From Leptonema illini DSM 21528 (GTDB lineage: Bacteria; Spirochaetota; Leptospiria; Leptospirales; Leptonemataceae): a stretch of DNA of 64,000 bases. The DNA is taken from positions 1,667,550-1,731,549 of the forward strand of contig NZ_JH597773.1 of NCBI RefSeq assembly GCF_000243335.1. The letters are read 5' to 3'. The notes beneath the pieces are model-generated. The model was not told where the DNA came from. It ran no database searches and was given only the letters and a program-made list of their open reading frames with translations. A program made the position numbers and the translations under genes. Positions 1 to 64,000 of the stretch are shown one piece after another; within the stretch, counting starts at the first letter, position 1; every line of letters begins with the position of its first letter.

Positions 1-4
1 AGCT

Positions 5-1117
5 TTGATTCTCGAAGAAATCGAAACGTTATGCGGCAAGACAGGGGAGCATAAGAGAGGCCGTGGTCTTGCCCATCGAGGCGGCAGCCAGCGTGGTTCC
101 ATTGTGCTCGATGGAGAAAGGGTGGCCATCCAGAGGCCCAGAGCTCGACGTAACGGCAAGGAGGTGAAGCTGGAGCGATATGAGATCCTTCAGGATCGCT
201 CTGATCTTCGCGAGCATGTTGAGCGCCTGATGCTGGCGGGCATGGTTTAAAAGAAACCAAGGGGGGAAGGTAAAGAAACTTTCTCTTACACTTGGGGTTT
301 CGTCAGGGTTCTATTGGGGGTTGGGAAAGGAAGCAGCCGTGAGTCGCTCAATCATTTGAATTCACGCAGGTTTCCTGATCAGACATTCTGGTGTATTGTT
401 CTTGATGGCATCGTATTCGGCGGCTCTGTCGTAATCGTTGCTCTCGGGGTCGATACGGCCGGAAACAAGCATTTTCTGGGCATTTCTGAGGGGTCTACAG
501 AGAATGCTGATAGCGCACTCAGTGTCCTTCAATCAATCGAGAGCCGTGATATCCGCTTCACAGATCGTGTGCTTGTCGTCATGGATGGATCAAAGGCTCT
601 TGAAAAAGCGGACCAGAGAGTTCTTCGGAAAGAAGGCAGAGATCCAACTCTGCTACCTTCATAAACAGAGAAATGTTCTTGCCAAGCTCCCACGGAAGTA
701 TCATGCAGAATTCTGCAAGAGATACAAGCAGGCATTAAGCGCTAACAGTTATGAAGATGTATGCAAGCGAGATGCGGTCCGTTCTATCATGGCTCGAATC
801 CATGAGATAAAGTGTCTCTGAGAGTCTTCAGGAGGGTTTAGAGGCATTGTTAATGATGAATCGTATCAATATGCCGCATAAATTGAGAACATCCTTTTAC
901 ACAACCAATCTGATTGATTGGGATATTCTCGAATCCCAGATGTCAGCTTAAACGGGTTAAAGGGTCAAGGCCTCAGACAGATCAGGTGTTGCGATGGGTT
1001 GGCAGTATCCTGCTATCACAGGAGGAACAATTCCGTAAGGTGCGGTCATACACTCATATCCATGAGTTCTTAAACAGCTTCCTGGATAAAAAGATTGACG
1101 AGCGGATCTCGGCATAG
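5..1117 (+). pseudogene. Decayed IS256-family (mutator-type) transposase
   Basis: Three pieces in different frames together read as one IS256-type transposase. Positions 5-250 carry the N-terminal part (RPRARRNGKEV). Positions 314-660 carry the core, with an Asp-Gly pair in IVLDGIVFGG, then GVDTAGNKHFLGISEGSTEN and the second acidic site VVMDGSKAL. A frameshift near 640 moves the reading to the frame with IQLCYLHKQRNVLAKLP. A last piece from about 860 to 1117 has TTNLID and the usual basic C-terminus. A stop at 248-250 and at least two frameshifts mean no functional enzyme is made. The 5' end lies at the window edge, so full length and terminal repeats cannot be judged. Confidence 0.85.
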
Positions 1118-1333
1118 GATGCATTCAGTGGGTCCCGCCTCAAAGTCTAACTATCACTGGGACATAGTCGATTTCCTTTCTTAACAAGGTTCCTCATTTT
1201 TTCTGTTAATATTTTCTTTCGGCTTGCCGGCCTCTTTTTCCCTACCAGACAACGAGATCTTTTCAGGCGGCTCGCCGACTGTCTCCAGAACGTCGAAGAC
1301 AGCGGCCTGGAGGCACTTCGCCTAAATAAAGAT
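1118..1333. other. Gap between IS256 remnant and PIN-like gene
   Basis: No gene is recognised. The frame of the next gene stays open upstream to 1151 without an ATG, GTG or TTG. The open stretch encodes a plausible peptide (LADCLQNVEDSGLEALRLN). The downstream gene may therefore have lost its true start when the IS256 element arrived or decayed. Confidence 0.4.
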
Positions 1334-1882
1334 ATGCGCAGTGGATTTGCTGAAGTCTATGGCAGACGAATAGAATATCCAAACATTCATAAACAAAAGC
1401 GGAAAACCCCTCAAAACATCAAGGCTGTTGTTGATGCCTGCATTTCGCAGTCGATGTTTTCTATTTGGAAGTCACACGAAGATTTCTTTCGGGTAATAAA
1501 CTTTAACTATTTGACGAATCTTTCCCCTTTTCACCGCAAGATACTCCAATTAACTTCACTGGCAGATTTTATTGCTCTCGTATCCGAAAAAGTGAATTCG
1601 CCAACTGCATTTGAAAGTCTCACGAATGACCAACTTCATCTTGCACTTGGATTACAATGCCACATATTTGTAACAGCAGATAAGCGACTGCTACAAAAGG
1701 CAAATTTCATAAAGAATTGGCTGGAGCTACCAGTGCATGTATTCGACGTTGATGGATTTGCAAAGTTCCTTCTCAGGCAAGTCTACTTGAAAGATCACCC
1801 CGAGCAAACAACCGGGACTTTTCGCTGCACCGTAAATTCGAATGGCCGCAAAATAAAGGAATATGAAATCGATCTGGCTTGA
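1334..1882 (+). CDS. Hypothetical protein with PIN-like C-terminal half, possibly 5'-truncated
   Basis: The protein has 182 residues from the first ATG. The segment around residues 95-140, with NDQLHLALGLQCHIFVTADK, resembles the C-terminal part of PIN-domain ribonucleases: an Asp before a helix, then a strand ending in T-x-D. The N-terminal catalytic Asp of a PIN domain is not evident, and the open frame extends upstream to 1151 without a standard start. It may be a truncated VapC-like toxin or an unrelated protein. It lies directly upstream of HigBA-like remnants, which fits a decayed defence or toxin-antitoxin locus. The PIN assignment rests on eye matching only. Confidence 0.4.
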   Translation: MRSGFAEVYGRRIEYPNIHKQKRKTPQNIKAVVDACISQSMFSIWKSHEDFFRVINFNYLTNLSPFHRKILQLTSLADFIALVSEKVNSPTAFESLTNDQLHLALGLQCHIFVTADKRLLQKANFIKNWLELPVHVFDVDGFAKFLLRQVYLKDHPEQTTGTFRCTVNSNGRKIKEYEIDLA

Positions 1883-2070
1883 TAGCGCCCGCCTCTTTCC
1901 TCTGTTGACAGATACGGTACCTCATCGTATCCCACATCGTCTGAAGGTCATAGCAATCCTGCCAGATGATTTTATTCTGCTCAGAAACTATCGGGCGGAA
2001 AAAAAGAAACGGCTACTGTTAAGCCGAAATCGAGTATCAAAACTACCTCGCAGATCAGGCCGATCTGTGA
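1863..2070 (+). pseudogene. Decayed HigB/RelE-type toxin
   Basis: Conceptual translation in three successive frames reads as the end of a HigB-like toxin. VIAILPDDFILLRNYRA lies in one frame up to about 2000, KKETATVK in the next, and AEIEYQNYLADQADL in the third, ending with TGA at 2068-2070. Joined, this matches the usual HigB ending: a strand with LL, then KK, then a T-P-K-A-E-I-E-type helix. Two frameshifts within about 30 bp destroy the gene. It ends 15 bp before the antitoxin ATG, the normal toxin-then-antitoxin order of higBA. The N-terminal half is too degraded to place. Confidence 0.6.
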
Positions 2071-2085
2071 ACAAGGACGGAAACC

Positions 2086-2409
2086 ATGAAGCCCGAGAAA
2101 AAGCCCGACTTCCTGAATCGTTTGAGTGCTTCGCTTTCAGAAAAAGGTCGTGAAAACGCCGGAAAGCAGGCAGAGGCGATGCTCTTCCAGATAAAGCTGG
2201 CGGAGCTGCGCAAGGCTATGGGTCTGCGTCAGGAAGATGTGGAGACTTTCAGCCAGTCGAGTCTTTCCAAGATCGAATCGCGTGCAGACATTAAGATATC
2301 GACGCTTCGAGAATACCTGGATTCTATCGGCATGCAGCTTGAAATTAAAGCAAGGCCGCGTAAGGCCGGTGCTGCAAAGAAGAAGGAATACGTTTTGTTG
2401 AAGACATGA
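2086..2409 (+). CDS. HigA-type antitoxin, XRE-family HTH
   Basis: This is a 107-residue DNA-binding protein. An XRE/Cro helix-turn-helix covers about residues 30-88, with LAELRKAMGLRQEDVETF, then SQSSLSKIESRAD and ISTLREYLDSIGMQLEI. This is the layout of HigA antitoxins encoded after their toxin. An RBS-like AAGGACGG at 2073-2080 precedes the ATG. The basic tail (RPRKAGAAKKKEY) probably contacts nucleic acid. The upstream toxin is broken, so the antitoxin survives alone. It could still repress its own promoter or neutralise a toxin encoded elsewhere, which is inference. Confidence 0.8.
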   Translation: MKPEKKPDFLNRLSASLSEKGRENAGKQAEAMLFQIKLAELRKAMGLRQEDVETFSQSSLSKIESRADIKISTLREYLDSIGMQLEIKARPRKAGAAKKKEYVLLKT

Positions 2410-2467
2410 AGTCGAGGGCTTGACGCAGATCCAACTTCGTTTCCATACTGTTCTGAGGCCCCAATTG

Positions 2468-3001
2468 ATGAGCCATGGTAAACCAACCGAGAAAAAAGCA
2501 TGGTGGATTCTTGCCGTACTGATTCTTGCGACGACTGCCGCCCGTTGTGGCCAGGATCGTTTTCCATCACCGACCCCGGAGTGGTTTTTTGAGGGTTGGG
2601 CGTGCGAGCCAGATACCCTGTTTAACAACCATCGGCCGAAAGATCAGAATTGTGCAGGTAAGCCGGAATATCTATATCTGCTGTACCATCGCGATACGTC
2701 AAATCCATCCGTTGTCAGTGCAGGCTGTACGGAGAACTCAGTGGCGGCATCTGACTTTCCGAGGGCGGTGTTGCAGGTGCTTTACGAAATGCCCTGTAGC
2801 TCGGGCGGTGTCTGCCCTTCTGAGATTGGATTGCACGGAGCGGAGTTAATCGTTACCGCGTCCTCCCGGTTCGATGTCCATAGATGCACAGTGGACTTCG
2901 ATTCTGATGGTCGTAAGAAATGCGTCTGCCTGCTCTACTTGCACTTTCCCGGTGGAAGAGAGGCTGCGAAAGCGGCAATTTCAGGCTTTACTGAGCATTG
3001 A
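2468..3001 (+). CDS. Hypothetical secreted cysteine-rich protein
   Basis: From ATG 2468 the protein has 177 residues. It begins with a basic segment (KPTEKK) and a hydrophobic stretch WWILAVLILATTAA, then Arg-Cys. This looks like a signal peptide, but Arg just before the Cys is atypical for a lipobox. The mature part has many cysteines (ACEP, NCAGK, GCTENS, PCSSGGVCPS, HRCTV, KCVC), suggesting a disulfide-bonded periplasmic or surface protein. I do not recognise the family. An in-frame ATG at 2420 is less likely because the hydrophobic segment would be internal. The next gene starts within about 25-65 bp and is also a predicted envelope protein. Confidence 0.55.
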   Translation: MSHGKPTEKKAWWILAVLILATTAARCGQDRFPSPTPEWFFEGWACEPDTLFNNHRPKDQNCAGKPEYLYLLYHRDTSNPSVVSAGCTENSVAASDFPRAVLQVLYEMPCSSGGVCPSEIGLHGAELIVTASSRFDVHRCTVDFDSDGRKKCVCLLYLHFPGGREAAKAAISGFTEH

Positions 3002-3066
3002 CAGACTGGATCAAGTATTCGATGATATGAAAGTGGCCTCGCAAAAAAATCATACTCCTGATAGTC

Positions 3067-4083
3067 ATGGTTTGCGCTTGTGTTGATCCAGCAGCATCAC
3101 GTCGTCCGTCAGCACGCACACGGCCCGAAGACCGGTGTCCGGAGCGAATCGCGGGAGTTAAGGAAGCGCCGCCGGAAGTATTGCAGGCAATCTGCGCCCA
3201 TGAAAGCGAGCCTGGCGTGCCCAGATGCGGACAATACCAAGCGTTCGCCGTTCACGACGGTATGATGCGCTTCGAATGCGGATATGCGGGCCCCTGGTGG
3301 ATCAATGGATACTTCAACGTCTCCGATCGAACCGTGATCCTGAAACCGATTTCGCCCCCTCGGCCTTCACGAAGATTCTGGTATGCCCGTGATTTTTCAG
3401 AGGGTATGGCGCCGGTTTCTCCTGACTTCGGCGACAACTGGGGCGACCAATGGGGATTCATCGATAGATCGGGCAGCTTCGTTATTCCTCCTTCGTTCGA
3501 TCAAGCCCTTCCTTTCTCTGAAGGACTGGCCCCCGTTGCCGCCGGGAAAAGACCGATTGCTAAACCATGCTACCATCCTGTGGGGACGACTAACCCACAG
3601 TATATCGGGTCCAAATGGGGATTCATTATGCACAACGGCCAATGGGCCATTCGTCCATCGTTCGATCAGGCGGAGAGTTTTTCAGAAGGCCTCGCTGCCG
3701 TTCGCGTAGGTGCCACCTGGCGGCCCCATCCGGAGTCGGGGTGCTTTTTTCTGTTTGGCGGCAAATGGGGCTTTATCAATAAAGCAGGCGCATTGGTCAT
3801 CCGGCCAGGCTTTGACGTAGTTCTCCCTTTCTCTGAAGGAGTTGCAGCGGTAAGAATTGGCGTTAAATGGACTCCTGACAGAGTCGGCAATAATGTCGAC
3901 GGCCTGCCCGGGGGAAAGTGGGGCTTTATTGACAGGAAAGGCACCTTTCTTATTCAGCCTCAGTTCAGTTATGCAAAGTCATTCAAATCAGGCAAGGCAT
4001 ACGTCGAAATTCGGGAAAAAGCATTTCTACTGTTGCAAGACGGATCGCTTGAGGAGACTGAAAAACAGTTGCCGATTCAATAA
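3067..4083 (+). CDS. WG-repeat envelope protein, 5' end probably frameshifted
   Basis: At least four WG repeats (WGFI...G.....P.FD...FSEGLA.V) occur, at about residues 130-165, 180-215, 230-265 and 285-325; for example GDQWGFIDRSGSFVIPPSF and GGKWGFINKAGALVIRP. WG repeats form extended beta modules of unknown binding specificity. The ATG at 3067 falls inside a hydrophobic run. In-frame codons upstream read KIILLIVMVCAC, a typical lipoprotein signal, but there is no start codon for them. ATG 3027 reads MKVASQK in another frame and would join this signal if one A were removed from the A7 run at 3043-3049. The gene is either frameshifted, slippage-dependent, or contains a sequencing error. Confidence 0.75.
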   Translation: MVCACVDPAASRRPSARTRPEDRCPERIAGVKEAPPEVLQAICAHESEPGVPRCGQYQAFAVHDGMMRFECGYAGPWWINGYFNVSDRTVILKPISPPRPSRRFWYARDFSEGMAPVSPDFGDNWGDQWGFIDRSGSFVIPPSFDQALPFSEGLAPVAAGKRPIAKPCYHPVGTTNPQYIGSKWGFIMHNGQWAIRPSFDQAESFSEGLAAVRVGATWRPHPESGCFFLFGGKWGFINKAGALVIRPGFDVVLPFSEGVAAVRIGVKWTPDRVGNNVDGLPGGKWGFIDRKGTFLIQPQFSYAKSFKSGKAYVEIREKAFLLLQDGSLEETEKQLPIQ

Positions 4084-4107
4084 TGGGGAAAGATCGTTTC
4101 AAAGCCA

Positions 4108-4578
4108 ATGAAACCTCATTCTATCTTCGCCATTCTGCTGCTCTATTCACTCTGTGCCTGCGTGCCTCGACTATCCATCATCATCTGTCAGGGCTATGAA
4201 TTGACAGACAGTCAGTGCGGTCAATCCATCCCGCTGACAGTGAAACCGGCAGCCAGCGATTACTGCCAGTCAATCAAGGCAGAAATTCCATCGCAAGAGA
4301 CGCTACGTCAATACCATGAGCATAGAGAAAGTTACCCCGGTCTGGATGCAGCATTACAGGGGAAAATAGTCTGGGCAGACAACGCTACATCGGTTACTCA
4401 AGAAGAGGTCGAGGCTGCCGGCGGTGTCTGGGAAGAAACAGGCGGTGATCCGAACGCTCAATGGCATAAACATCCGACAGTTGGCAGCTTCTCAGCCTTT
4501 GATTGGAGTACCGGCCAGGCTGTCCTCGTAAAGAAGACAGAAGCTGCCTATGCGATTTGCAGCCCATCCACGCCATGA
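4108..4578 (+). CDS. Hypothetical lipoprotein
   Basis: The protein has 156 residues. The N-terminus MKPHSIFAILLLYSLCAC is a lipoprotein signal with lipobox LCAC (Cys18). The mature part has paired cysteines and contains KIVWADNATSVTQEEVEAAGG. No family is recognised. Its TGA overlaps the ATG of the next gene by four bases (ATGA), so the two are probably translationally coupled. The coupling suggests a functional pair, such as an exported protein with a cytoplasmic partner, but the sequence does not prove this. Confidence 0.65.
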   Translation: MKPHSIFAILLLYSLCACVPRLSIIICQGYELTDSQCGQSIPLTVKPAASDYCQSIKAEIPSQETLRQYHEHRESYPGLDAALQGKIVWADNATSVTQEEVEAAGGVWEETGGDPNAQWHKHPTVGSFSAFDWSTGQAVLVKKTEAAYAICSPSTP

Positions 4579-4934
4579 ACAATCTCACAAGCGAAAGCCG
4601 AACTCTTAACATCCGATATGCTTTGCCCACAGAAATCCTCGATAGACTCAGCGCTGTGTATGAATGCATGGACGGATGGCTCGGTTACGGCAATGGTGAA
4701 AACGGCGAAGAAGGTATTCCTTACTGGTTCAGTTTCAAAGAAAGCGGGCCATCCATTTCGGCTTCGATGGAACCCAGCGGGCTTCAGTTCGATGTTTCTC
4801 ATATGAATAAGGAAGAATGGAACTCCTGGCTCAGCCGCTTTAAGGCTGAAGCGACGAAGACACTGGGGTTCAAGGTGGGTGAGCTTGAGATTGGCGAAGT
4901 TGACGAAGAAATTGAGTGGATAGATGAGGCATAA
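4575..4934 (+). CDS. Small acidic protein, immunity-protein-like
   Basis: The protein has 119 residues, is cytoplasmic and very acidic (C-terminus GELEIGEVDEEIEWIDEA). It contains IPYWFSFKESGPSISASMEPSGLQ and EWNSWLSRFKAEATKTLGFKVGE. This size, acidity and W-rich pattern resemble immunity proteins of polymorphic toxin systems, though I cannot name the family with certainty. It is coupled to the upstream lipoprotein gene by an ATGA overlap. The next gene is also immunity-like and is split by an IS element. No intact toxin gene is visible nearby. Confidence 0.6.
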   Translation: MNNLTSESRTLNIRYALPTEILDRLSAVYECMDGWLGYGNGENGEEGIPYWFSFKESGPSISASMEPSGLQFDVSHMNKEEWNSWLSRFKAEATKTLGFKVGELEIGEVDEEIEWIDEA

Positions 4935-5337
4935 CGACCCTGTTCCGGATTTCACGAAACATTGCATTACCATTCACAATGTTTGATTCATCTAAAAAAA
5001 AGGCCATCACTGATCTGACGACACGACTGAAACAGTCCGATGATCGTGTAAAAGAAGCGATACGAGCCCTCGCACCCAAACACACTGGCAATGAGAGAGC
5101 AGAATATGAAGCAGCGAACGAGGAGAATCTCAGGCTGCAACGCGAATTAGCTCAACTGAAAGAGATGCCTGTTGCTTATCCGCTCGAAGGAGTTCCACAA
5201 TGGGATGTTGGTGCTCCGATGCCGCATGTGCTTTCTTCTGGATACCGAACAATCCTGCTCTATTACGTGCAGGACATTGAATCTGATCTTCCCCCCTTTT
5301 CCTGGACAGGAGACAGTAAAATGAAAAGGGGTAATTT

Positions 5338-5619
5338 ATGGGCAAAAGAGGCCAGCATTACGATGATAGCTTTCGCAGAATGGCGGTGGATCGGTGGATT
5401 CGCGGCGGCAAAACCAGCAAGGAAGTAGCCGACGATCTTGGAATCTCTGTCAATTCCTTGAGAGCATGGAAAGCGCTGTATCTATCAGAACCGGGTGGAC
5501 CCCAGCAGCAAAACCTGCAAGAGGAAGTTAATCGTTTAAAAAAGGAAGTCATGGAGCTACAGGAGGAGCGCGATATTCTAAAAAAGTCCGTTGCCATCTT
5601 CTTGAAACCCCGAAAATGA
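5338..5619 (+). CDS. IS3-family transposase OrfA
   Basis: This 93-residue protein has an N-terminal helix-turn-helix (residues about 8-45, GKTSKEVADDLGISVNSLRAW) that recognises the element's ends. A leucine-rich coiled coil follows (about 60-85, NRLKKEVMELQEERDIL) and mediates OrfA/OrfAB multimerisation. A heptamer AAAAAAG at 5580-5586 lies in the phase A AAA AAG, which allows a programmed -1 shift into orfB. The stop TGA overlaps the orfB ATG. Confidence 0.92.
   Translation: MGKRGQHYDDSFRRMAVDRWIRGGKTSKEVADDLGISVNSLRAWKALYLSEPGGPQQQNLQEEVNRLKKEVMELQEERDILKKSVAIFLKPRK
5580..5586 (+). other. Programmed -1 frameshift site of the IS3 element
   Basis: The heptamer AAAAAAG is read as A AAA AAG in the OrfA frame (codons start at 5581 and 5584). 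Slipping back one base continues from 5586 in the OrfB frame without a stop through the orfB ATG at 5616, giving an OrfAB fusion transposase. This is the standard arrangement in IS3 elements. The shift itself is inferred from sequence. Confidence 0.8.
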
Positions 5620-6482
5620 AATTCGCCTGGATACAGGAGAATCGCTCCGAGTTTTCGGTAAGGAAGATGTGCCGTGTGCTTGATGTATCGGAGAGCGGCT
5701 TTTATGAATCACAGATTCGACCTCCTTCACAGCGCTCAACAGAAGATGCTCGAATTGTGGAAGCAATCAGAGTGATCGCTGATGAAACGTTTGGTACCTA
5801 TGGCAGTCCTCGCGTGACTCCGGAGCTCCATAATACAGGCATGAAAGTTAACCGAAAGCGGGTGGAAAGGCTGATGAGGGAAAACGACATTTCTGCAAGA
5901 AATCCGAGGGTTTTTCGTGTAAAGACGACGGATTCCAATCATGAATTGCCGGTTTCGCCCGATCTTGTTCAGCGAAACTTTGAGCCAGGTGCACTTGATC
6001 GAATCTGGGTAACTGATATCACCTATATCGAAACAACCGGAGGATTCGCTTACCTGACGACCTTCATGGACCTTGGAAATCGTGAAATCGTCGGCTGGAA
6101 ACTTTCTGACAATATGCGATCGGAGTCGATCGTTGCCGCTTTGAGGCAGGCCTTGAATCGAAGGGGGCAGAATACCAAAGGCCTGATTATACATTCAGAT
6201 CGTGGGGTACAATATGCATCGAAAGAGTATCGTGATGTATTGAAAGGTAAGAAGATAAGCCAGAGCATGAGTCGCAAAGGGAACTGCTGGGACAATGCTG
6301 TTCAGGAATCGTTCTTCCATACCTTGAAAACTGAATGTTTATACAGAATCGGGTTTTTTCCGAATTTTGAAGACCTACGAAGAATTCTGTTTGACTATAT
6401 CGAAGTGTTCTACAACCGTAGAAGGAGGCATTCTGCTCTCGGGTACTTAAGCCCGGTAGCTTATGCACAGCAAATTGCATGA
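5616..6482 (+). CDS. IS3-family transposase OrfB (DDE integrase core)
   Basis: This 288-residue catalytic subunit starts with an HTH_21-like segment (about residues 40-95, GTYGSPRVTPELHNTGMKVN). The rve integrase core follows (about 120-280). The catalytic triad is visible: Asp in VTDITYIET, Asp in IIHSDRGVQYAS, and Glu in NAVQESFFHTLKTE after GNCWD. Length and motifs are complete, so the protein is probably active as an OrfAB fusion. The ATG overlaps the orfA stop. Confidence 0.93.
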   Translation: MKFAWIQENRSEFSVRKMCRVLDVSESGFYESQIRPPSQRSTEDARIVEAIRVIADETFGTYGSPRVTPELHNTGMKVNRKRVERLMRENDISARNPRVFRVKTTDSNHELPVSPDLVQRNFEPGALDRIWVTDITYIETTGGFAYLTTFMDLGNREIVGWKLSDNMRSESIVAALRQALNRRGQNTKGLIIHSDRGVQYASKEYRDVLKGKKISQSMSRKGNCWDNAVQESFFHTLKTECLYRIGFFPNFEDLRRILFDYIEVFYNRRRRHSALGYLSPVAYAQQIA

Positions 6483-6955
6483 TTCCCTCCGGAATATTGG
6501 GGGAAGATCAATCCGAATTGGGATGGCAGCTATGTGAAGATTCGGTCTACGAGCTCCGAAGAGGTTTCCAGAATTGCCGTTGTCGAATTTGATCATTGCT
6601 ATGCTTATAAGTTCGGCGGACCGAACGATGAAGCACTGGATGGGCATCCGCTCTGGAATAGCGGACTTGAGCCCTATTCTGCTCACCGAATCGAAAACTC
6701 ACTCTGGACAAAAGAGGAGATGCAGATCAATAGCGTTCACAGCCAGTTTAATCTGGATTACTGGAAAGACCGAAAGCATTTTCTGTTTCTTTTTCATGAT
6801 GAGCTGTTTGAGTGCATTGCCGACGGTTTTAATATAACCGTTCAAAGCGGGTCCTTTCGCGATGTTGCACAGGCTGCCTTGACTACCGTTTTCAGTGATT
6901 AATCCCCCCATATTCCACTTGCCTCTCTCGCCCTACCGACGCACCCTACTCTCCG

Positions 6956-7375
6956 GTGGCTCATAAGACATTCGAAATCGAGAAAAAGGTGCGCATGCAA
7001 CACTGCGACCCTGGCGGCGTTGTGTTTACTCCGCAGTATTTCAATCTCTTTGTGGAGGTTCTGGAGGACTGGTTCGCCGATGCACTCAGGCATCCGTTCT
7101 CTCAACTGATATCACAGGATTCTTCGGGAACGCCGGCGATGCATATCGAAGCGAGGTTTCACGCCCCATCAAAACTCGGCGATACGCTTGCGTTCCGGCT
7201 TCATCTGGAGAGGCTGCGTAGCAGCACGGCCCTGATTCATATCTCTGCTCGCTGTGCGAGTGAAAGACGCTGCTCGATGAAATTCCTGTACGGCTTTTCG
7301 AGGCTGGGGTCGTTTGGATTAACACCCTGGCCTGATGAGCTGCGCGAGCGGATGGCGGAGTTTCTTAAAGAATGA
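6956..7375 (+). CDS. Acyl-CoA thioesterase, 4HBT hot-dog fold (YbgC-like)
   Basis: The protein has 139 residues from a GTG start and is predicted to hydrolyse acyl-CoA thioesters in the cytoplasm. The motif HCDPGGVVFTPQYFNLF near residues 16-32 carries the catalytic Asp of the 4-hydroxybenzoyl-CoA/YbgC group. A hydrophobic helix (VEVLEDWFADAL) and strands such as HIEARFHAPSKLGDTL follow. Substrate cannot be told from sequence. The gene stands alone between the accessory region and a convergent amidase gene. The RBS is weak and the start is the best available. Confidence 0.8.
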   Translation: MAHKTFEIEKKVRMQHCDPGGVVFTPQYFNLFVEVLEDWFADALRHPFSQLISQDSSGTPAMHIEARFHAPSKLGDTLAFRLHLERLRSSTALIHISARCASERRCSMKFLYGFSRLGSFGLTPWPDELRERMAEFLKE

Positions 7376-7414
7376 ACGCGAGCCGCAGCGGTCACCACCT
7401 ACCCCTCCCGCGCC

Positions 7415-8629
7415 TCACCGTTCCGGATGCATCGTATGCCAGCGGGTAACGCTCTGGTAGGCCTGCGCTACCTGTAGAACGACGTCATCTTGGTTCTGCC
7501 TTCCAACGATCTGCAAGCCGACGGGTAAGCCGTTCGCATCGAATTCGCATGGTACGGAGATAGCGGGCAGGCCGTAATAGTTCACAAAGAACGTATTCTG
7601 CGCCGATAAGGCCTGAGGATTTTTGCCCGCTGCCTTTGCTGTAAGAACCTCCCCGGCCGTCGTGGGAAGGATCAGCACATCAACATTCCCGAAAAGATCA
7701 TCGTTCGCAGATTGACGGTATCTCTCCATATTCTTCATGTCAGGATTTTCGGTGAATGGCACAGTCGTCTCTTGAGTCACATGCCCGGCCTCTTTAAAGG
7801 CCGCTGCGGCTGCTTCAAAGTGGGCGCGAATATCGGGGCTTGCAGCATAGTTCATTACTATTCCGATAGACGGTTTTGCCGCTTCGTTATTAGGATAACC
7901 GGCAGACGATGATCCGGTTAAACATTCGACGACAGCGACAATATCGGCGACCTCGCGTGCCATAATGCCGACGGTTGCCAGTTTGAGAATGACGTCATCG
8001 GCCTTTTCGCCGGCAAGGATTCCACTGTTGTCGATCCTGCCCCAGGTGCATTTGTAGCCGGCGACTCCGCAACAGGATGCGGGCAGACGGCAGGAGCCGA
8101 TGGCATCGGTGTCGATGGTGGCAAAACACATGCCGGCAGCTACAGCGGCGGCGGAGCCTCCGGATGATCCTCCGGCGATATACTCAGGATTCCATGGGTT
8201 ACGAACCGGCCCGAAATAGCTTGCGTTGGATGTTGTGCCCATTGCCAGTTCATGCATGTTCATCTTTCCGATAATGATGGCGCCGGCCTGCTTCAGGCTT
8301 CGGACGACGGCGGCATCGGCTTTCGGTATACGGTCTTTGAAGTGCTTGAATGCGGCCGTAGTTCTGATGCCTTCCGTATCATACATGTCTTTCAGGCCGA
8401 CCGGTATGCCATGTAAAGGCCCGCGCCAGTGACCGGCTCTGATTTCGCTTTCGGCCTGCGCCGCTTCTTTCAGAGCGCTGTCGCCGAGCACCGTAATAAA
8501 GGCGTTTGTATCAATGTTCAGAGATTCGATTCTCTTCAAGCAGGCCTCGACGACGGCGACGGGTGAGATCTTCAGATCGCGCATCCCGATGCTCGCTTCT
8601 TTCAGACTTAAATAGTGCAGGTCTTCCAT
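7415..8629 (-). CDS. Amidase-signature family hydrolase (GatA/AtzF-like)
   Basis: The protein has 404 residues. The Ser-cisSer-Lys triad of the amidase signature family is visible: Lys80 in VGLKDMYD, Ser155/156 in AGGSSGGSAAAVAAG, and the nucleophile Ser179 in TDAIGSCRLPA. It probably cleaves a carboxamide or related C-N bond. It is shorter than typical members (about 450-500 residues); the region after residue 240 is compressed. No gatB or gatC is adjacent, so a tRNA amidotransferase role is unlikely. A 20-bp palindrome lies 24 bp upstream of the ATG and may be an operator. Confidence 0.85.
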   Translation of the reverse strand: MEDLHYLSLKEASIGMRDLKISPVAVVEACLKRIESLNIDTNAFITVLGDSALKEAAQAESEIRAGHWRGPLHGIPVGLKDMYDTEGIRTTAAFKHFKDRIPKADAAVVRSLKQAGAIIIGKMNMHELAMGTTSNASYFGPVRNPWNPEYIAGGSSGGSAAAVAAGMCFATIDTDAIGSCRLPASCCGVAGYKCTWGRIDNSGILAGEKADDVILKLATVGIMAREVADIVAVVECLTGSSSAGYPNNEAAKPSIGIVMNYAASPDIRAHFEAAAAAFKEAGHVTQETTVPFTENPDMKNMERYRQSANDDLFGNVDVLILPTTAGEVLTAKAAGKNPQALSAQNTFFVNYYGLPAISVPCEFDANGLPVGLQIVGRQNQDDVVLQVAQAYQSVTRWHTMHPER

Positions 8630-8653
8630 GATATCTCCTCGCTGAGATCTCTT

Positions 8654-8673
8654 TACATACCATCTGGTATGTA
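8654..8673. promoter_or_regulatory. Palindrome upstream of the amidase gene
   Basis: Two perfect 9-bp arms (TACATACCA and TGGTATGTA) are separated by TC. The site lies 24 bp before the amidase start on the minus strand, where a repressor could block transcription. Dyads of this size are typical of TetR- or GntR-type operators. No matching regulator gene is adjacent. Confidence 0.5.
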
Positions 8674-8754
8674 CGCAAGCGTTTTTTCTCGTTCTTCTCT
8701 CTATAGGGCCGCCTCTCCCATTGCACCACCAATATTCCTTTCACCCCAATTCCA

Positions 8755-8852
8755 GCCCGGCCGCTCCCCCTGTGTAGCGGAGCAGGAGTGCGGAGCGGCG
8801 ACGATTGACGCAGGACGCGTCACTTCGGCGCACACAGGGGGTGCGGCCGGGC
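8755..8852. repeat. Covarying hairpin element, copy 1
   Basis: The outer arms 8755-8775 and 8832-8852 pair over 21 positions with one mismatch. Inside are a short hairpin GCA-GGAG-TGC (8782-8791), a conserved GAGCGGCGACG, and a 6-bp hairpin TGACGC-AGGAC-GCGTCA (8806-8822). The left arm follows AATTCCAGCCCG, also seen at copy 2 (9840-9938). Outer and inner stems differ in sequence between copies but keep pairing. This points to a selected structure in RNA or single-stranded DNA. It occupies the 362-bp gap 8630-8991, where no gene is seen. Confidence 0.8.
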
Positions 8853-8991
8853 ATCAGGGGTTCACCGAGAGATCGCCGTTCAGACGCGCTGGATACTGGT
8901 AGGGCTTCTTGCAGCGACCACCCTCTATCCGATTATGGCACGTCTTGTTGCGCGGTTTTTGTGAACTCTTCCCCCTTCGACACGACTGCGA

Positions 8992-9645
8992 TCAATCTGC
9001 TCGAACAATGCCCGAGTAGTTTTTGCGGTTCACGAAGCCCATGAAGCGTGAATCGCGTGCGTCATCTCTATTGTCGCCCAAAACAAAGTATTGATCGGGA
9101 GGAATGGTACATCCTGTCGTTTCGATTGTGTTGCAGAGGCCTGGAACAATGGTTTTTTCCTGCATCTCCACGATATAGTACTGTCGCTGACCTATTTTCT
9201 CAGAGAGAATGATCGGTTGCCCATCGAATTCTGCTCTTTTTTGTAGAGTTTCGGATTCTTGAACATTTCGTGCTATAGCAGCCGGCAGAGAATCTGTGAC
9301 CGTTTGTTCTGCCCGTTGCCACTCTGTACCGCCATTTATACGATACTCAAAAAGAGTTCCGATCACTCCGGCGCGACCGGAACATGATGACGCACCTTTG
9401 CATATATCATCGCTTATGAGCCGGATTGTGTCTCCGGGCATTCCCATTAACCGGTACACAAAGACCTTTCCTGGATCCCGGTCCCATCCAACGGCGACAA
9501 GCATCCCTCTTTCTGGCTCGCCGCTGACAATGCGAATCTCCTGATTCAGGTGCAGTGTTGGTAGATTCGCTTCTGAGCCAACAGCCGAACGGTTTACGCA
9601 TCCGCAGAGAATCGCCAACGCTACGGTCACAGTTACAGCTTTCAT
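8992..9645 (-). CDS. Lipoprotein with inactivated signal peptidase I (S26) fold
   Basis: The protein has 217 residues with a signal peptide ending in the lipobox LCGC (Cys16). The mature part follows the signal peptidase I order. SEANLPTL aligns with the catalytic SGSMMPTL box, VFVYRLMGMPGD with the lysine box (normally V/I-K-R-x-x-G-x-P-G-D), and FVLGDNRDDARDSR with the conserved C-terminal box. In this alignment the nucleophilic Ser is Ala and the general-base Lys is Tyr, so peptidase activity is not expected. It may bind exported peptides or regulate secretion, which is inference. It lies between the two hairpin elements. Confidence 0.7.
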   Translation of the reverse strand: MKAVTVTVALAILCGCVNRSAVGSEANLPTLHLNQEIRIVSGEPERGMLVAVGWDRDPGKVFVYRLMGMPGDTIRLISDDICKGASSCSGRAGVIGTLFEYRINGGTEWQRAEQTVTDSLPAAIARNVQESETLQKRAEFDGQPIILSEKIGQRQYYIVEMQEKTIVPGLCNTIETTGCTIPPDQYFVLGDNRDDARDSRFMGFVNRKNYSGIVRAD

Positions 9646-9770
9646 AGTATTGCATCCGATGCAGACAGGAATCTAAGTCAATACTGAAACGTTACCTCCC
9701 TCCCGCCCCCTGAGAGCCTCTTTCTCGCCTGCACCCAACTCCCGTCGCACCTCCAGAACTCCCCTTCCTC

Positions 9771-9839
9771 AACTTCCAGCCCGTCCGCTCCCACTGGCCC
9801 AAATTCCAGCCCACCGGCTCACCCCTGGCCCAAATTCCA
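9771..9839. repeat. Tandem partial repeats leading into hairpin element copy 2
   Basis: The motif AANTTCCAGCCC recurs at 9771, 9801 and 9832, with variable 11-12 bp followed by CTGGC after the first two. The third occurrence is the left edge of the hairpin element at 9840, and the same motif precedes copy 1 at 8748. Periods are 30 and 31 bp. The first two units lack the downstream hairpin core. Confidence 0.65.
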
Positions 9840-9938
9840 GCCCGTTTGATCTCTGCTCGTAGCGAACCATGGATGGGAGAGCGACGGCGCCTGGCGCAGG
9901 ATCGCGCCACGCGCCGGACGAGCAGAGATCAAACGGGC
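9840..9938. repeat. Covarying hairpin element, copy 2
   Basis: The outer arms 9840-9860 and 9918-9938 are perfectly complementary over 21 bp, and apart from the closing GCCCG/CGGGC differ from those of copy 1. Inside are CCA-TGGA-TGG (9867-9876), GAGCGACGG, and TGGCGC-AGGATC-GCGCCA (9892-9909). Relative to copy 1 the inner stems change at both partner positions (A-T to G-C; G-C to C-G), which is compensatory. The element lies upstream of nrdJ, in the 575-bp gap 9646-10220. Confidence 0.8.
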
Positions 9939-10010
9939 CCTCTCACATATTATGCACGCTTTTTGCCCGAAAAAAGGGTCGGACCGGTGTAAAATTCGGC
10001 CTTAAACCAT

Positions 10011-10039
10011 TTGACATGTTGCTGAACAGAAAATTAGTA
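10011..10039 (+). promoter_or_regulatory. Candidate sigma70-type promoter upstream of nrdJ
   Basis: TTGACA at 10011-10016 is followed after 17 bp by TTAGTA at 10034-10039, a perfect -35 with a weaker -10. Transcription would begin near 10046, leaving a leader of about 175 nt before nrdJ. No cobalamin riboswitch box was recognised in that leader. Confidence 0.45.
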
Positions 10040-10220
10040 CTTTATTTACCCCAGACGAGTCAGGCGACATAATCAGACGTTCTGATTGGGGCCGATTTGT
10101 CTGGATTAGCAGTAAAGAGCCAAATTTTTTAACGAAAGAGCGACTTTTTCGACGTCCGGGCTGTCTCTATTTTTGTATAGTAGAATGCCGTTTAGTAGAA
10201 AAGCCGCCGGAGCCAGAGCC

Positions 10221-13200
10221 ATGAGAATCAGCCGTTTCTATACAAAGACAGCACACGACCAACCCTTTAGTAATGAAGAAGAGCATCCTGCCAGGAAAAG
10301 CCGGGTATGGAATGCCTTTTCCTGGGATCGACGCACATCCCGTATCCAGAACCCCGATGGCCGGGTGATCTTCGAGGCCCGTGACATCGAGGTGCCCGAG
10401 GCATGGTCTCAGGTCGCCGTCGACATCATTGCACAGAAATACTTCCGTAAAGCGGGCGTTCCTCGCTTTACCCGCCCCGTTCATGAAGAGGGAATCCCGC
10501 TGTGGCTGCAGCGTCGCGTTCCCGACGAAGAGCGTCTGGCCGAGCTGCCTGCCGACGATCGCTACGGCTCAGAGACGTCGGGCAAAGAGGTCTTCCATCG
10601 CCTTTCGGGCTGCTGGACCTACTGGGGCTACAAAAACGGCTACTTCTCTTCTGAAGACGATGCTCTGGCCTTCTACGAAGAGATGATTTTCATGCTGGCC
10701 GACCAGATTGCCGCTCCGAACTCTCCGCAGTGGTTCAATACGGGTCTGCACTGGGCCTATGGCATCGACGGCAAAAGCCAGGGCCACTACTATGTCGATC
10801 CGCATACAAAAGAACTCATCGCTTCTCGCAGCTCCTACGAGCGTCCGCAGCCGCATGCCTGCTTCATTCAGTCTGTCGGCGACGACCTGGTGAACGAAGG
10901 CGGCATCATGGATCTGTGGGTCCGTGAGGCTCGTCTTTTCAAATACGGCTCGGGCACAGGCACGAACTTCTCTTCTCTTAGAGGAGAAGGCGAACCTCTG
11001 TCCGGCGGCGGCAAGTCCTCGGGACTGATGAGCTTCCTCAAGATCGGCGACCGTGCGGCCGGTGCGATCAAGTCGGGCGGCACGACGAGACGCGCTGCGA
11101 AGATGGTCTGCCTTGATATGGACCATCCCGATATCGAAGAGTTCGTAAACTGGAAGGTGCATGAAGAGCAGAAGGTCGTCGAGCTTGTGATGGGCTCGAA
11201 GCTGGCCAACCAGCATCTGAACCGCATCATGAAGGCCGTGCAGGGCTCTACGGCATCCGACGATTCGAAATACGACATGCACAAGAACGCCGAGCTGAAA
11301 AAGGCGGTGCTTGAGGCGAAGCGTTCGATGATTCCCGACAGCTACATCCTGCGTGTCATCGACCTTGTGAAGCAGGGCTTTACGTCCATCCTCTTCGAAG
11401 AGATGACGACGGACTGGCAGTCCAAGGCCTATCAGACGGTTTCGGGTCAGAACTCCAATAACTCCGTACGCATCACCAACGACTTCATGAACGCCGTCGA
11501 GCGTGATCTCGACTGGAATCTCTACTGGCGCACCGAGATTGAGAAGGCGAACGAAGAGAACCGTCCGGCAAAAGCAGTGCGCAGCGTGAAGGCACGCAAG
11601 CTGTGGGATGATATCGCCTACGCTGCATGGGCCTGCGCCGATCCGGGGCTGCAATTCGATACGACGATTAACGAATGGCATACCTGCCCGACTGACGGTC
11701 CGATCCGCGCATCGAATCCCTGCTCGGAATACATGTTCCTCGACGATACGGCCTGTAACCTGGCGTCGCTGAACCTGGTGAAATTCCTGAACCAGAAGTC
11801 GTCGGAGTTCGACGATCTGGCCTTCCGTCATTCGACACGCCTGTGGACGATCGTGCTTGAGATCTCGGTGACGATGGCCCAGTTCCCGTCCCGTGAGATC
11901 GCCCTGCTCTCCTATGAGTTCCGCACGCTCGGCCTGGGTTATGCGAACCTCGGCTCGATGCTCATGCGTATGGGCATCAGCTATGATAGCGATAAAGGCC
12001 GCAACATCGCCGGCGCCATCACCGCCATCATGCACATGAACTCGGCGGCGACGTCGGCTGAGATGGCGCAGGAGCTCGGAGCCTTCGCCGGTTACCAGAA
12101 GAACCGCGAGCACATGCTGCGCGTCTTCCGCAACCACCGTCGTGCGGCGTATAACGCTCCCGATAGCGAATATGAAGGCCTGACGGTGAAGCCGGTCGGT
12201 ATCGACGAGGCGCATTGCCCGTCCTATCTGCTTGAGGCTGCCCGCGCCGAAGCCGATCGCGCCCTCGAACTGGGCGAGCAATTCGGATTCCGCAACGCTC
12301 AGATGACGGTGATCGCTCCGACGGGAACGATCGGCCTGGTGATGGACTGCGATACGACCGGTATCGAGCCCGACTTCGCCCTTGTGAAATACAAGAAGCT
12401 GGCCGGCGGCGGTTACTTCAAGATCATCAACCAGTCCGTTCCGCCCGCTCTCGATCACCTCGGTTATACGGCCGAGCAGATCGACGATATCATCAAGTAT
12501 GCGACGGGACGCGGCACGTTGAAGGACGCTCCGCATATCAACCATGTCTCTCTGAAGCAGAAGGGATTCGACGACGCCGCTCTGGAAAAGGTCGAAGCGC
12601 AGCTGGCCTCAGCCTTCGATATCAGCTTCGTCTTCAACGCCTTCACGCTCGGCGAAGAATTGATGAAGAAGCTTTCCGGACAGGATCCGGCGACGCTGCC
12701 CGTAACCTTCAACCTGCTGGAATCTCTCGGTTTCACAAAAGAACAGATCCGTGCAGCGAACGACTACGTAACGGGCACGCTGACGGTAGAAGGCGCTCCT
12801 CACCTGAAAGAAGAGCATCTGCCGATCTTCGACTGTGCGAACAAATGCGGTCGTTACGGCCAGCGTTATCTTTCCTGGAAGAGCCACATCCTCATGATGG
12901 CGGCGGCACAGCCGTTCATCTCGGGCGCCATCTCGAAGACGATCAACCTGCCCGCCCACGCCACTCTCGACGAGGTAAAGCAGGCCTACGATCTTTCGTT
13001 CCGTGTGATGAACAAGGCCATCGCTCTCTATCGCGACGGATCAAAGCTATCGCAGCCGCTGAATATTCAGGTCGAAGACGAAGAAGAGCTGCAGCTTGAA
13101 GAAGAGCCTGCGACCGTCGCCGCGGCGGCTCCGCGAGTCGAGAAGGTGGTCGAGCAGATCGAAAAGATCGTGCGTCGTCAGCGACTTCCGCTGCGTCGTG

Positions 13201-13853
13201 CCGGCTATACCCAGAAGGCAACCGTCGGCGGCCATAAGATCTATCTGCGCACCGGCGAATATGAAGACGGTCGTCTTGGCGAGATCTTCCTTGATATGCA
13301 TAAAGAAGGGGCGGCCTTCCGTTCTCTGATGAACTGCTTTGCCATTTCCGTTTCTCTTGGCCTGCAATACGGCGTTCCTCTTGAGGAGTTTGTCGATGCC
13401 TTCGTTTATACGAAGTTCGAGCCGAACGGCATGGTGCAGGGCAATCCGCATATCAAGATGTCGACGTCGATCATCGACTACATCTTCCGTGAGCTGGCCG
13501 TCACCTATCTCAGCCGCTATGAGCTGGCCCATGTCGACATCGAAGACACACGGCCCGACTCCGTGCAGTCGTCACACGTCAGCTCGCCGATCGCTCCGCA
13601 GAATGAGCCCCAGGCTCAGCCGTCCGGCGATCTGGCAGTAGCCGAGCGCCCCGCTGCTCCGTCCTGGGTTGTCGTCAAATCCGATGACGGTGCGGCAGCT
13701 CAGCAAAAAGAAAGTAAGGCCAGCCTGAGCACACTGGCCCGCATGAAAGGCTACGAAGGCGATGCCTGCCCTGAATGCGGTCAGTTCACGATGGTGCGCA
13801 ACGGCACCTGTCTCAAATGCATGAGCTGCGGCTCGACGACCGGCTGTTCCTGA
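10221..13853 (+). CDS. nrdJ: Class II (adenosylcobalamin-dependent) ribonucleoside-diphosphate reductase NrdJ
   Basis: This 1210-residue cytoplasmic enzyme reduces ribonucleotides to deoxyribonucleotides with a B12 radical. Visible motifs are [59 protein letters not shown] (an active-site Cys region), the loop [20 protein letters not shown], and a C-terminal zinc-ribbon-like [10 protein letters not shown]...CLKCMSCGS that carries the redox cysteines. The length matches long NrdJ proteins. ATG 10221 was chosen because GGAG lies about ten bases upstream; ATG 10185 and TTG 10173 are alternatives. A terminator follows at 13881. Confidence 0.95.
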
Positions 13854-13880
13854 GATTTCTGAATAGCGACCGAATTTCTG

Positions 13881-13908
13881 ACCCGGACCCTTGTGGTCCG
13901 GGTTTTTG
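13881..13908 (+). terminator. Rho-independent terminator of nrdJ
   Basis: The stem ACCCGGACC / GGTCCGGGT with a 4-nt loop is followed by TTTTGTTTT. It lies 28 bp after the nrdJ stop. Confidence 0.85.
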
Positions 13909-13941
13909 TTTTGACGCCCGTACGACCGATCGCCGTATCGA

Positions 13942-14841
13942 ATGCGCAACCTGTCGCTGGCAAAAGCGATCCGAAAAGCATCCGACAAACATATGGAAAA
14001 AGAAAGTGGAGAAATTCTAAAGAACATCACGGCCCGGCTTTACAGGCGTGGCGAGATCGTTTTTAAAGAGGACGACGCCTCAGATGGCCTTGTCTATTTC
14101 ATCCTGGCCGGAAGGGCGGCCGTGCTCAAGCGCATCGGCGGTAAAGAAAAGGTCATCCATACGCTGCAACCGAACGACATCTTCGGCGAGGTGGCCCTTC
14201 TTACCAGCGGAGCCCGCATCGCCACCATCATGGCCGAATCCGAAGAACTGAAGGTTGCCTGCTTCGACGGCACCTCCTTCCTGCGTGAGGCCCGATCAAA
14301 CCCGAAGTTCGCCCGTAAGCTGACCGTCGCCGCCCTGACCGTGATGGAACGCATTGAGGAGCGCGCCTTTCAGGACGACGGGCATCCGACGGTGGCCGGC
14401 GATCTGCTGCGCGAATACGAGCAGCTCATGTCTCCGCTGCGAGCCGGCAACCTGCGCATCCAGGACCTGCTGTACCGTTCCACGATCAAGACGTTGCAGA
14501 AGGATTCGACGATTTTCAGAGAAGGACAGGAAAACGACAGCTTCACCTATCTCTTGCTTATGGGCGAGGTCGTCGCCGAAACGAAGCGAAACGGACAGAA
14601 CGTCGAATGCATGAAGTTCCGCGAAGGCGAATGGCTGGGTGAAACGGCGCTGCTTCATAAGATGACGCGGCGTTATACGCTTCGCGTGACGTCACAGCAG
14701 GCGAAGATTCTCTTTCTTGATCGCGACATCTTTTTCAAGATGATGGAGCTCGATCCCGAGCTTCTTTTCAACGTCTTCAAGACGTTCATCCTGCATCTGC
14801 GTTACATCGAGAAGGGAGCGCACATTCCGTCTGATGGTTAA
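13942..14841 (+). CDS. Protein with two cyclic-nucleotide-binding domains
   Basis: The protein has 299 residues with two cNMP-binding beta-barrel domains, at about 30-135 and 170-280. The phosphate-binding cassettes are recognisable: DIFGEVALLTSGARIATI in the first and WLGETALLHKMTRRYTLRV in the second. There is no helix-turn-helix, kinase domain or membrane segment. It is therefore probably a regulatory or partner-binding protein, not a transcription factor. The first cassette matches the GE...R pattern well; the second is less canonical. No clear RBS supports ATG 13942, and ATG 13993 is possible. Confidence 0.8.
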   Translation: MRNLSLAKAIRKASDKHMEKESGEILKNITARLYRRGEIVFKEDDASDGLVYFILAGRAAVLKRIGGKEKVIHTLQPNDIFGEVALLTSGARIATIMAESEELKVACFDGTSFLREARSNPKFARKLTVAALTVMERIEERAFQDDGHPTVAGDLLREYEQLMSPLRAGNLRIQDLLYRSTIKTLQKDSTIFREGQENDSFTYLLLMGEVVAETKRNGQNVECMKFREGEWLGETALLHKMTRRYTLRVTSQQAKILFLDRDIFFKMMELDPELLFNVFKTFILHLRYIEKGAHIPSDG

Positions 14842-14877
14842 CCAGACAGATCTTTTTTTCGGGTGAAGTGTCCTTGC

Positions 14878-15732
14878 TCAAAACAAAAGGAAAGAGAAGA
14901 GTCGCTGCCACTGATTCTCTGACATGCGAAAGAAGACGTCGTTGTGGTCGGATTCTACGGCAAGAAAGACGCTCTCTGGAAAGGCGGCGTGCAATTCCTC
15001 ACCCATATAAAAAGGCACAACCGTATCATTACGTCCATGAACGATTAAGACCGGGCTTTCGATCGATTTCGCCTTACTCAGATTATTAAAGCGATCGCAG
15101 GTAATGAGGTAAGGCAGCCATTTCAATCCGGGCGGCATGAAGTGAAAGGCTCCGACGGCGGGCGCCGATGTGAACGGCGATACAAGGGCAATGCGTTGAA
15201 CATGACCTCTTGCAGCCATCTCGACGGCAACGGCTGAACCGAGCGAATGGCCGAGCGCCGCCGTTCTGCCGGCATCAATGCCCAACTGTCGCTGCACATG
15301 AAGCAGTAGCGCCTCGGCATCGGCATAGATCTTCGATTCAGAGGGTGAGCTGTCAGACGAAAGGCCGTAACCGGGATACTCGACAAGAAGCACGTTCCAT
15401 GCACGGCCGGCGAAGGCCATGCCGAGATCGACATCGCCGTCCATCGTCGCGCCGTTGCCATGAAAGATCAGCAGCAGACGATCGCTCGGTCCCCGCGGAC
15501 GCATGAGATAGCCGCGCACAGTACGGCCGGCGCTTCCACCACTATTTTCGCTTTTGATTTCGATGAGCGAGCCGTCAGGCGCCTCGGGTACAGGCGCCGT
15601 CGCAGGCGCAGGAAATAAGATCGGACGGACGACCACACATCCGAAAAAGAAGGCGAAAAGAGCAAAGACGACGACCGCTGTGAGTAAGCTTGAGATCAGC
15701 ATAGAAAATCGCCCGCTCCAGAATCTGCGCAT
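14878..15732 (-). CDS. Membrane-anchored alpha/beta hydrolase
   Basis: The protein has 284 residues. A hydrophobic N-terminal segment (about 11-33) ends in FFGC and could be a membrane anchor or lipobox. The alpha/beta hydrolase core shows the oxyanion motif FHGNG (about 90), the nucleophile elbow GHSLGS (Ser163), an acid in HGRNDTVVP and the catalytic His in ESDHNDVF. It resembles the serine aminopeptidase/esterase-like group (ABHD12/13-type). The active site would face the periplasm. It is convergent with the cyclic-nucleotide protein gene and 34 bp beyond the lysS stop. Substrate unknown. Confidence 0.8.
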   Translation of the reverse strand: MRRFWSGRFSMLISSLLTAVVVFALFAFFFGCVVVRPILFPAPATAPVPEAPDGSLIEIKSENSGGSAGRTVRGYLMRPRGPSDRLLLIFHGNGATMDGDVDLGMAFAGRAWNVLLVEYPGYGLSSDSSPSESKIYADAEALLLHVQRQLGIDAGRTAALGHSLGSAVAVEMAARGHVQRIALVSPFTSAPAVGAFHFMPPGLKWLPYLITCDRFNNLSKAKSIESPVLIVHGRNDTVVPFYMGEELHAAFPESVFLAVESDHNDVFFRMSENQWQRLFSFLLF

Positions 15733-15766
15733 GCCCTGCTCCAGAAACGCCCTTCTCTTTCAAAGC

Positions 15767-17278
15767 TCAGTCGTCGGCTTCGCCCTCTTCCGGTCGCATG
15801 AGTGGAAAGAGGATCGTATCGCGGATCGAATGACTGTTCGTGAGAAGCATAACCAGACGGTCGATGCCGATGCCCATACCGCCGGCCGGAGGCATGCCAT
15901 ATTCAAGCGCACGCACATAGTCGAGGTCCATATAGCCGCCCTCTTCATCGCCGGCCTCGCGCAGGGCGACCTGCTCCTGAAAGCGTGCCTTCTGATCAAA
16001 GGGATCGTTCAGCTCAGAGAAGGCGTTACCGATCTCGCGTCCGGCGACGTAGGGCTCGAAACGATCGACAAAGCGCGGATCTTCGGGATTGGAACGGGCA
16101 AGCGGCGAGATCTCTTTCGGATACTTCGTGATCATCACGGGCTGGATCAGATTGGGCTCCACCGTTTCGTCAAAGAGCACGTCGGCGACATCCCACACGG
16201 AGCGGCACTCTTTAAAAAGATGCGCCGCATGGCCGGCGGCGACGGCGGCATCGATGGCCATCTTGCGATCCATGCCTGCATCAAGGGTAACCTTGCCGAA
16301 TTTCTCGATCGACTCAAAATAACCGAGGCGCTCCCACGGCGCCGTCAGATCAATCGTCTCATCGCCGTACGGGATCTTAAGAGTTCCGTGCACCTCCATA
16401 CAGGCGCCCGTAACCAACCTCTCGCAAAGTTCCATCATACTGTTCATCGACCCGTAGGCCTGATAGACCTCGAGCATCGTGAACTCGGGGTTATGCTTGT
16501 AGCTGATGCCTTCGTTGCGGAAGTTGCGGTTTACCTCGAACACCTTCGGGAATCCGCCGACAAGCAATCGCTTTAAATAGAGCTCGGGGGCGATACGAAG
16601 AAAGAGCTGCATATCGAGCGCATTGTGATGCGTGACAAACGGACGGGCTGTCGCACCGCCGGGAATCGTCTGCATCATCGGCGTCTCGACTTCGAGATAC
16701 CCTTCGTTCTGTAAGAAGCTACGTACGTAGGCGATGATACGAGATCGCAGAATAAACGTCTGCCTGACTTCGGGGTTTACGATGAGGTCAACATAGCGCA
16801 TGCGGTAGCGTTGCTCTTTGTTGGTGAAGGCATCAAAGACCTTGCCGTCGGCCTCTTTGACGACGGGCAGCGGACGCAGACACTTCGCAAGCAGAACGAC
16901 CGAAGTGGCGTGAATCGTCTTTTCACCTGTCTGTGTGAGAAAGGGAAAGCCCGTTAATCCGACGATGTCGCCGAGATCCAGGGCTTTGACGATGTCAAAA
17001 TCGATGCCTTCGTCGTCCCGACGCACATAGAACTGCATACGGCCCGTATCATCCTCGATCTGGAGGAATCCGGCCTTGCCCATCATGCGCTTCGCGCGGA
17101 TGCGCCCCGCAACGGCCAGCTTCATCGTATCGGAGTACGTGCCCGGATCGAGCGTCAGGATGGCCTGCACCTCGTCCTTTCGATCGAAGGAGGTCAGATA
17201 GGGCTGATATCCCTTTTCCTGTACCTTCTGCAACTTCTCGAGGCGGGTTTCAAATTGATCGTTATGCTGTTCAGACAC
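15767..17278 (-). CDS. lysS: Lysyl-tRNA synthetase, class II
   Basis: This 503-residue enzyme charges tRNA-Lys. An OB-fold anticodon-binding domain (about 50-160, [21 protein letters not shown]) is followed by the class II catalytic core. Motif 2 ([20 protein letters not shown]), [12 protein letters not shown] and motif 3 ([15 protein letters not shown]) are all intact. The GTG at 17276-17278 was chosen because GGAG lies about seven bases upstream; extending the frame upstream adds a short non-conserved peptide. Length is normal for bacterial LysS. Confidence 0.96.
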
Positions 17279-17388
17279 GAAAAAACTCCAGGATCGGCGA
17301 CGGGCCGGCAAGGGTCTTTTTTTCGCCTGATAAGCCTGAGTAAAGAAAATATTGACCGTATGCGCCAGGCAGAGAAGCTGAAACCGCT

Positions 17389-18426
17389 TTGAAGGAGATG
17401 GGAAAACGCATCGGCCGTCAGGTCCGTGACGGCATCGGGTCCATTCCGAATCGTCTCGATCGTAAGGGTCGGGAGCGGTTGACCATCATGTTTATTCCGC
17501 ACGGGAACGATCGCGTCTTCACCGTGCATATGAACTGGCATATGATCGGCTTCATTGCCGGCAGTATCGTGCTTTCCATCTTTCTCAGTTTTTACGGATA
17601 CTACGTTCACCGCGAGAAGGCCATCGAAATCGAGAAGCAGCAGGAGCTGTACGGTATTAACTATACGGCTGCCTACAATATCGATAAACAGGCCTCTCTG
17701 CTTGTGAAAAAGCAGCGTCAGCTCAGAGAGAATCTCGAAGAGATCGCCCGCCTGACGAATTTCTCGTCGGCCTCTCTGGACCTGTTGCCCACCAGCGTCA
17801 GCTCGCGGGAGTTCGGCGAACAGTCGCTCAAGAAAGAGGTGATCAGCCGGCTTGCGGCAAACACCGATTATCTGCACTCCACCTATGTCGTTGCCGGCCT
17901 GAATTCGGCCACAAACGAAGATCTCTTTCTTCTCGAATCGCTGCGCTTCACCGTTGAAAAAGGCTACAGCGTCTATAACCGCATGCCGCTCGGCCGACCG
18001 ATCCGCGCCGGCTATCGAGATACGTCCGATTACGGCATACGCGTCGATCCTGTAAGCGGGGCTCAGATGGAATTCCATTCCGGTCTTGATATGGCCGGTG
18101 CCCGCGGCACTCCCGTCGAGGCGACCGCCGAGGGCGAGGTCGTCACCGTCATGAACTGGGATGCAGGCTACGGCAATGCCGTCGTCATCAAGCACGGCTT
18201 CGGCTTCCAGACCCTCTACGGGCATATGGAACGTATCGCCGTGCGTTCCGGCCAGCGCGTCGTGCCTGGAACCATCGTCGGTTTTATGGGCAGCACGGGT
18301 CGCGTAACCGGAGTCCACCTGCACTATGAGGTATGGAACGGCCCCAGCGCGCGCACCGATCCGAAGCCCTTCGTCTGTGCGAAGGATCTCAGCACGGCTC
18401 GCTGCCGCGCCTTTCATGCGAACTGA
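17389..18426 (+). CDS. M23-family (LytM) peptidase, membrane-anchored
   Basis: The protein has 345 residues. One transmembrane segment (about 53-72, [20 protein letters not shown]) is followed by a periplasmic coiled coil (about 75-130) and a C-terminal M23 domain (about 215-330). The zinc-binding signature is present: H-x3-D in FHSGLDMAG and H-x-H in VHLHYEVW. It probably cleaves peptidoglycan cross-links or activates an amidase. The start is uncertain. TTG 17389 is listed; ATG 17398 directly abuts AAGGAG, leaving no spacing, so a later start is possible. It is divergent from lysS. Confidence 0.85.
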
Positions 18427-18475
18427 TCGCTGCCCGCCTGTTCTGTCGGCTCGACCGAGCTTTTAGAGGCATCCC

Positions 18476-18991
18476 ATGGATTATTATTCTTCAGAGGATC
18501 GAGCCGCGGACGCTCACCGTATCAATCGCAGCGAGCTTCCGTCGGCGAAAAAAGCCGCTTATCTGAACGAAAGGGTTATACGCGCGCAGATGCGCCGTGG
18601 ACGAAATGCCGTCGACCTCAGCCTTATTAAGTGGCGCATCATCCGACGTGCTTATCGTTATATATCAGAGCGGCCAGTTCCGGCCAAATACTACGCCGAC
18701 CTGTATCCGCTGCTCGGTTACAGGAGCTGTGCACTCTGCTTACAGGGCTTTGATCGGTATAGCGAAGCTTATGGCTCAATAGACGATGGAAGCACCCGCT
18801 GCCAGTTTTGCAGTCTCGCGGCAATCGATCGCTGTACACGACCCGGATCGACCTTCGTCCAGATTGAGGGCCTGTTGCATTCTCCTGCGTATGTCTACAC
18901 CGTGCCTGAATCGAAGCTCAAAGATGCGAATGAAAGACTCGGCGGCCTTATCGATACGATGATCAAAAACCTGATGAGTCTTCGCAGTTAA
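18476..18991 (+). CDS. Hypothetical protein with two Cys-x2-Cys pairs
   Basis: The protein has 171 residues with no signal peptide. CALC (about residues 85-88) and CQFC (about 107-110) suggest a zinc-binding knuckle. The N-terminal half is rich in Arg and Lys. No family is recognised. It follows the M23 peptidase gene by 49 bp on the same strand and may be co-transcribed with it. Confidence 0.6.
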   Translation: MDYYSSEDRAADAHRINRSELPSAKKAAYLNERVIRAQMRRGRNAVDLSLIKWRIIRRAYRYISERPVPAKYYADLYPLLGYRSCALCLQGFDRYSEAYGSIDDGSTRCQFCSLAAIDRCTRPGSTFVQIEGLLHSPAYVYTVPESKLKDANERLGGLIDTMIKNLMSLRS

Positions 18992-19037
18992 TGCCTAAGA
19001 GGCTATTTCATTCGCCCGTCTTTGTTTCTGCATCGCT

Positions 19038-19054
19038 GTGAAACGTCGTTTCAC
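19038..19054. promoter_or_regulatory. Palindrome upstream of the glyoxalase-like gene
   Basis: The 17-bp dyad GTGAAACG-T-CGTTTCAC has perfect 8-bp arms. It lies about 60 bp upstream of a good promoter, and two direct repeats GATTATGTCA (19063-19072 and 19101-19110) lie between them. The arrangement suggests binding of one or two regulators. Confidence 0.45.
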
Positions 19055-19112
19055 GTGCAACCGATTATGTCACGCAGGCCTTACGAGAAAATGGCATTCA
19101 GATTATGTCATA

Positions 19113-19141
19113 TTGACTTTCATCACTTCCGTCGCTTTATC
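19113..19141 (+). promoter_or_regulatory. Sigma70-type promoter of the glyoxalase-like gene
   Basis: TTGACT (19113-19118), a 17-bp spacer, then TTTATC (19136-19141). Transcription would start about 45 bp before the ATG at 19194. Confidence 0.5.
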
Positions 19142-19193
19142 GGTGGGCGCATACGAGAATATCCATTACATATGCATAACAGGAGAACCCGAT

Positions 19194-19676
19194 ATGTCTG
19201 AGAATAAGCTTCTGCGCATGGATAACGTTGGCATCATGGTCGATGATCTCAAGGCAATGATCGCTTTCTTTCTTGAGCTGGGCCTCGAGCTCGAAGGGGA
19301 GACAACGGTCGAAGGGGCCTGGGTGGATCGCATCATCGGTCTCACCGACGCTAAGTGCGACATCGCCATGCTACGTACGCCCGACGGGCACAGTCGCATC
19401 GAACTGAGTCGCTTTCACAGGCCGAAGGCGATCAGGTCAGATGAAAAAGCTCCCGTAAATACGCTCGGCCTGCGTCGCCTTATGTTCGCCGTCACCGACA
19501 TCGACGACGTCATCGTTCGCCTTAAAAGGCACGGAGCCGAGCTGATCGGCGAAGTCGTAAATTACGAAGACATCTACAGGCTCTGCTATCTGCGCGGACC
19601 TGAGGGCATCATGATAGCCCTCGCCGAGCAGCTCGGCCAGAAAACCGTAGCCGATATCTTAGAGAACGCGAGATAA
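19194..19676 (+). CDS. Glyoxalase/VOC-family protein
   Basis: The protein has 160 residues with two beta-alpha-beta-beta-beta repeats typical of the vicinal oxygen chelate fold: MDNVGIMVDDLKAMIAFFLELGLELEG and then LGLRRLMFAVTDIDDVIVRLKRHGAEL. Candidate metal ligands are few (a Glu in SRIELSRF, a Glu in PEGIMIALAEQ), so the activity (lyase, dioxygenase or resistance protein) cannot be assigned. AGGAG at 19181-19185 supports ATG 19194. It is preceded by a promoter and dyad, and is convergent with the RsgA-like gene. Confidence 0.8.
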   Translation: MSENKLLRMDNVGIMVDDLKAMIAFFLELGLELEGETTVEGAWVDRIIGLTDAKCDIAMLRTPDGHSRIELSRFHRPKAIRSDEKAPVNTLGLRRLMFAVTDIDDVIVRLKRHGAELIGEVVNYEDIYRLCYLRGPEGIMIALAEQLGQKTVADILENAR

Positions 19677-19767
19677 GAACCCGTTCCCAGGAGGGTTCTG
19701 GCAACAGAGTATGCGTCGAAGCTGTCCTGAAACTCATGGCTGGTTTCAGGACAGCCTCGGATTAGCA

Positions 19768-20985
19768 TCATTTCGCCTCTGCGCCTAACCTCTCCAGCGA
19801 AAACGCCGGATTCGCAAGCGGACGTACGGCGAGCGAAAGCAACATCGTCTCGTTGTCGTCGGCGGCGATGCGATTCGAGTGAATCGTTCCGCAAGATTTG
19901 CATCGATGCAGAAGAGCCCATTCTCCGTCCCTGCGCACCCAGACGGAGATCGGCTCCATGACCGAACGACAGAGCGAGGCGCGATCGCCGGGATCGTTAT
20001 CCACATGCAGGCTATGAAGGCAATGCGGACAGTGATTCCGGTTCTTTGTGCCGGCGCCGGCCGTGCCGATCAGCTGACCACAATGGCGGCAGCGGAACGT
20101 ATAATCGGACTCATCGGCCACATACTTTGTTTGCGCCGCTTTTGCTCGCGCTTCTGAAGATTGCTCTTCAAGCAGCAATGGCGGACGATCGGAGCCAGGC
20201 ATATCGATGATCTGCAATCCCTGAAACAAAAAGAGCTCGATGACCGAGGTGCGTTGAATAGCAGGCTTCGCATGCGCCCTCTCTGGACCCCCGACAGGAT
20301 TTTCGTGAGGATTCCTGTCATGGGTTGCCAGAGAGGGCCGTGAGTCATTCTGCCGCGATTCGTCTTCGGCCTGTAGCCACCTGAGAAAGGTCGTCTTGCC
20401 GCTGCCAGACGGGCCGATCAGGGCGGTGCGTCGTCCGCGAAGACGATCGAGAATCCGGTCCCTTTGCTCGTAGGAACGAACAATAGAAGAACGAACGATT
20501 GCGGGAATGGATGGGTCGATCTCATGCGCCTCTGAATCCACGACAAGCGTGAGATCCATCTGCATCCCCTGCTCCCGAAGCTGCTGCACCTGTCTCTGCA
20601 TCGCTTCAATGAAGACTGGCGTTGACCTGCGCTCCTCCAGAGGCAGGAACAACAGCAGATGCTGCACACCGGCGGCGATTCTTCTGCTGCCGGTCGTAGA
20701 TTCGCGGTATAGATTCCCTTCAGATTCAAGGATGCGGACAATCCGACCCTGCGGCGAGACAAGAACGCGATCGCCGGCGACGGGTCGTTCGTCCGTTAGC
20801 GTACACGAGGTGATTGATCCATCGGGCAGAGATACGCGTGCACTGCGCCCGTCACAGCGAAGAACAATGCCGTCGACGGCCTGCACGGCCGTGACCGACT
20901 GCTCCAGACCGCTACGGCTGGATTCGCTGTGTTTCTTTTTTTTCGAATGCTTTCTCGAAAGAAAGCCATCGGATTCGTAATTCAT
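19768..20985 (-). CDS. RsgA-like permuted GTPase fused to an RNHCP zinc domain
   Basis: The protein has 405 residues. After a Lys-rich tail, an S1/OB-like domain (about 35-90) is followed by the circularly permuted GTPase order of RsgA. The P-loop is GPSGSGKTT (about 192-200), and IIDMPGSDRPP takes the place of the DTPG switch. The G4 motif NKxD, which should precede the P-loop, reads VVDSEAHE, so guanine specificity is doubtful. RsgA's own zinc domain is absent. In its place a complete RNHCP-type domain (about 295-395) carries FRCRHCGQLIG, RNHCPHCLHSLHVDNDPGDR, HRCKSCGT and NRIAADDNE. RNHCP proteins are normally free-standing and of unknown function. A role in ribosome assembly is possible but unproven. 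Confidence 0.75.
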   Translation of the reverse strand: MNYESDGFLSRKHSKKKKHSESSRSGLEQSVTAVQAVDGIVLRCDGRSARVSLPDGSITSCTLTDERPVAGDRVLVSPQGRIVRILESEGNLYRESTTGSRRIAAGVQHLLLFLPLEERRSTPVFIEAMQRQVQQLREQGMQMDLTLVVDSEAHEIDPSIPAIVRSSIVRSYEQRDRILDRLRGRRTALIGPSGSGKTTFLRWLQAEDESRQNDSRPSLATHDRNPHENPVGGPERAHAKPAIQRTSVIELFLFQGLQIIDMPGSDRPPLLLEEQSSEARAKAAQTKYVADESDYTFRCRHCGQLIGTAGAGTKNRNHCPHCLHSLHVDNDPGDRASLCRSVMEPISVWVRRDGEWALLHRCKSCGTIHSNRIAADDNETMLLSLAVRPLANPAFSLERLGAEAK

Positions 20986-21052
20986 GTATGAGACGGCCAG
21001 CTGGATGGCTGCTCGATGAATCCGATCAGAAGATGGGGTTTGGCCGATTACC

Positions 21053-21067
21053 CGAAGATTATCTTCG
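21053..21067. promoter_or_regulatory. Short palindrome upstream of the RsgA-like gene
   Basis: CGAAGAT-T-ATCTTCG has perfect 7-bp arms. It lies 67 bp upstream of the RsgA-like start in a 271-bp gap (20986-21256) with no recognised gene. It is a possible operator; nothing identifies its protein. Confidence 0.35.
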
Positions 21068-21256
21068 ATCCCGATTCATTCGAGTAATCCGTGACAATGG
21101 CCTTATGTTTCATAATACGAATTCCGTTTGTTCTCTCTAATTAATAGCTCGGGGCGGTTCTTTATGATAGTGAAGCGAACTTAGAATGTCAATAACAGGT
21201 TTTCTGTACGCAGGAAAAGACGGAGGTGAGAGGGGGCCTTGCAGCCCCCTGCTCCA

Positions 21257-21364
21257 TTACTTCAGCTTCTTTTTCAGAAGGAAATAGGCGTACACGCCCA
21301 TACCGGCTGTGAATGCAAGGCTGAAGGCGACCAGAATAATCACCAGATCAATAGATTGTCCCAT
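21257..21364 (-). CDS. 35-residue single-pass membrane protein
   Basis: The frame ATG...TAA encodes a short N-terminus (MGQSIDL), a hydrophobic segment of about 20 residues (VIILVAFSLAFTAGMGVYAY) and a basic tail (KKKLK), predicted cytoplasmic by the positive-inside rule. GGAGG lies about seven bases before the ATG, which strongly supports translation. It lies downstream of flgE on the same strand but beyond the flgE terminator. Spirochete hook operons often continue with flbD and mot genes; this peptide does not resemble FlbD. Function unknown. Confidence 0.65.
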   Translation of the reverse strand: MGQSIDLVIILVAFSLAFTAGMGVYAYFLLKKKLK

Positions 21365-21428
21365 CGTAAATCCTCCTGTCAGACGGAGAGAGGTTACCCT
21401 CGCCCACCGTGCAGGCAAGCGAAAAACA

Positions 21429-21454
21429 AAATGGCCGGAAAGATCCGGCCATTT
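21429..21454 (-). terminator. Terminator after flgE
   Basis: The stem AATGGCCGGA / TCCGGCCATT (loop AAGA on the plus strand) is followed on the minus strand by TTTTGTTTTT. It lies about 30 bp after the flgE stop. Confidence 0.85.
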
Positions 21455-21485
21455 ACGAAATTACGAATCAGTATCAGAATTCAGA

Positions 21486-22877
21486 TTATCGTTTCAATCC
21501 GAGAACTTCCTGAATCATCTGATCGGTAGTGGTAATCGTCCGCGAGTTCGCCTGAAAGCCGCGCTGCGTGACGATCATGTCGGTGAACTGATCCGAAAGA
21601 TCAACGTTCGACATTTCAAGCAATCCGGCGTTGATCTTGCCTCTTCCTGCGATGCCTGCCTCGCCGATGTTCGGATCGCCCGAGTTCATCGAATAGGCGA
21701 ACTTCGTCTCGCCTTCTTTCGTCAATCCGGCCGGGTTTGTAAACGTGGCAAGGGCGATGCGAGCGAGCGGCTCTTTGACGCCGTTCGAATAGGTGCCGAC
21801 GATCGTTCCGGTGTTATCAATGCTGAAGGCTTCGAGGTATCCCATCGGAAAGCCGTCCTGCTCTTTTGCCCGTGTCGTGAACGACGAGGCATACTGCGTA
21901 ATGCCCTTTACCTCGCCCGATTCGCCCATATTCAGGTTGATCGTCTGCGGCTCAGGGTTACCGGGAATGCGATACGAAAGCTGGAGCTGGAGCTTGCCGT
22001 CGTTCAGGGTATCTGATCCGTCGCTTACCGAAACAAGACGTCCGTCGCTTGAGAAGCCCAGTTCAAAGCGATCGTTTCCCGGAACGGCCGTATCGACATT
22101 GCCTGGACCCGTTACGTTCACGCTCACCTGCGTGGCGTTCTCCATATTCACGCGGCCCGTCCAGCGGTTCTCGCCCGTCTTCCAGAATTCCAGGCGCAGC
22201 TCTCGCTTGTTGCCTTCAGGATCATAGACGTTAATCGTCGTCGCATGTCCTCGGCGCTTATCGGCCGGTCCTTCGATGAAATCGCGGATCTGCTCGGCTG
22301 TGGCATCGGCGGGCACGATCTCGACGGCCTGATTCAGGTTCGATTCGTAGACGACCTCGGTCGTGGCCTTTGCCGGCTTCTTCTGATACAGAGGAATGCG
22401 AATGTCTTCTACTGTGGCCGATGAGTTGATGTAGGAATTGCCTTTATCGTCGGTGCGCGAATTCCAGCCCTGCACGCGAAGGCCCGTGCCCGGATGCACG
22501 TAGTAGCCGTCACGGTCGATGTTGAAGAATCCGGCACGTGTATAAAACTGCTTGTTCCCGTCACGGATAACGAAAAAGCCTTCGCCCGAGACGGCGACGT
22601 CAGTGTTCTTGCCGGTCGTCTGCAGCGAGCCCTGCGTCATGATTTTATCAATCGAAGCGATCAGAGCCCCGAGGCCGACCTGCTGCGAGTTGATTCCCCC
22701 GATATTCTCTTTCGGTTCGGATGCACCGGCGATTTCCTGACTGATCAGGTCCATGAAGTTCACGCGCTCGGCCTTGTAGCCGTGCGTGTTTACGTTCGAG
22801 ACGTTATGCCCGATGACATCCATCCGGACCTGGTGATTCTTCAATCCGGAAACACCGGAGTAAAGCGAGCGCATCAT
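21486..22877 (-). CDS. flgE: Flagellar hook protein FlgE
   Basis: This 463-residue subunit forms the hook, the universal joint of the periplasmic flagellum. The N-terminal rod/hook signature is clear ([20 protein letters not shown], then [19 protein letters not shown]). The FlgE/F/G-like core includes [10 protein letters not shown]. The C-terminal coiled-coil region ([27 protein letters not shown]) is typical. In spirochetes, FlgE subunits are cross-linked through lysinoalanine. AAGGAG precedes the start by about ten bases. It is the last gene of a fliK-flgD-flgE run and is followed by a terminator. Confidence 0.96.
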
Positions 22878-22944
22878 ATATCTGTTTCTCCTTCAAATGC
22901 CTCGAAGCCGTGGCGGCTTCCTGTTAACCATTCATCCAGCCGGA

Positions 22945-23883
22945 TCATCCGGCGAAGCTTCGACTGGAAATCGAAGCCGTATAACCATAACTGCGTTCGA
23001 GCTCCGATCGCATGCGGGAATTGATCCGCTCGATCTTCGGCTCTTTCGTACTGTCGGTCTTTTCAGCGGGAACTTGATGATTCTCCGGTTGCTGAGTCGC
23101 TTTTTCGATCAGGGCTTTTTCGCTCGACGCCTCTTTCACCAGAGGGGCATCAGTCTGTGACGGAGAGGCTTGCGTTTGCGGCGAAGCAGTATCGTTGCCG
23201 ACATCGGGCTGAGCTGAAGCTTCAGTTTTCGAAGTGGCCGGATCCGCTGTTTCGGGAGTCGACGGATCGCTACCGGGAACAACGCCAGGTGTGCTGCTCT
23301 GACTTTCCGTGCCGGGTCGATTCGCATTCGGCGCTACACCGGGCTGCGCGGTTTGCGCAGGTCCCTGTTCGGCTTCACCGAGCCCGCCCACATCACGGCG
23401 AAAGTCTGAGGCGTCGCCCACAAGCGTCACATCATTCAGATGGACGGCGCGGCCTCCGACCTTTAAAAAGGCCTGACCGGCGTTATCATAGAAAAGAGCC
23501 TTTGCAATGCCGCTCACCATCTCGCCCGTGGCAAAATCCTTACCGACCACGAACTTGCCGACCATGCCATAGGCCTGACGTTCGCCCATCTTCGAGATGC
23601 CCGTTGCTATATTCTGCATCTGTTCAAGCGACGAGAACTGTGCCATCTGAGCGATGAACTGCTGGTCTGACACCGGCTGCGTCGGATCCTGATGCGAAAG
23701 CTGCGTTATCAGCAGCTTGAGAAAATCGTCCTTTCCGAGATTCTTCGCTCCCTGACGGATCTCAATGCCGTCGAGTCCGCCTTCCTGAAGCTGCTGTTGC
23801 TGCTTCAGTGTATCCTGAATATTCACGGAGCGATCCGTGTTCAGATACTGACTGCGAAGTTGTTCTGATGATACTGGTTCCAT
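22945..23883 (-). CDS. flgD: Flagellar hook capping protein FlgD
   Basis: The protein has 312 residues and acts as the scaffold that caps the growing hook. The conserved N-terminal part is intact (about 48-110): LGKDDFLKLLITQLSHQDPTQPVSDQQFIAQMAQFSSLEQMQN. A short C-terminal FlgD domain (about 115-165) follows. The last 140 residues are low-complexity, rich in Pro, Ser, Thr, Glu and Gln. This extension is unusual compared with enterobacterial FlgD. The gene lies between fliK and flgE, with gaps of 28 and 67 bp. Confidence 0.93.
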   Translation of the reverse strand: MEPVSSEQLRSQYLNTDRSVNIQDTLKQQQQLQEGGLDGIEIRQGAKNLGKDDFLKLLITQLSHQDPTQPVSDQQFIAQMAQFSSLEQMQNIATGISKMGERQAYGMVGKFVVGKDFATGEMVSGIAKALFYDNAGQAFLKVGGRAVHLNDVTLVGDASDFRRDVGGLGEAEQGPAQTAQPGVAPNANRPGTESQSSTPGVVPGSDPSTPETADPATSKTEASAQPDVGNDTASPQTQASPSQTDAPLVKEASSEKALIEKATQQPENHQVPAEKTDSTKEPKIERINSRMRSELERSYGYTASISSRSFAG

Positions 23884-23911
23884 AAATTCCTCTTACCGCT
23901 TTTTAACAGAC

Positions 23912-25660
23912 CTAAGCCCGAAAGGACCGGTGATCGGTCGATTGATGAAAGTTCATGACTAACTGGCTTTCATAGCCCGCCTGTCCGCGCTCCCTGTGTG
24001 TCGGTCTGATGGCTTCGTTTCGCGACGGCTCGATCGCTTCGATCTCAGACGTCGTAAAGGCGGATTCAAAGTATCCGCTTGCGCTGTCTTGCCTGTCCTG
24101 AGCCCTCTCGTCGCGCCGCTGATCGTCAGAGCCCTGGAAGCTGAAATCCTTGCCGTCCTGTGTATCGCTCTGGAATGCCGTATTGAAGCTCTCGCGCAGT
24201 TTCAGAGACAGCGAGTCGATCTGCAGTCCGCTTTTGCCGAATTCGGCGCGAAGCACATCAAGATCTTTTTTGAGCTGTTCGAGTACGTCTTCACGATCAA
24301 CGAGGATTTTCAGAACGACGCGATTCTGTTCGACCTTCATCTCGACGCTCATGAATCCGAGATGATCGGGGTTCATGCGGATCTGCGCCGAGGCGTTACC
24401 CTGCTGCCCGATCTGCACGTTAGCCTTTTTGACAAGCTCGTTCAGGCCGCTACGCACGCCCTTCTCAAGTTCCTGTGCGGTTGCAGGACGCTCCAGCGCC
24501 TTCAGAGCGTCGAAGCGAAGTCCGGGTTCTTTGAAGTCGCGCTGGCTCTCGCCTTTTCCCGAGTCCTGATTCTCGGACTTCGGCATCTCTCGGCGTGAGG
24601 GTTTCGTCGAAACGACGTTCCATTTATCGGAATCAAGTATAACTCGGTCTTTCAGATCGGCCTTTGCATCTACCGATGCCGTTACGATATGGCCGAGTTG
24701 AATCTCGCTATCAATCTTCGTTCGGCCGGCGACTCCGGTTGCCAGTGAGGCATCTGCGGAATCCGTGCTCTTATCGGCCTTTCGATCTCGCATACCCGAC
24801 TGCAAAGAGGCAGCATCAGGTGCCGCTCCCTGTTTGCGCGCTTGCTGCGATCTACCGCTTACTTCAGAGATGGACTCTCTCGCCTCGGCGTCGATCACCT
24901 GAAAATTGCTGCCCTTTCCAGTCGAGGCCTTCGCAACGGCTTCTTTTGTTGTTTCGCCGCGCAGCGTTCCGGAAAGCGATCCGACTAACGCCTCGATCGT
25001 GCGAGCGGCTTTCTCTGCCTGTGCGGATGCAGGCCCGCCGGCTACGCTCTGTGCTGCGGGTTTTACATGAGTCTCACCGGTCTCAGTGTTCGCGGCCTTC
25101 TTCTGGATCGCTTCCTCTGCTGCTTCGGTGTTAGCTTCGGTGTTCGCTTCGGTGTTCGCTTCCTCGGCGGCCGATTCCCCGGCGGTTTTTTTCGTGCGTC
25201 CGGCTACGGAGTTTGAATCCGCCGCCTGATTCGACTCTTCGTTTGTAGTATGGCTTCTGCTTGCATCTTCGCTCGCTTTTCTGTGTTTCTCTTCTGTAGC
25301 TCTCTCTTCTTCGGCTCGCTCTTCGCGTCGGGCCGTCGCTACTCTGTCGGCCTCTTCGCGAGCAGCCTGAGCATCGCTATCTTGCGACGATGCATCGTTT
25401 CTATCATTAAAGGTGGGATGGTCGTCGAACGGCATGCGAGCGGGCGAAAGCTCTTCATGCAGACGATCCGAACCGGTCGGAATTGAAGGCTCGACGCTTT
25501 CGAACGGCAGGGCAGCCGTGACCATGCTCTGCATCGGTTCGCCTGCGTTTCGCGCAGAAAGCATTTCGAAAAAGGCCGACGGCGACTCTGTCCGCACCTT
25601 TGCGGGGCGCAGGTTCGGCAGTTCCGTTCGTTCAGCTAAGGCAACGCTCTGAAGTTCCAT
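23912..25660 (-). CDS. fliK: Flagellar hook-length control protein FliK
   Basis: The protein has 582 residues. The first 380 are a hydrophilic, Glu/Ala/Thr-rich ruler-like region with a short NTEA tandem repeat (about residues 168-182, encoded by imperfect 12-bp repeats near 25118-25163). The C-terminal Flg_hook domain (about 400-500) is recognisable by RMNPDHLGFMSVEMKVEQNR and LKKDLDVLRAEFGKSGL. FliK measures hook length and switches export specificity. It heads the leftward fliK-flgD-flgE run and is divergent from a YkgJ-type gene 69 bp away. Confidence 0.9.
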   Translation of the reverse strand: MELQSVALAERTELPNLRPAKVRTESPSAFFEMLSARNAGEPMQSMVTAALPFESVEPSIPTGSDRLHEELSPARMPFDDHPTFNDRNDASSQDSDAQAAREEADRVATARREERAEEERATEEKHRKASEDASRSHTTNEESNQAADSNSVAGRTKKTAGESAAEEANTEANTEANTEAAEEAIQKKAANTETGETHVKPAAQSVAGGPASAQAEKAARTIEALVGSLSGTLRGETTKEAVAKASTGKGSNFQVIDAEARESISEVSGRSQQARKQGAAPDAASLQSGMRDRKADKSTDSADASLATGVAGRTKIDSEIQLGHIVTASVDAKADLKDRVILDSDKWNVVSTKPSRREMPKSENQDSGKGESQRDFKEPGLRFDALKALERPATAQELEKGVRSGLNELVKKANVQIGQQGNASAQIRMNPDHLGFMSVEMKVEQNRVVLKILVDREDVLEQLKKDLDVLRAEFGKSGLQIDSLSLKLRESFNTAFQSDTQDGKDFSFQGSDDQRRDERAQDRQDSASGYFESAFTTSEIEAIEPSRNEAIRPTHRERGQAGYESQLVMNFHQSTDHRSFRA

Positions 25661-25729
25661 GTCTGATTCCAGTTTCGAGGAAAAAAGAGGTTTGCATGAG
25701 GGAAAAACGAAGCAAACCGGTCCTTCCCG

Positions 25730-26332
25730 ATGTTCGAATCGCTAAAATCTCTGATCCATCGCACCGCTGCGACCGCACATCCGCTTTCGCGCGACACCGA
25801 GCAACATTATGTCGCGGGCAAATCCTCTGACGGGCAGAAAATCCCGCACAGCGTCAGCATGCTGCAGGTTCAGCAGGCCCTTGAAGACGAGGCCTTTCGC
25901 TGGAGCTGCACGGCCTGCGGTAAATGCTGCCGTGGGCCTGGAGTCGTTTATTTCACGGCCGAAGATCTTGAGAACATCCGCGCAGCGCTCAAGCTTTCCG
26001 ATGCGAAGTGGGAGCGACTGCACACCCGACTCGTACAGAGGCGCAAGAACGGGCTCTTCTTGCATCAGACGGCGAAGGCCTGCGCCCTGCTCGGCAAAGA
26101 CGGCAAATGCACGGTCTACGAGGTACGCCCGCTTCAGTGTCGCACCTTCCCGTTCTGGACGTCGAATTTTGAAAGCCGCGAGAGCTACGAATGGCTGAAG
26201 GATTTCTGTCCGGGCGTGAAGAAGGGCGACGGAGAGGAGTTTTCTCTGCGCACAATCGTCGTCGAAACGAACCGCACCGAAGACGGCTTCGCGCGATTGC
26301 AGCCTCCGGGCTCGAAAACCCTTTACCTCTGA
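25730..26332 (+). CDS. YkgJ-type zinc/iron-chelating cysteine-cluster protein
   Basis: The protein has 200 residues. The YkgJ/CxxCxxCC signature is present: SCTACGKCCRGPGVVYF (about 62-78), then CALLGKDGKCTVYEVRPLQC and FCPGVKKG. Such proteins are thought to bind zinc or an Fe-S cluster and some oxidise or modify other proteins; a specific role is unknown. It is 30 bp upstream of purC on the same strand, so the two may be co-transcribed. A short upstream ATG at 25696 is out of frame and was ignored. Confidence 0.85.
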   Translation: MFESLKSLIHRTAATAHPLSRDTEQHYVAGKSSDGQKIPHSVSMLQVQQALEDEAFRWSCTACGKCCRGPGVVYFTAEDLENIRAALKLSDAKWERLHTRLVQRRKNGLFLHQTAKACALLGKDGKCTVYEVRPLQCRTFPFWTSNFESRESYEWLKDFCPGVKKGDGEEFSLRTIVVETNRTEDGFARLQPPGSKTLYL

Positions 26333-26362
26333 TTCCGGCCAGATTCGCTGGCAGGAGCGTAT

Positions 26363-27277
26363 ATGAGCGAACTGATTCCCCAGCCCTTTTATCGCGGCAA
26401 GGTCCGCGACCTGTATGATGCCGGCGAGGCGATGATCCTTGTCGCCTCGGATCGTATCTCAGCCTTCGACGTCGTCTTTGACGAGCCCGTCGTCGGCAAA
26501 GGCGAGATTCTTACCGGCGTATCGACGCGGTGGTTCAAACATTTTCGAGGCGGACGCACGATCTCGCAGGCAGACGATCATCGGCCGCTCGAGCAGATCC
26601 TCGACTTCGACGACCATCTGATCACCGATCAGATAGAGCAGTTCCCCGAGCCTTATCGCAACCATGAGCCGTTCCGCAATCGAGCCGTTCTGGCCCGCAA
26701 AACGCAGCGCGTCGATTTCGAATGCGTCGTACGCGGCTATCTGGCCGGTTCGGGCTGGAAGGATTATCAGCGCACGGGCGCCGTCTGTGGACATGCTCTG
26801 CCCGCCGGCATGCAACAGGGCCAAAGGTTACCCGAACCGATCTTCACTCCGGCGACGAAAGAGGATACGGGTAAACACGACGAAAACGTTACGGTCGATT
26901 TCATGCGACAGCGCGTCGGCGCGGAGCTGACCGATCGCCTTGAGAAGATCTCGATCGCTCTTTTTCGCGAGGCATCAGCACAGATGGAAAACGTCGGAAT
27001 TCTGCTCTGCGATACGAAGTTCGAGTTCGGCCTTCTTGATGGACGTATCGTCCTGATAGACGAGGCGTTAACCCCCGATTCGAGCCGCTTCTGGGATAAG
27101 GCCCTGTACAGGCCGGGCGAGACCGCTCCGGGTTTCGACAAGCAATATATCAGGGATTATCTCGAACGCACGGGCTGGAATAAGACGCCGCCCGCGCCTC
27201 CGCTTCCGGCTGACGTCATCGAGAAAACGATCGGGCTTTATCGCGAGATTGAACGGCGCATTCAGAGCGTGCTCTAA
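26363..27277 (+). CDS. purC: SAICAR synthetase (phosphoribosylaminoimidazole-succinocarboxamide synthase)
   Basis: This 304-residue enzyme of purine biosynthesis joins CAIR and aspartate. The N-terminal YRGKVRDLYDAGEAMILVASDRISAFDVV segment, CVVRGYLAGSGWKDYQ, the TKEDTGKHDENV segment, and LIDEALTPDSSRFW are all family signatures. The length fits the long single-domain form. CAGGAG precedes the ATG with proper spacing. purS and purQ lie 30 kb away. Confidence 0.95.
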   Translation: MSELIPQPFYRGKVRDLYDAGEAMILVASDRISAFDVVFDEPVVGKGEILTGVSTRWFKHFRGGRTISQADDHRPLEQILDFDDHLITDQIEQFPEPYRNHEPFRNRAVLARKTQRVDFECVVRGYLAGSGWKDYQRTGAVCGHALPAGMQQGQRLPEPIFTPATKEDTGKHDENVTVDFMRQRVGAELTDRLEKISIALFREASAQMENVGILLCDTKFEFGLLDGRIVLIDEALTPDSSRFWDKALYRPGETAPGFDKQYIRDYLERTGWNKTPPAPPLPADVIEKTIGLYREIERRIQSVL

Positions 27278-27283
27278 GACCTC

Positions 27284-28255
27284 TCAAACCGGCTTCTCGG
27301 CCTTTGCCTTGCGCGAGGCGGCAAAGACGATGCCCTGGGCGTTCAGTTCGGCGTCCAGGCGCATCATCTCTTCGCCCTCTTCATCGACATAGAACTCACG
27401 CCTCTCCACCTCGCCTTTCATGCGTTCGAGTATCGACGAGGCGACGTAGCCCTGCATGACTTCAAACGACTGGCCGGCCTTTAATCCGCGAATGGATTCG
27501 TCAAGCAGGCCTTCAAGAAAGTCGAGACCTTCGCGCATCTGCGCCTCGCCGTCGTCAAGGGCGGTGAACTCGCCGAAATGCGTGAGATACAGGCGCGAAC
27601 AGCCCGTCTCGCGAATCTTCGTCAGACTGAGGCGCGCCTCGGCCGGATCAAAGTCTGTCGGCGTGCTTGTCGGATAGATATACGGCCCGCCTTTCTGCAA
27701 GACCGGATAGGCGATGCCGAACGTATCTCCGGTAAAGACGCCGTTCGATTTCGAATCATAGATGCAGAAGTGATGATTGGCGTGACCTCTTGTATGAAAG
27801 AAGCGCAGCGTGCGCGAGCCGAGCCTCAGTTCGTCGCCGTCATTCATGAGCTGAACGCGCTCTTCGGCGACGGGCACGATCTCGCCGTAGAGACGGCGAA
27901 AGGGCTCTTCGCCATAGACCTGTATGGAGCTGGCGATCAGGCGCGACGGATCGACCATATGACGCCCGGCCTTCGGATGCGCGATCAGCGTGGCATTCTT
28001 GCAGTGCTGCATCAGCAGGCCCGAACCACCGGCATGATCGAGATGCACGTGTGTGATGATGACGTATTTGACCTGCTCGGGCGTTTTACCCAGCTCTTTC
28101 AGAGCATCAAGCAGATAGGGAACGGCAAGCGAGGTATTGTTCTCGACGAAGGCAACGTCATCGCCGTCGACCATGATATAGGCGCAGGCGAGCAGAGGCT
28201 TGACGTAGTGGCAGTCAATCGTGCCGATTCCGTTCTCGGTATCAAAGCTGTACAT
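27284..28255 (-). CDS. MBL-fold metallo-hydrolase
   Basis: This 323-residue cytoplasmic protein has the metallo-beta-lactamase zinc motif ITHVHLDHAGGSG (about 68-80), later ligands His in TRGHANHH, Asp in GVFTGDTFGIAY, and His in LYLTHFGEF. The C-terminal 80 residues form a helical extension. It probably hydrolyses a thioester, phosphoester or lactone; the substrate is unknown. It is convergent with purC, with only six bases between the stops. Confidence 0.88.
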   Translation of the reverse strand: MYSFDTENGIGTIDCHYVKPLLACAYIMVDGDDVAFVENNTSLAVPYLLDALKELGKTPEQVKYVIITHVHLDHAGGSGLLMQHCKNATLIAHPKAGRHMVDPSRLIASSIQVYGEEPFRRLYGEIVPVAEERVQLMNDGDELRLGSRTLRFFHTRGHANHHFCIYDSKSNGVFTGDTFGIAYPVLQKGGPYIYPTSTPTDFDPAEARLSLTKIRETGCSRLYLTHFGEFTALDDGEAQMREGLDFLEGLLDESIRGLKAGQSFEVMQGYVASSILERMKGEVERREFYVDEEGEEMMRLDAELNAQGIVFAASRKAKAEKPV

Positions 28256-28461
28256 GCCGCGAGGATAATAGTGCAGAGAAGATGCGTCAAGCCGAAACCA
28301 TATGGGCTTCCATTCTGGTGCAGGGTTTCAGGGACAGGATCATTGATATCGCCCGCATCTAACATATCGATCCCCCTTCTTCTCTTCTAGAAGCCATCTC
28401 AAATACAAACTACTGACAAGTACTTTTTGCTTGTACTGCTGAGGGGGCTGTGCGGTGATAG

Positions 28462-28473
28462 CTCCTATAGGAG
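28462..28473 (+). promoter_or_regulatory. Self-complementary Shine-Dalgarno of the IS5 transposase
   Basis: CTCCTATAGGAG is a perfect 12-bp palindrome containing AGGAG seven bases before the ATG at 28481. Folding would hide the ribosome-binding site and could damp transposase synthesis from read-through transcripts. Confidence 0.5.
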
Positions 28474-28480
28474 TTCTCTC

Positions 28481-28930
28481 ATGGATATCACAGATGCCCA
28501 ATGGAAGATCATAAAGCCGCTTATCAAAGAACCAAAGCCACGAGAAGACGGGAGGGGGCGGGAGAGAATTGATCCCCGAAGTATTTTAAATGGAATCTTG
28601 TGGATTCTGAAAACTGGAGCCCGCTGGCAGGATCTACCGGATAGGTATCCTTCTTACCAGAGTTGTCATCGTCGCTTTCAGGAGTGGACTCGTAACGGCA
28701 CAATTGAAAAGATTCTCCTGGCTCTGGCGAGAGACCTTGAAGAACGTGGTGGAATTGACATTGAAGAGAGCTTCATAGACGGAACATTCGTTTCGGCTAA
28801 AAAAGGGGGCTCAAAATCGGGAAAACAAAGCGTGGCAAAGGGACCAAGATCATGGCAATGGCAGACGCTTCCGGTCTTCCTATCGCCTGCTGGATTGAAA
28901 GCGCTTCGCCACATGAAGTCACTCTCGTAG
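28481..28930 (+). CDS. IS5-family transposase, N-terminal frame
   Basis: The protein has 149 residues. The DUF4096-like N-terminus ([29 protein letters not shown]) and the first catalytic Asp ([14 protein letters not shown]) are present. Homology continues from about 28810 in the -1 frame; the 40 residues after that point in this frame are out-of-frame tail. The A6G5 run at 28799-28809 is the likely slip point. Confidence 0.85.
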
Positions 28931-29250
28931 AGAAGACTATTGATCATAAGTTCACAAGAAAAACTCCTCGAAGGATTATCGGTGACCGAGCTTATGATTC
29001 CGATAAATTGGATAAACAACTTCGAAAGAGAAAAATCAAGATGATAGCCCCGCATAGACGGGGCCGGAAAAAGGAGAGCACACAGGATGGGCGGGAGCTG
29101 CGTCGATATAAACGCAGATGGAAGGTCGAAAGACTCTTTGCCTGGCTCCAGAATTTTCGCAGAATACTCAATCGATTCGAGAGGTACTGGGAGAACTACC
29201 TTTCGTTTGTCCGGTTAGGCTGTATCGTTATCCTCCTCAGGCATTTTTGA
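28852..29250 (+). CDS. IS5-family transposase, C-terminal frame
   Basis: This frame carries the rest of the DDE_Tnp_1-type domain: [15 protein letters not shown], the second Asp in [34 protein letters not shown] with the catalytic Glu, and a C-terminal [14 protein letters not shown]. Its homology begins upstream of the ATG ([13 protein letters not shown]), so it is expressed by frameshifting from the upstream frame or it is a broken gene. Programmed shifting is usual in the IS427 group, but a simple indel in the A/G run cannot be excluded. Confidence 0.85.
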
Positions 29251-31095
29251 GATGGCTTGTAATTTTTTGCACCGTTGACGCGTTAGCGGTTGGCCGGTAT
29301 TGCCATAGAATTCAATCTCACCGGTTCCAGGCAAAAATGAATCTTGAAATACTTGCGGGTTATTCTCTATGCGGTTGAATCGGATCACCACTTTTTTAAG
29401 GGCAGACTGCATCTCGAAGGCTGCATGTGAATTGCTGTGCAAGTAGTTATGCTCGATCAGGATATCACGGCTGAAATACAAGAGAACTGCATGCGTGCCC
29501 GACCCATTCAGATCAAGATGCCGTAGCACAATATGGCGAGAATCCTTAATCGAAATTACCGGAGTGGAACAGCCATCTGCTGCCTCATGCTTTGCGCGAA
29601 AGCCTTCCAGTCGCACCTGATTCCCTCGAACCATTTCAATCACAGGAGCATGCGGATCGCTGATCAGTATTTCAGCACCAGGATCGGCAGTCAGCGTCAG
29701 ATAGCTTTTATCTATCAATTTCAGGGTTTTATCAAGCCTGTAGGTGCCGGCATGCAATCGAATCGTATCGCCAGGACGCGAAGAATCTATGATTCTCTGA
29801 AGATCGAAGGCCTGTGCGGACGAGACAGCGTAAAGGCGTCTCTGCGTTGGTGGGACTTCCTTTTCTTTAAGGCGCTCAATAAGATACATCTTCAACAATG
29901 GATGCAGATCTGGAATATAAGGCTTTCGCAGCCTGGCTTCTCTCTCAATATCGAACAATTCCTCTTCCGTCAGGTGCCTCTTCACAGTACGATTCTTAAA
30001 GACAACAGAAATCATAACAGGTGAAAATCCATTTAACTCTGTTGGATCAGGTGCGTGCCAGGAAAGGCGGGCATCTGGCAATTCAATATTCCATGACTTT
30101 CCTTTCGAACTATACTTCAAAACAATGAACTGGTTCTTAAAAAATTGAACCCTTTCAGCCTGATAGTCAATTTCAACTGACAGATCCTCAATCTGTAAAC
30201 CGGGATACCGATAGTTGAGGAATTCGACAAGACCGTCTACAGGCATCCCAATCTCTCGAAGAGACATACGCAAATCATAACCGACTCCGTAATCGACACC
30301 AGTGCTGAAGTCTGCGTTGTGGAAGTACCTGCATTCGGAGGCTCCACTCAACTTTGCAAAGAGACGTCCTTCAATGGACTCAAGAAATTCAAAACAGGCA
30401 GCTTCTGCTCGTCTTCCATCCTCCCCGAAAGGGTATACAAACGACCTTACCGTTGTCCCTCCATCAGTAGATATATACCTCGTTTCATAGAAAGCGGCTG
30501 AACGTTTGAAAGTAATGCGGCGGTACATATACGAATCAATCAATGGTAGTTCATACAAAAATTTATCCAGAAGTTTCGGCGCCGATCGATCTTCCGGCCA
30601 CAGCATCTGGTAACTATTAACTCCGACCAGCTTACCACTATCATCATACTCGAAATGAAGTGAAAGATGAAAGTCCCACATATAAAACGTAAACGCGAAC
30701 TCAGGTCTCCGGAATTCTGCATCCAGAATCACATAATACAGTCGGTCCCGAAGCTCTTCCATATATGAAAGATCTTTTTGCGATTCTCGGTCTTCCGTTA
30801 CCGCATAATACCGTTCATCCAGCAGCGCAGGATGCACATGCCCTGCCGGACGGTTCATTATATCCGCATCAAGCAGGCGATGCGGCTCAGTCAAAGAAAA
30901 AGATTCAAGAGGGATAACACGGCCCTCCGCATCGGCCTTTTTCAATAGGTTTACAAGCGAAGGCACGGAATATCGTTTCACTTCCTGCTCGATCTTCTGT
31001 TCTCGCGAAGGCTTCGCTATCACTTCTGCATTTACGTGAGAAATGGAAGAAGAGAGAAGAATGATTACCGGTAATAACAGTCGAGAGGGTCTCAC
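29215..31095 (-). CDS. Secreted parallel-beta-helix protein, truncated by the IS5 element
   Basis: The protein has 626 residues with a signal peptide ([18 protein letters not shown]). The N-terminal 400 residues are of unknown family. The C-terminal part (about 430-610) reads as a right-handed beta helix: [52 protein letters not shown] and [16 protein letters not shown]. This is the fold of pectate-lyase-like and NosD-like proteins. The last 13 residues and the stop (below 29258) are encoded by the IS end, so the native C-terminus is lost. It follows the esterase gene by 11 bp in a leftward operon. The truncated protein may still fold. Confidence 0.75.
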
Positions 31096-31106
31096 TGATA
31101 CGACCT

Positions 31107-32009
31107 CTACTTCCAGAATTGAAGCATCGCATCGGTGGCGCTGATTTCCTGAGTCGGTGTATCGGCTCCGAAAAATCCCTTTGCTCCTCCTGGCCAGGTG
31201 TGGCCTTCATCGTCGATGCTGATAATGGTTAGCTTGCCCGCATCGCATGTATAACTGACTCGCTCCACCTTTCCTGCCTTTACAGCTTTACGATCGCGGC
31301 ATCCATTGCGCTTCTGCCAGAACGTCTCGGCAAACCCTACGGAGCGGTCCACTCGCGCATGAGAGTCGGCCTTAACCTGAGGCTCTCCCCCTTCATAAAG
31401 TACGTGTTTATCTTCTCTGCCATGAAAGATAATCACATCAAGGGGTCGGGCCGGATTGCATGCAGGCACGTTCAAAGCCCCGGCGACAGGAGCGATGCCA
31501 TCGATGATATCGGCCGATTCACAGGCCATACGGTAGGTCATCATGCCTCCGTTCGACATGCCGGTAACGTAAACCTTCTTCACGTTGTACTGGTTCTTGA
31601 TAAAGAGAATAAGCTGCCTCAAAAACGTGACGTCGTCGACCTTCTGATCCAGAGCGGCGCCGCAGCAGTTGCCGGCATTCCAGGTTAACAGCTTCTCATC
31701 AAAGAGGCGGTTTGTTCCATAAGGATAGACGACGAGGAATCCGTCACGGTCGGATCGCTCTCGAAAGCCTGACATCTGCTCGGCGTTTCGGCCGTTTCCG
31801 CCGCCGCCGTGCAGCATGACGACGAGATTCGATTCAGAACCCGGCTTATATTTTTCGGGAACATGCAGAATATACCGGCGAGTTACCCCCTGAATAGTAA
31901 TCTCTTTGACGGCGTCATCGGCAAGGGCGCGACGTACAAGAAAGAGACAGCCGCTCATAATCGGCAGCATGACTATAAGTAAAAGAGTATGCGAGAAAAA
32001 TCGTTTCAC
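31107..32009 (-). CDS. PHB-depolymerase/feruloyl-esterase-like lipoprotein (LpqC-like)
   Basis: The protein has 300 residues. The signal peptide ends in MSGC (lipobox, Cys21), so it is a predicted lipoprotein. The esterase core shows LVVMLHGGGGNGRNAEQ (oxyanion region), a Trp-Asn-Cys-Cys segment WNAGNCCG, the nucleophile elbow GMSNGGMM, Asp in HGREDKHV and His in EGHTWPGG. Related enzymes hydrolyse esters of aromatic or hydroxy acids. The true substrate is unknown. It follows the HD-GYP regulator gene by 30 bp. Confidence 0.85.
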   Translation of the reverse strand: MKRFFSHTLLLIVMLPIMSGCLFLVRRALADDAVKEITIQGVTRRYILHVPEKYKPGSESNLVVMLHGGGGNGRNAEQMSGFRERSDRDGFLVVYPYGTNRLFDEKLLTWNAGNCCGAALDQKVDDVTFLRQLILFIKNQYNVKKVYVTGMSNGGMMTYRMACESADIIDGIAPVAGALNVPACNPARPLDVIIFHGREDKHVLYEGGEPQVKADSHARVDRSVGFAETFWQKRNGCRDRKAVKAGKVERVSYTCDAGKLTIISIDDEGHTWPGGAKGFFGADTPTQEISATDAMLQFWK

Positions 32010-32039
32010 AGATTCAGAAGAAACGACGCCGATATTATG

Positions 32040-33059
32040 TCAAGCCAGGTACTTTCCCGTGGCCAGAAGCGCGGCGGCAATATCAACGACCGCGGCATCA
32101 TAAAGCTCACCACGATGCTCTTTGATCTCCTGCAGCGCCGCTTCGATACCCAGAGCAGGTCGATAGGGCCTGTGTGTGGCCATGGCCTCCGCTACGTCGG
32201 CGACGGCGATGATCTTCGCCTCAAGCAACATCTCATCTGCGGCCAGGCCGTACGGATAACCCGAACCGTTCAGGCGTTCATGATGTTGAAGAACGATCTG
32301 AGCGACGGGCCAGGGGAAGTCGATCGATCTCAGAATCTCAAAGCCGTTCAACGAATGCTCGCGTATGATCATCATTTCCGGTCCGCTGAGTGCGCCGGGC
32401 TTGCTCAGGATTTCGGCCGGTACGCGAATCTTACCGACGTCATGCACGACTCCGGCAAGGCGGATGCCCTCGATCATCTGTTCATTCAGGCCCATCTCTC
32501 TGGCTATGGCGACGGCAAATTCCGACACGCGCTTCTGATGGCCGGCCGTATAAGGATCGCGCAGCTCCACCATCGCAGCAAGGGCGGTGATAGAATCAAA
32601 CATGCTTGTTCGCAGTTTCTTCTCTGATTCAATGAGAGTGGCGGAGCGTGCTTTCACCATCTCTTCAAGACGGCTGCGAAGCCGATGCAACTCGATATGA
32701 GTGCGCACGCGTGCAAGAAGCTCTTCGCGCTGATATGGCTTCGTGACGAAATCCACTGCACCCAGCGCGAATCCCTGCACCTTTTCCTCGGTTTCTGATA
32801 GAGCAGAAACGAAAATCACCGGTATATCGGCCAGCTGTGGCCTGGACTTCAGAAGCCGGCATAGCTCAAAACCGTCCATATCGGGCATGCGAATGTCGAG
32901 CAGGATCAGCTCGGGCGGCTCAGAGAGAGCTGCCTTTAGAGCGATCTGCCCCGTTCTTGCAGAGCGCACATCATAACCCGCCTCACGCAGGATATCGGTC
33001 AGCAGTTTCAATGATGCCGGCGTATCATCGACGGCCAGGATGCTTCCACTTGAAGCCAT
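32040..33059 (-). CDS. Response regulator with HD-GYP output domain
   Basis: The protein has 339 residues. A receiver domain (about 5-120) has the phospho-acceptor Asp in LILLDIRMPDMDGFE and the switch Lys in FVTKPYQ. An HD-GYP domain (about 150-330) has GHQKRVSEFAVAIA, VVHDVGKI, the signature HHERLNGSGYPYGL and DVAEAMATHRPYR. HD-GYP proteins degrade cyclic di-GMP; the motif residues look complete, so activity is plausible. Its ATG follows the kinase stop with one base between them, so the hybrid kinase is the likely partner. Confidence 0.92.
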   Translation of the reverse strand: MASSGSILAVDDTPASLKLLTDILREAGYDVRSARTGQIALKAALSEPPELILLDIRMPDMDGFELCRLLKSRPQLADIPVIFVSALSETEEKVQGFALGAVDFVTKPYQREELLARVRTHIELHRLRSRLEEMVKARSATLIESEKKLRTSMFDSITALAAMVELRDPYTAGHQKRVSEFAVAIAREMGLNEQMIEGIRLAGVVHDVGKIRVPAEILSKPGALSGPEMMIIREHSLNGFEILRSIDFPWPVAQIVLQHHERLNGSGYPYGLAADEMLLEAKIIAVADVAEAMATHRPYRPALGIEAALQEIKEHRGELYDAAVVDIAAALLATGKYLA

Positions 33060-33060
33060 A

Positions 33061-35448
33061 CTATTCGTTTCCTTTCAGCGCCGTTAGAATGGCCTCATAC
33101 TCGAACATCGCCGTCAGATCCTCCAGATGTGTTTGCAGATTGCGATCGTACTGGCCGACGGCTGCAACCGCTCGTTCAATCCGGTCCACATGCAGACTTT
33201 CCAGCGAGGATCGCAACTCGGACAGTATTTCTTGCGGTATGGACGAAAACGACTCTGCGGTTAACATGCGATGAGCGCTCGGAACGGACTCATACAGATA
33301 CTCAATTTTCAGATGCTCTGCCAGGCAGTCATAGATCTCGGCCGGACGATAGGGCTTTCTTACAAAATCGTCAAGACCGACCGCAAGCATCTCGTCACGC
33401 TGTTCGGCGAAGGCCGATGCCGTTACCGCTACGATTCTGACGTCGGCTCCGCCGGGCAGAGAGCGAATCTTCTTCGTCGCCTCGATGCCGTCCATAACGG
33501 GCATCCGACGATCCATCCAGATGAAATGGGGCCTGTACGACTCAAATAGTCTCACGCCTTCTTCACCATTCGAGGCAATACGCACGGAAAGTCCGATGTT
33601 TTCCATAAGCGTCTGCAATAACAGCTGGTTATCGCGCTGGTCTTCGACGATGAGGATGCGATAATCCGACCGGCCGGCGATTCCAAGTATTTCACGCTGC
33701 TCGGCCTCATTCGCTCTCTGAATATCGTCTTCCTTCGCCTCTTCAAGAGGAAGCTCGACGCGAAAGACAGATCCCTTTTCAGGCGAAGAGGTAACGGATA
33801 TGCTTCCGCCCATCAACTCTACATATTGCTTTGTAATGGCGAGGCCCAATCCCGTTCCATGACTGCCTCCCTGATCGCCAAGCTGAACGAAAGGCTCAAA
33901 GATGCGCCGGCATTCTTCTGGAGCGATACCTTTTCCAGAATCCTCCACCTCGATTTGAAGATGAGACAGGGTGTTCTCTCGCGTGCCGAGCCTGAGGGTC
34001 ACTCCTCCCTGCTCCGTGAATTTCACGGCATTGCCGATGAGGTTGATGAGAATCTGTCGGACCCTGCCCTCATCGGCGACAATGTAACGCGGAAAGGTGG
34101 AGTCCTGATCTATGATGAGCTGCAGTCCTTTCTCTTCGGCTCGCTGACGCATCAGATCCGTCACGTCGCAGAGCAGCTCGCCGAGATCGAAGGGCGCCTT
34201 CTGCAACTGCATGCTTCCCGATTCGATCTTCGCCATATCGAGAACGTCGTTGATCAATCGTAGCAGATGCGTTCCGCTTCGATTGATGATCTCGACGTTC
34301 TTTCGCGTATGATCGGGCAGAGTTCGATCGGATTGCAACAGACGCGAGAACCCGAGAATCGCGTTCAGAGGCGTTCGAAGTTCGTGGCTCATACTTGCAA
34401 GAAAGACGCTTTTTGCCCGGCTCGCCGCTTCTGCTGCGTTACGCGCGGCGACAAGATCGGCCGTTCGTTGCATCACCTGCTCTTCCAGATGATTCTTTAA
34501 AGCGAGCAGCTGCTCTTCGCTGCGCTTACGGGCCGTAATATCGGTTACCATGGCGAACGAACCGCTGTACTGCCCCTTTTCATCGGCAATCGGCGTGGCC
34601 GAAAAAATAGTCCAGACCTCTTCTCCGTTTGCGTGCCTGAGTCGGCGCTCGTAACGATCCGACAGTCCCTGGCTTCTCTGTGTGAGCCGCAAATGATGAT
34701 CGGGAAGATCTTCAGCAAACATAAAATCGCCTAACGGTCTGCCGACAATCTGCTCTTTCTCGTAGCCGAGTATTTCGCTCATGCGTGCGTTGAGAAACGT
34801 GCAGGCACCGTCAACATCCATGGACCAGATTCCCTCAGACGCCATATCGACGATACGCCGGTATTTTTCTTCGCTTTCACGCAGGGCCTTTTCGGAGCGT
34901 TTGCTCTCGTACATGAGGCGCAGTCTGTCGAGCGTAACGGCAAGATGACTTGCAAGGGCCATCAGAAATTCACGGTCCGATGCCGTCGGCAATCGGACGC
35001 CTTCATCGCCGAATGTTCCCGTACCGACCGAGCCCAGATGTCGATCGAGGAAAATAATCGGAACGTTCACGATAGTGCGATTCTGCAACAGTTCGACGAT
35101 TTTCTTATCGGTGCGTTCATCGGTACGCGCATCTTCGACGACGACGATATCAACGCTGCTTGCGATTTCTTCAAGCATGGGATCGCCTTTAATGTGAAGG
35201 GTTTGCACGTTCTCGTCAAACATCACCATATCAGACAGAGATCCGCTCGCAGACAGCGCTCGCGCCTGCTCTTTCTGATCGTCAAAAAGGAAAACCCAGA
35301 TATTCTGATATCCGACTATCTCTCTGACTTCTTTGCGGGCCGTATCAAGGACCTCGGCATAGCTTTTCGCCATTTCGAGTCCTTTCGAAAGACGCAGAAG
35401 CGATTGCCAGTAGCGCTCCTTACTCCCTTCCGACCCGGTAGTTTGCAT
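33061..35448 (-). CDS. Hybrid sensor histidine kinase (GAF-PAS-HisKA-HATPase-REC)
   Basis: The protein has 795 residues and no transmembrane segment, so it is a cytoplasmic sensor. The order is a GAF domain (about 20-185), a PAS/PAC domain (about 200-320, IVDMASEGIWSMDVDG), HisKA with the phospho-His in SMSHELRTPLNAILGF (about 355), an HATPase domain with LINLIGNAVKFTEQGG and GTGLGLAITKQY, and a C-terminal receiver with Asp in WMDRRMPVMDG. GGAGG five bases before ATG 35448 decides the start; an ATG at 35502 lacks an RBS. The adjacent HD-GYP regulator suggests c-di-GMP-linked signalling. Confidence 0.93.
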   Translation of the reverse strand: MQTTGSEGSKERYWQSLLRLSKGLEMAKSYAEVLDTARKEVREIVGYQNIWVFLFDDQKEQARALSASGSLSDMVMFDENVQTLHIKGDPMLEEIASSVDIVVVEDARTDERTDKKIVELLQNRTIVNVPIIFLDRHLGSVGTGTFGDEGVRLPTASDREFLMALASHLAVTLDRLRLMYESKRSEKALRESEEKYRRIVDMASEGIWSMDVDGACTFLNARMSEILGYEKEQIVGRPLGDFMFAEDLPDHHLRLTQRSQGLSDRYERRLRHANGEEVWTIFSATPIADEKGQYSGSFAMVTDITARKRSEEQLLALKNHLEEQVMQRTADLVAARNAAEAASRAKSVFLASMSHELRTPLNAILGFSRLLQSDRTLPDHTRKNVEIINRSGTHLLRLINDVLDMAKIESGSMQLQKAPFDLGELLCDVTDLMRQRAEEKGLQLIIDQDSTFPRYIVADEGRVRQILINLIGNAVKFTEQGGVTLRLGTRENTLSHLQIEVEDSGKGIAPEECRRIFEPFVQLGDQGGSHGTGLGLAITKQYVELMGGSISVTSSPEKGSVFRVELPLEEAKEDDIQRANEAEQREILGIAGRSDYRILIVEDQRDNQLLLQTLMENIGLSVRIASNGEEGVRLFESYRPHFIWMDRRMPVMDGIEATKKIRSLPGGADVRIVAVTASAFAEQRDEMLAVGLDDFVRKPYRPAEIYDCLAEHLKIEYLYESVPSAHRMLTAESFSSIPQEILSELRSSLESLHVDRIERAVAAVGQYDRNLQTHLEDLTAMFEYEAILTALKGNE

Positions 35449-35496
35449 AGGACCTCCGACATTCCGGCCGCCAACCTGGGGCTGCCTTGTCGATTC

Positions 35497-35510
35497 TACC
35501 ACATATGGTA
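35497..35510. promoter_or_regulatory. Short inverted repeat in the divergent kinase/hydrolase gap
   Basis: TACCA-CATA-TGGTA, arms of 5 bp, lies between the histidine kinase start (35448) and the divergent hydrolase start (35539). It resembles the core of the ACCA..TGGT dyad upstream of the amidase gene (8654-8673). It is a weak operator candidate. Confidence 0.3.
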
Positions 35511-35538
35511 GCGATACCCGATTATTATTTTATGTGAC

Positions 35539-36594
35539 GTGGAATTTTCGAAAATTCCGGCCGGAACAGATACCGTTTGCGAAAAGGCTACCCGGCCCGA
35601 AGAACACACAAACGATTGCCACATGACTCCGGCTCTGCTTACGCTCGCAACTTCCCTTCCAACCGTGGCCGGAGTCGCCGCACAATCCGGGCGCGAAATC
35701 ATCGCAAACAATGCCGATCCCGATCGCCCGTTTGCCGTCTACAGCATCTCAAAGACGATCCTGGCCATCCTGACGTTACAGCTGAACGAAGCGGGCAGAC
35801 TGGTGATCGACAATGCGGCCAGACGGTACCTGTCCGCCTCGCAGGCGCGGTATCTGTCGCCCGAGATCACGATCCGCCAACTGATGGGCCATACGTCGGG
35901 CCTGCCCGACTACGGCCCTCTTCCGGAATACCATACAGCGGTGCGGCAGGGGCAGCGGGCCTGGTCGTTTGACGAATACATGGAACGCACGCAGGCAACG
36001 ACCCTGCTGTTTCCGCCCGGGGATGGCTGGTCTTATTCGAACATCGGCTACATGATTCTCAAGCATATCGTCGAGACGACGGCGGATCAGCCTCTGGCAG
36101 AACTCAGCGCAGAACGGTTGTTTGTGCCGCTCGAATTCAGCGGCAGTCTCGTCGTCAAAGAACGTGCGGACTGGCGACGCGTTTCTATCGGGCGATCCGA
36201 CTCTCTCGAAGGCGAGGTGCGAGAGATCTATGATCCCGGCTGGGTGGCGCACGGGCTTTTTGCGATGACCGCTTCGGATCTGCTCGCTCTTTTTCAGGCG
36301 CTTTTCTCGGGACGTCTATTAAAGAGCGAGTCCTTGCAACAGATGTGCATGCTGCACCGCCTCCCTTTCATAGAAGGTCGACCTTTTCAACAGCCGGCGT
36401 ATGGCCTGGGCCTGATGGCCGACGCCCAACGACAGATCTTCGGCCACACGGGCGGCGGCCCTGGAAGCACGGCCGCCGCCTATCATAAAGATGGGAAAAC
36501 GGCCGTCATTCTTACGAACGACGAAGACTCTTTAAAGGCCGAGAAGCTCGGCATTGCTCTGTTCGATTCGACTAACTCCGATCACGAAGTGTGA
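35539..36594 (+). CDS. Beta-lactamase-family serine hydrolase (class C/PBP4*-like)
   Basis: The protein has 351 residues from GTG 35539; ATG 35623 is an alternative and neither has a clear RBS. The penicillin-binding fold motifs are S-x-x-K in VYSISKTIL (Ser69-Lys72), Y-S-N in WSYSNIGYM, and HTGGGPGS in place of KTG. These define esterase/peptidase-like serine hydrolases more than true beta-lactamases. No signal peptide is clear, so location is uncertain. A perfect 18-bp palindrome (35541-35558) overlaps the proposed start. Confidence 0.82.
   Translation: MEFSKIPAGTDTVCEKATRPEEHTNDCHMTPALLTLATSLPTVAGVAAQSGREIIANNADPDRPFAVYSISKTILAILTLQLNEAGRLVIDNAARRYLSASQARYLSPEITIRQLMGHTSGLPDYGPLPEYHTAVRQGQRAWSFDEYMERTQATTLLFPPGDGWSYSNIGYMILKHIVETTADQPLAELSAERLFVPLEFSGSLVVKERADWRRVSIGRSDSLEGEVREIYDPGWVAHGLFAMTASDLLALFQALFSGRLLKSESLQQMCMLHRLPFIEGRPFQQPAYGLGLMADAQRQIFGHTGGGPGSTAAAYHKDGKTAVILTNDEDSLKAEKLGIALFDSTNSDHEV
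35541..35558. promoter_or_regulatory. Perfect 18-bp palindrome GGAATTTTCGAAAATTCC
   Basis: The palindrome is perfect with no spacer and lies two bases inside the GTG proposed for the serine hydrolase. If the real start is ATG 35623, it would sit in the 5' leader as an operator. A perfect 18-mer is unlikely by chance. No cognate regulator is adjacent. Confidence 0.55.
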
Positions 36595-36655
36595 GCGGCG
36601 CAGTTTTCAAGCCTGTGAGTAAAAAAGTGAACCGCAGAGCCCTCCGGAGCATCCA

Positions 36656-37528
36656 TTGAACATGCACATAAAAAGAACAACCGCCCTTCTCCTGCTTCTT
36701 TTCGCCGCCTGTAAACAGAACGACACGGGTGCCCCCTCCGAATCGATGGAGATGCGCAAAACCGCCCCTTCGCTGGAAGAAGCGCCTGCCGCGCAGGACA
36801 TGTCTCCAGGGGCTCACCGCGCTCGGGAAAGCGAACCTGCCCGCCCGGAGGCGCTGCCACCTCTGGCATTCGATCCCGGCATAATCTCTGATCGCCTGCT
36901 TGAGTACCGCCTCGATCTCACATATCGCACCGACGATATCGTACGCGCCAGACAGCTTCTATACGATACGGCAAAGAAGCGCGGATTTCTGTTACAGAGC
37001 TACGTAAGCTCCGAAGATGCCGTCATCACGACGACGATGTCGGTTCGCGTCGAAGAGATGCACGAAACGCTCAAGGATCTATCGGCGCTCGGACCGCTTG
37101 AATCCGAAACGATATCCGTTCAGGACCATACGGAATCCGAGTTCATACGCGCAGTGCGTGCGAAGCGTGAAGAGCTGCGCATGCAACGTAGATCGCAGGC
37201 GTTAACAGGACCGGCGGCGGCGCAGAACTGGGCGCAGCGTGAACAGGCCCTTGCCGCCAGCGAAGATGCGGCCGACGAAGCGACGATTGAGAAATGGCGC
37301 ATCGCCGATCGCGTATCAAGGGCGACGATCGCCGTAACGGTGCGCGGTCCGGCGGCGCCTGATCCCGTCGTCGTTCCATCGTATCGCAACGCCTTCGTCG
37401 GAGCCCTGAATCTACTGATGCAGCTGCTCTATATTCTCGTATATGCGCTTCCGTTCATCGTGCCCGTTCTGTTGATCATCTGGAAGAGAAAGTCGCTGTT
37501 CGGCTGGCTGCGTCGCAACAGAGACTGA
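36656..37528 (+). CDS. DUF4349-like lipoprotein with C-terminal membrane segment
   Basis: The protein has 290 residues. The lipoprotein signal is LLLLLFAACK (Cys19). After a Pro/Glu-rich linker, a DUF4349-like domain (about 80-250) shows YRLDLTYRTDDIVRARQLL, a VSSEDAVITTTMSVRVEEM segment and a coiled-coil helix. A C-terminal transmembrane segment (about 258-277, LLYILVYALPFIVPVLLIIW) and a basic tail follow. TTG 36656 fits the CGGAG upstream better than ATG 36662. The role of DUF4349 proteins is unknown. The gene is downstream of the serine hydrolase, 61 bp away. Confidence 0.75.
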   Translation: MNMHIKRTTALLLLLFAACKQNDTGAPSESMEMRKTAPSLEEAPAAQDMSPGAHRARESEPARPEALPPLAFDPGIISDRLLEYRLDLTYRTDDIVRARQLLYDTAKKRGFLLQSYVSSEDAVITTTMSVRVEEMHETLKDLSALGPLESETISVQDHTESEFIRAVRAKREELRMQRRSQALTGPAAAQNWAQREQALAASEDAADEATIEKWRIADRVSRATIAVTVRGPAAPDPVVVPSYRNAFVGALNLLMQLLYILVYALPFIVPVLLIIWKRKSLFGWLRRNRD

Positions 37529-37593
37529 TCGCATGGAGCGATCGGTTATTACGACCCGACCAGTGTGAGGCAGGGCCGTATGCGGTACTACAG

Positions 37594-38559
37594 TCAAGTG
37601 CTCTGCAATCGGCGCCCGAAGCGGCGCCGGTACTCCAGCGGATTGAATCCCGTATGCTTCTTGAAAACCTGACGGAAGAACGAGACGCTTTCATAGCCGA
37701 CAGAAAAAGATATCTCTTCGATCGAGTCATCCGCTTCGCTTAACCTTCGTTTCGCCGCGTCCACTCGCAGACGCTGCTGATACGTATTCGGCGTCTCGCC
37801 TGTCGCCGATTTAAACCGGCGGAACAGAGAACGGCTGCTCAATCCGACATGGGCGGCCAGGACGTCGGGCGAGATCTCTTCGCGAAAGCTACGCTCGATT
37901 GACGATTGCACGGCAAGAACAAGCGAATCGGAATGCTGCCTCTGCGCAATAGCGGGCATAAACGGCGATTGAGAGGACCGTCTTGCATCGACAAGAAGGT
38001 TATGCGAACAGAACTGCGCCGCCTCATAGCCGATGTACTGCTCGATAAGATAGAGGGCCAGATCATAGAAGGCATTCGACCCTCCTGACGTGAGCACGGA
38101 GCCGGCATCGACGACCATGCGATCGATCTGTAGATCGACGTCTTTGAACCGTCTGCGAAACTTCGAGGCAAGGCGCCAGTGCGTCGTCGCCGCCTTTCCC
38201 GATAACAACCCTGTTTCGGCTAACAGAAAAGCGCCCGAGCAGATACTGGCAAGGCGAGTTCCCTTCGATGAAAGTTCCCGTAGCAGCTCGACCTCCATAC
38301 CGAAGCGCTCCCGGAGGCGGGTCGTATTCATTCCAATAGCCGGGATGAGCAGCAGGTCTAAAGGCTGCGCGATTCGCCCGATGACATCGGCCTCTATTGA
38401 GAGCCCGGCATTCAGGCGAATCGGGCCGCTTTGAAGCGATACTGTCTTTAATCCAACTTGTTCTGAACCTGGAGCGTGGCGGGCCAGTTCAAAGAATTCC
38501 AGCAGCCCTGAGATCACCGTCGAGGGAATTCCGGGCAAAAGAAGCAGACCGAATTGCAT
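37594..38559 (-). CDS. GlxA-type AraC-family transcriptional regulator
   Basis: The protein has 321 residues. An N-terminal DJ-1/PfpI-like domain (about 1-175) carries the nucleophile elbow ASICSGAFLLAETGLL. A C-terminal AraC double helix-turn-helix (about 215-318) includes LAAHVGLSSRSLFRRFKSATGETPNTYQQRLR and ISFSVGYESVSFFRQVFKKHTGFNP. This is the GlxA architecture; the sensory domain usually has no enzyme activity. ATG 38559 fits homologues better than the upstream ATG at 38592. It is divergent from the DUF1304-type gene, which it probably controls. Confidence 0.9.
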   Translation of the reverse strand: MQFGLLLLPGIPSTVISGLLEFFELARHAPGSEQVGLKTVSLQSGPIRLNAGLSIEADVIGRIAQPLDLLLIPAIGMNTTRLRERFGMEVELLRELSSKGTRLASICSGAFLLAETGLLSGKAATTHWRLASKFRRRFKDVDLQIDRMVVDAGSVLTSGGSNAFYDLALYLIEQYIGYEAAQFCSHNLLVDARRSSQSPFMPAIAQRQHSDSLVLAVQSSIERSFREEISPDVLAAHVGLSSRSLFRRFKSATGETPNTYQQRLRVDAAKRRLSEADDSIEEISFSVGYESVSFFRQVFKKHTGFNPLEYRRRFGRRLQST

Positions 38560-38717
38560 GCCTGAGCATTCCCTGCCTACCGACACTGTCACCGCTAAAA
38601 GTGTGAAAACGACAGAAAAAATGTGTCATTATCACATCTAAAAATGTCTTTCTGCCATCTTGTGCGGCCTCCCCTGATCCGCTATATTCATGGCATCCAA
38701 CCAATCGGAGTTTGAAC

Positions 38718-39104
38718 ATGGAATTACTGGAAATCATCGCACGGGTGCTGGCCTCACTGACAGGCCTGCTGCATGTATGGATCTTTATTATGGAATCGGT
38801 GCTGTGGATGCGGCCGAGCATATATCGTAGATTTGCCGTTCCCTCAAAAGAGCAGGCAACGCAACTCAAAGACGTCATGCTGAACCAGGGCTACTACAAC
38901 CTTTTCCTGGCCCTCGGCAGCCTTTTCGGAGCGGCCTTTTTCACATCGATCGACGGAGCTGCGACGGTGCTGCTGTACTCCAACCTCTGTATCGCCGGCG
39001 CCGGTGCCGTGCTGCTCATCAGCAAGCCTGCGCTTTTCAGAGCGGCTTTAATCCAGGGCCTGCCGGCACTGGTCGCCGTTGTGACCGCCTTCCTGTCGCT
39101 ATAA
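38718..39104 (+). CDS. DUF1304-type integral membrane protein
   Basis: The protein has 128 residues with four predicted transmembrane helices. The family pattern is present: HVWIFIMESVLWM in the first helix and LNQGYYNLFLALGSLFGAAFF in the second. Function is unknown. GGAG about eight bases upstream supports ATG 38718. It is divergent from a GlxA-type regulator with 158 bp between them, a usual arrangement for a regulator and its target. Confidence 0.82.
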   Translation: MELLEIIARVLASLTGLLHVWIFIMESVLWMRPSIYRRFAVPSKEQATQLKDVMLNQGYYNLFLALGSLFGAAFFTSIDGAATVLLYSNLCIAGAGAVLLISKPALFRAALIQGLPALVAVVTAFLSL

Positions 39105-39163
39105 GAAGCTCCTGTTAGGAACAAAGCGTGCCAGAGCGACTTCCGACCGGTACTCGAAAAAAA

Positions 39164-39185
39164 GGCTGCCTCTCGCGAGGCAGCC
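39164..39185 (-). terminator. Terminator of the repeat lipoprotein gene (possibly bidirectional)
   Basis: The stem GGCTGCCTC / GAGGCAGCC has a 4-nt loop. On the minus strand it is followed by seven T; on the plus strand the downstream run is short (CTTTTC). It lies between the convergent DUF1304-type and lipoprotein genes. Confidence 0.85.
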
Positions 39186-39217
39186 GACCTTTTCATCTGG
39201 AAGGAGAGTAAGTTCGT

Positions 39218-40261
39218 TCAGACCTCACGTCTCTTGCGAGCCAGGTAAGCGATCAGTCCGGCAACTCCCACTGCAAGCACGGTGAGCGTTACGGTCTGAG
39301 CGACCGGCTTTCCGCTGCCCGTTTGCAGCAGATAAGCTGCCATCGTACTTGGAGGCGGAGGGATGTCATACACAAGGCTTGAGCTTTTCATGTGCAGAGC
39401 GCTGCGGCTGTCCTCGGTCGTGACCTCCTGGTCGTCGACAAAGATACGCAGAAGCGCATAGTTCTTATCGAAGTTAATCCACTGATTCGTCGGAATGTCG
39501 ATCAGGAAGACGTCCTGGCTTGTGACGAGCCAGTTCTGAGACGTGTAGTCGACGTTGTAGACGGGGCTGTAAGGAGCCGTTGCACGACGCTGCGGATACA
39601 TCAGATCACGATATCCGTCGACGTCATAGGTTCCGAACATAGCCGAGAGCAGATACTTCGCCTTCGGAATCTTCTTCTCGATATGCATCTTGAAGTTACC
39701 GTCTTTGAAATCCCAGGGAATGACGACATACCAGACTCCGTTGATCTCGCAGAGATTCTTCGTGAAGTCGTCATACTTGACCATTCCGCTCTTGCCAGGA
39801 TCAGGAATCGGAAGGTTCTTGATACAATCGTTCATCGCCAGGCCGTCGGTTTTGAATTCGCTTTCGCTGACGTTGATCACAGCGACATCGGGATTCGATT
39901 CGCTTCCCTCAAGGCCGCTGCTGTCGCCCGAGCTCGTGCCGTTGTCGGCCGTGTTATCGCCCGTGCCCGTTCCGTTGTCGGCCGTGCTATCGCCCGAGCC
40001 CGTTCCGTTGTCGGCCGTGTTATCGCCCGTGCCAGTTCCGTTATCGGCGGTATTGTCGCCCGTATCGGTGGCAGGATCCACGACAACAGGATGCTGGAAG
40101 TTATCTGGAGTGGGAGCGACTTCCTCGACCGGAGTTTCTACCGTATTATTCAGCGCCGGCGTTTCCAGGGAAGGAAGCAGAAAAAATGCCCCTTTTTTCT
40201 TTTTACCGCACGAAACGGCGGCAAATGCTATCAGAAGCAGTACAAGGATTCTGAGTCTCAT
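39218..40261 (-). CDS. Repeat lipoprotein with C-terminal membrane/sorting-like tail
   Basis: The protein has 347 residues. The signal ends in the lipobox AVSC (Cys18), followed by basic KKKK. Residues 67-114 are about four copies of an 11-residue repeat, TGDNTADNGTG with variations. A globular region (about 125-310) of unknown family follows. The C-terminus is a hydrophobic segment (VTLTVLAVGVAGLIAYLA) ending in RKRREV. It looks like a cell-surface sorting tail of the LPxTG/PEP-CTERM kind, but with no recognised cleavage motif. A lipid anchor plus a C-terminal helix is odd. It ends in a terminator. Confidence 0.7.
   Translation of the reverse strand: MRLRILVLLLIAFAAVSCGKKKKGAFFLLPSLETPALNNTVETPVEEVAPTPDNFQHPVVVDPATDTGDNTADNGTGTGDNTADNGTGSGDSTADNGTGTGDNTADNGTSSGDSSGLEGSESNPDVAVINVSESEFKTDGLAMNDCIKNLPIPDPGKSGMVKYDDFTKNLCEINGVWYVVIPWDFKDGNFKMHIEKKIPKAKYLLSAMFGTYDVDGYRDLMYPQRRATAPYSPVYNVDYTSQNWLVTSQDVFLIDIPTNQWINFDKNYALLRIFVDDQEVTTEDSRSALHMKSSSLVYDIPPPPSTMAAYLLQTGSGKPVAQTVTLTVLAVGVAGLIAYLARKRREV
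39920..40063 (-). repeat. 33-bp tandem repeats within the lipoprotein gene
   Basis: About four copies of a 33-bp unit encode TGDNTADNGTG, with Ser/Thr and Asn/Ser variations. Because the unit is a multiple of three, copy-number changes by slippage would keep the frame and change linker length. Confidence 0.85.
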
Positions 40262-40342
40262 GCCATGAGAGACGCAGGATTGTTACAATTCCTTACACTT
40301 CTGTCTCAACTAAAGAGAAAAAACGAGACCGCACGGCAAAAG

Positions 40343-41158
40343 CTATTGGGGTCGCTGCAGGTTCACATTCCGCAGAAGAATCATGCGCATACCCTTCAAC
40401 GTCAGATCGTGATCGACGACATCAAAGAGTCCGGGCACCTCGTCGTGAATCATACGCGAAAGGCCACCTGTGGCTACAACGAGATAATTCCGATCGGGAT
40501 TCGTTCGACGGATCTCATCGATGATGCCGCGTAGCAATCCAACCCAGCCGAAGAAGAATCCCGATTGAATGCCGTGCACCGTACTGTCACCGATGACGCC
40601 CGACTCCGGACGGCGGAACTCAACGGCCGGAAGCAATGACGTGCGTTGCGTGAGCGTTTCCATCGATAGCTTTACGCCTGGCGCGATCACACCGCCCTGA
40701 TAGGCGTTCCCGTGAACAATACAGAATGTAGTCGCCGTTCCCAGATCGATGATGATCGCATCCTTTCGATAGATCTCATAGACGGCGACGGCGTTTACGA
40801 TACGATCCGCTCCGAGTTCGTCGGGCCGCGGATAATCATAGACGATGGGAAGATCGAGGTCATGCGCCGTGCGCAGAGGCTCGACATGAAAGTAATCCCG
40901 CACCATTCGCTCGACGATGGGATTGAAGGACGGCACGACGGAAGAATAAACGCATGCCGCTACTTCGTCCAGACGATAACCGGCGCTCTGCAAGAAGCCC
41001 GACAGAAAAACGCCTAACTCATCGGAGGTTCGATCTCTTCGGGTAACCGTTCTCCAGGATTTAATGACGGTCCCTTCGATCGAGCCTTCGGGATCAATGG
41101 CGAGGATTCCGAATACGGTATTGGTGTTGCCGATATCAATGGCCAGGGCGTAACTCAC
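40343..41158 (-). CDS. coaX: Type III pantothenate kinase
   Basis: The protein has 271 residues and makes 4'-phosphopantothenate, the first step of CoA synthesis. Acetate-kinase-fold motifs are present: ALAIDIGNTNTVFG (phosphate 1), RPDELGADRIVNAVA, IIDLGTATTFCIV and YQGGVIAPGVKLSMETL. It starts with GTG, overlapping the birA stop by four bases (GTGA), so the two are coupled. birA and coaX commonly pair in bacteria. Confidence 0.95.
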   Translation of the reverse strand: MSYALAIDIGNTNTVFGILAIDPEGSIEGTVIKSWRTVTRRDRTSDELGVFLSGFLQSAGYRLDEVAACVYSSVVPSFNPIVERMVRDYFHVEPLRTAHDLDLPIVYDYPRPDELGADRIVNAVAVYEIYRKDAIIIDLGTATTFCIVHGNAYQGGVIAPGVKLSMETLTQRTSLLPAVEFRRPESGVIGDSTVHGIQSGFFFGWVGLLRGIIDEIRRTNPDRNYLVVATGGLSRMIHDEVPGLFDVVDHDLTLKGMRMILLRNVNLQRPQ

Positions 41159-41916
41159 AGGATTTCATACTCCTCATCGGTTCGGTCGTATCTTACAGTC
41201 GATCCGTCTTCCAGTCGCAGTAGAAGCGCTCCATCAGCGGAAAGGCCTTCACACGAGGCAAGGCCGAAAGGCCCTCGAAGCTTGCGACCTCTGAGAAAGA
41301 AGCGATCTTCGATGGCCTCTTTGATCTCTGCTGAAAAAATCGGCTGATCGTAGTGGCGGCGATTCAATGCAGCAATGAGCCATGCGACAAACTGCTCGGG
41401 CTCCTTCGCCTGAGGGAACTCTTCAGGAAAAAGGGCGGCCGGTGCAAAAGGGGCCGGTTCCGTGCCGCGCGGTATGGCCGACCAGTTCAGTCCGACACCA
41501 GTCACGACGCGAAATCGGCCCTTTTCCATACGCGATTCAAGCAAGATGCCGGCCAGCTTACCGATCGTGCCTTCTCTCTTGATTAATAGATCGTTAGGCC
41601 ACTTCAAGAAGAAAGAGGTCTGCGTCGAAGCCGCCGGATACAGATCGCGAAGGCAGGACTCTGCCGCCTCAAGCACGGCCAGGCCGGCCATTAAAGGCAT
41701 GGCCGTCGCCGCAGCGGGAAGTTCGTCAAACTCAAGCAGAACGCTGTAAAGAAAGCTCTGATCTTTCGTGTTGCTCCAGGCCCGTCCCTGTCGACCGCGA
41801 CCGGCCGTCTGCCTGCGGGATGTAACCATCGTTCCCGACGGATAGTTCCCATCGAGCAGAAGGCTGTTCGTCGACTCTGTCTCAGACAGCGTTATCCATC
41901 GGTCGGTCGACAGCAT
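41155..41916 (-). CDS. birA: Biotin-[acetyl-CoA-carboxylase] ligase
   Basis: The protein has 253 residues and attaches biotin to the carboxylase carrier protein. Family motifs: TESTNSLLLDG, the biotinyl-AMP loop GRGRQGRAWSN, FFLKWPNDLLI, KLAGILLES and a C-terminal SH3-like tail (LSADGALLLRLEDGS). There is no N-terminal helix-turn-helix, so it should be a ligase without repressor function. It lies four bases after htrA and overlaps coaX. Confidence 0.94.
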   Translation of the reverse strand: MLSTDRWITLSETESTNSLLLDGNYPSGTMVTSRRQTAGRGRQGRAWSNTKDQSFLYSVLLEFDELPAAATAMPLMAGLAVLEAAESCLRDLYPAASTQTSFFLKWPNDLLIKREGTIGKLAGILLESRMEKGRFRVVTGVGLNWSAIPRGTEPAPFAPAALFPEEFPQAKEPEQFVAWLIAALNRRHYDQPIFSAEIKEAIEDRFFLRGRKLRGPFGLASCEGLSADGALLLRLEDGSTVRYDRTDEEYEIL

Positions 41917-41920
41917 GATG

Positions 41921-43039
41921 TCAGTCGGCGAGATCTTCGCCGATCACTCCGTTCAGACTGAGTTGTTTGCCGCCCCGGTAGATGTCGATTTTCACGCTTG
42001 CACCGACGCCGGCCTTCTGAACGGCCCGAATCAGATCTTCAGGCGATTCGACCTTCGCTCCGTTCATCTGATAGATGTAATCGTTCTCTTTCAGGCCGGC
42101 CTTTTCGGCCGCCGAACCGGGCACAACCATACGCACGACGACGCCAGGAATCTGTCCTTTGATTCCGAGATACTCACGCAGATTGTCGCTCGCCTCGCCG
42201 ACCGATACTCCGAGCGCCGCTCGTCCGATGACGCGCTTCTCTTTCTTGAGTCGATCAATCGTGTCTCTGACTTCGTTTATTGGGATGGCGAATCCGATGC
42301 CCACCGACCCGCCTTTGCCGTCCGGTGAGATGATGGACTGGTTGATGCCGATCACCTGGCCGTATATGTTGAGCAGTGGCCCGCCGGAGTTACCCGGATT
42401 GATCGACGCATCAGTCTGGATGCGCGTGTATTTGGAATCGTCGATGTTTCTCGACTTAGCCGAGATGATACCCTGCGTGAATGTGCTTTCAAGACCGAAC
42501 GGCGAACCGAGGGCAAAGGCAAGCTGCCCCGGTTCGACCTTATCGGAATCGCCGAGCAACGCCGGCTGCAATCTTGCCGACGCCGGCACTTTAATAACGG
42601 CGACGTCGGAGTTCTCATCGCGCCCCACCAGCTTCGCCTCGGCCTTTGTGTTATCAGAAAACGTCACCTCGATACTCTGGGCGTTCGCCACGACATGGCT
42701 GTTCGTTACGATGTAGCCCTCCTGATCGATGATAACGCCGGTCCCCTGACCTTCGAGTTGCTGATAGTACTCGAACCAGGCATGAGGCCGCACGACGATA
42801 TTCGTCTTGATATACACGACGGAAGGCTGCGCCTTCTTGAAAACGCTGATGAAGTTCTTCTGTAAAGCGATGGCCGTCGCCTGGTCGGCATCAGAAAGCG
42901 GATCGCCTTCCACTCCCTGACGGTGAAGGCTTTCACGAAGACCGCTGTAAACAAGCGGGCTCAAGAAGGTACCGCCCAGTATCGAAAAGAAAATCAGATT
43001 CATCAGTGTAAATCGCGTCATTTGAATCTTGCGTGCCAT
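41921..43039 (-). CDS. HtrA/DegP-like periplasmic serine protease with one PDZ domain
   Basis: The protein has 372 residues. An N-terminal membrane anchor (about 10-32) is followed by a trypsin-like domain with His in IVTNSHVVANAQ, Asp in ENSDVAVIKV and Ser in NPGNSGGPLLNI. One PDZ domain follows (about 270-365, VVVRMVVPGSAAEKAGLKENDYIYQMNG). This is the DegS-like layout of anchored protease plus one PDZ. It probably senses or degrades misfolded envelope proteins. It heads the htrA-birA-coaX run. Confidence 0.93.
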   Translation of the reverse strand: MARKIQMTRFTLMNLIFFSILGGTFLSPLVYSGLRESLHRQGVEGDPLSDADQATAIALQKNFISVFKKAQPSVVYIKTNIVVRPHAWFEYYQQLEGQGTGVIIDQEGYIVTNSHVVANAQSIEVTFSDNTKAEAKLVGRDENSDVAVIKVPASARLQPALLGDSDKVEPGQLAFALGSPFGLESTFTQGIISAKSRNIDDSKYTRIQTDASINPGNSGGPLLNIYGQVIGINQSIISPDGKGGSVGIGFAIPINEVRDTIDRLKKEKRVIGRAALGVSVGEASDNLREYLGIKGQIPGVVVRMVVPGSAAEKAGLKENDYIYQMNGAKVESPEDLIRAVQKAGVGASVKIDIYRGGKQLSLNGVIGEDLAD

Positions 43040-43116
43040 ATCCTACCTCTGAATAAACCGTGAAAAAGCGATTGCGGACGACGCTTCGCACCGGCCTGCC
43101 ATCGCTGAAATTACCA

Positions 43117-44250
43117 TCATTGCCTGACGCCGCCTGCCACTTTTATAACTTCGGGTCCGTAATTGTGCAGCTTCCAGTCCGACATCAGATGCAGAGCCCC
43201 CAGATCGTCGACGCTTATTGGTTGCTTTCGCGCTATCTCTTTTAAGATGCGGTTCGACAGTATCAGGGCGGGTTCGAGGTCTCGACGGGATACGATCTTC
43301 TGACGCCATTCCTTCAACTTGCGAAATCGTTCTTCGACTTCAGGAGGATCCCACTGTCTTTCGTCAAAGGGCAGTTGCTGTATCGGCTTCGCCTCACGGA
43401 GCGACTCGATGACCCTGCTTCCGTCACGCCGCAGAAAAACCGGATGCAGGCCGAAATCATGCAGTTCATCGGTCGTTTCAGGTAGCTCTTCGACGAGACG
43501 AAAGAGATTGCGATTGGTCATCAGCCGGAAGGCCGCAATGTTTTCCTTTTTAGCACGCTCTTCGCGCAAAGCATAGACGGCTGCAAAGCGTCCCCGCGCC
43601 GATGCGGAAAGCCGGATCGCTCCGTTCACTCGCATCCAGGCGTTCGGGTTATCCGGCTTTTCGATTTCAAGCTCGTCATCGCCTCCCTCGCACATCCAGT
43701 CCATCTCGGCCTGGAACTCTTCCATAACGCCGGCACGCTCCAGTTCCTCTTTCATCTGCTGCATAATCTGATAAAGATAAACCGTATCAAGGTGTGCGTA
43801 ATCAAGCTGCGACTTCGTCAGGGGGCGCTTCATCCAGTTCGACTTCTGCTCTTTCTTTTCGAGCTCCACGCCGACATACCTCTGCACGAGAGCGAGAAGC
43901 GAACAGGCCTCATGGCGCAAATAACGGGCTGCCATATGCGTATCAAAGACGTTCGCAAAACTCCAGCCATACTGACGACGGAACTCGCCCATATCAGAGG
44001 CGGCCGCATGGAAGATCTTCGGTATGTTCTGCCCGGCAAAGATGTGAGCGAGGCGCTGTAACTCAAGCTTAGCAAGCGTATCAATGATGAAATGCTGGGA
44101 ATCGGTGGAGATCTGAATCAGGCAGAGCTCTGAATAATAAGTATAATACCCGGAGGACTCCGTATCAACGGCCAGATAAGGGGCTTTATCAAGGACGGAG
44201 TAAGCGAGGTCGAGAGGTTGCTGTCTGTCTATATATATGTAGTCGGGCAT
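43117..44250 (-). CDS. rnd: RNase D-like 3'-5' exoribonuclease
   Basis: The protein has 377 residues. The DEDD exonuclease domain (about 1-175) shows Asp and Glu in YLAVDTESSGYY, Asp in IFHAAASDMGEF and the final Tyr-Asp motif in QLDYAHLDTVYLY. An HRDC-type helical domain (about 195-275) follows, with a further C-terminal extension. RNase D trims the 3' ends of tRNA and other stable RNAs. ATG 44250 (MPDYIYIDRQQPLDLAYSVL) fits the family better than the upstream ATG at 44352. Confidence 0.88.
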   Translation of the reverse strand: MPDYIYIDRQQPLDLAYSVLDKAPYLAVDTESSGYYTYYSELCLIQISTDSQHFIIDTLAKLELQRLAHIFAGQNIPKIFHAAASDMGEFRRQYGWSFANVFDTHMAARYLRHEACSLLALVQRYVGVELEKKEQKSNWMKRPLTKSQLDYAHLDTVYLYQIMQQMKEELERAGVMEEFQAEMDWMCEGGDDELEIEKPDNPNAWMRVNGAIRLSASARGRFAAVYALREERAKKENIAAFRLMTNRNLFRLVEELPETTDELHDFGLHPVFLRRDGSRVIESLREAKPIQQLPFDERQWDPPEVEERFRKLKEWRQKIVSRRDLEPALILSNRILKEIARKQPISVDDLGALHLMSDWKLHNYGPEVIKVAGGVRQ

Positions 44251-44463
44251 CTCGGACCTTTTTCTCAATCCCCCCTTTTCAAACAAAGCCTTTTTCGGCC
44301 TGGAGATGCATGCCGCGCCTGCATCTGGATATCCTCCGCATCTCGTCCGCATCTTGATGGAAAGGATTGACTGTCGCCGCAGCGCTTTGATTCCTGATTT
44401 CAGTTCTCTTCTCTGGATTCAACTTGAATCCAAGCGGCATTCTCTGGATTCTACGGGTGGTGT

Positions 44464-45060
44464 ATGGGCATACGTGATCGTGACCTTGTTCCGGAACGAA
44501 AGAAAAAGACCAGGGGGTCGATCGTCATCGTCGTCATTCTTGCCCTGTTTGCCGGCTGGGGCCTGCGTATGGCCCTGCATCGTTTTCTGTGGACGCCTGT
44601 TCAGATTTCAGAGCCGTCGATGGCGCCCGCTCTGAAAGAGGGTGATGTCGTGACGGTGCATCGGCGTTTTGAGCCCGCTGAAATCGCAAAGGATCGCATG
44701 ATCTTGTTCGAACATCCCATGAACGAAGAACAGCGCATGATCCGGAGAGTCGTCGCCGTTTCGGGCGATCGTGTTCAGGTGAAGCAAGGAGCCGTTCTTG
44801 TAAACGGAAAGGTAATACGAGCTTCAGACTACCATGAAGAAGCCGAACCGCCTTCTTCGGATTCCAGAGAGGAAAAAGCCGACAGACCAAAGGCAAAGCG
44901 TAAAGGGCCATCGCCTGCTCTGCTACAGGCCTCTTTCTTTGATCGAGACGAGATAACGCTGAAGGCCGATGAGTTTTATGTTCTCGCCGACGGCGATGGG
45001 CTCGACTCAAGGCAGTTCGGGCCCGTGCCGGTTGCGAAGGTCATCGGCCTGCTACACTGA
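44464..45060 (+). CDS. Signal peptidase I homologue with Arg at the catalytic Lys position
   Basis: The protein has 198 residues. One transmembrane segment (about 18-37) is followed by the S26 domain. The nucleophile box SEPSMAPALKEGD keeps Ser. The box that normally carries the general-base Lys (x-K-R-x-x-G-x-x-G-D) reads MIRRVVAVSGD, with Arg in its place. The C-terminal box is modified (LADGDGLDSRQFG), and an acidic/basic insert (about 122-152) precedes it. The Lys change may reduce or abolish activity. It is divergent from rnd. Confidence 0.8.
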   Translation: MGIRDRDLVPERKKKTRGSIVIVVILALFAGWGLRMALHRFLWTPVQISEPSMAPALKEGDVVTVHRRFEPAEIAKDRMILFEHPMNEEQRMIRRVVAVSGDRVQVKQGAVLVNGKVIRASDYHEEAEPPSSDSREEKADRPKAKRKGPSPALLQASFFDRDEITLKADEFYVLADGDGLDSRQFGPVPVAKVIGLLH

Positions 45061-45070
45061 GGCCCTTCCG

Positions 45071-46978
45071 TTACTCGTTCACGCCCATGTAGGCGAGGAT
45101 GCCGTCGAGCATCTTCATATTCATGAATACTCCTTCGGGATCCGTCGCCCCGTCTACTCCGCGGCGATAGATTTCGATCAATCCGCGCGCCATGTGAGCA
45201 TAGATACGGTTCTCAAGGCGGATCATGGCCTCGGGATTCCGGCGGTCGGCATTCTCGCCCGGACGCACAAGCAACGGATCGTATTCCGGCCCCGTCCAGA
45301 GCAATTCTTGCGGGATGCCCTTTTTCTGCGACACCAGCGCCGGATCAAAGACGGCCTCTTCGATAAGCAACGACAGCCCGTACACATAGAAAAGCGATTC
45401 GGTGATATACTTGCGATTGAGATCGATCCATTCTGCGGACTGTTCGAGGTTCTGCTTCCAGTCGGCGTATAACTGTCGCAGATCACGAAACAGATCGGAT
45501 CTCTCGCCGCCGTTCGTTTCGCGTGCCAGGACCGATTCGATATGCTGATCGAGCGCTGAGCGCACTTTCTCACGCGAGAGCGCCTTGAGCACGTGCTCCT
45601 GGATCAGAGGATGCGCTCCCTCCCACGTCTCGTTGATAACGGAATCGTTTAACAGACGGGGCAGGCAGCTGAAATCGCCGAGAATGCCGTTGCCTCCGTG
45701 CAGCAGAATCGACTGGCGCACGGTCCAGGTCGCATTCACCGTCGAGATGTACTTGAGCATCGGGGTGAGAAGCTCCGATATCGGATCTTTTTTATCGAGA
45801 GCTTTGAAGCTGCGGAAGTTCGCAAGCGTCACCGTCGTATGCAGAATCGACATCTTCGCAAGCATCACCTTCGTGACGGGAAAATCGACGACACGTTTTC
45901 CATAGGCCGTACGACGACGCACGTAGGCAAGCGCTTCCATAAGCGCTCGCCGGCTCATACCGATGGCCGCCGCTCCGACGTGGATGCGAGAGATATTGAT
46001 GACATATCGAATCAGATTTGCAATGCCGTGCGCCGGACGCCCCAGCTCCTCAACCTCGCAGTTTTCGTAAAGGCATTCGGCCGTAATCTTACCCCGGCTT
46101 CCGATGATGTCTTTCTTTCGCAGAAGAGTATAACCATTCTTCGAGCCGTCGGTACGCAGACGCGGAACAAGAAAGAGACCGATGCGGTTCGTGCCGTCGA
46201 CGCGGGCGGTCGTTACCCAGAGATCGCCCGGATTCGAACAGAACCATTTCTCGCCCGTAAGCAACCACTTTCCAGGAGCTTCGCCGGCCGGGGCTTCAAG
46301 ACGACGGGCCAGGGTGCGGTTGGCCCCGACGTTTGATCCTCCGACGCGCTCGGTTACATACTGCCCGCACATGAAATAGCTTTCGCTGGAGGGGCCGGCG
46401 ATTAATGGAAGATACAGCTCTTTCTGCAGAGGCGTGCCGAGCGCCTTAATCGCCCGGATCATGCCATCCGTCATCGCAAGAGGACAGCCGACGCCTGCCT
46501 CGCCGTCCTGATTGCACAGATAGGCAAGCGCCATGCGATGGAACATCGTGAACGGATGTTCCCAGCTTCTGTGAAAATCAAGATTCACGATGCCATATTC
46601 ATAAGAAATCTTTCGCGCCTGGATCTGCTCGTGGCAGTAACGCACCTCGTCGATGCGTTCGCCGCTGCGATCAAAATGCTCGATATAACCGAGTCGATTC
46701 TCTTTATGCGAGATCTCGGCCAGCTCGTCAAGGATCGTGCCGACAAGGTCGCCGTAGCCTTCGATGTGTCGGTACATCGCTCTATTGTGATCTGCGTCTT
46801 GAGTGAGTGCTTCGCGCAAGAAGATGCGTTGCAATACCTGATCTTCGTGAAAGAAGTTGCGACCGCGGATGCCTGTGTAATCGGTGAGGTCGTAGGGTTC
46901 AAGGCCCGGGTTAAAGTTGTCTGATTCGTTCAGACGGGGATTGGCGATCGGTCGATCGGCAAAGATATCTTCAATCAT
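45071..46978 (-). CDS. Acyl-CoA dehydrogenase family protein (AidB-like)
   Basis: The protein has 635 residues, longer than classical acyl-CoA dehydrogenases (about 380-400). The FAD-binding core (about 150-480) shows MCGQYVTERVGGSNVGANRT, WLLTGEKWFCSNP, KKDIIGSRGKITAECLYENCEVEE and RRRTAYGKRVVDFPVTKVMLA. LHGGNGILGDFSCLPRLLND followed by NETWEGAHPLIQEHVLKAL is close to AidB. The N-terminal 120 residues and a C-terminal 150-residue helical part are extra. It may act in fatty-acid oxidation or, like AidB, in alkylation response. GGAGGAG seven bases before the ATG fixes the start. Confidence 0.88.
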   Translation of the reverse strand: MIEDIFADRPIANPRLNESDNFNPGLEPYDLTDYTGIRGRNFFHEDQVLQRIFLREALTQDADHNRAMYRHIEGYGDLVGTILDELAEISHKENRLGYIEHFDRSGERIDEVRYCHEQIQARKISYEYGIVNLDFHRSWEHPFTMFHRMALAYLCNQDGEAGVGCPLAMTDGMIRAIKALGTPLQKELYLPLIAGPSSESYFMCGQYVTERVGGSNVGANRTLARRLEAPAGEAPGKWLLTGEKWFCSNPGDLWVTTARVDGTNRIGLFLVPRLRTDGSKNGYTLLRKKDIIGSRGKITAECLYENCEVEELGRPAHGIANLIRYVINISRIHVGAAAIGMSRRALMEALAYVRRRTAYGKRVVDFPVTKVMLAKMSILHTTVTLANFRSFKALDKKDPISELLTPMLKYISTVNATWTVRQSILLHGGNGILGDFSCLPRLLNDSVINETWEGAHPLIQEHVLKALSREKVRSALDQHIESVLARETNGGERSDLFRDLRQLYADWKQNLEQSAEWIDLNRKYITESLFYVYGLSLLIEEAVFDPALVSQKKGIPQELLWTGPEYDPLLVRPGENADRRNPEAMIRLENRIYAHMARGLIEIYRRGVDGATDPEGVFMNMKMLDGILAYMGVNE

Positions 46979-47333
46979 GCAAAGCTCCTCCGGCACGAAG
47001 AACCCATGTCAGAACCCGCTTCGCAATCGAGGGTTTTGAGATGAGTTCCTTCGTCAGGAAACCGCATGCCTGCCGTCAGGCAAACGAAAATAGCATCACC
47101 TCAGCGTCGACCCTTCAGAGCCTGTGCGCCTCAAAGAAGCGCATCGTACCGATTTTTTGGGGCACCTCTTCGCGGCGGTAATGGAATGAAAGGAGGAGAA
47201 CGACTGCATCCGTTCTTGTTGAAGCCGAGAGTAGACATGAAATCTGTTGCCCTCTCTGACCGAAGGGTAATCCTGGAAGATAGAAATTTGGTCGAGCTTC
47301 AGAAGAATAGAAAGGGCCGGAGTTTTTTACAAT
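46979..47333. other. Intergenic region, no gene recognised
   Basis: This is a 355-bp divergent gap. It holds the acyl-CoA dehydrogenase RBS at its left edge and a GGAG at about 47318 before the next gene. Short open frames here lack family features and start sites. No hairpin or repeat stands out. Confidence 0.4.
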
Positions 47334-48293
47334 ATGTCTATTGAAAATCCTTATCATCCCCCTGCCGATTTCACTCCGGCTCCGATCTCTTCAGATCTAC
47401 GGTCCACCATCGATACAGACGAGCTCGATATTGGTGGGATTTTTCGAGTCACATTCCAGCTTTTTAAGCAGAGAACCGTAGATTTTGGCCTGCCCATACT
47501 GATCTATACGCTTGTGACCTCTGTCCTGTTTGTAATCTATATGCGCTTTTTTACATCGGGATTCATCGACCTGATCAGTCACCAGATGGCCTCAAAGGCC
47601 GGTGCGCCGACACCGGCGCAATTCTCGCGGATTTTCGGACAGTTCTTTGGCGTCATGATGCTTCTCGGTTTCATCAGTATGTTGCTGCAGGCCTTCTACA
47701 GTCTGTATATAACCAACCGGACGGGGGATTGTTTCATCAACTCTGAAGCGACGGCAGGCCATACATTCCTGCAGACTCTGCGTCGATATGTTCCCTTCCT
47801 GTTTACCGCCTTTCTTGCCTTTTTCCCCGTGATGATCGGGATGATTTTTTGCTTTGTGCCCGGTCTGCTTCTGATGGTCTATTTCTCCATGGTGGCACCG
47901 CTTGTAGGTATCGGAGGCCGCGGTCCCTCTGCGCTTTCGCTCTGCTTTTCTCTGTTGCGAGATCGGTTTGGAAAAACGCTTCTGGTTTATTTCATCTCTC
48001 TGGCTGTTTTCTATGCGGTGTACATGTTCCTATCGATTCCTCTCAATATGCTGATCGGTTCCATTTTTCAACCGATGGATCCACAGGCGATGAAAGGCCC
48101 TGAAGAAATGATACGAGCCTTCTCTGAAAGTCCTTTCATTATGACGACCATGCTGGCCGGTAACTTTCTCAACACTCTGCTCTATGCTTATCTGTCCGCG
48201 GTTGCAGCTGTGATGTATCTGAACTATTCCCGTGAAGACCGCGTGAATAGAGACGAAGAGACGCTCAGCAATACGGGAATGACGAACTCCTGA
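47334..48293 (+). CDS. Multi-spanning membrane protein of unknown function
   Basis: The protein has 319 residues. A proline-rich cytoplasmic N-terminus (NPYHPPADFTPAPISSD) leads to about five or six transmembrane helices, for example GLPILIYTLVTSVLFVIYM, MMLLGFISMLLQAFYSLYI and FPVMIGMIFCFVPGLLLMVYF. The arrangement resembles DUF975- or YciC-like proteins, but a confident family name is not possible. It lies upstream of ispG on the same strand, with 143 bp between. Confidence 0.65.
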   Translation: MSIENPYHPPADFTPAPISSDLRSTIDTDELDIGGIFRVTFQLFKQRTVDFGLPILIYTLVTSVLFVIYMRFFTSGFIDLISHQMASKAGAPTPAQFSRIFGQFFGVMMLLGFISMLLQAFYSLYITNRTGDCFINSEATAGHTFLQTLRRYVPFLFTAFLAFFPVMIGMIFCFVPGLLLMVYFSMVAPLVGIGGRGPSALSLCFSLLRDRFGKTLLVYFISLAVFYAVYMFLSIPLNMLIGSIFQPMDPQAMKGPEEMIRAFSESPFIMTTMLAGNFLNTLLYAYLSAVAAVMYLNYSREDRVNRDEETLSNTGMTNS

Positions 48294-48436
48294 CGGTTCC
48301 GATGGTTTTTTGCTTTGCCATCCTGAGGGATTCCCCGGAGCAGCCTGTTTTCCGGGGGTGTTTACAGTGAGGCGTCGCCGCACGCCATCATACTTTTTTT
48401 GATTTTCCCCGGCTTTCGCTTCGCTTTTCTGGACCT

Positions 48437-50434
<1,998 letters not shown>

Positions 50435-50816
50435 TTGACTTCTATCGCTGTCAGCGAGAATGCCGTTGCTCAAAGGAACCTGGAATAAAGAGTCGGTGAA
50501 CCTCAGAGTAAGAGAGATCACGGAGAGAATCGGTTGTTTGAAGGCAACCCTGATCCTATCGAAAGGAGCTGAAAATTCAGAGGATTTACTCCGGAAATGC
50601 GACGCAGTGAGAGCCGCACCCAACGTCTGCCTTTCACTCTTCTCCCTTCTCCGTGCCCTCTGTGTACCTCAGTGGTTTATTGATTTATTGCTCCGAACTG
50701 GCCATCGTTCTTGCGCGCTGCGCTTCGCCTGACCACCACTGACCGAAAAAGGTTGACCGCAGTCGGTTTTGCTGGAAAGCTGTACCTATCCAAATATATT
50801 GGGAAGGTTTTACTCT
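50435..50816. other. Intergenic region between ispG and the GreA-fusion gene
   Basis: A 382-bp gap with no convincing gene. It contains the RBS GGGAAGG at about 50803 before the next start. No strong promoter or terminator was recognised. Confidence 0.4.
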
Positions 50817-53582
50817 ATGACCAACCAGACGGCCGAATCTGACGTACGCTCCAATCCACTCTATTCGAAGGTCGTCGCCCAGATCAATGAAGAGAAGCTG
50901 ATCAAGGATCTTACCTCCTATCAGCTCAATCGCATCAAGCAGATGGAGGAGCTCGCCGACGAGGTTTCGAGCTCAGCCGATGAATCTGTTCGTAAGGTTC
51001 TGGCCGAAAATCTTCAGGAAAATCCGCGTTCCGTCCTGTCACGTCTGATCCTCGGCCTTGACGGATTGAAAGCCGGCAATACCGACGCCGAATACCTTAT
51101 CGTCGATCTGATGAAAGACTTCCAGAAGACGGCGCGCTGGCCAATCGTAGAAGCAATCGCTGAACGTATTCTTAAAGATAACGCCGAGCATCGCGCAGCG
51201 CTTCATTCCATGGTGGAGGCCGTCGAGCGCCTTCGCGGAAAAAAAGAAGTTCGCCCCTATCTTGAAAAGCTCGCTTCGATGGACGAGCAGAACCCCGATC
51301 CCGACGTCGCCCGCCGTTACGGCATGCTCATTCTTGAAGACGACGCCGATCGCGCCGGTCATTATCTCAAACAGGCCGCTGAAAGCTATGCCCGTCTTCG
51401 TGACTACGCCAAACTCGAAGAGATCTGGAGCACGCTTGTCGATCGATTCTCTGACGACATCCCGTTCTTCGAAAAGATAGAGCGCATCCTTTCGGGCTAC
51501 CGTGAAAAGACGCGCATCGCCGCCTACTTCGCCAGCCTGGTCGAGGTCTATCGCCAGCTTGAAGACTGGGATACGGTGATCCTGCTTCTTAAAAAGATCC
51601 TGATTCACGAGCCCTCTTCAAATAAAGCGCGATCCGATCTGGTCCGCGCCTACAAGCAGAAGTACGGCGGACATTCGCTTCTCAATGAGTTCCTGCGTAT
51701 CTCTGAAATCACGAATGTGAAGAAGCCGGTGAATACATGTATCGCCTCCTTCGAGCGTAACATCGTATTCGATACGGGTAACTTCGTTTATCACCGCACG
51801 CGCGGCGTCGGCAAGATCGCAAGCATCGATCCGACGGCCATCGTCATCGACTTCAAAGGCAACGAAGGCCAGAAGATGACGCTTGAGATGGCCATCTCAA
51901 GCCTGCAGCCGATGGAGCCCTCGCATATCTGGGTGAAGTGGTTCACGAACCCAGACGAGGTGACCGATCTTTTTCAAAACGACATTCGCGGATTCTTTCG
52001 CCTTCTGCTTGAGTCGTATAACCATAAGATCGTTCTCGCCGACATCAAATCCGAAGTTATCGATCGCCTGGGATTTCTCAAAGCGAAAGACTGGTCGAGC
52101 TGGTGGAACAAAACGCGCACAACTCTCAAAAAGGATTCGCTGTTTGGGTTCAATCCGCAGAAACGCGACGAGCTCATTCTGCACAAGCAGGAAATCTCGT
52201 ATAACGACGAACTCGACGACCGCTTCCACAAGACGAAAGACTGGAACAAGAAACTTGAGATCGCCCTCGAAGCGCTTCGCGAGCCGGAATCGGCCAATGC
52301 CGCCACATCCTGCGCTCAGTTCTTCTACGAAGAGGAACGCAAGACGCGCGATCCGGCCATGCGCTTTCAGTGCTTCTTCTATCTTGCCAAGTACAGATCG
52401 CGTTATCCGGATGGACGCATTCAGAGCCGCCACTCCGACGCCGATCTGATCGAGATCCTCAAGGCCTCTGATATTCCGGCCATCCTGCGCATCAGCGAAT
52501 CGATCGATCATCTCGAGTTCAAAGAACGCCTGGTGCAGCTTCTCATCAAAGGTCGCCCGGACTTCGCCGAGATCCTCAAGCAGCTACTATTCGAAACTCC
52601 GATCAAGGCGCATCGCTATATTCTGAACGAGCTGAACCATCGCAATGAAACCGAGATTCTGCGTTCTTTCGTTCAGGCCGCCTTCCGTCGTTATCAGGAT
52701 TATCCCGAGGTCTTCCTGTGGGCGGCCCGATCCATTCTCGCCGGTCAGTGGAACCATCCGTGGATGGAGATGAATCGCGAAGATACGATGCTTCAGATGT
52801 TCCGCCTTCTGAAACCGCTCAGCCGCATCGAAGAGAAAGGCAACCGACTCAAGAACCAGCTGCTTCGCGACATCTTCGGCACGACGAACATCGTCGCCGA
52901 CGATCTGATGGGCACGCCGCTGGAAGAGATCGTGAAAACGGCTCAGCCCGCCTCACTGCGACGCATGTCGGCCCTCTTTCGAGAAGTGCCCTACGTTCCC
53001 GACGCCCACAAGGATAACTTCGACGCCTTCTTGAGCACGGTGCGTCCGGATTTCACGTCCGCCCGCGACGAGATCGACGAAGAGATCGAAGAGCGTCCGG
53101 TGGACCTTCTTCCGCCTGCCGACGTTATTCTCGTTTCGCCTGCCGGTCTTGAGAAGCTGCGCAATCACTTCAATCATCTGGTGAACGTCGAGCTTCCCGA
53201 GAACTCCCGCGATATTGGAGCGGCCCAGGAAAAGGGTGACCTTAGAGAAAACGCCGAATACAAGGCGGCACTGGAGCGCCAATCAAGCCTGCAGGCCGAG
53301 ATCACGCGTGTTGATGCTGAGCTGAAAAAGGCGAAGATCATCGAGTCCACGTCGATCCGCACCGATATCGTAACGATCGGCAGCAAGGTCTCGGTTACGG
53401 ACGGCAAGGGCGAAAAGCTGATCTACAGCATTCTCGGCCCGTGGGATGCCGACACCGATAAAGGCGTTATCTCGTACGTCTCGCCGCTCGGCAAATCGCT
53501 CATCGGTAAATCGGTCGGCGATACGGCCACGCTTGAAGGCGGTCAGAGCTTTAAGATTGATCGCATTGAAAAGGGTCTCTGA
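50817..53582 (+). CDS. GreA/GreB-family protein with very long N-terminal extension
   Basis: The protein has 921 residues. The last 160 form a GreA-type factor: a coiled coil (LRNHFNHLVNVELPENSRDI then AQEKGDLRENAEYKAALERQ with the acidic tip) and a C-terminal FKBP-like domain (VTIGSKVSVTDG... YSILGPWDADTDKGVISYVSPLGKSLIGK). GreA stimulates transcript cleavage by backtracked RNA polymerase. The first 750 residues contain helical TPR-like repeats (for example YAKLEEIWSTLVDRF, DWDTVILLLKKILIHEP) and a KOW/CarD-like segment (YHRTRGVGKIASIDPTAIVIDF). Normal GreA has about 158 residues. Long GreA-like proteins are known in spirochetes. GGGAAGG supports ATG 50817. Confidence 0.85.
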   Translation: MTNQTAESDVRSNPLYSKVVAQINEEKLIKDLTSYQLNRIKQMEELADEVSSSADESVRKVLAENLQENPRSVLSRLILGLDGLKAGNTDAEYLIVDLMKDFQKTARWPIVEAIAERILKDNAEHRAALHSMVEAVERLRGKKEVRPYLEKLASMDEQNPDPDVARRYGMLILEDDADRAGHYLKQAAESYARLRDYAKLEEIWSTLVDRFSDDIPFFEKIERILSGYREKTRIAAYFASLVEVYRQLEDWDTVILLLKKILIHEPSSNKARSDLVRAYKQKYGGHSLLNEFLRISEITNVKKPVNTCIASFERNIVFDTGNFVYHRTRGVGKIASIDPTAIVIDFKGNEGQKMTLEMAISSLQPMEPSHIWVKWFTNPDEVTDLFQNDIRGFFRLLLESYNHKIVLADIKSEVIDRLGFLKAKDWSSWWNKTRTTLKKDSLFGFNPQKRDELILHKQEISYNDELDDRFHKTKDWNKKLEIALEALREPESANAATSCAQFFYEEERKTRDPAMRFQCFFYLAKYRSRYPDGRIQSRHSDADLIEILKASDIPAILRISESIDHLEFKERLVQLLIKGRPDFAEILKQLLFETPIKAHRYILNELNHRNETEILRSFVQAAFRRYQDYPEVFLWAARSILAGQWNHPWMEMNREDTMLQMFRLLKPLSRIEEKGNRLKNQLLRDIFGTTNIVADDLMGTPLEEIVKTAQPASLRRMSALFREVPYVPDAHKDNFDAFLSTVRPDFTSARDEIDEEIEERPVDLLPPADVILVSPAGLEKLRNHFNHLVNVELPENSRDIGAAQEKGDLRENAEYKAALERQSSLQAEITRVDAELKKAKIIESTSIRTDIVTIGSKVSVTDGKGEKLIYSILGPWDADTDKGVISYVSPLGKSLIGKSVGDTATLEGGQSFKIDRIEKGL

Positions 53583-53623
53583 TGCGTGAAGGCCAAGGCC
53601 TCAAACAGAAGAGCCCGAAAAAA

Positions 53624-53649
53624 AGCCGCCTGAAGAGGCGGCTTTTTTT
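53624..53649 (+). terminator. Strong terminator of the GreA-fusion gene
   Basis: The stem AGCCGCCT / AGGCGGCT with loop GAAG is followed by seven T and preceded by a run of A. It lies about 40 bp after the stop. Confidence 0.9.
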
Positions 53650-53742
53650 GCACTGCGGCGCGGAGCGTTTTTCTGTAACACAATCGGCGAATACTGAATC
53701 ACCTGGGCCCGCTCCGAGACGCGCTCTTAATACGTGGCCTTC

Positions 53743-54243
53743 TTAATACGTAGCCTCGATGCGATAGGCTGCGTGACAGGCGACGCATTTGTCTGTTAAC
53801 GTCTTGATCTCGGCCGAGATCGTACGTTGATCCATGCCCGGGTTATCGCGCAGCTTCTTTGCGATGTCGTCGAAATTCTCGTGAGTCGAGAATCCCAGCT
53901 TTTTCATTTCTATCGGAAGCTTGGCGATTAAAGAGGCCTCACGCTCAGCGAGCGATTCCACCATCCCCATACCCACCGATTCGGCGGCATCAGCCGCAGC
54001 CTGCTGATCGCCGACGGCCAGAGCGCCGTGCATACGGTTCAGGGCAAAAAGCAGCTCCCGCATCTCGGTCAGAATCAGTACCTTATCAGAGGCCGATACC
54101 TCGACGACCCGGCGTCCGTCTTCCAGAGACGAAAAGCTCATGCGTCCCATCAGGAACAGCCCGACAAGCATTACTGTCGTTACGATCCAGAGACCGAAGA
54201 AGAGCGGTCCCAATCTTTTGAAAATCGATTCGTTTTCTTTCAT
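53743..54243 (-). CDS. Membrane-anchored single-haem c-type cytochrome-like protein
   Basis: The protein has 166 residues. One transmembrane segment (about 14-33, FFGLWIVTTVMLVGLFLMGR) is followed by a periplasmic helical domain with a C-terminal haem-binding CVACH (about 155-159). A helical bundle with a C-terminal CxxCH recalls cytochrome c' or b562-like sensor domains. The electron partner is unknown. AAAGGA before ATG 54243 fixes the start; an upstream ATG at 54279 overlaps the repeat block. Confidence 0.72.
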   Translation of the reverse strand: MKENESIFKRLGPLFFGLWIVTTVMLVGLFLMGRMSFSSLEDGRRVVEVSASDKVLILTEMRELLFALNRMHGALAVGDQQAAADAAESVGMGMVESLAEREASLIAKLPIEMKKLGFSTHENFDDIAKKLRDNPGMDQRTISAEIKTLTDKCVACHAAYRIEATY

Positions 54244-54261
54244 CCCTATTTCCTTTAGCAA

Positions 54262-54406
54262 GCTGCTGAAAAAGGCCATCCGTGGACTTTTTCAGCTGAC
54301 GGATTTTTGAGCTAAGCCCAAAAATCCTTACAAAATGGCCTTTTTCCAAAAAGGCCATTTTGGCAAAACATCCTATTTTGCCATAACAGGCTGCTTTTTC
54401 AGCAGC
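54262..54406. repeat. MITE-like block with 13-bp terminal inverted repeats and five hairpins
   Basis: The ends GCTGCTGAAAAAG (54262-54274) and CTTTTTCAGCAGC (54394-54406) are perfect inverted repeats. Five hairpins span the block: CTGAAAAAG (54266/54295), GGATTTTTG (54301/54327), a 14-bp arm pair with TGGCCTTTTT (54332/54361), GGCAAAA (54362/54382), and AACAGGCTGCT (54385/54411). No coding frame fits. It lies between the cytochrome-like gene start and the FadL-like gene stop. Confidence 0.8.
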
Positions 54407-54426
54407 CTGTTAGAGGCCCGCAGGCC

Positions 54427-55827
54427 TTATATCTTATAACGCATTCCGATATACAGCCCTTTCGTAGAGGTGCTTCTCTCAAACTGAAAGGCCGCTCCCT
54501 GTACCTGACGCGAGATCGCCCAGTCAGATAAAGGCGATCCTTTAATCATCCGGCCAGGGGCGTATTCAAAGGCGACATCTAACGATCCCCGCCCTCGCGT
54601 ATAACCCAATCCGACAGAAAAATGATACTCGGTCGTCGATCCGAGAAACGGGCTTAACCCTTCGGCGGGGATGGGCGTCTTACCGTAGCTTGTTCCGATT
54701 CGATACGCGAGATTGTCCACCCGGTATTCCAGGCCGATAGCCCCAACGACCTGGTCTTTCCAGCGAAGGTTCCAGACTAACGCCGGAGACACCGGCCCGA
54801 GCGGAGTGCCGACCATCGGTCGATCCATCTGGAAGGTCATGCGATCAAAATGTCGCGACCACGGTATATAATGCAGATCAAAGGCGACGGTAACGGCGCT
54901 GCCTCTATAGGCGATGCCGGCGCTATGACGATCGGGCCAGGCAAGTGTGCGTTCGACGCGAGAGCTTCCCTGGCGCATAGCGTCGGTCGAATCGGCGCGC
55001 ATCATGCCGTCCAGCTCAAGCTGCGAATCGGCCGTATAGGCATACGAAACAGACCAGCTTTCATTGAAGTCGTAGCTGAATCCTATCTTGCCGGATGGCG
55101 CATAAGCCGGACGACTGCGATAATGAAAGCCTCCCGGAGCCTGGATATAGCTCAGCGGATTATTCTCTTCTATTGCGGCACCGACACCCGGAAGCACGGT
55201 AAGCGTGCGATCCAGACGATTCGTCCCGTACGAGAGATCGACGGCAAGACCGACGCGAAGACGTCCAAAGGAGGCGGCCCCACCCATCGTAAGCTTCGCA
55301 TGCACGAAACGGAATTTCAGATCTTCAGATACATAGGCCGACGGACTCACGCCTCCGCTTGAGGTCGTCTCTGCAGCGGCCCGACGGTAGATGCCGTCGA
55401 TCTCAGCGCCTCCGCCTCCCTGAGCATACAGCGCCATACCAAAGGCGAAGCGATCGCCGACCGGAGTCGCATAGCCCATGTAGGGCAGCGGAGAGACGGG
55501 GTTAAATCGGTTGTGGTTCTCGAAATAGACGTTCTCACCAGGAAAGTAGGTGCGGTCATTATACGTGATCGACGCTCGATTGAGGGCGATTCCGGCCTCA
55601 AACAGCCCCTCATCGAGCAAGGCCAGGCCCGACGGATTGTTCTGCAGATCCATCACCGAGCCGCCCAGCGCCAGCGAGGCGCCACCCAATCCTGCCTGTC
55701 GCGCCCCGTAGGCCGGCAAAAAAAGCCCGTGAAAGGCATGCAGCGATGCGGGTAAGATTAGCGGAATGGAAAGCATGACCAAGAGAGCGGCTACGCGAAG
55801 CTGGCGGACAAAAGAGATTGAGACCAT
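54427..55827 (-). CDS. FadL/OmpP1/TodX-family outer membrane protein
   Basis: This 466-residue predicted 14-strand beta barrel transports hydrophobic molecules. A signal peptide (about 1-31, LLVMLSIPLILPASLHA) is followed by the N-terminal hatch signature AFHGLFLPAYGARQAGLGGASLALGGSVMDLQNNPSGLAL, the part most conserved in FadL. Repeated amphipathic strands and a C-terminal aromatic strand (GLYIGMRYKI) fit a barrel. It may take up fatty acids, in keeping with an organism that grows on lipids. Downstream lies the MITE-like block. Confidence 0.88.
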   Translation of the reverse strand: MVSISFVRQLRVAALLVMLSIPLILPASLHAFHGLFLPAYGARQAGLGGASLALGGSVMDLQNNPSGLALLDEGLFEAGIALNRASITYNDRTYFPGENVYFENHNRFNPVSPLPYMGYATPVGDRFAFGMALYAQGGGGAEIDGIYRRAAAETTSSGGVSPSAYVSEDLKFRFVHAKLTMGGAASFGRLRVGLAVDLSYGTNRLDRTLTVLPGVGAAIEENNPLSYIQAPGGFHYRSRPAYAPSGKIGFSYDFNESWSVSYAYTADSQLELDGMMRADSTDAMRQGSSRVERTLAWPDRHSAGIAYRGSAVTVAFDLHYIPWSRHFDRMTFQMDRPMVGTPLGPVSPALVWNLRWKDQVVGAIGLEYRVDNLAYRIGTSYGKTPIPAEGLSPFLGSTTEYHFSVGLGYTRGRGSLDVAFEYAPGRMIKGSPLSDWAISRQVQGAAFQFERSTSTKGLYIGMRYKI

Positions 55828-56073
55828 ATCTCAATTCCGGGAGAGGCCTCCCGAGGTCAAACAAATAAAGATTTACGAATACAAAATATGCATGACAGGC
55901 CGTTTCCTTGAAACCGAGGCACGCGCCACTCCTGCTCTGCATGTCCCATCGGTTCAACGCTCAATCACGGACGCCTCCATGCTGAACCGTCGATCGAACA
56001 CTGACTACTTACTCGATGTCCGGCCAACCCGAAAAAGAGTTTTCCACTGAGTGGACCGGCGAAACATTGCAGT

Positions 56074-56331
56074 ATGTTTGAAGCCCGCATTTATGTTACC
56101 CTTAAAGAATCCGTGCTTGACCCACAGGGACAGGCCGTGCTTGGCTCGCTGCACCACATGGGCCACAAGAACGTGCAGGACGTGCGCATCGGTAAATACA
56201 TCGAGGTGAAGCTGAACAGCGCAAACGAGGCTGAGGCCCGCCAAGAGATCGAATCCTATTGCAACGGGCTGCTTGTGAATCAGGTCATCGAAACCTATCG
56301 CTTTGACCTCTTGCAGGGAGCGGCGAAGTGA
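56074..56331 (+). CDS. purS: Phosphoribosylformylglycinamidine synthase subunit PurS
   Basis: The protein has 85 residues and is the small structural subunit of the FGAM synthase complex, bridging PurL and PurQ. The sequence FEARIYVTLKESVLDPQGQAV, then VRIGKYIEVKL, is typical. The stop overlaps the purQ GTG by four bases, so the subunits are coupled. purL is not in the window. Confidence 0.93.
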   Translation: MFEARIYVTLKESVLDPQGQAVLGSLHHMGHKNVQDVRIGKYIEVKLNSANEAEARQEIESYCNGLLVNQVIETYRFDLLQGAAK

Positions 56332-57002
56332 GCGCTCTCAGAGCGGGAATCGTCACCTTCCCCGGCTCTAACTGTGACCGCGACATCCATACGGTGCTGC
56401 GAGACTTCTTCGATTTCAAAACCGACCTGCTCTGGCACGATCGCCCCATTGCCGACGAACGCTCCTACGACCTGCTTGTCGTGCCGGGCGGATTCTCTTA
56501 TGGGGATTATCTGCGTTGCGGCGCCATTGCACGCTTCTCGCCGGCCATGCAATCCGTCGTCGCTCATGCGCAGCGCGGCGGAGCCGTTCTCGGTATCTGC
56601 AACGGTTTTCAAATCCTCTGCGAAGCAAGACTTCTTCCCGGTGCGCTGATCCGCAACAGAGGACTGCTGCATCTTGCGAAAGATGTGACGCTTGTGGCAG
56701 GCAACAGCCCTCTTTTTCAAGACCTGAAAGGCCAGTATCGAATCCCCGTCTCTCACTCCGAGGGAAACTTTCGCGCCGACGACGAGACGCTCAAGCGACT
56801 TGAAGGCGAAGGCCGCGTCGCCCTGCGCTATCTGAATAACCCTAACGGCTCCATCAACGATATCGCCGGAATCCTTTCTGAAAACGGACGCGTTCTCGGT
56901 ATGATGCCTCATCCGGAGCGAGCGACCGATCAGCGTAACGGCAAGACGGACGGACGGGCGATTCTTGAAGCCTACCTGAAAACGTTAGCCGTCGCCGTCT
57001 GA
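56328..57002 (+). CDS. purQ: Phosphoribosylformylglycinamidine synthase subunit PurQ
   Basis: The protein has 224 residues and is the glutamine amidotransferase subunit that supplies ammonia to PurL. Class I motifs: VPGGFSYGDYLRCGAIARF, the nucleophile Cys in VLGICNGFQILCE, and the His-Glu pair in MMPHPERATD near the C-terminus. GTG start, overlapping purS. Twelve bases later nadE begins, which extends the operon. Confidence 0.95.
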   Translation: MSALRAGIVTFPGSNCDRDIHTVLRDFFDFKTDLLWHDRPIADERSYDLLVVPGGFSYGDYLRCGAIARFSPAMQSVVAHAQRGGAVLGICNGFQILCEARLLPGALIRNRGLLHLAKDVTLVAGNSPLFQDLKGQYRIPVSHSEGNFRADDETLKRLEGEGRVALRYLNNPNGSINDIAGILSENGRVLGMMPHPERATDQRNGKTDGRAILEAYLKTLAVAV

Positions 57003-57013
57003 AGGGAGATTGC

Positions 57014-59113
57014 ATGCCTGATCTGTCGCTCAGCCTGATCACGGTCAACCAGACTCCACTTGATCTGCGCGGCAATCTGGAGCGTATAAAGAACGCCGTC
57101 AGGCTTGCCGGCGACGAGCGTCAGGTGATCTGCTTTCCCGAACTCTCCCTTACCGGATACGGCTGCGAAGACGCCTTTTACATGCCCTATCTGGTCGACG
57201 GCGCCCTGAAGGCATTGTTAACGCTTGCAAAAGATACGGCCCGTCTCGATGCATTGATTGTGGTCGGCCTTCCCTTTCGGCAGAACGGACTTCTGTATAA
57301 CTGCATGGCCCTGCTTCATCGCGGTCGTGTGGTGGCGCTGATCCCCAAACAGCATCTTGCCGGCGAGGGGCTGCATTATGAGCCGCGCTGGTTTCGCGCC
57401 TTTCAATCGGCAAAGGGAGAATTCATCGCCTCAGAAGAGACGGCGCTCGACGGAGCTTATTTCGGGCCGGCCGTTATTGAATACGGCGATCTGCGTCTCG
57501 GCGTCGAGATCTGTGAGGACGCCTGGGTTGCAGGCCGGCCGGCAATCGCGCTTGCCGGGGCTTCGGTCGATCTGATTCTGAATCCGGCGGCTTCTCATTT
57601 CGGCTTCGGCAAATACGACATCCGTAAATCTATCGTTGAAGCGTCTTCGCGCGAGTATCACTGCCTGTATGCGACCGTTAACCTTCTCGGTAACGAAGCA
57701 GGCCGGTCCATCTACGACGGTTCCCGCATTGCAGCGTCAGGCGGAACGATCTTGCATGAATCCCATCGCTTTTCGTTTCAGGATGCCTGTATCAGTCAGC
57801 TTACCGTATCGCTGAGCGGCATGCGGCAGCGCAGACAGCGTATCTATTCGCGAAAAGAAGAGATGCCCGACGATGGCGGCGCTCTACCCGTGATAAAGAT
57901 TGATCGCTCATCAAGCGCTCCCGGCTTCGGCAGAGATGCTTCGTTCGCTCGATCAGAAGACGCCTCTCGCAGAAGTTCTTCTATTCCTGGTTATACAATC
58001 GAAATAAAGACGATTATCGACGACACGCAGCCATCGAGACAGGGCGAAGCGATCGATACCGATGCGGTTCGCTTTAACGAGTTCTTACACGCTGAAACGC
58101 TCGGCCTCTATGACTATATGCGCAAGACGGCTTCGCGCGGTTATACGATCTCGCTTTCGGGCGGAGCCGATTCGGCAGCCTGTGCTCTGCTTGTCGAACG
58201 CATGATCCGCCGCGGAACGTCCGAGCTCGGCGATCATTTCTTTGTGAAAGCCGGCCTGCCCGTTTCTTCACCGGGAGAAGCGACGAAGGCGATGCTGCAT
58301 ACGATCTACCAGGCCACCGCGCAGAGTTCTGAGACGACAGAAAGCGCCGCCGCTGAGGTCGCCGCTGCGTTAGGCACAAACCATCATCGCATCGACATTC
58401 AGGATATGGTCGACCGATCAAGAGGTCTCGTCGAAGGCGTGCTTGAACGCCCCCTGACCTGGCAGACCGATGATCTCGCCTTACAGAATATCCAGGCACG
58501 GGCTCGCAGCCCTCTTGTCTGGATGATCGCCAATACGACGGGCAGCATCCTGATCGCCACCGGAAACCGCAGCGAAAGCTCCGTCGGTTACTGCACGATG
58601 GACGGCGATACGTCAGGCGGACTCGCTCCCATCGCCGGCATCGATAAGGCATTCCTGCTGCGCTGGCTCAAACATATGGAAGAAACCGGCGATGAATTCG
58701 GACCGATCCCCTCGCTTTCGTATATCAATGCACAGCAACCGACCGCCGAGCTGCGACCGCTTGAGGCGAAGCAGACCGACGAAAAGGATCTGATGCCCTA
58801 TGCTCTACTCGAACGTATCGAACGCCTGGCCCTTCAGGATCTCATGCCGCCATCGGGTATTCTGAGCATGCTGCTTGCCGAAAAAGAGGCCGGCCAGGCT
58901 CGCTGGACGACGGCGGCGGAACATTTCACCCCTGACGAATTAAAGCAGGCCGTTTCGCGCTTCTTTCAACTCTGGAGAAGCAGTCAATGGAAGCGAGAGC
59001 GATTCGCCGTTTCGTTTCACATCGATACGTATAACGTCGATCCGCGCAGTTACCTGCGTTTTCCCGTGCTCAGCGCAAAAATAGAAGAGGATGCCGGTAA
59101 AAACATTATATGA
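57014..59113 (+). CDS. nadE: Glutamine-dependent NAD+ synthetase
   Basis: The protein has 699 residues. An N-terminal nitrilase-type glutaminase domain (about 1-270) has Glu in CFPELSLTGYGCED, Lys in IPKQHL and the nucleophile Cys in GVEICEDAWV. The C-terminal NAD synthase domain (about 350-690) has the ATP-binding SLSGGADSAACALL. Ammonia from glutamine amidates nicotinic acid adenine dinucleotide. A Ser/Arg-rich linker (about 290-335) separates the domains. GGGAG before ATG 57014. Its stop overlaps the next gene by four bases. Confidence 0.95.
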   Translation: MPDLSLSLITVNQTPLDLRGNLERIKNAVRLAGDERQVICFPELSLTGYGCEDAFYMPYLVDGALKALLTLAKDTARLDALIVVGLPFRQNGLLYNCMALLHRGRVVALIPKQHLAGEGLHYEPRWFRAFQSAKGEFIASEETALDGAYFGPAVIEYGDLRLGVEICEDAWVAGRPAIALAGASVDLILNPAASHFGFGKYDIRKSIVEASSREYHCLYATVNLLGNEAGRSIYDGSRIAASGGTILHESHRFSFQDACISQLTVSLSGMRQRRQRIYSRKEEMPDDGGALPVIKIDRSSSAPGFGRDASFARSEDASRRSSSIPGYTIEIKTIIDDTQPSRQGEAIDTDAVRFNEFLHAETLGLYDYMRKTASRGYTISLSGGADSAACALLVERMIRRGTSELGDHFFVKAGLPVSSPGEATKAMLHTIYQATAQSSETTESAAAEVAAALGTNHHRIDIQDMVDRSRGLVEGVLERPLTWQTDDLALQNIQARARSPLVWMIANTTGSILIATGNRSESSVGYCTMDGDTSGGLAPIAGIDKAFLLRWLKHMEETGDEFGPIPSLSYINAQQPTAELRPLEAKQTDEKDLMPYALLERIERLALQDLMPPSGILSMLLAEKEAGQARWTTAAEHFTPDELKQAVSRFFQLWRSSQWKRERFAVSFHIDTYNVDPRSYLRFPVLSAKIEEDAGKNII

Positions 59114-60318
59114 AACGTCGATCTGCTTTTGCTCTGATGAGCATCGCCTCCGTCATCGTCCTTGTCGAGGTCATCGTTCGGCTTCTGCCTGTTTACGAAT
59201 ATGCCGATCCACAGGAATACTATCTTCACCGAAAGGGCGTCGAACTGCGCGAAGGAACCGAGAACTATCGCGTCATCGTTCTCGGCGACTCCCGTTCTAT
59301 GGCTTTACGCCCTCCAGAAGAGGGATTGTCCTTTTATAATTTCAGCGCTCCCGGCATGGGTAACCGCTACTACACGGTACTGCTGAAGCGTTACCTGAGC
59401 ACGGGTCGCAAGCCCGATCTGATCTTGCTTGCGCCACACCAGCATGCATTGCTTGCCTCGCCTGAGCGACCGGCAACCGATCTCAAGTATAATGACGGTG
59501 CCACTCCGCTACAGGCAGCTTCACAGTTTTTCTCAAGGAGGCTGGATGCCCCTCTGTTCCAGGGCAAACCAGGCGGCCTGCAACCTGCCCTACGACCGGA
59601 ACTCTTTGCTCCGGTCTTTCGCAACGGTCGCCTGCACTTTCTCGGCTATACGGATTCCATTCGCATATTCAGCGGCATGGATCGCCTCGTTCAGGCCTAT
59701 GAAGGGGCGCCGTTCCTCTATCGCACGTACTTCTTACGGACGACGATTCTCGGCATGGTCCAGAATCCAGGACGTGACGGAAATATTGAGGGATGTGAGA
59801 GCTGTGACGCCATTCACAAAGGCATCTGCTACGATCGACTTCAGCCTCGCGATAGCACGGCCCTTGTAGAACAGTCGATTCGCAATTTCGGCGGCGCCTT
59901 TAACCTTGATGATCTCACATCACCCAGCGGCCGCGTCGGGCTCTTTCTCACTCGCGATACGGCCATGAAAGGCATGGCAGACGGATTGAATACAGAGAAT
60001 ATGACTGTGCAGACCGATACGCTCGAAGAACTCGTCGCCTTCGCATCGTCTCAGGGGATCAAGATCGTTTTTCTCGAACTGCCACTTCCCGAACGTGTCA
60101 GTCAGGCCCGGCAGGTTCCGCTGTTGCGCCAGACGATTCAGGGTGTGCTTTCCAGATACGATGGAACCGGTTATGTGCAATTCCCGACTTTGAGTTATCC
60201 CGAAACCAGCTATATTGATCCGTTCCACTTGAGCTGCTACGGTGCAGCCGAACTGAATAACGACTTCCGGCGCATCTTCCCTTCTATTCGCGAAGGCTTT
60301 CTGGAGCAGCACAGGTGA
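59110..60318 (+). CDS. SGNH-like periplasmic protein, partner of the MBOAT gene
   Basis: The protein has 402 residues. An N-terminal signal-anchor (about 5-26) is followed by an SGNH/DltD/AlgX-like domain. The catalytic Ser lies in VIVLGDSRSMALRP (about 58-71) and a D-x-x-H motif in SYIDPFHLSCYGA near the C-terminus. Such proteins take acyl groups from an MBOAT partner and transfer them to an extracellular polymer or glycan. ATGA overlaps with nadE upstream and with the MBOAT gene downstream show tight coupling. Confidence 0.75.
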   Translation: MKRRSAFALMSIASVIVLVEVIVRLLPVYEYADPQEYYLHRKGVELREGTENYRVIVLGDSRSMALRPPEEGLSFYNFSAPGMGNRYYTVLLKRYLSTGRKPDLILLAPHQHALLASPERPATDLKYNDGATPLQAASQFFSRRLDAPLFQGKPGGLQPALRPELFAPVFRNGRLHFLGYTDSIRIFSGMDRLVQAYEGAPFLYRTYFLRTTILGMVQNPGRDGNIEGCESCDAIHKGICYDRLQPRDSTALVEQSIRNFGGAFNLDDLTSPSGRVGLFLTRDTAMKGMADGLNTENMTVQTDTLEELVAFASSQGIKIVFLELPLPERVSQARQVPLLRQTIQGVLSRYDGTGYVQFPTLSYPETSYIDPFHLSCYGAAELNNDFRRIFPSIREGFLEQHR

Positions 60319-61787
60319 TTTTTAACTCGCTCAGCTTTCTGTTATTTTTTCTTATCGTACTGGCCGGTTACTGGACAATGCAGGCGTTTCGATGGCGTTT
60401 GCGAGGTCAGAATGCTCTATTGCTCGTTGCCTCATACATATTCTACGGCTCCTGGGATTGGATCTTCCTCGGCCTTGTTCTCTTTTCGACCCTGTGGAAC
60501 TATTTCTTCTCTTTATGGATTGAGCATACAGAGAACGAGCGACTTCGCCGCAGGCAACTGATCGTCTCGCTGATCGGCAATTTTGCGCTGCTCGGTTTCT
60601 TCAAGTATTTCAATTTCTTCTCCGGGGAACTCTTCCTGCTTTTGAAAGCGGTCGGCATTGCGCCTGAAGGCGGCAGTCAATTCATCATTGCCAATCTGAT
60701 TTTACCTGTGGGCATCAGTTTCTTTACGTTTCAGGCCAGCGCCTATACGATAGACGTCTACCGTCGTCGCATCGGCGCCGAGAAGAATCTTCCCGATTTC
60801 GCTCTTTTTGTCGTGTATTTTCCTCAGCTTGTCGCCGGCCCGATCGAACGGGCCGAGGATCTTCTCACCGCTCTCAAGAAAGAGCGTTCGATCGATATCG
60901 AACTTGCAGAGAAGGCCGTCTGGAATCTTCTTCACGGCTTCTTCATGAAAGTTGTCATCGCCGACAATCTTGCTCCGCTCGTCGACGGGGTTTTTGGCAA
61001 CAGAGCGTATTACTTGAGTCAGCCCGATTTTGCTTCGGAGTTCGGCGCCGGTCAGATACTGCTTACGGGATTTGCCTTCATGATTCAGATCTACTGCGAC
61101 TTCGCCGGCTACTCGTTCATTGCTCTCGGCGCCTCACAGCTGCTCGGCATCCCACTCACGCGCAACTTCTTACAGCCTTTCTTTGCGACGAACCCCGCCG
61201 AGTTCTGGCGACGCTGGCATACGACGTTGATCCGCTGGTTTACCGATTATGTGTACCGACCTCTTGGCGGCAGTCGCGTTTCGAAATGGATGAATCTTCG
61301 CAATATCATGATAGTCTATCTCGTCTCTGGATTGTGGCACGGTGCAAACTGGACCTATATCATCTGGGGCGGAGTAAGCGGACTTTCCGTCATCGCCTAT
61401 CGTCTGCTTCGATCCGATGATGACGAGCCCGGTATCGCCGCCGGATTGGCCGGCCTTATTCTCAATACGCTTCTCATCTCAATTACCGGCTTGATCTTCA
61501 GGGCCTATGATATGGCGCAGGTATTCGCCTTCTTTCAGGGAGCCATGCAGTACTGGGATCATACCGGCATGAACACAAGCGCCTACGAGCTCAGCCGCTA
61601 CACGCCGCGAGTTCTGGAGATCATTTTCCCCGTCCTGTTGCTCGACGGCATGAGTCGACTTTTCAAGTCAGACGACTGGTTAGTCGAGCGCGCGCTCTGG
61701 GTACGTGTGCTTGTTCCCGTTACCATCTTCTTTCTCATCGTTCTACGCGGGCAATTCGGCAAAGAGGTGATTTACTTTGCGTTCTGA
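60315..61787 (+). CDS. MBOAT-family membrane O-acyltransferase (AlgI/DltB-like)
   Basis: The protein has 490 residues with about 11 predicted transmembrane helices. Family features include SYIFYGSWDWIFLGLVLFST, LPVGISFFTFQASAYTIDVYR, FPQLVAGPIERAEDLL, an FAGYSFIALGASQLLGI segment, FWRRWHTTLIRWFTDYVYRPLGG and the catalytic His in LVSGLWHGANWTYIIWG. It probably carries acyl groups across the inner membrane to the SGNH protein encoded just upstream. The acceptor is unknown: alginate, teichoic acid and LPS or O-antigen are possibilities in other bacteria. Confidence 0.92.
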   Translation: MIFNSLSFLLFFLIVLAGYWTMQAFRWRLRGQNALLLVASYIFYGSWDWIFLGLVLFSTLWNYFFSLWIEHTENERLRRRQLIVSLIGNFALLGFFKYFNFFSGELFLLLKAVGIAPEGGSQFIIANLILPVGISFFTFQASAYTIDVYRRRIGAEKNLPDFALFVVYFPQLVAGPIERAEDLLTALKKERSIDIELAEKAVWNLLHGFFMKVVIADNLAPLVDGVFGNRAYYLSQPDFASEFGAGQILLTGFAFMIQIYCDFAGYSFIALGASQLLGIPLTRNFLQPFFATNPAEFWRRWHTTLIRWFTDYVYRPLGGSRVSKWMNLRNIMIVYLVSGLWHGANWTYIIWGGVSGLSVIAYRLLRSDDDEPGIAAGLAGLILNTLLISITGLIFRAYDMAQVFAFFQGAMQYWDHTGMNTSAYELSRYTPRVLEIIFPVLLLDGMSRLFKSDDWLVERALWVRVLVPVTIFFLIVLRGQFGKEVIYFAF

Positions 61788-63063
61788 GAGAAGCCTCGCC
61801 GCGTCGCTGTCGACTCTGCTTCGGCCGATCCTTGATCGCGCCACGCATCGCCTCAATCGTTCGAGCCCTTTTGCCCCGATCGCGCTTTTTCTGATCGTGG
61901 TAATCCTGCTCACCGCCGCTCGCATCGCTCCCTATGGTTACCGGATGTCGGCTCTGATCGGCATGGAGCAGCAATTCATCGACCTGAACCCCGGAGCGAC
62001 CTTTGAAGGCATCGTAGTATTCAAGGATTCGGGCTACGACGGCCAGTTCTTTTACCTGATCGCACGGGATCTCTTTGATCCTTCTTTTGACGAGCCCGTT
62101 CTTGATACCTATCGCATGCGCATGGGTCGCATCGGCATGAGTCTTCTTGTCGGCCTGCCGGCCTCCCTGCTCGGCTGGCAGAGTTATGGGCTCATTGCCT
62201 TTGCCATTCTACAACTCTTACAAATTCTCGCCTTTCTTTCTCTTCGCTCGATGCTTTCTGAGAAGAACAGGTATCTGGCGCTGTTCTTTCTTTTCTCGCC
62301 TTTCTCGTATAACTCTTCGCTGCTTCTTGTGTCTGATTCACTCATGGTAGCCGTCGCCGTACTCGGCCTTTCCATGCTTGAAAAAGGCGGATTCAGGTTC
62401 TCGGCCGACGGCGAAGACCGCACCGACTACCGCTCTCGCTGGACGATCGGAGCCACTTTGCTTCTCTGCTTTCTGGTCACGATTCGCGACACCGCTCTAT
62501 TTGCTCTGGCTCCGATCGGGCTGCTTTTTCTTTACCGCAAGTCGCTGCGTGGAGTCATACTCGCCGCTCTGCCCGTTCTCGTTTTTCTCGCCTGGATGGC
62601 CGTCGTTCGTCTGCTGGAAACGCATCCGGGCTCTAATCCCGTTCACTACGACGCAAAACTGGGCGGTCCGATGGTCGGTTTCTTCCAGAGTCTGAATGGC
62701 GAAGCCTTCGCCTCGATAAAGGGCGCTGCACGAGAGATGTCGAAGTATCTGAACCTGCTCTATCTGCTGATCATGGTCTCCACTTTCTTCTATATTAGAA
62801 GTCTGCCGACTGCCGCTCTTTTCTCGCCGCTGGTCTTTACAGCAGCTCTCTCAGTCTTCTCTGTTGTGGAGTACTGGGCCACCTTTGATAACGTCAATCG
62901 CATGTTCACGCTAAGCATTCCCATCATGGCGCTTTTGCGTGATCGGATTCCGAACATGCGATCACACGGGTTATTCCTGTTGAGCGTTGTCTTCCTGTTG
63001 CTGCTTGCCGTGCGTCTTGTATGGTTAAAGCCGGCGATGGCCTTCACCACGATCGGACTGTAA
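61777..63063 (+). CDS. GT39-like integral membrane protein (putative glycosyltransferase)
   Basis: The protein has 428 residues from TTG 61777, overlapping the MBOAT stop; a later start is possible. It has about nine transmembrane helices. The periplasmic loop after the first helix contains FKDSGYDGQFFYLIARD, a motif seen in GT39-like mannosyltransferase relatives, where an Asp in this loop is catalytic. Together with the MBOAT and SGNH genes it suggests assembly or decoration of a surface glycan. Substrate unknown. Confidence 0.7.
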   Translation: MRSERSLAASLSTLLRPILDRATHRLNRSSPFAPIALFLIVVILLTAARIAPYGYRMSALIGMEQQFIDLNPGATFEGIVVFKDSGYDGQFFYLIARDLFDPSFDEPVLDTYRMRMGRIGMSLLVGLPASLLGWQSYGLIAFAILQLLQILAFLSLRSMLSEKNRYLALFFLFSPFSYNSSLLLVSDSLMVAVAVLGLSMLEKGGFRFSADGEDRTDYRSRWTIGATLLLCFLVTIRDTALFALAPIGLLFLYRKSLRGVILAALPVLVFLAWMAVVRLLETHPGSNPVHYDAKLGGPMVGFFQSLNGEAFASIKGAAREMSKYLNLLYLLIMVSTFFYIRSLPTAALFSPLVFTAALSVFSVVEYWATFDNVNRMFTLSIPIMALLRDRIPNMRSHGLFLLSVVFLLLLAVRLVWLKPAMAFTTIGL

Positions 63064-63110
63064 GCCGTCCGTGACTTGCAAAACATCGGCAACGAATCTC
63101 TGGCTGAGCG

Positions 63111-63494
63111 TCAGCGGCGAAAGATGAAATAAACGGCCAGTATGAGAAAGACGAATCCGATCAGGTGATTGGTCGTGAAGTACTGATCCTTGAAAAAGAT
63201 GACGCTGAACCCGACAAAAACGGAAAGCGTGATCGCCTCCTGAAGTACCTTTAACTGAACAAGCGTAAACGGCCCGCCGTAGCCCGTATAACCGATGCGG
63301 TTGGCCGGCACCTGCAGCATATACTCAAAAAGGGCGATGCCCCAGCTGATAAGTATCACGGCCCAGAGACCGAGATCGGCCAGACGTCCGTACTCTTTGA
63401 ATTTAAGATGCCCGTACCAGGCAAGCGTCATGAAAGAGTTCGACGCGATAAGAAGAAGGATGGAGGTCAGCCCCCGGCTCATACTTGATTCCAT
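63111..63494 (-). CDS. DMT-superfamily small membrane protein (DUF486-like)
   Basis: The protein has 127 residues with four transmembrane helices. Family pattern: NSFMTLAWYGHLKF, WGIALFEYMLQVPANRIGY and QLKVLQEAITLSVFVGFSVIFFK. Such proteins resemble small drug/metabolite transporters but have no established substrate. Start at 63494 or 63482. It is convergent with the GT39-like gene, 47 bp away. Confidence 0.85.
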   Translation of the reverse strand: MESSMSRGLTSILLLIASNSFMTLAWYGHLKFKEYGRLADLGLWAVILISWGIALFEYMLQVPANRIGYTGYGGPFTLVQLKVLQEAITLSVFVGFSVIFFKDQYFTTNHLIGFVFLILAVYFIFRR

Positions 63495-63571
63495 ATACGA
63501 GCCAGCTATGGTAAATCGATCGGGGCGTCGACTCAGAACTCATCCCAGAATTGATTCTGCAACAAAGGAAG

Positions 63572-63598
63572 ACTCTCTCCTGAAACTCAGGAGAGAGT
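63572..63598 (-). terminator. Hairpin downstream of the leftward edge gene (second of two)
   Basis: The 12-bp perfect arms ACTCTCTCCTGA / TCAGGAGAGAGT have a 3-nt loop. On the minus strand the hairpin is followed by CTTCCTTTGTT, a weak T-rich tract. It is the likely end of the transcript from the gene at 63658. Confidence 0.55.
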
Positions 63599-63615
63599 TC
63601 AAGAGCGGGTTCAGG

Positions 63616-63642
63616 ACCGGCTCTTCTTAAGAAGAGATCCGG
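63616..63642 (-). terminator. Hairpin downstream of the leftward edge gene (first of two)
   Basis: Inverted arms CCGGCTCTTC / GAAGAGATCCGG with a two-base bulge and TTAA loop lie 16 bp after the stop at 63658. No T-run follows, so it may protect the RNA 3' end or act with the hairpin at 63572. Confidence 0.4.
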
Positions 63643-63657
63643 CTCATGCTAATCGGA

Positions 63658-64000
63658 TTACTGGATCTGCGCACGCAGCGCGGCGGCTTTTTCGGTCTGG
63701 CCGGTCGATTCGTAGATCTGAAGCAGCTGCTTCTGTAGCTCTTTACGCCTCGCCGGATTTCGCTCTGCCTGGATGCGAGCCTTCAGGTCGGCCTCAGGAT
63801 CGGCCGTCTCTTCATCCCACATGTCGCGGTGACGGGCGGCCTCAGGCGAAGGAGCGGCGAGTGCACCGGGCGTCTCGGGTGCGGATACACCCGGTGCGGT
63901 AGCATCTGGCGAGACTGCACCGGGTTTTACGCCTGATTCTGCCAGACCGGCCGGCGTTGCCAGCTTCTGTTCTTCTGTGATGGCCTTTCCTGTGGGGGAC
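63658..64000 (-). CDS. C-terminal part of a Pro/Ala-rich protein, cut by the window edge
   Basis: An open frame runs from the window edge (first full codon at 63999) to TAA at 63658-63660, giving 113 residues. It has a Pro/Ala/Gly-rich linker with repeated PGA/APG motifs (VKPGAVSPDATAPGVSAPET), then a charged helical tail (ADLKARIQAERNPARRKELQKQ and QLLQIYESTGQTEKAAALRA) that resembles a TPR-like helix pair. No family can be named from this fragment. Codon use matches neighbouring genes. Confidence 0.65.
   Translation of the reverse strand, partial: SPTGKAITEEQKLATPAGLAESGVKPGAVSPDATAPGVSAPETPGALAAPSPEAARHRDMWDEETADPEADLKARIQAERNPARRKELQKQLLQIYESTGQTEKAAALRAQIQ

Follow-up and report, generated by a model that had tools for sequence, protein, structure and literature searches.

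The window analysed here is a 64,000-nucleotide stretch of the Leptonema illini DSM 21528 genome, and it carries an open reading frame whose product joins an RsgA-like N-terminal half to a C-terminal RNHCP domain (Table 1). A sequence-only reading had proposed that this gene encodes a permuted P-loop protein of RsgA type with RNHCP fused to it, and Pfam, HH alignment and the predicted fold agreed with that description. Over the N-terminal half, the codon signal was highest in the annotated frame, at a modest level, and it was absent from an insert within the G domain. The same window contains a 171-aa ORF (18476-18991, plus strand) with a Cys-rich stretch (CALCLQGF...CQFC) that gave no Pfam or NCBIfam match.

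Table 1. Coordinates of the fusion gene and its parts in the window, and of the regulator gene seen at other RNHCP loci
Feature (residues)	Position	Strand	Basis or remark
ORF, RsgA-like N-terminal half and RNHCP	19768..20985	-	405 codons, ATG start, uninterrupted frame
OB-like region (27-104)	20674..20907	-	AlphaFold strands; HH alignment to RsgA without the P-loop above all shuffles
Circularly permuted P-loop (G) domain (105-270)	20176..20673	-	Pfam PF03193 below cut-off, HH alignment, PDB fold matches
Insert inside G domain (211-246)			low confidence in AlphaFold
Degenerate G4 slot, VVDS instead of NKxD (148-151)	20533..20544	-	motif table and HH register, uncertain by a few residues
G1 / P-loop GPSGSGKTT (191-199)	20389..20415	-	sequence
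G3 motif DMPG (261-264)	20194..20205	-	sequence
Linker at the site where the RsgA zinc finger starts, no zinc motif (271-295)	20101..20175	-	CX4-6CXH..C absent; pLDDT low at 272-293
RNHCP domain (296-405; Pfam part 296-383)	19771..20100	-	Pfam PF12647, alignment of 24 sequences
CD3324/Mor-family regulator, other loci	L035 322-630; L039 5036-5365; L044 5419-5721; L047 4869-5258; L079 5664-5990; L099 5670-5999		

The C-terminal domain is a complete RNHCP

The Pfam profile PF12647 matched the C-terminal part of the protein over positions 3-90 of 90 (E=4.7e-37, 126.3 bits against a cut-off of 24). An alignment of 24 sequences showed that the domain has every invariant residue, seven Cys and three His. 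The domain therefore resembles other RNHCP proteins in its completeness, its invariant Cys/His residues and its RNHCP/HRCxxCG motifs. Whereas those proteins are usually about 110-200 aa long, the L. illini domain sits behind an RsgA-like half. The Cys/His pattern suggests that RNHCP binds metal, putatively at two zinc sites.

To our knowledge, no function has been assigned to the Pfam domain RNHCP. Our search of 5.39 million open-licence papers found no biological literature naming it, and papers in that set on RsgA paralogues or spirochaete RsgA contained nothing on RNHCP. No structure of RNHCP or experiment on it was found in the open-licence literature or by structure comparison. A search for solved relatives returned none by sequence and none that was significant by fold; the RNase P zinc ribbon Rpp21 recurred among the RNHCP fold matches, all of its matches being non-significant. 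It is possible that RsgA-RNHCP fusions have been recorded elsewhere, without remark.

A short form of RNHCP (about 110 aa, with a profile match that ends near position 85 and a lower score) was also observed at L120, L121, L122, L125 and at the short-form loci within L172-L184, never with an adjoining RsgA gene. One genome (G210) carries the short form together with a fusion, and one actinobacterial genome has two RNHCP genes in tandem (L131/L135, G587:C4:351175-351854).

The N-terminal half is a very divergent RsgA

The RsgA_GTPase profile PF03193 matched residues 89-214 with E=2e-5 and 24.9 bits, which is under its curated cut-off of 30. NCBIfam returned weak P-loop matches only, including RsgA TIGR00157 at 15.5 bits. 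Because many ATPases share the P-loop, the remainder of the N-terminal half was also tested for homology to RsgA. HH alignment of residues 1-292 with three RsgA sets gave scores of 67-91, compared to a shuffle maximum of 24 (40 shuffles each). For residues 20-180, located N-terminal to the P-loop, the scores were 22-42 against shuffle maxima of 19-20, in keeping with the earlier proposal of an OB-like domain ahead of the P-loop. An ABC- or AAA-type P-loop as the source of the N-terminal half was rejected because the weak matches to these families were limited to the P-loop, while the region preceding it aligned with RsgA above every shuffle.

The AlphaFold model had a mean pLDDT of 70.7 and was weak at residues 211-246 and 272-293. 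Its six PDB fold matches at E<0.001 were all RsgA structures (7boi_W, 9evt_7, 6h4d, 5uz4_Z, 6zjo_B, 1t9h), a result that depends in part on sequence comparison since RsgA fusions were present in the AlphaFold input alignment. These analyses confirmed that the N-terminal half is a very divergent RsgA-type OB and permuted P-loop region. The concern that profiles might support neither domain was thus contradicted, as RNHCP was supported by Pfam and the RsgA half by HH alignment. Like RsgA/YjeQ/YloQ (small-subunit-dependent GTPase A, PF03193, TIGR00157), the protein has an OB-like region ahead of a permuted P-loop domain that carries G1 and G3. Unlike them, it lacks the G4 KxD and the zinc-finger motif, scores below the Pfam cut-off and bears an additional C-terminal RNHCP.

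Two RsgA motifs are lost from an additional RsgA paralogue

Motif comparison revealed that the L. illini protein retains both G1 GxxxxGK[ST] (GPSGSGKT) and G3 DxPG (DMPG). The KxD of G4 was conserved in 56 of 56 other RsgA-type proteins, including locus L037, whose MKAD was the single KxD case overlooked by the motif pattern. The zinc motif CX4-6CXH..C was likewise conserved in all 56. The L. illini protein alone lacks each of them. The loss of NKxD predicted by the sequence-only reading was therefore correct, the G4 slot reading VVDS as the sole case among 57 proteins (with a register taken from HH alignment and uncertain by a few residues). So was the replacement of the RsgA zinc domain by RNHCP, as no CX4-6CXH..C occurs past the switch. 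The DMPG switch, which had also been pointed out, is present; the free-standing RsgA of L197 also carries DMPG, and this is normal RsgA variation.

The suggested search for a canonical RsgA elsewhere in the genome yielded two more RsgA genes, at C1:214858 and C1:315635, both with all motifs present. We thus rejected the possibility that the fusion is the only RsgA of the cell; it adds to the housekeeping enzyme and does not replace it. The L. illini protein is best explained as an additional RsgA paralogue that is evolving fast.

RNHCP is fused to or adjacent to RsgA in several phyla

To place the fusion in context, 84,980 species genomes were scanned using a single RNHCP-only pattern, and the best 80 loci from other genomes were retained. 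Ranking used the full L. illini protein, which biases these 80 loci toward fusions and introduces no bias toward gene adjacency. Among them, 15 encode an RsgA-RNHCP fusion, eight have a separate same-strand RsgA gene within 0.9 kb, and 57 have no linked RsgA. All nine fusions scanned exceeded both Pfam cut-offs.

The fusions fell into three kinds, whose names were coined in the present analysis. One has [TN]KxD with G[SA]SG[VA]GKS (L036, L038, L046, L056). Another has NKxD and mostly GHSGVGK[ST] (L041, L045, L068, and L140, L150 and L153 from the Armatimonadota survey). The divergent SKWD kind has an altered yet complete P-loop (L035, L039, L044, L047, L049, L051). The RsgA zinc finger is kept in all three. 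Compared to the fusions of Bacillota, Eggerthellaceae and Armatimonadota (for example L036, L038, L039, L041, L056 and L140), the L. illini protein has an identical domain order, RsgA then RNHCP. In contrast, those fusions retain the G4 KxD and the zinc finger, and even the SKWD class is far less divergent than the L. illini protein. The fusion itself is not unique; what sets L. illini apart is solely the extreme G-domain divergence and the missing zinc finger. In genome G213 (L045), no RsgA besides the fusion exceeded the cut-off; the fusion may be the sole RsgA of this draft genome, which may be incomplete.

Surveys of individual phyla and orders relied on the RNHCP profile alone and are less biased than the best-80 scan. 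In Spirochaetota (198 genomes), RsgA directly adjoins 10 of the 16 RNHCP loci besides that of L. illini. RsgA lies downstream in nine of these pairs, and the domain matches are 5-87 bases apart. Such adjacency occurs in five of seven Spirochaetota families, for which we estimated a chance probability of about 8e-15 at about 8e-4 per locus (a rough figure, with one count per family). The proposal that other spirochaetes might share the fusion was thus answered in part: RsgA is a frequent neighbour in the phylum, and no same-family relative carries the fusion. In Armatimonadota, four of 21 RNHCPs are fused to RsgA. Lachnospirales contain 13 long-form RNHCPs, one fused and two adjacent to RsgA, and 16 short forms, none of them linked. 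In Actinomycetota, linkage was confined to Eggerthellaceae; in both this phylum and Lachnospirales, most RNHCPs have no linked RsgA. Fusions or neighbours are now known from Bacillota, Armatimonadota, Actinomycetota and Spirochaetota, which strengthens the earlier view that the fusion is a clue tying RNHCP to ribosome assembly.

RsgA was the sole consistent neighbour of RNHCP. The others were only transporters, a CD3324/Mor-type regulator (six loci) and PrfC (six loci). The small CD3324/Mor-family gene lies just 5' of several SKWD-class fusions and of some stand-alone RNHCPs (Table 1). The gene for a PrfC-like (release factor 3) translation-factor GTPase is found near RNHCP in L042, L062, L064, L086, L100 and L113, at a distance and on a strand that vary.

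RsgA-RNHCP fusions have more than one origin

The RNHCP tree recovers the L. illini domain and the free-standing RNHCPs of its family as sisters (SH-aLRT 91). Furthermore, the start of the L. illini protein (MNYESD) resembles that of a same-family stand-alone RNHCP (MKYKSD). Together, these observations suggest that the RNHCP part is resident and was not imported. The same-family RNHCP relatives have no GTPase part, and their RsgA genes are on other contigs. No orthologue of the N-terminal half was found in 21 same-family genomes.

The RsgA tree rejected a single origin of all RsgA-RNHCP fusions (p-AU 0.0004), so that these fusions arose more than once. The intact-motif fusions of Clostridia and Eggerthellaceae nest within a clade whose other RsgAs adjoin RNHCP, a pattern that the fusion of neighbouring genes would produce. 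The G domain of L. illini grouped with the SKWD class (SH-aLRT 98), to which its N-terminal half also had its highest HH score. This placement is tentative given the very long branch of 4.2 changes per column. Moreover, the traits of that class, SKWD in G4 and a retained zinc finger, differ from the VVDS and missing zinc motif of L. illini.

Discussion

The link between RNHCP and RsgA is well supported. Because RNHCP is fused to or lies beside RsgA in several phyla, we predict that it likely works alongside RsgA in small-subunit assembly. For the L. illini protein itself, we infer the 30S mechanism, the nucleotide state and any checkpoint role. We consider it fairly probable overall that this protein is an RsgA paralogue in which RNHCP, resembling a zinc ribbon, acts on the 30S subunit as an arm of RsgA or as its partner.

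E. coli YjeQ requires its OB fold to bind 30S and its zinc region to do so efficiently; its C-terminal helix brings about RbfA release and GTPase stimulation (PMC4436671). In the mechanism that we propose for the L. illini protein, the OB fold would dock on the late-assembling 30S subunit close to the decoding centre, and RNHCP would contact rRNA or a bound assembly factor, acting as a zinc-ribbon-like arm that helps RsgA to engage the maturing subunit or a factor bound there. RNHCP is added behind a zinc-finger-bearing RsgA in the other fusions and occupies the place of the lost finger in L. illini; in this protein alone, it may assume the role of the zinc finger in 30S binding. The loss of G4 predicts a loss of guanine specificity, and the G domain might either bind nucleotides without such specificity or serve as a scaffold. 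A precedent is SpoIVA, which belongs to the TRAFAC proteins, has a modified G4 and acts as an ATPase (PMC7952092). SpoIVA and the L. illini protein are both P-loop proteins that descend from GTPases and have an altered G4. However, SpoIVA is a sporulation coat polymer that does not derive from RsgA. S. aureus RsgA is described as binding (p)ppGpp (PMC8579695); having lost guanine recognition, the L. illini paralogue could, as a speculation, be uncoupled from this signal.

Alternatively, the GTPase half could be decaying, left over from an earlier RsgA-RNHCP fusion, with RNHCP as the only part that remains useful and the G domain disappearing. The length of the G-domain branch, the loss of G4 and of the zinc motif, the insert at residues 211-246 devoid of codon signal, and the same-family relatives that have RNHCP without a GTPase half are all consistent with decay. 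Yet 290 codons are still open and show an in-frame codon signal, the P-loop matches the consensus, and an RsgA fold is still predicted by AlphaFold and matched in the PDB, which makes this explanation unlikely in our judgement. An artefact of assembly or a frameshift in the L. illini genome, the latter named as a potential flaw by the sequence-only reading, is a far less credible origin for the fusion, and we give it hardly any weight. A single genome of the genus was compared and no same-family relative has the fusion, but the frame is single and uninterrupted, and genomes from other phyla, assembled independently, show the identical domain order. We therefore rejected a strain-specific frameshift, and the fusion stands.

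RNHCP could also be a zinc module that binds RNA or nucleic acids in general, its link to RsgA reflecting one pathway among several; in L. illini, it would then anchor a P-loop domain to an RNA outside the ribosome. Most RNHCPs are not linked to RsgA, the short form was never linked in the loci surveyed, and the domain bears a weak, non-significant fold resemblance to Rpp21. Since RsgA alone nonetheless recurred consistently as a neighbour and as a fusion partner, we regard such a general role as rather improbable. The many RNHCPs without an adjoining RsgA suggest that the partnership with RsgA is perhaps not universal and that RNHCP may also act alone.

Returning to the RsgA partnership, a broader reading, which we advance tentatively and hold to be possible rather than probable, is that RNHCP acts together with RsgA, in several phyla, as a hitherto undescribed factor for small-subunit assembly or for a checkpoint. 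In L. illini, it would have taken the place of the RsgA zinc finger, and the G domain would have escaped control by guanine nucleotides and hence possibly by (p)ppGpp. Fusion and adjacency to RsgA give the function-less RNHCP a specific and testable assignment, late 30S assembly. The L. illini protein, with its RsgA scaffold, an RNHCP in place of the zinc finger, a lost G4 and two other RsgA genes in the same genome, is a natural experiment.
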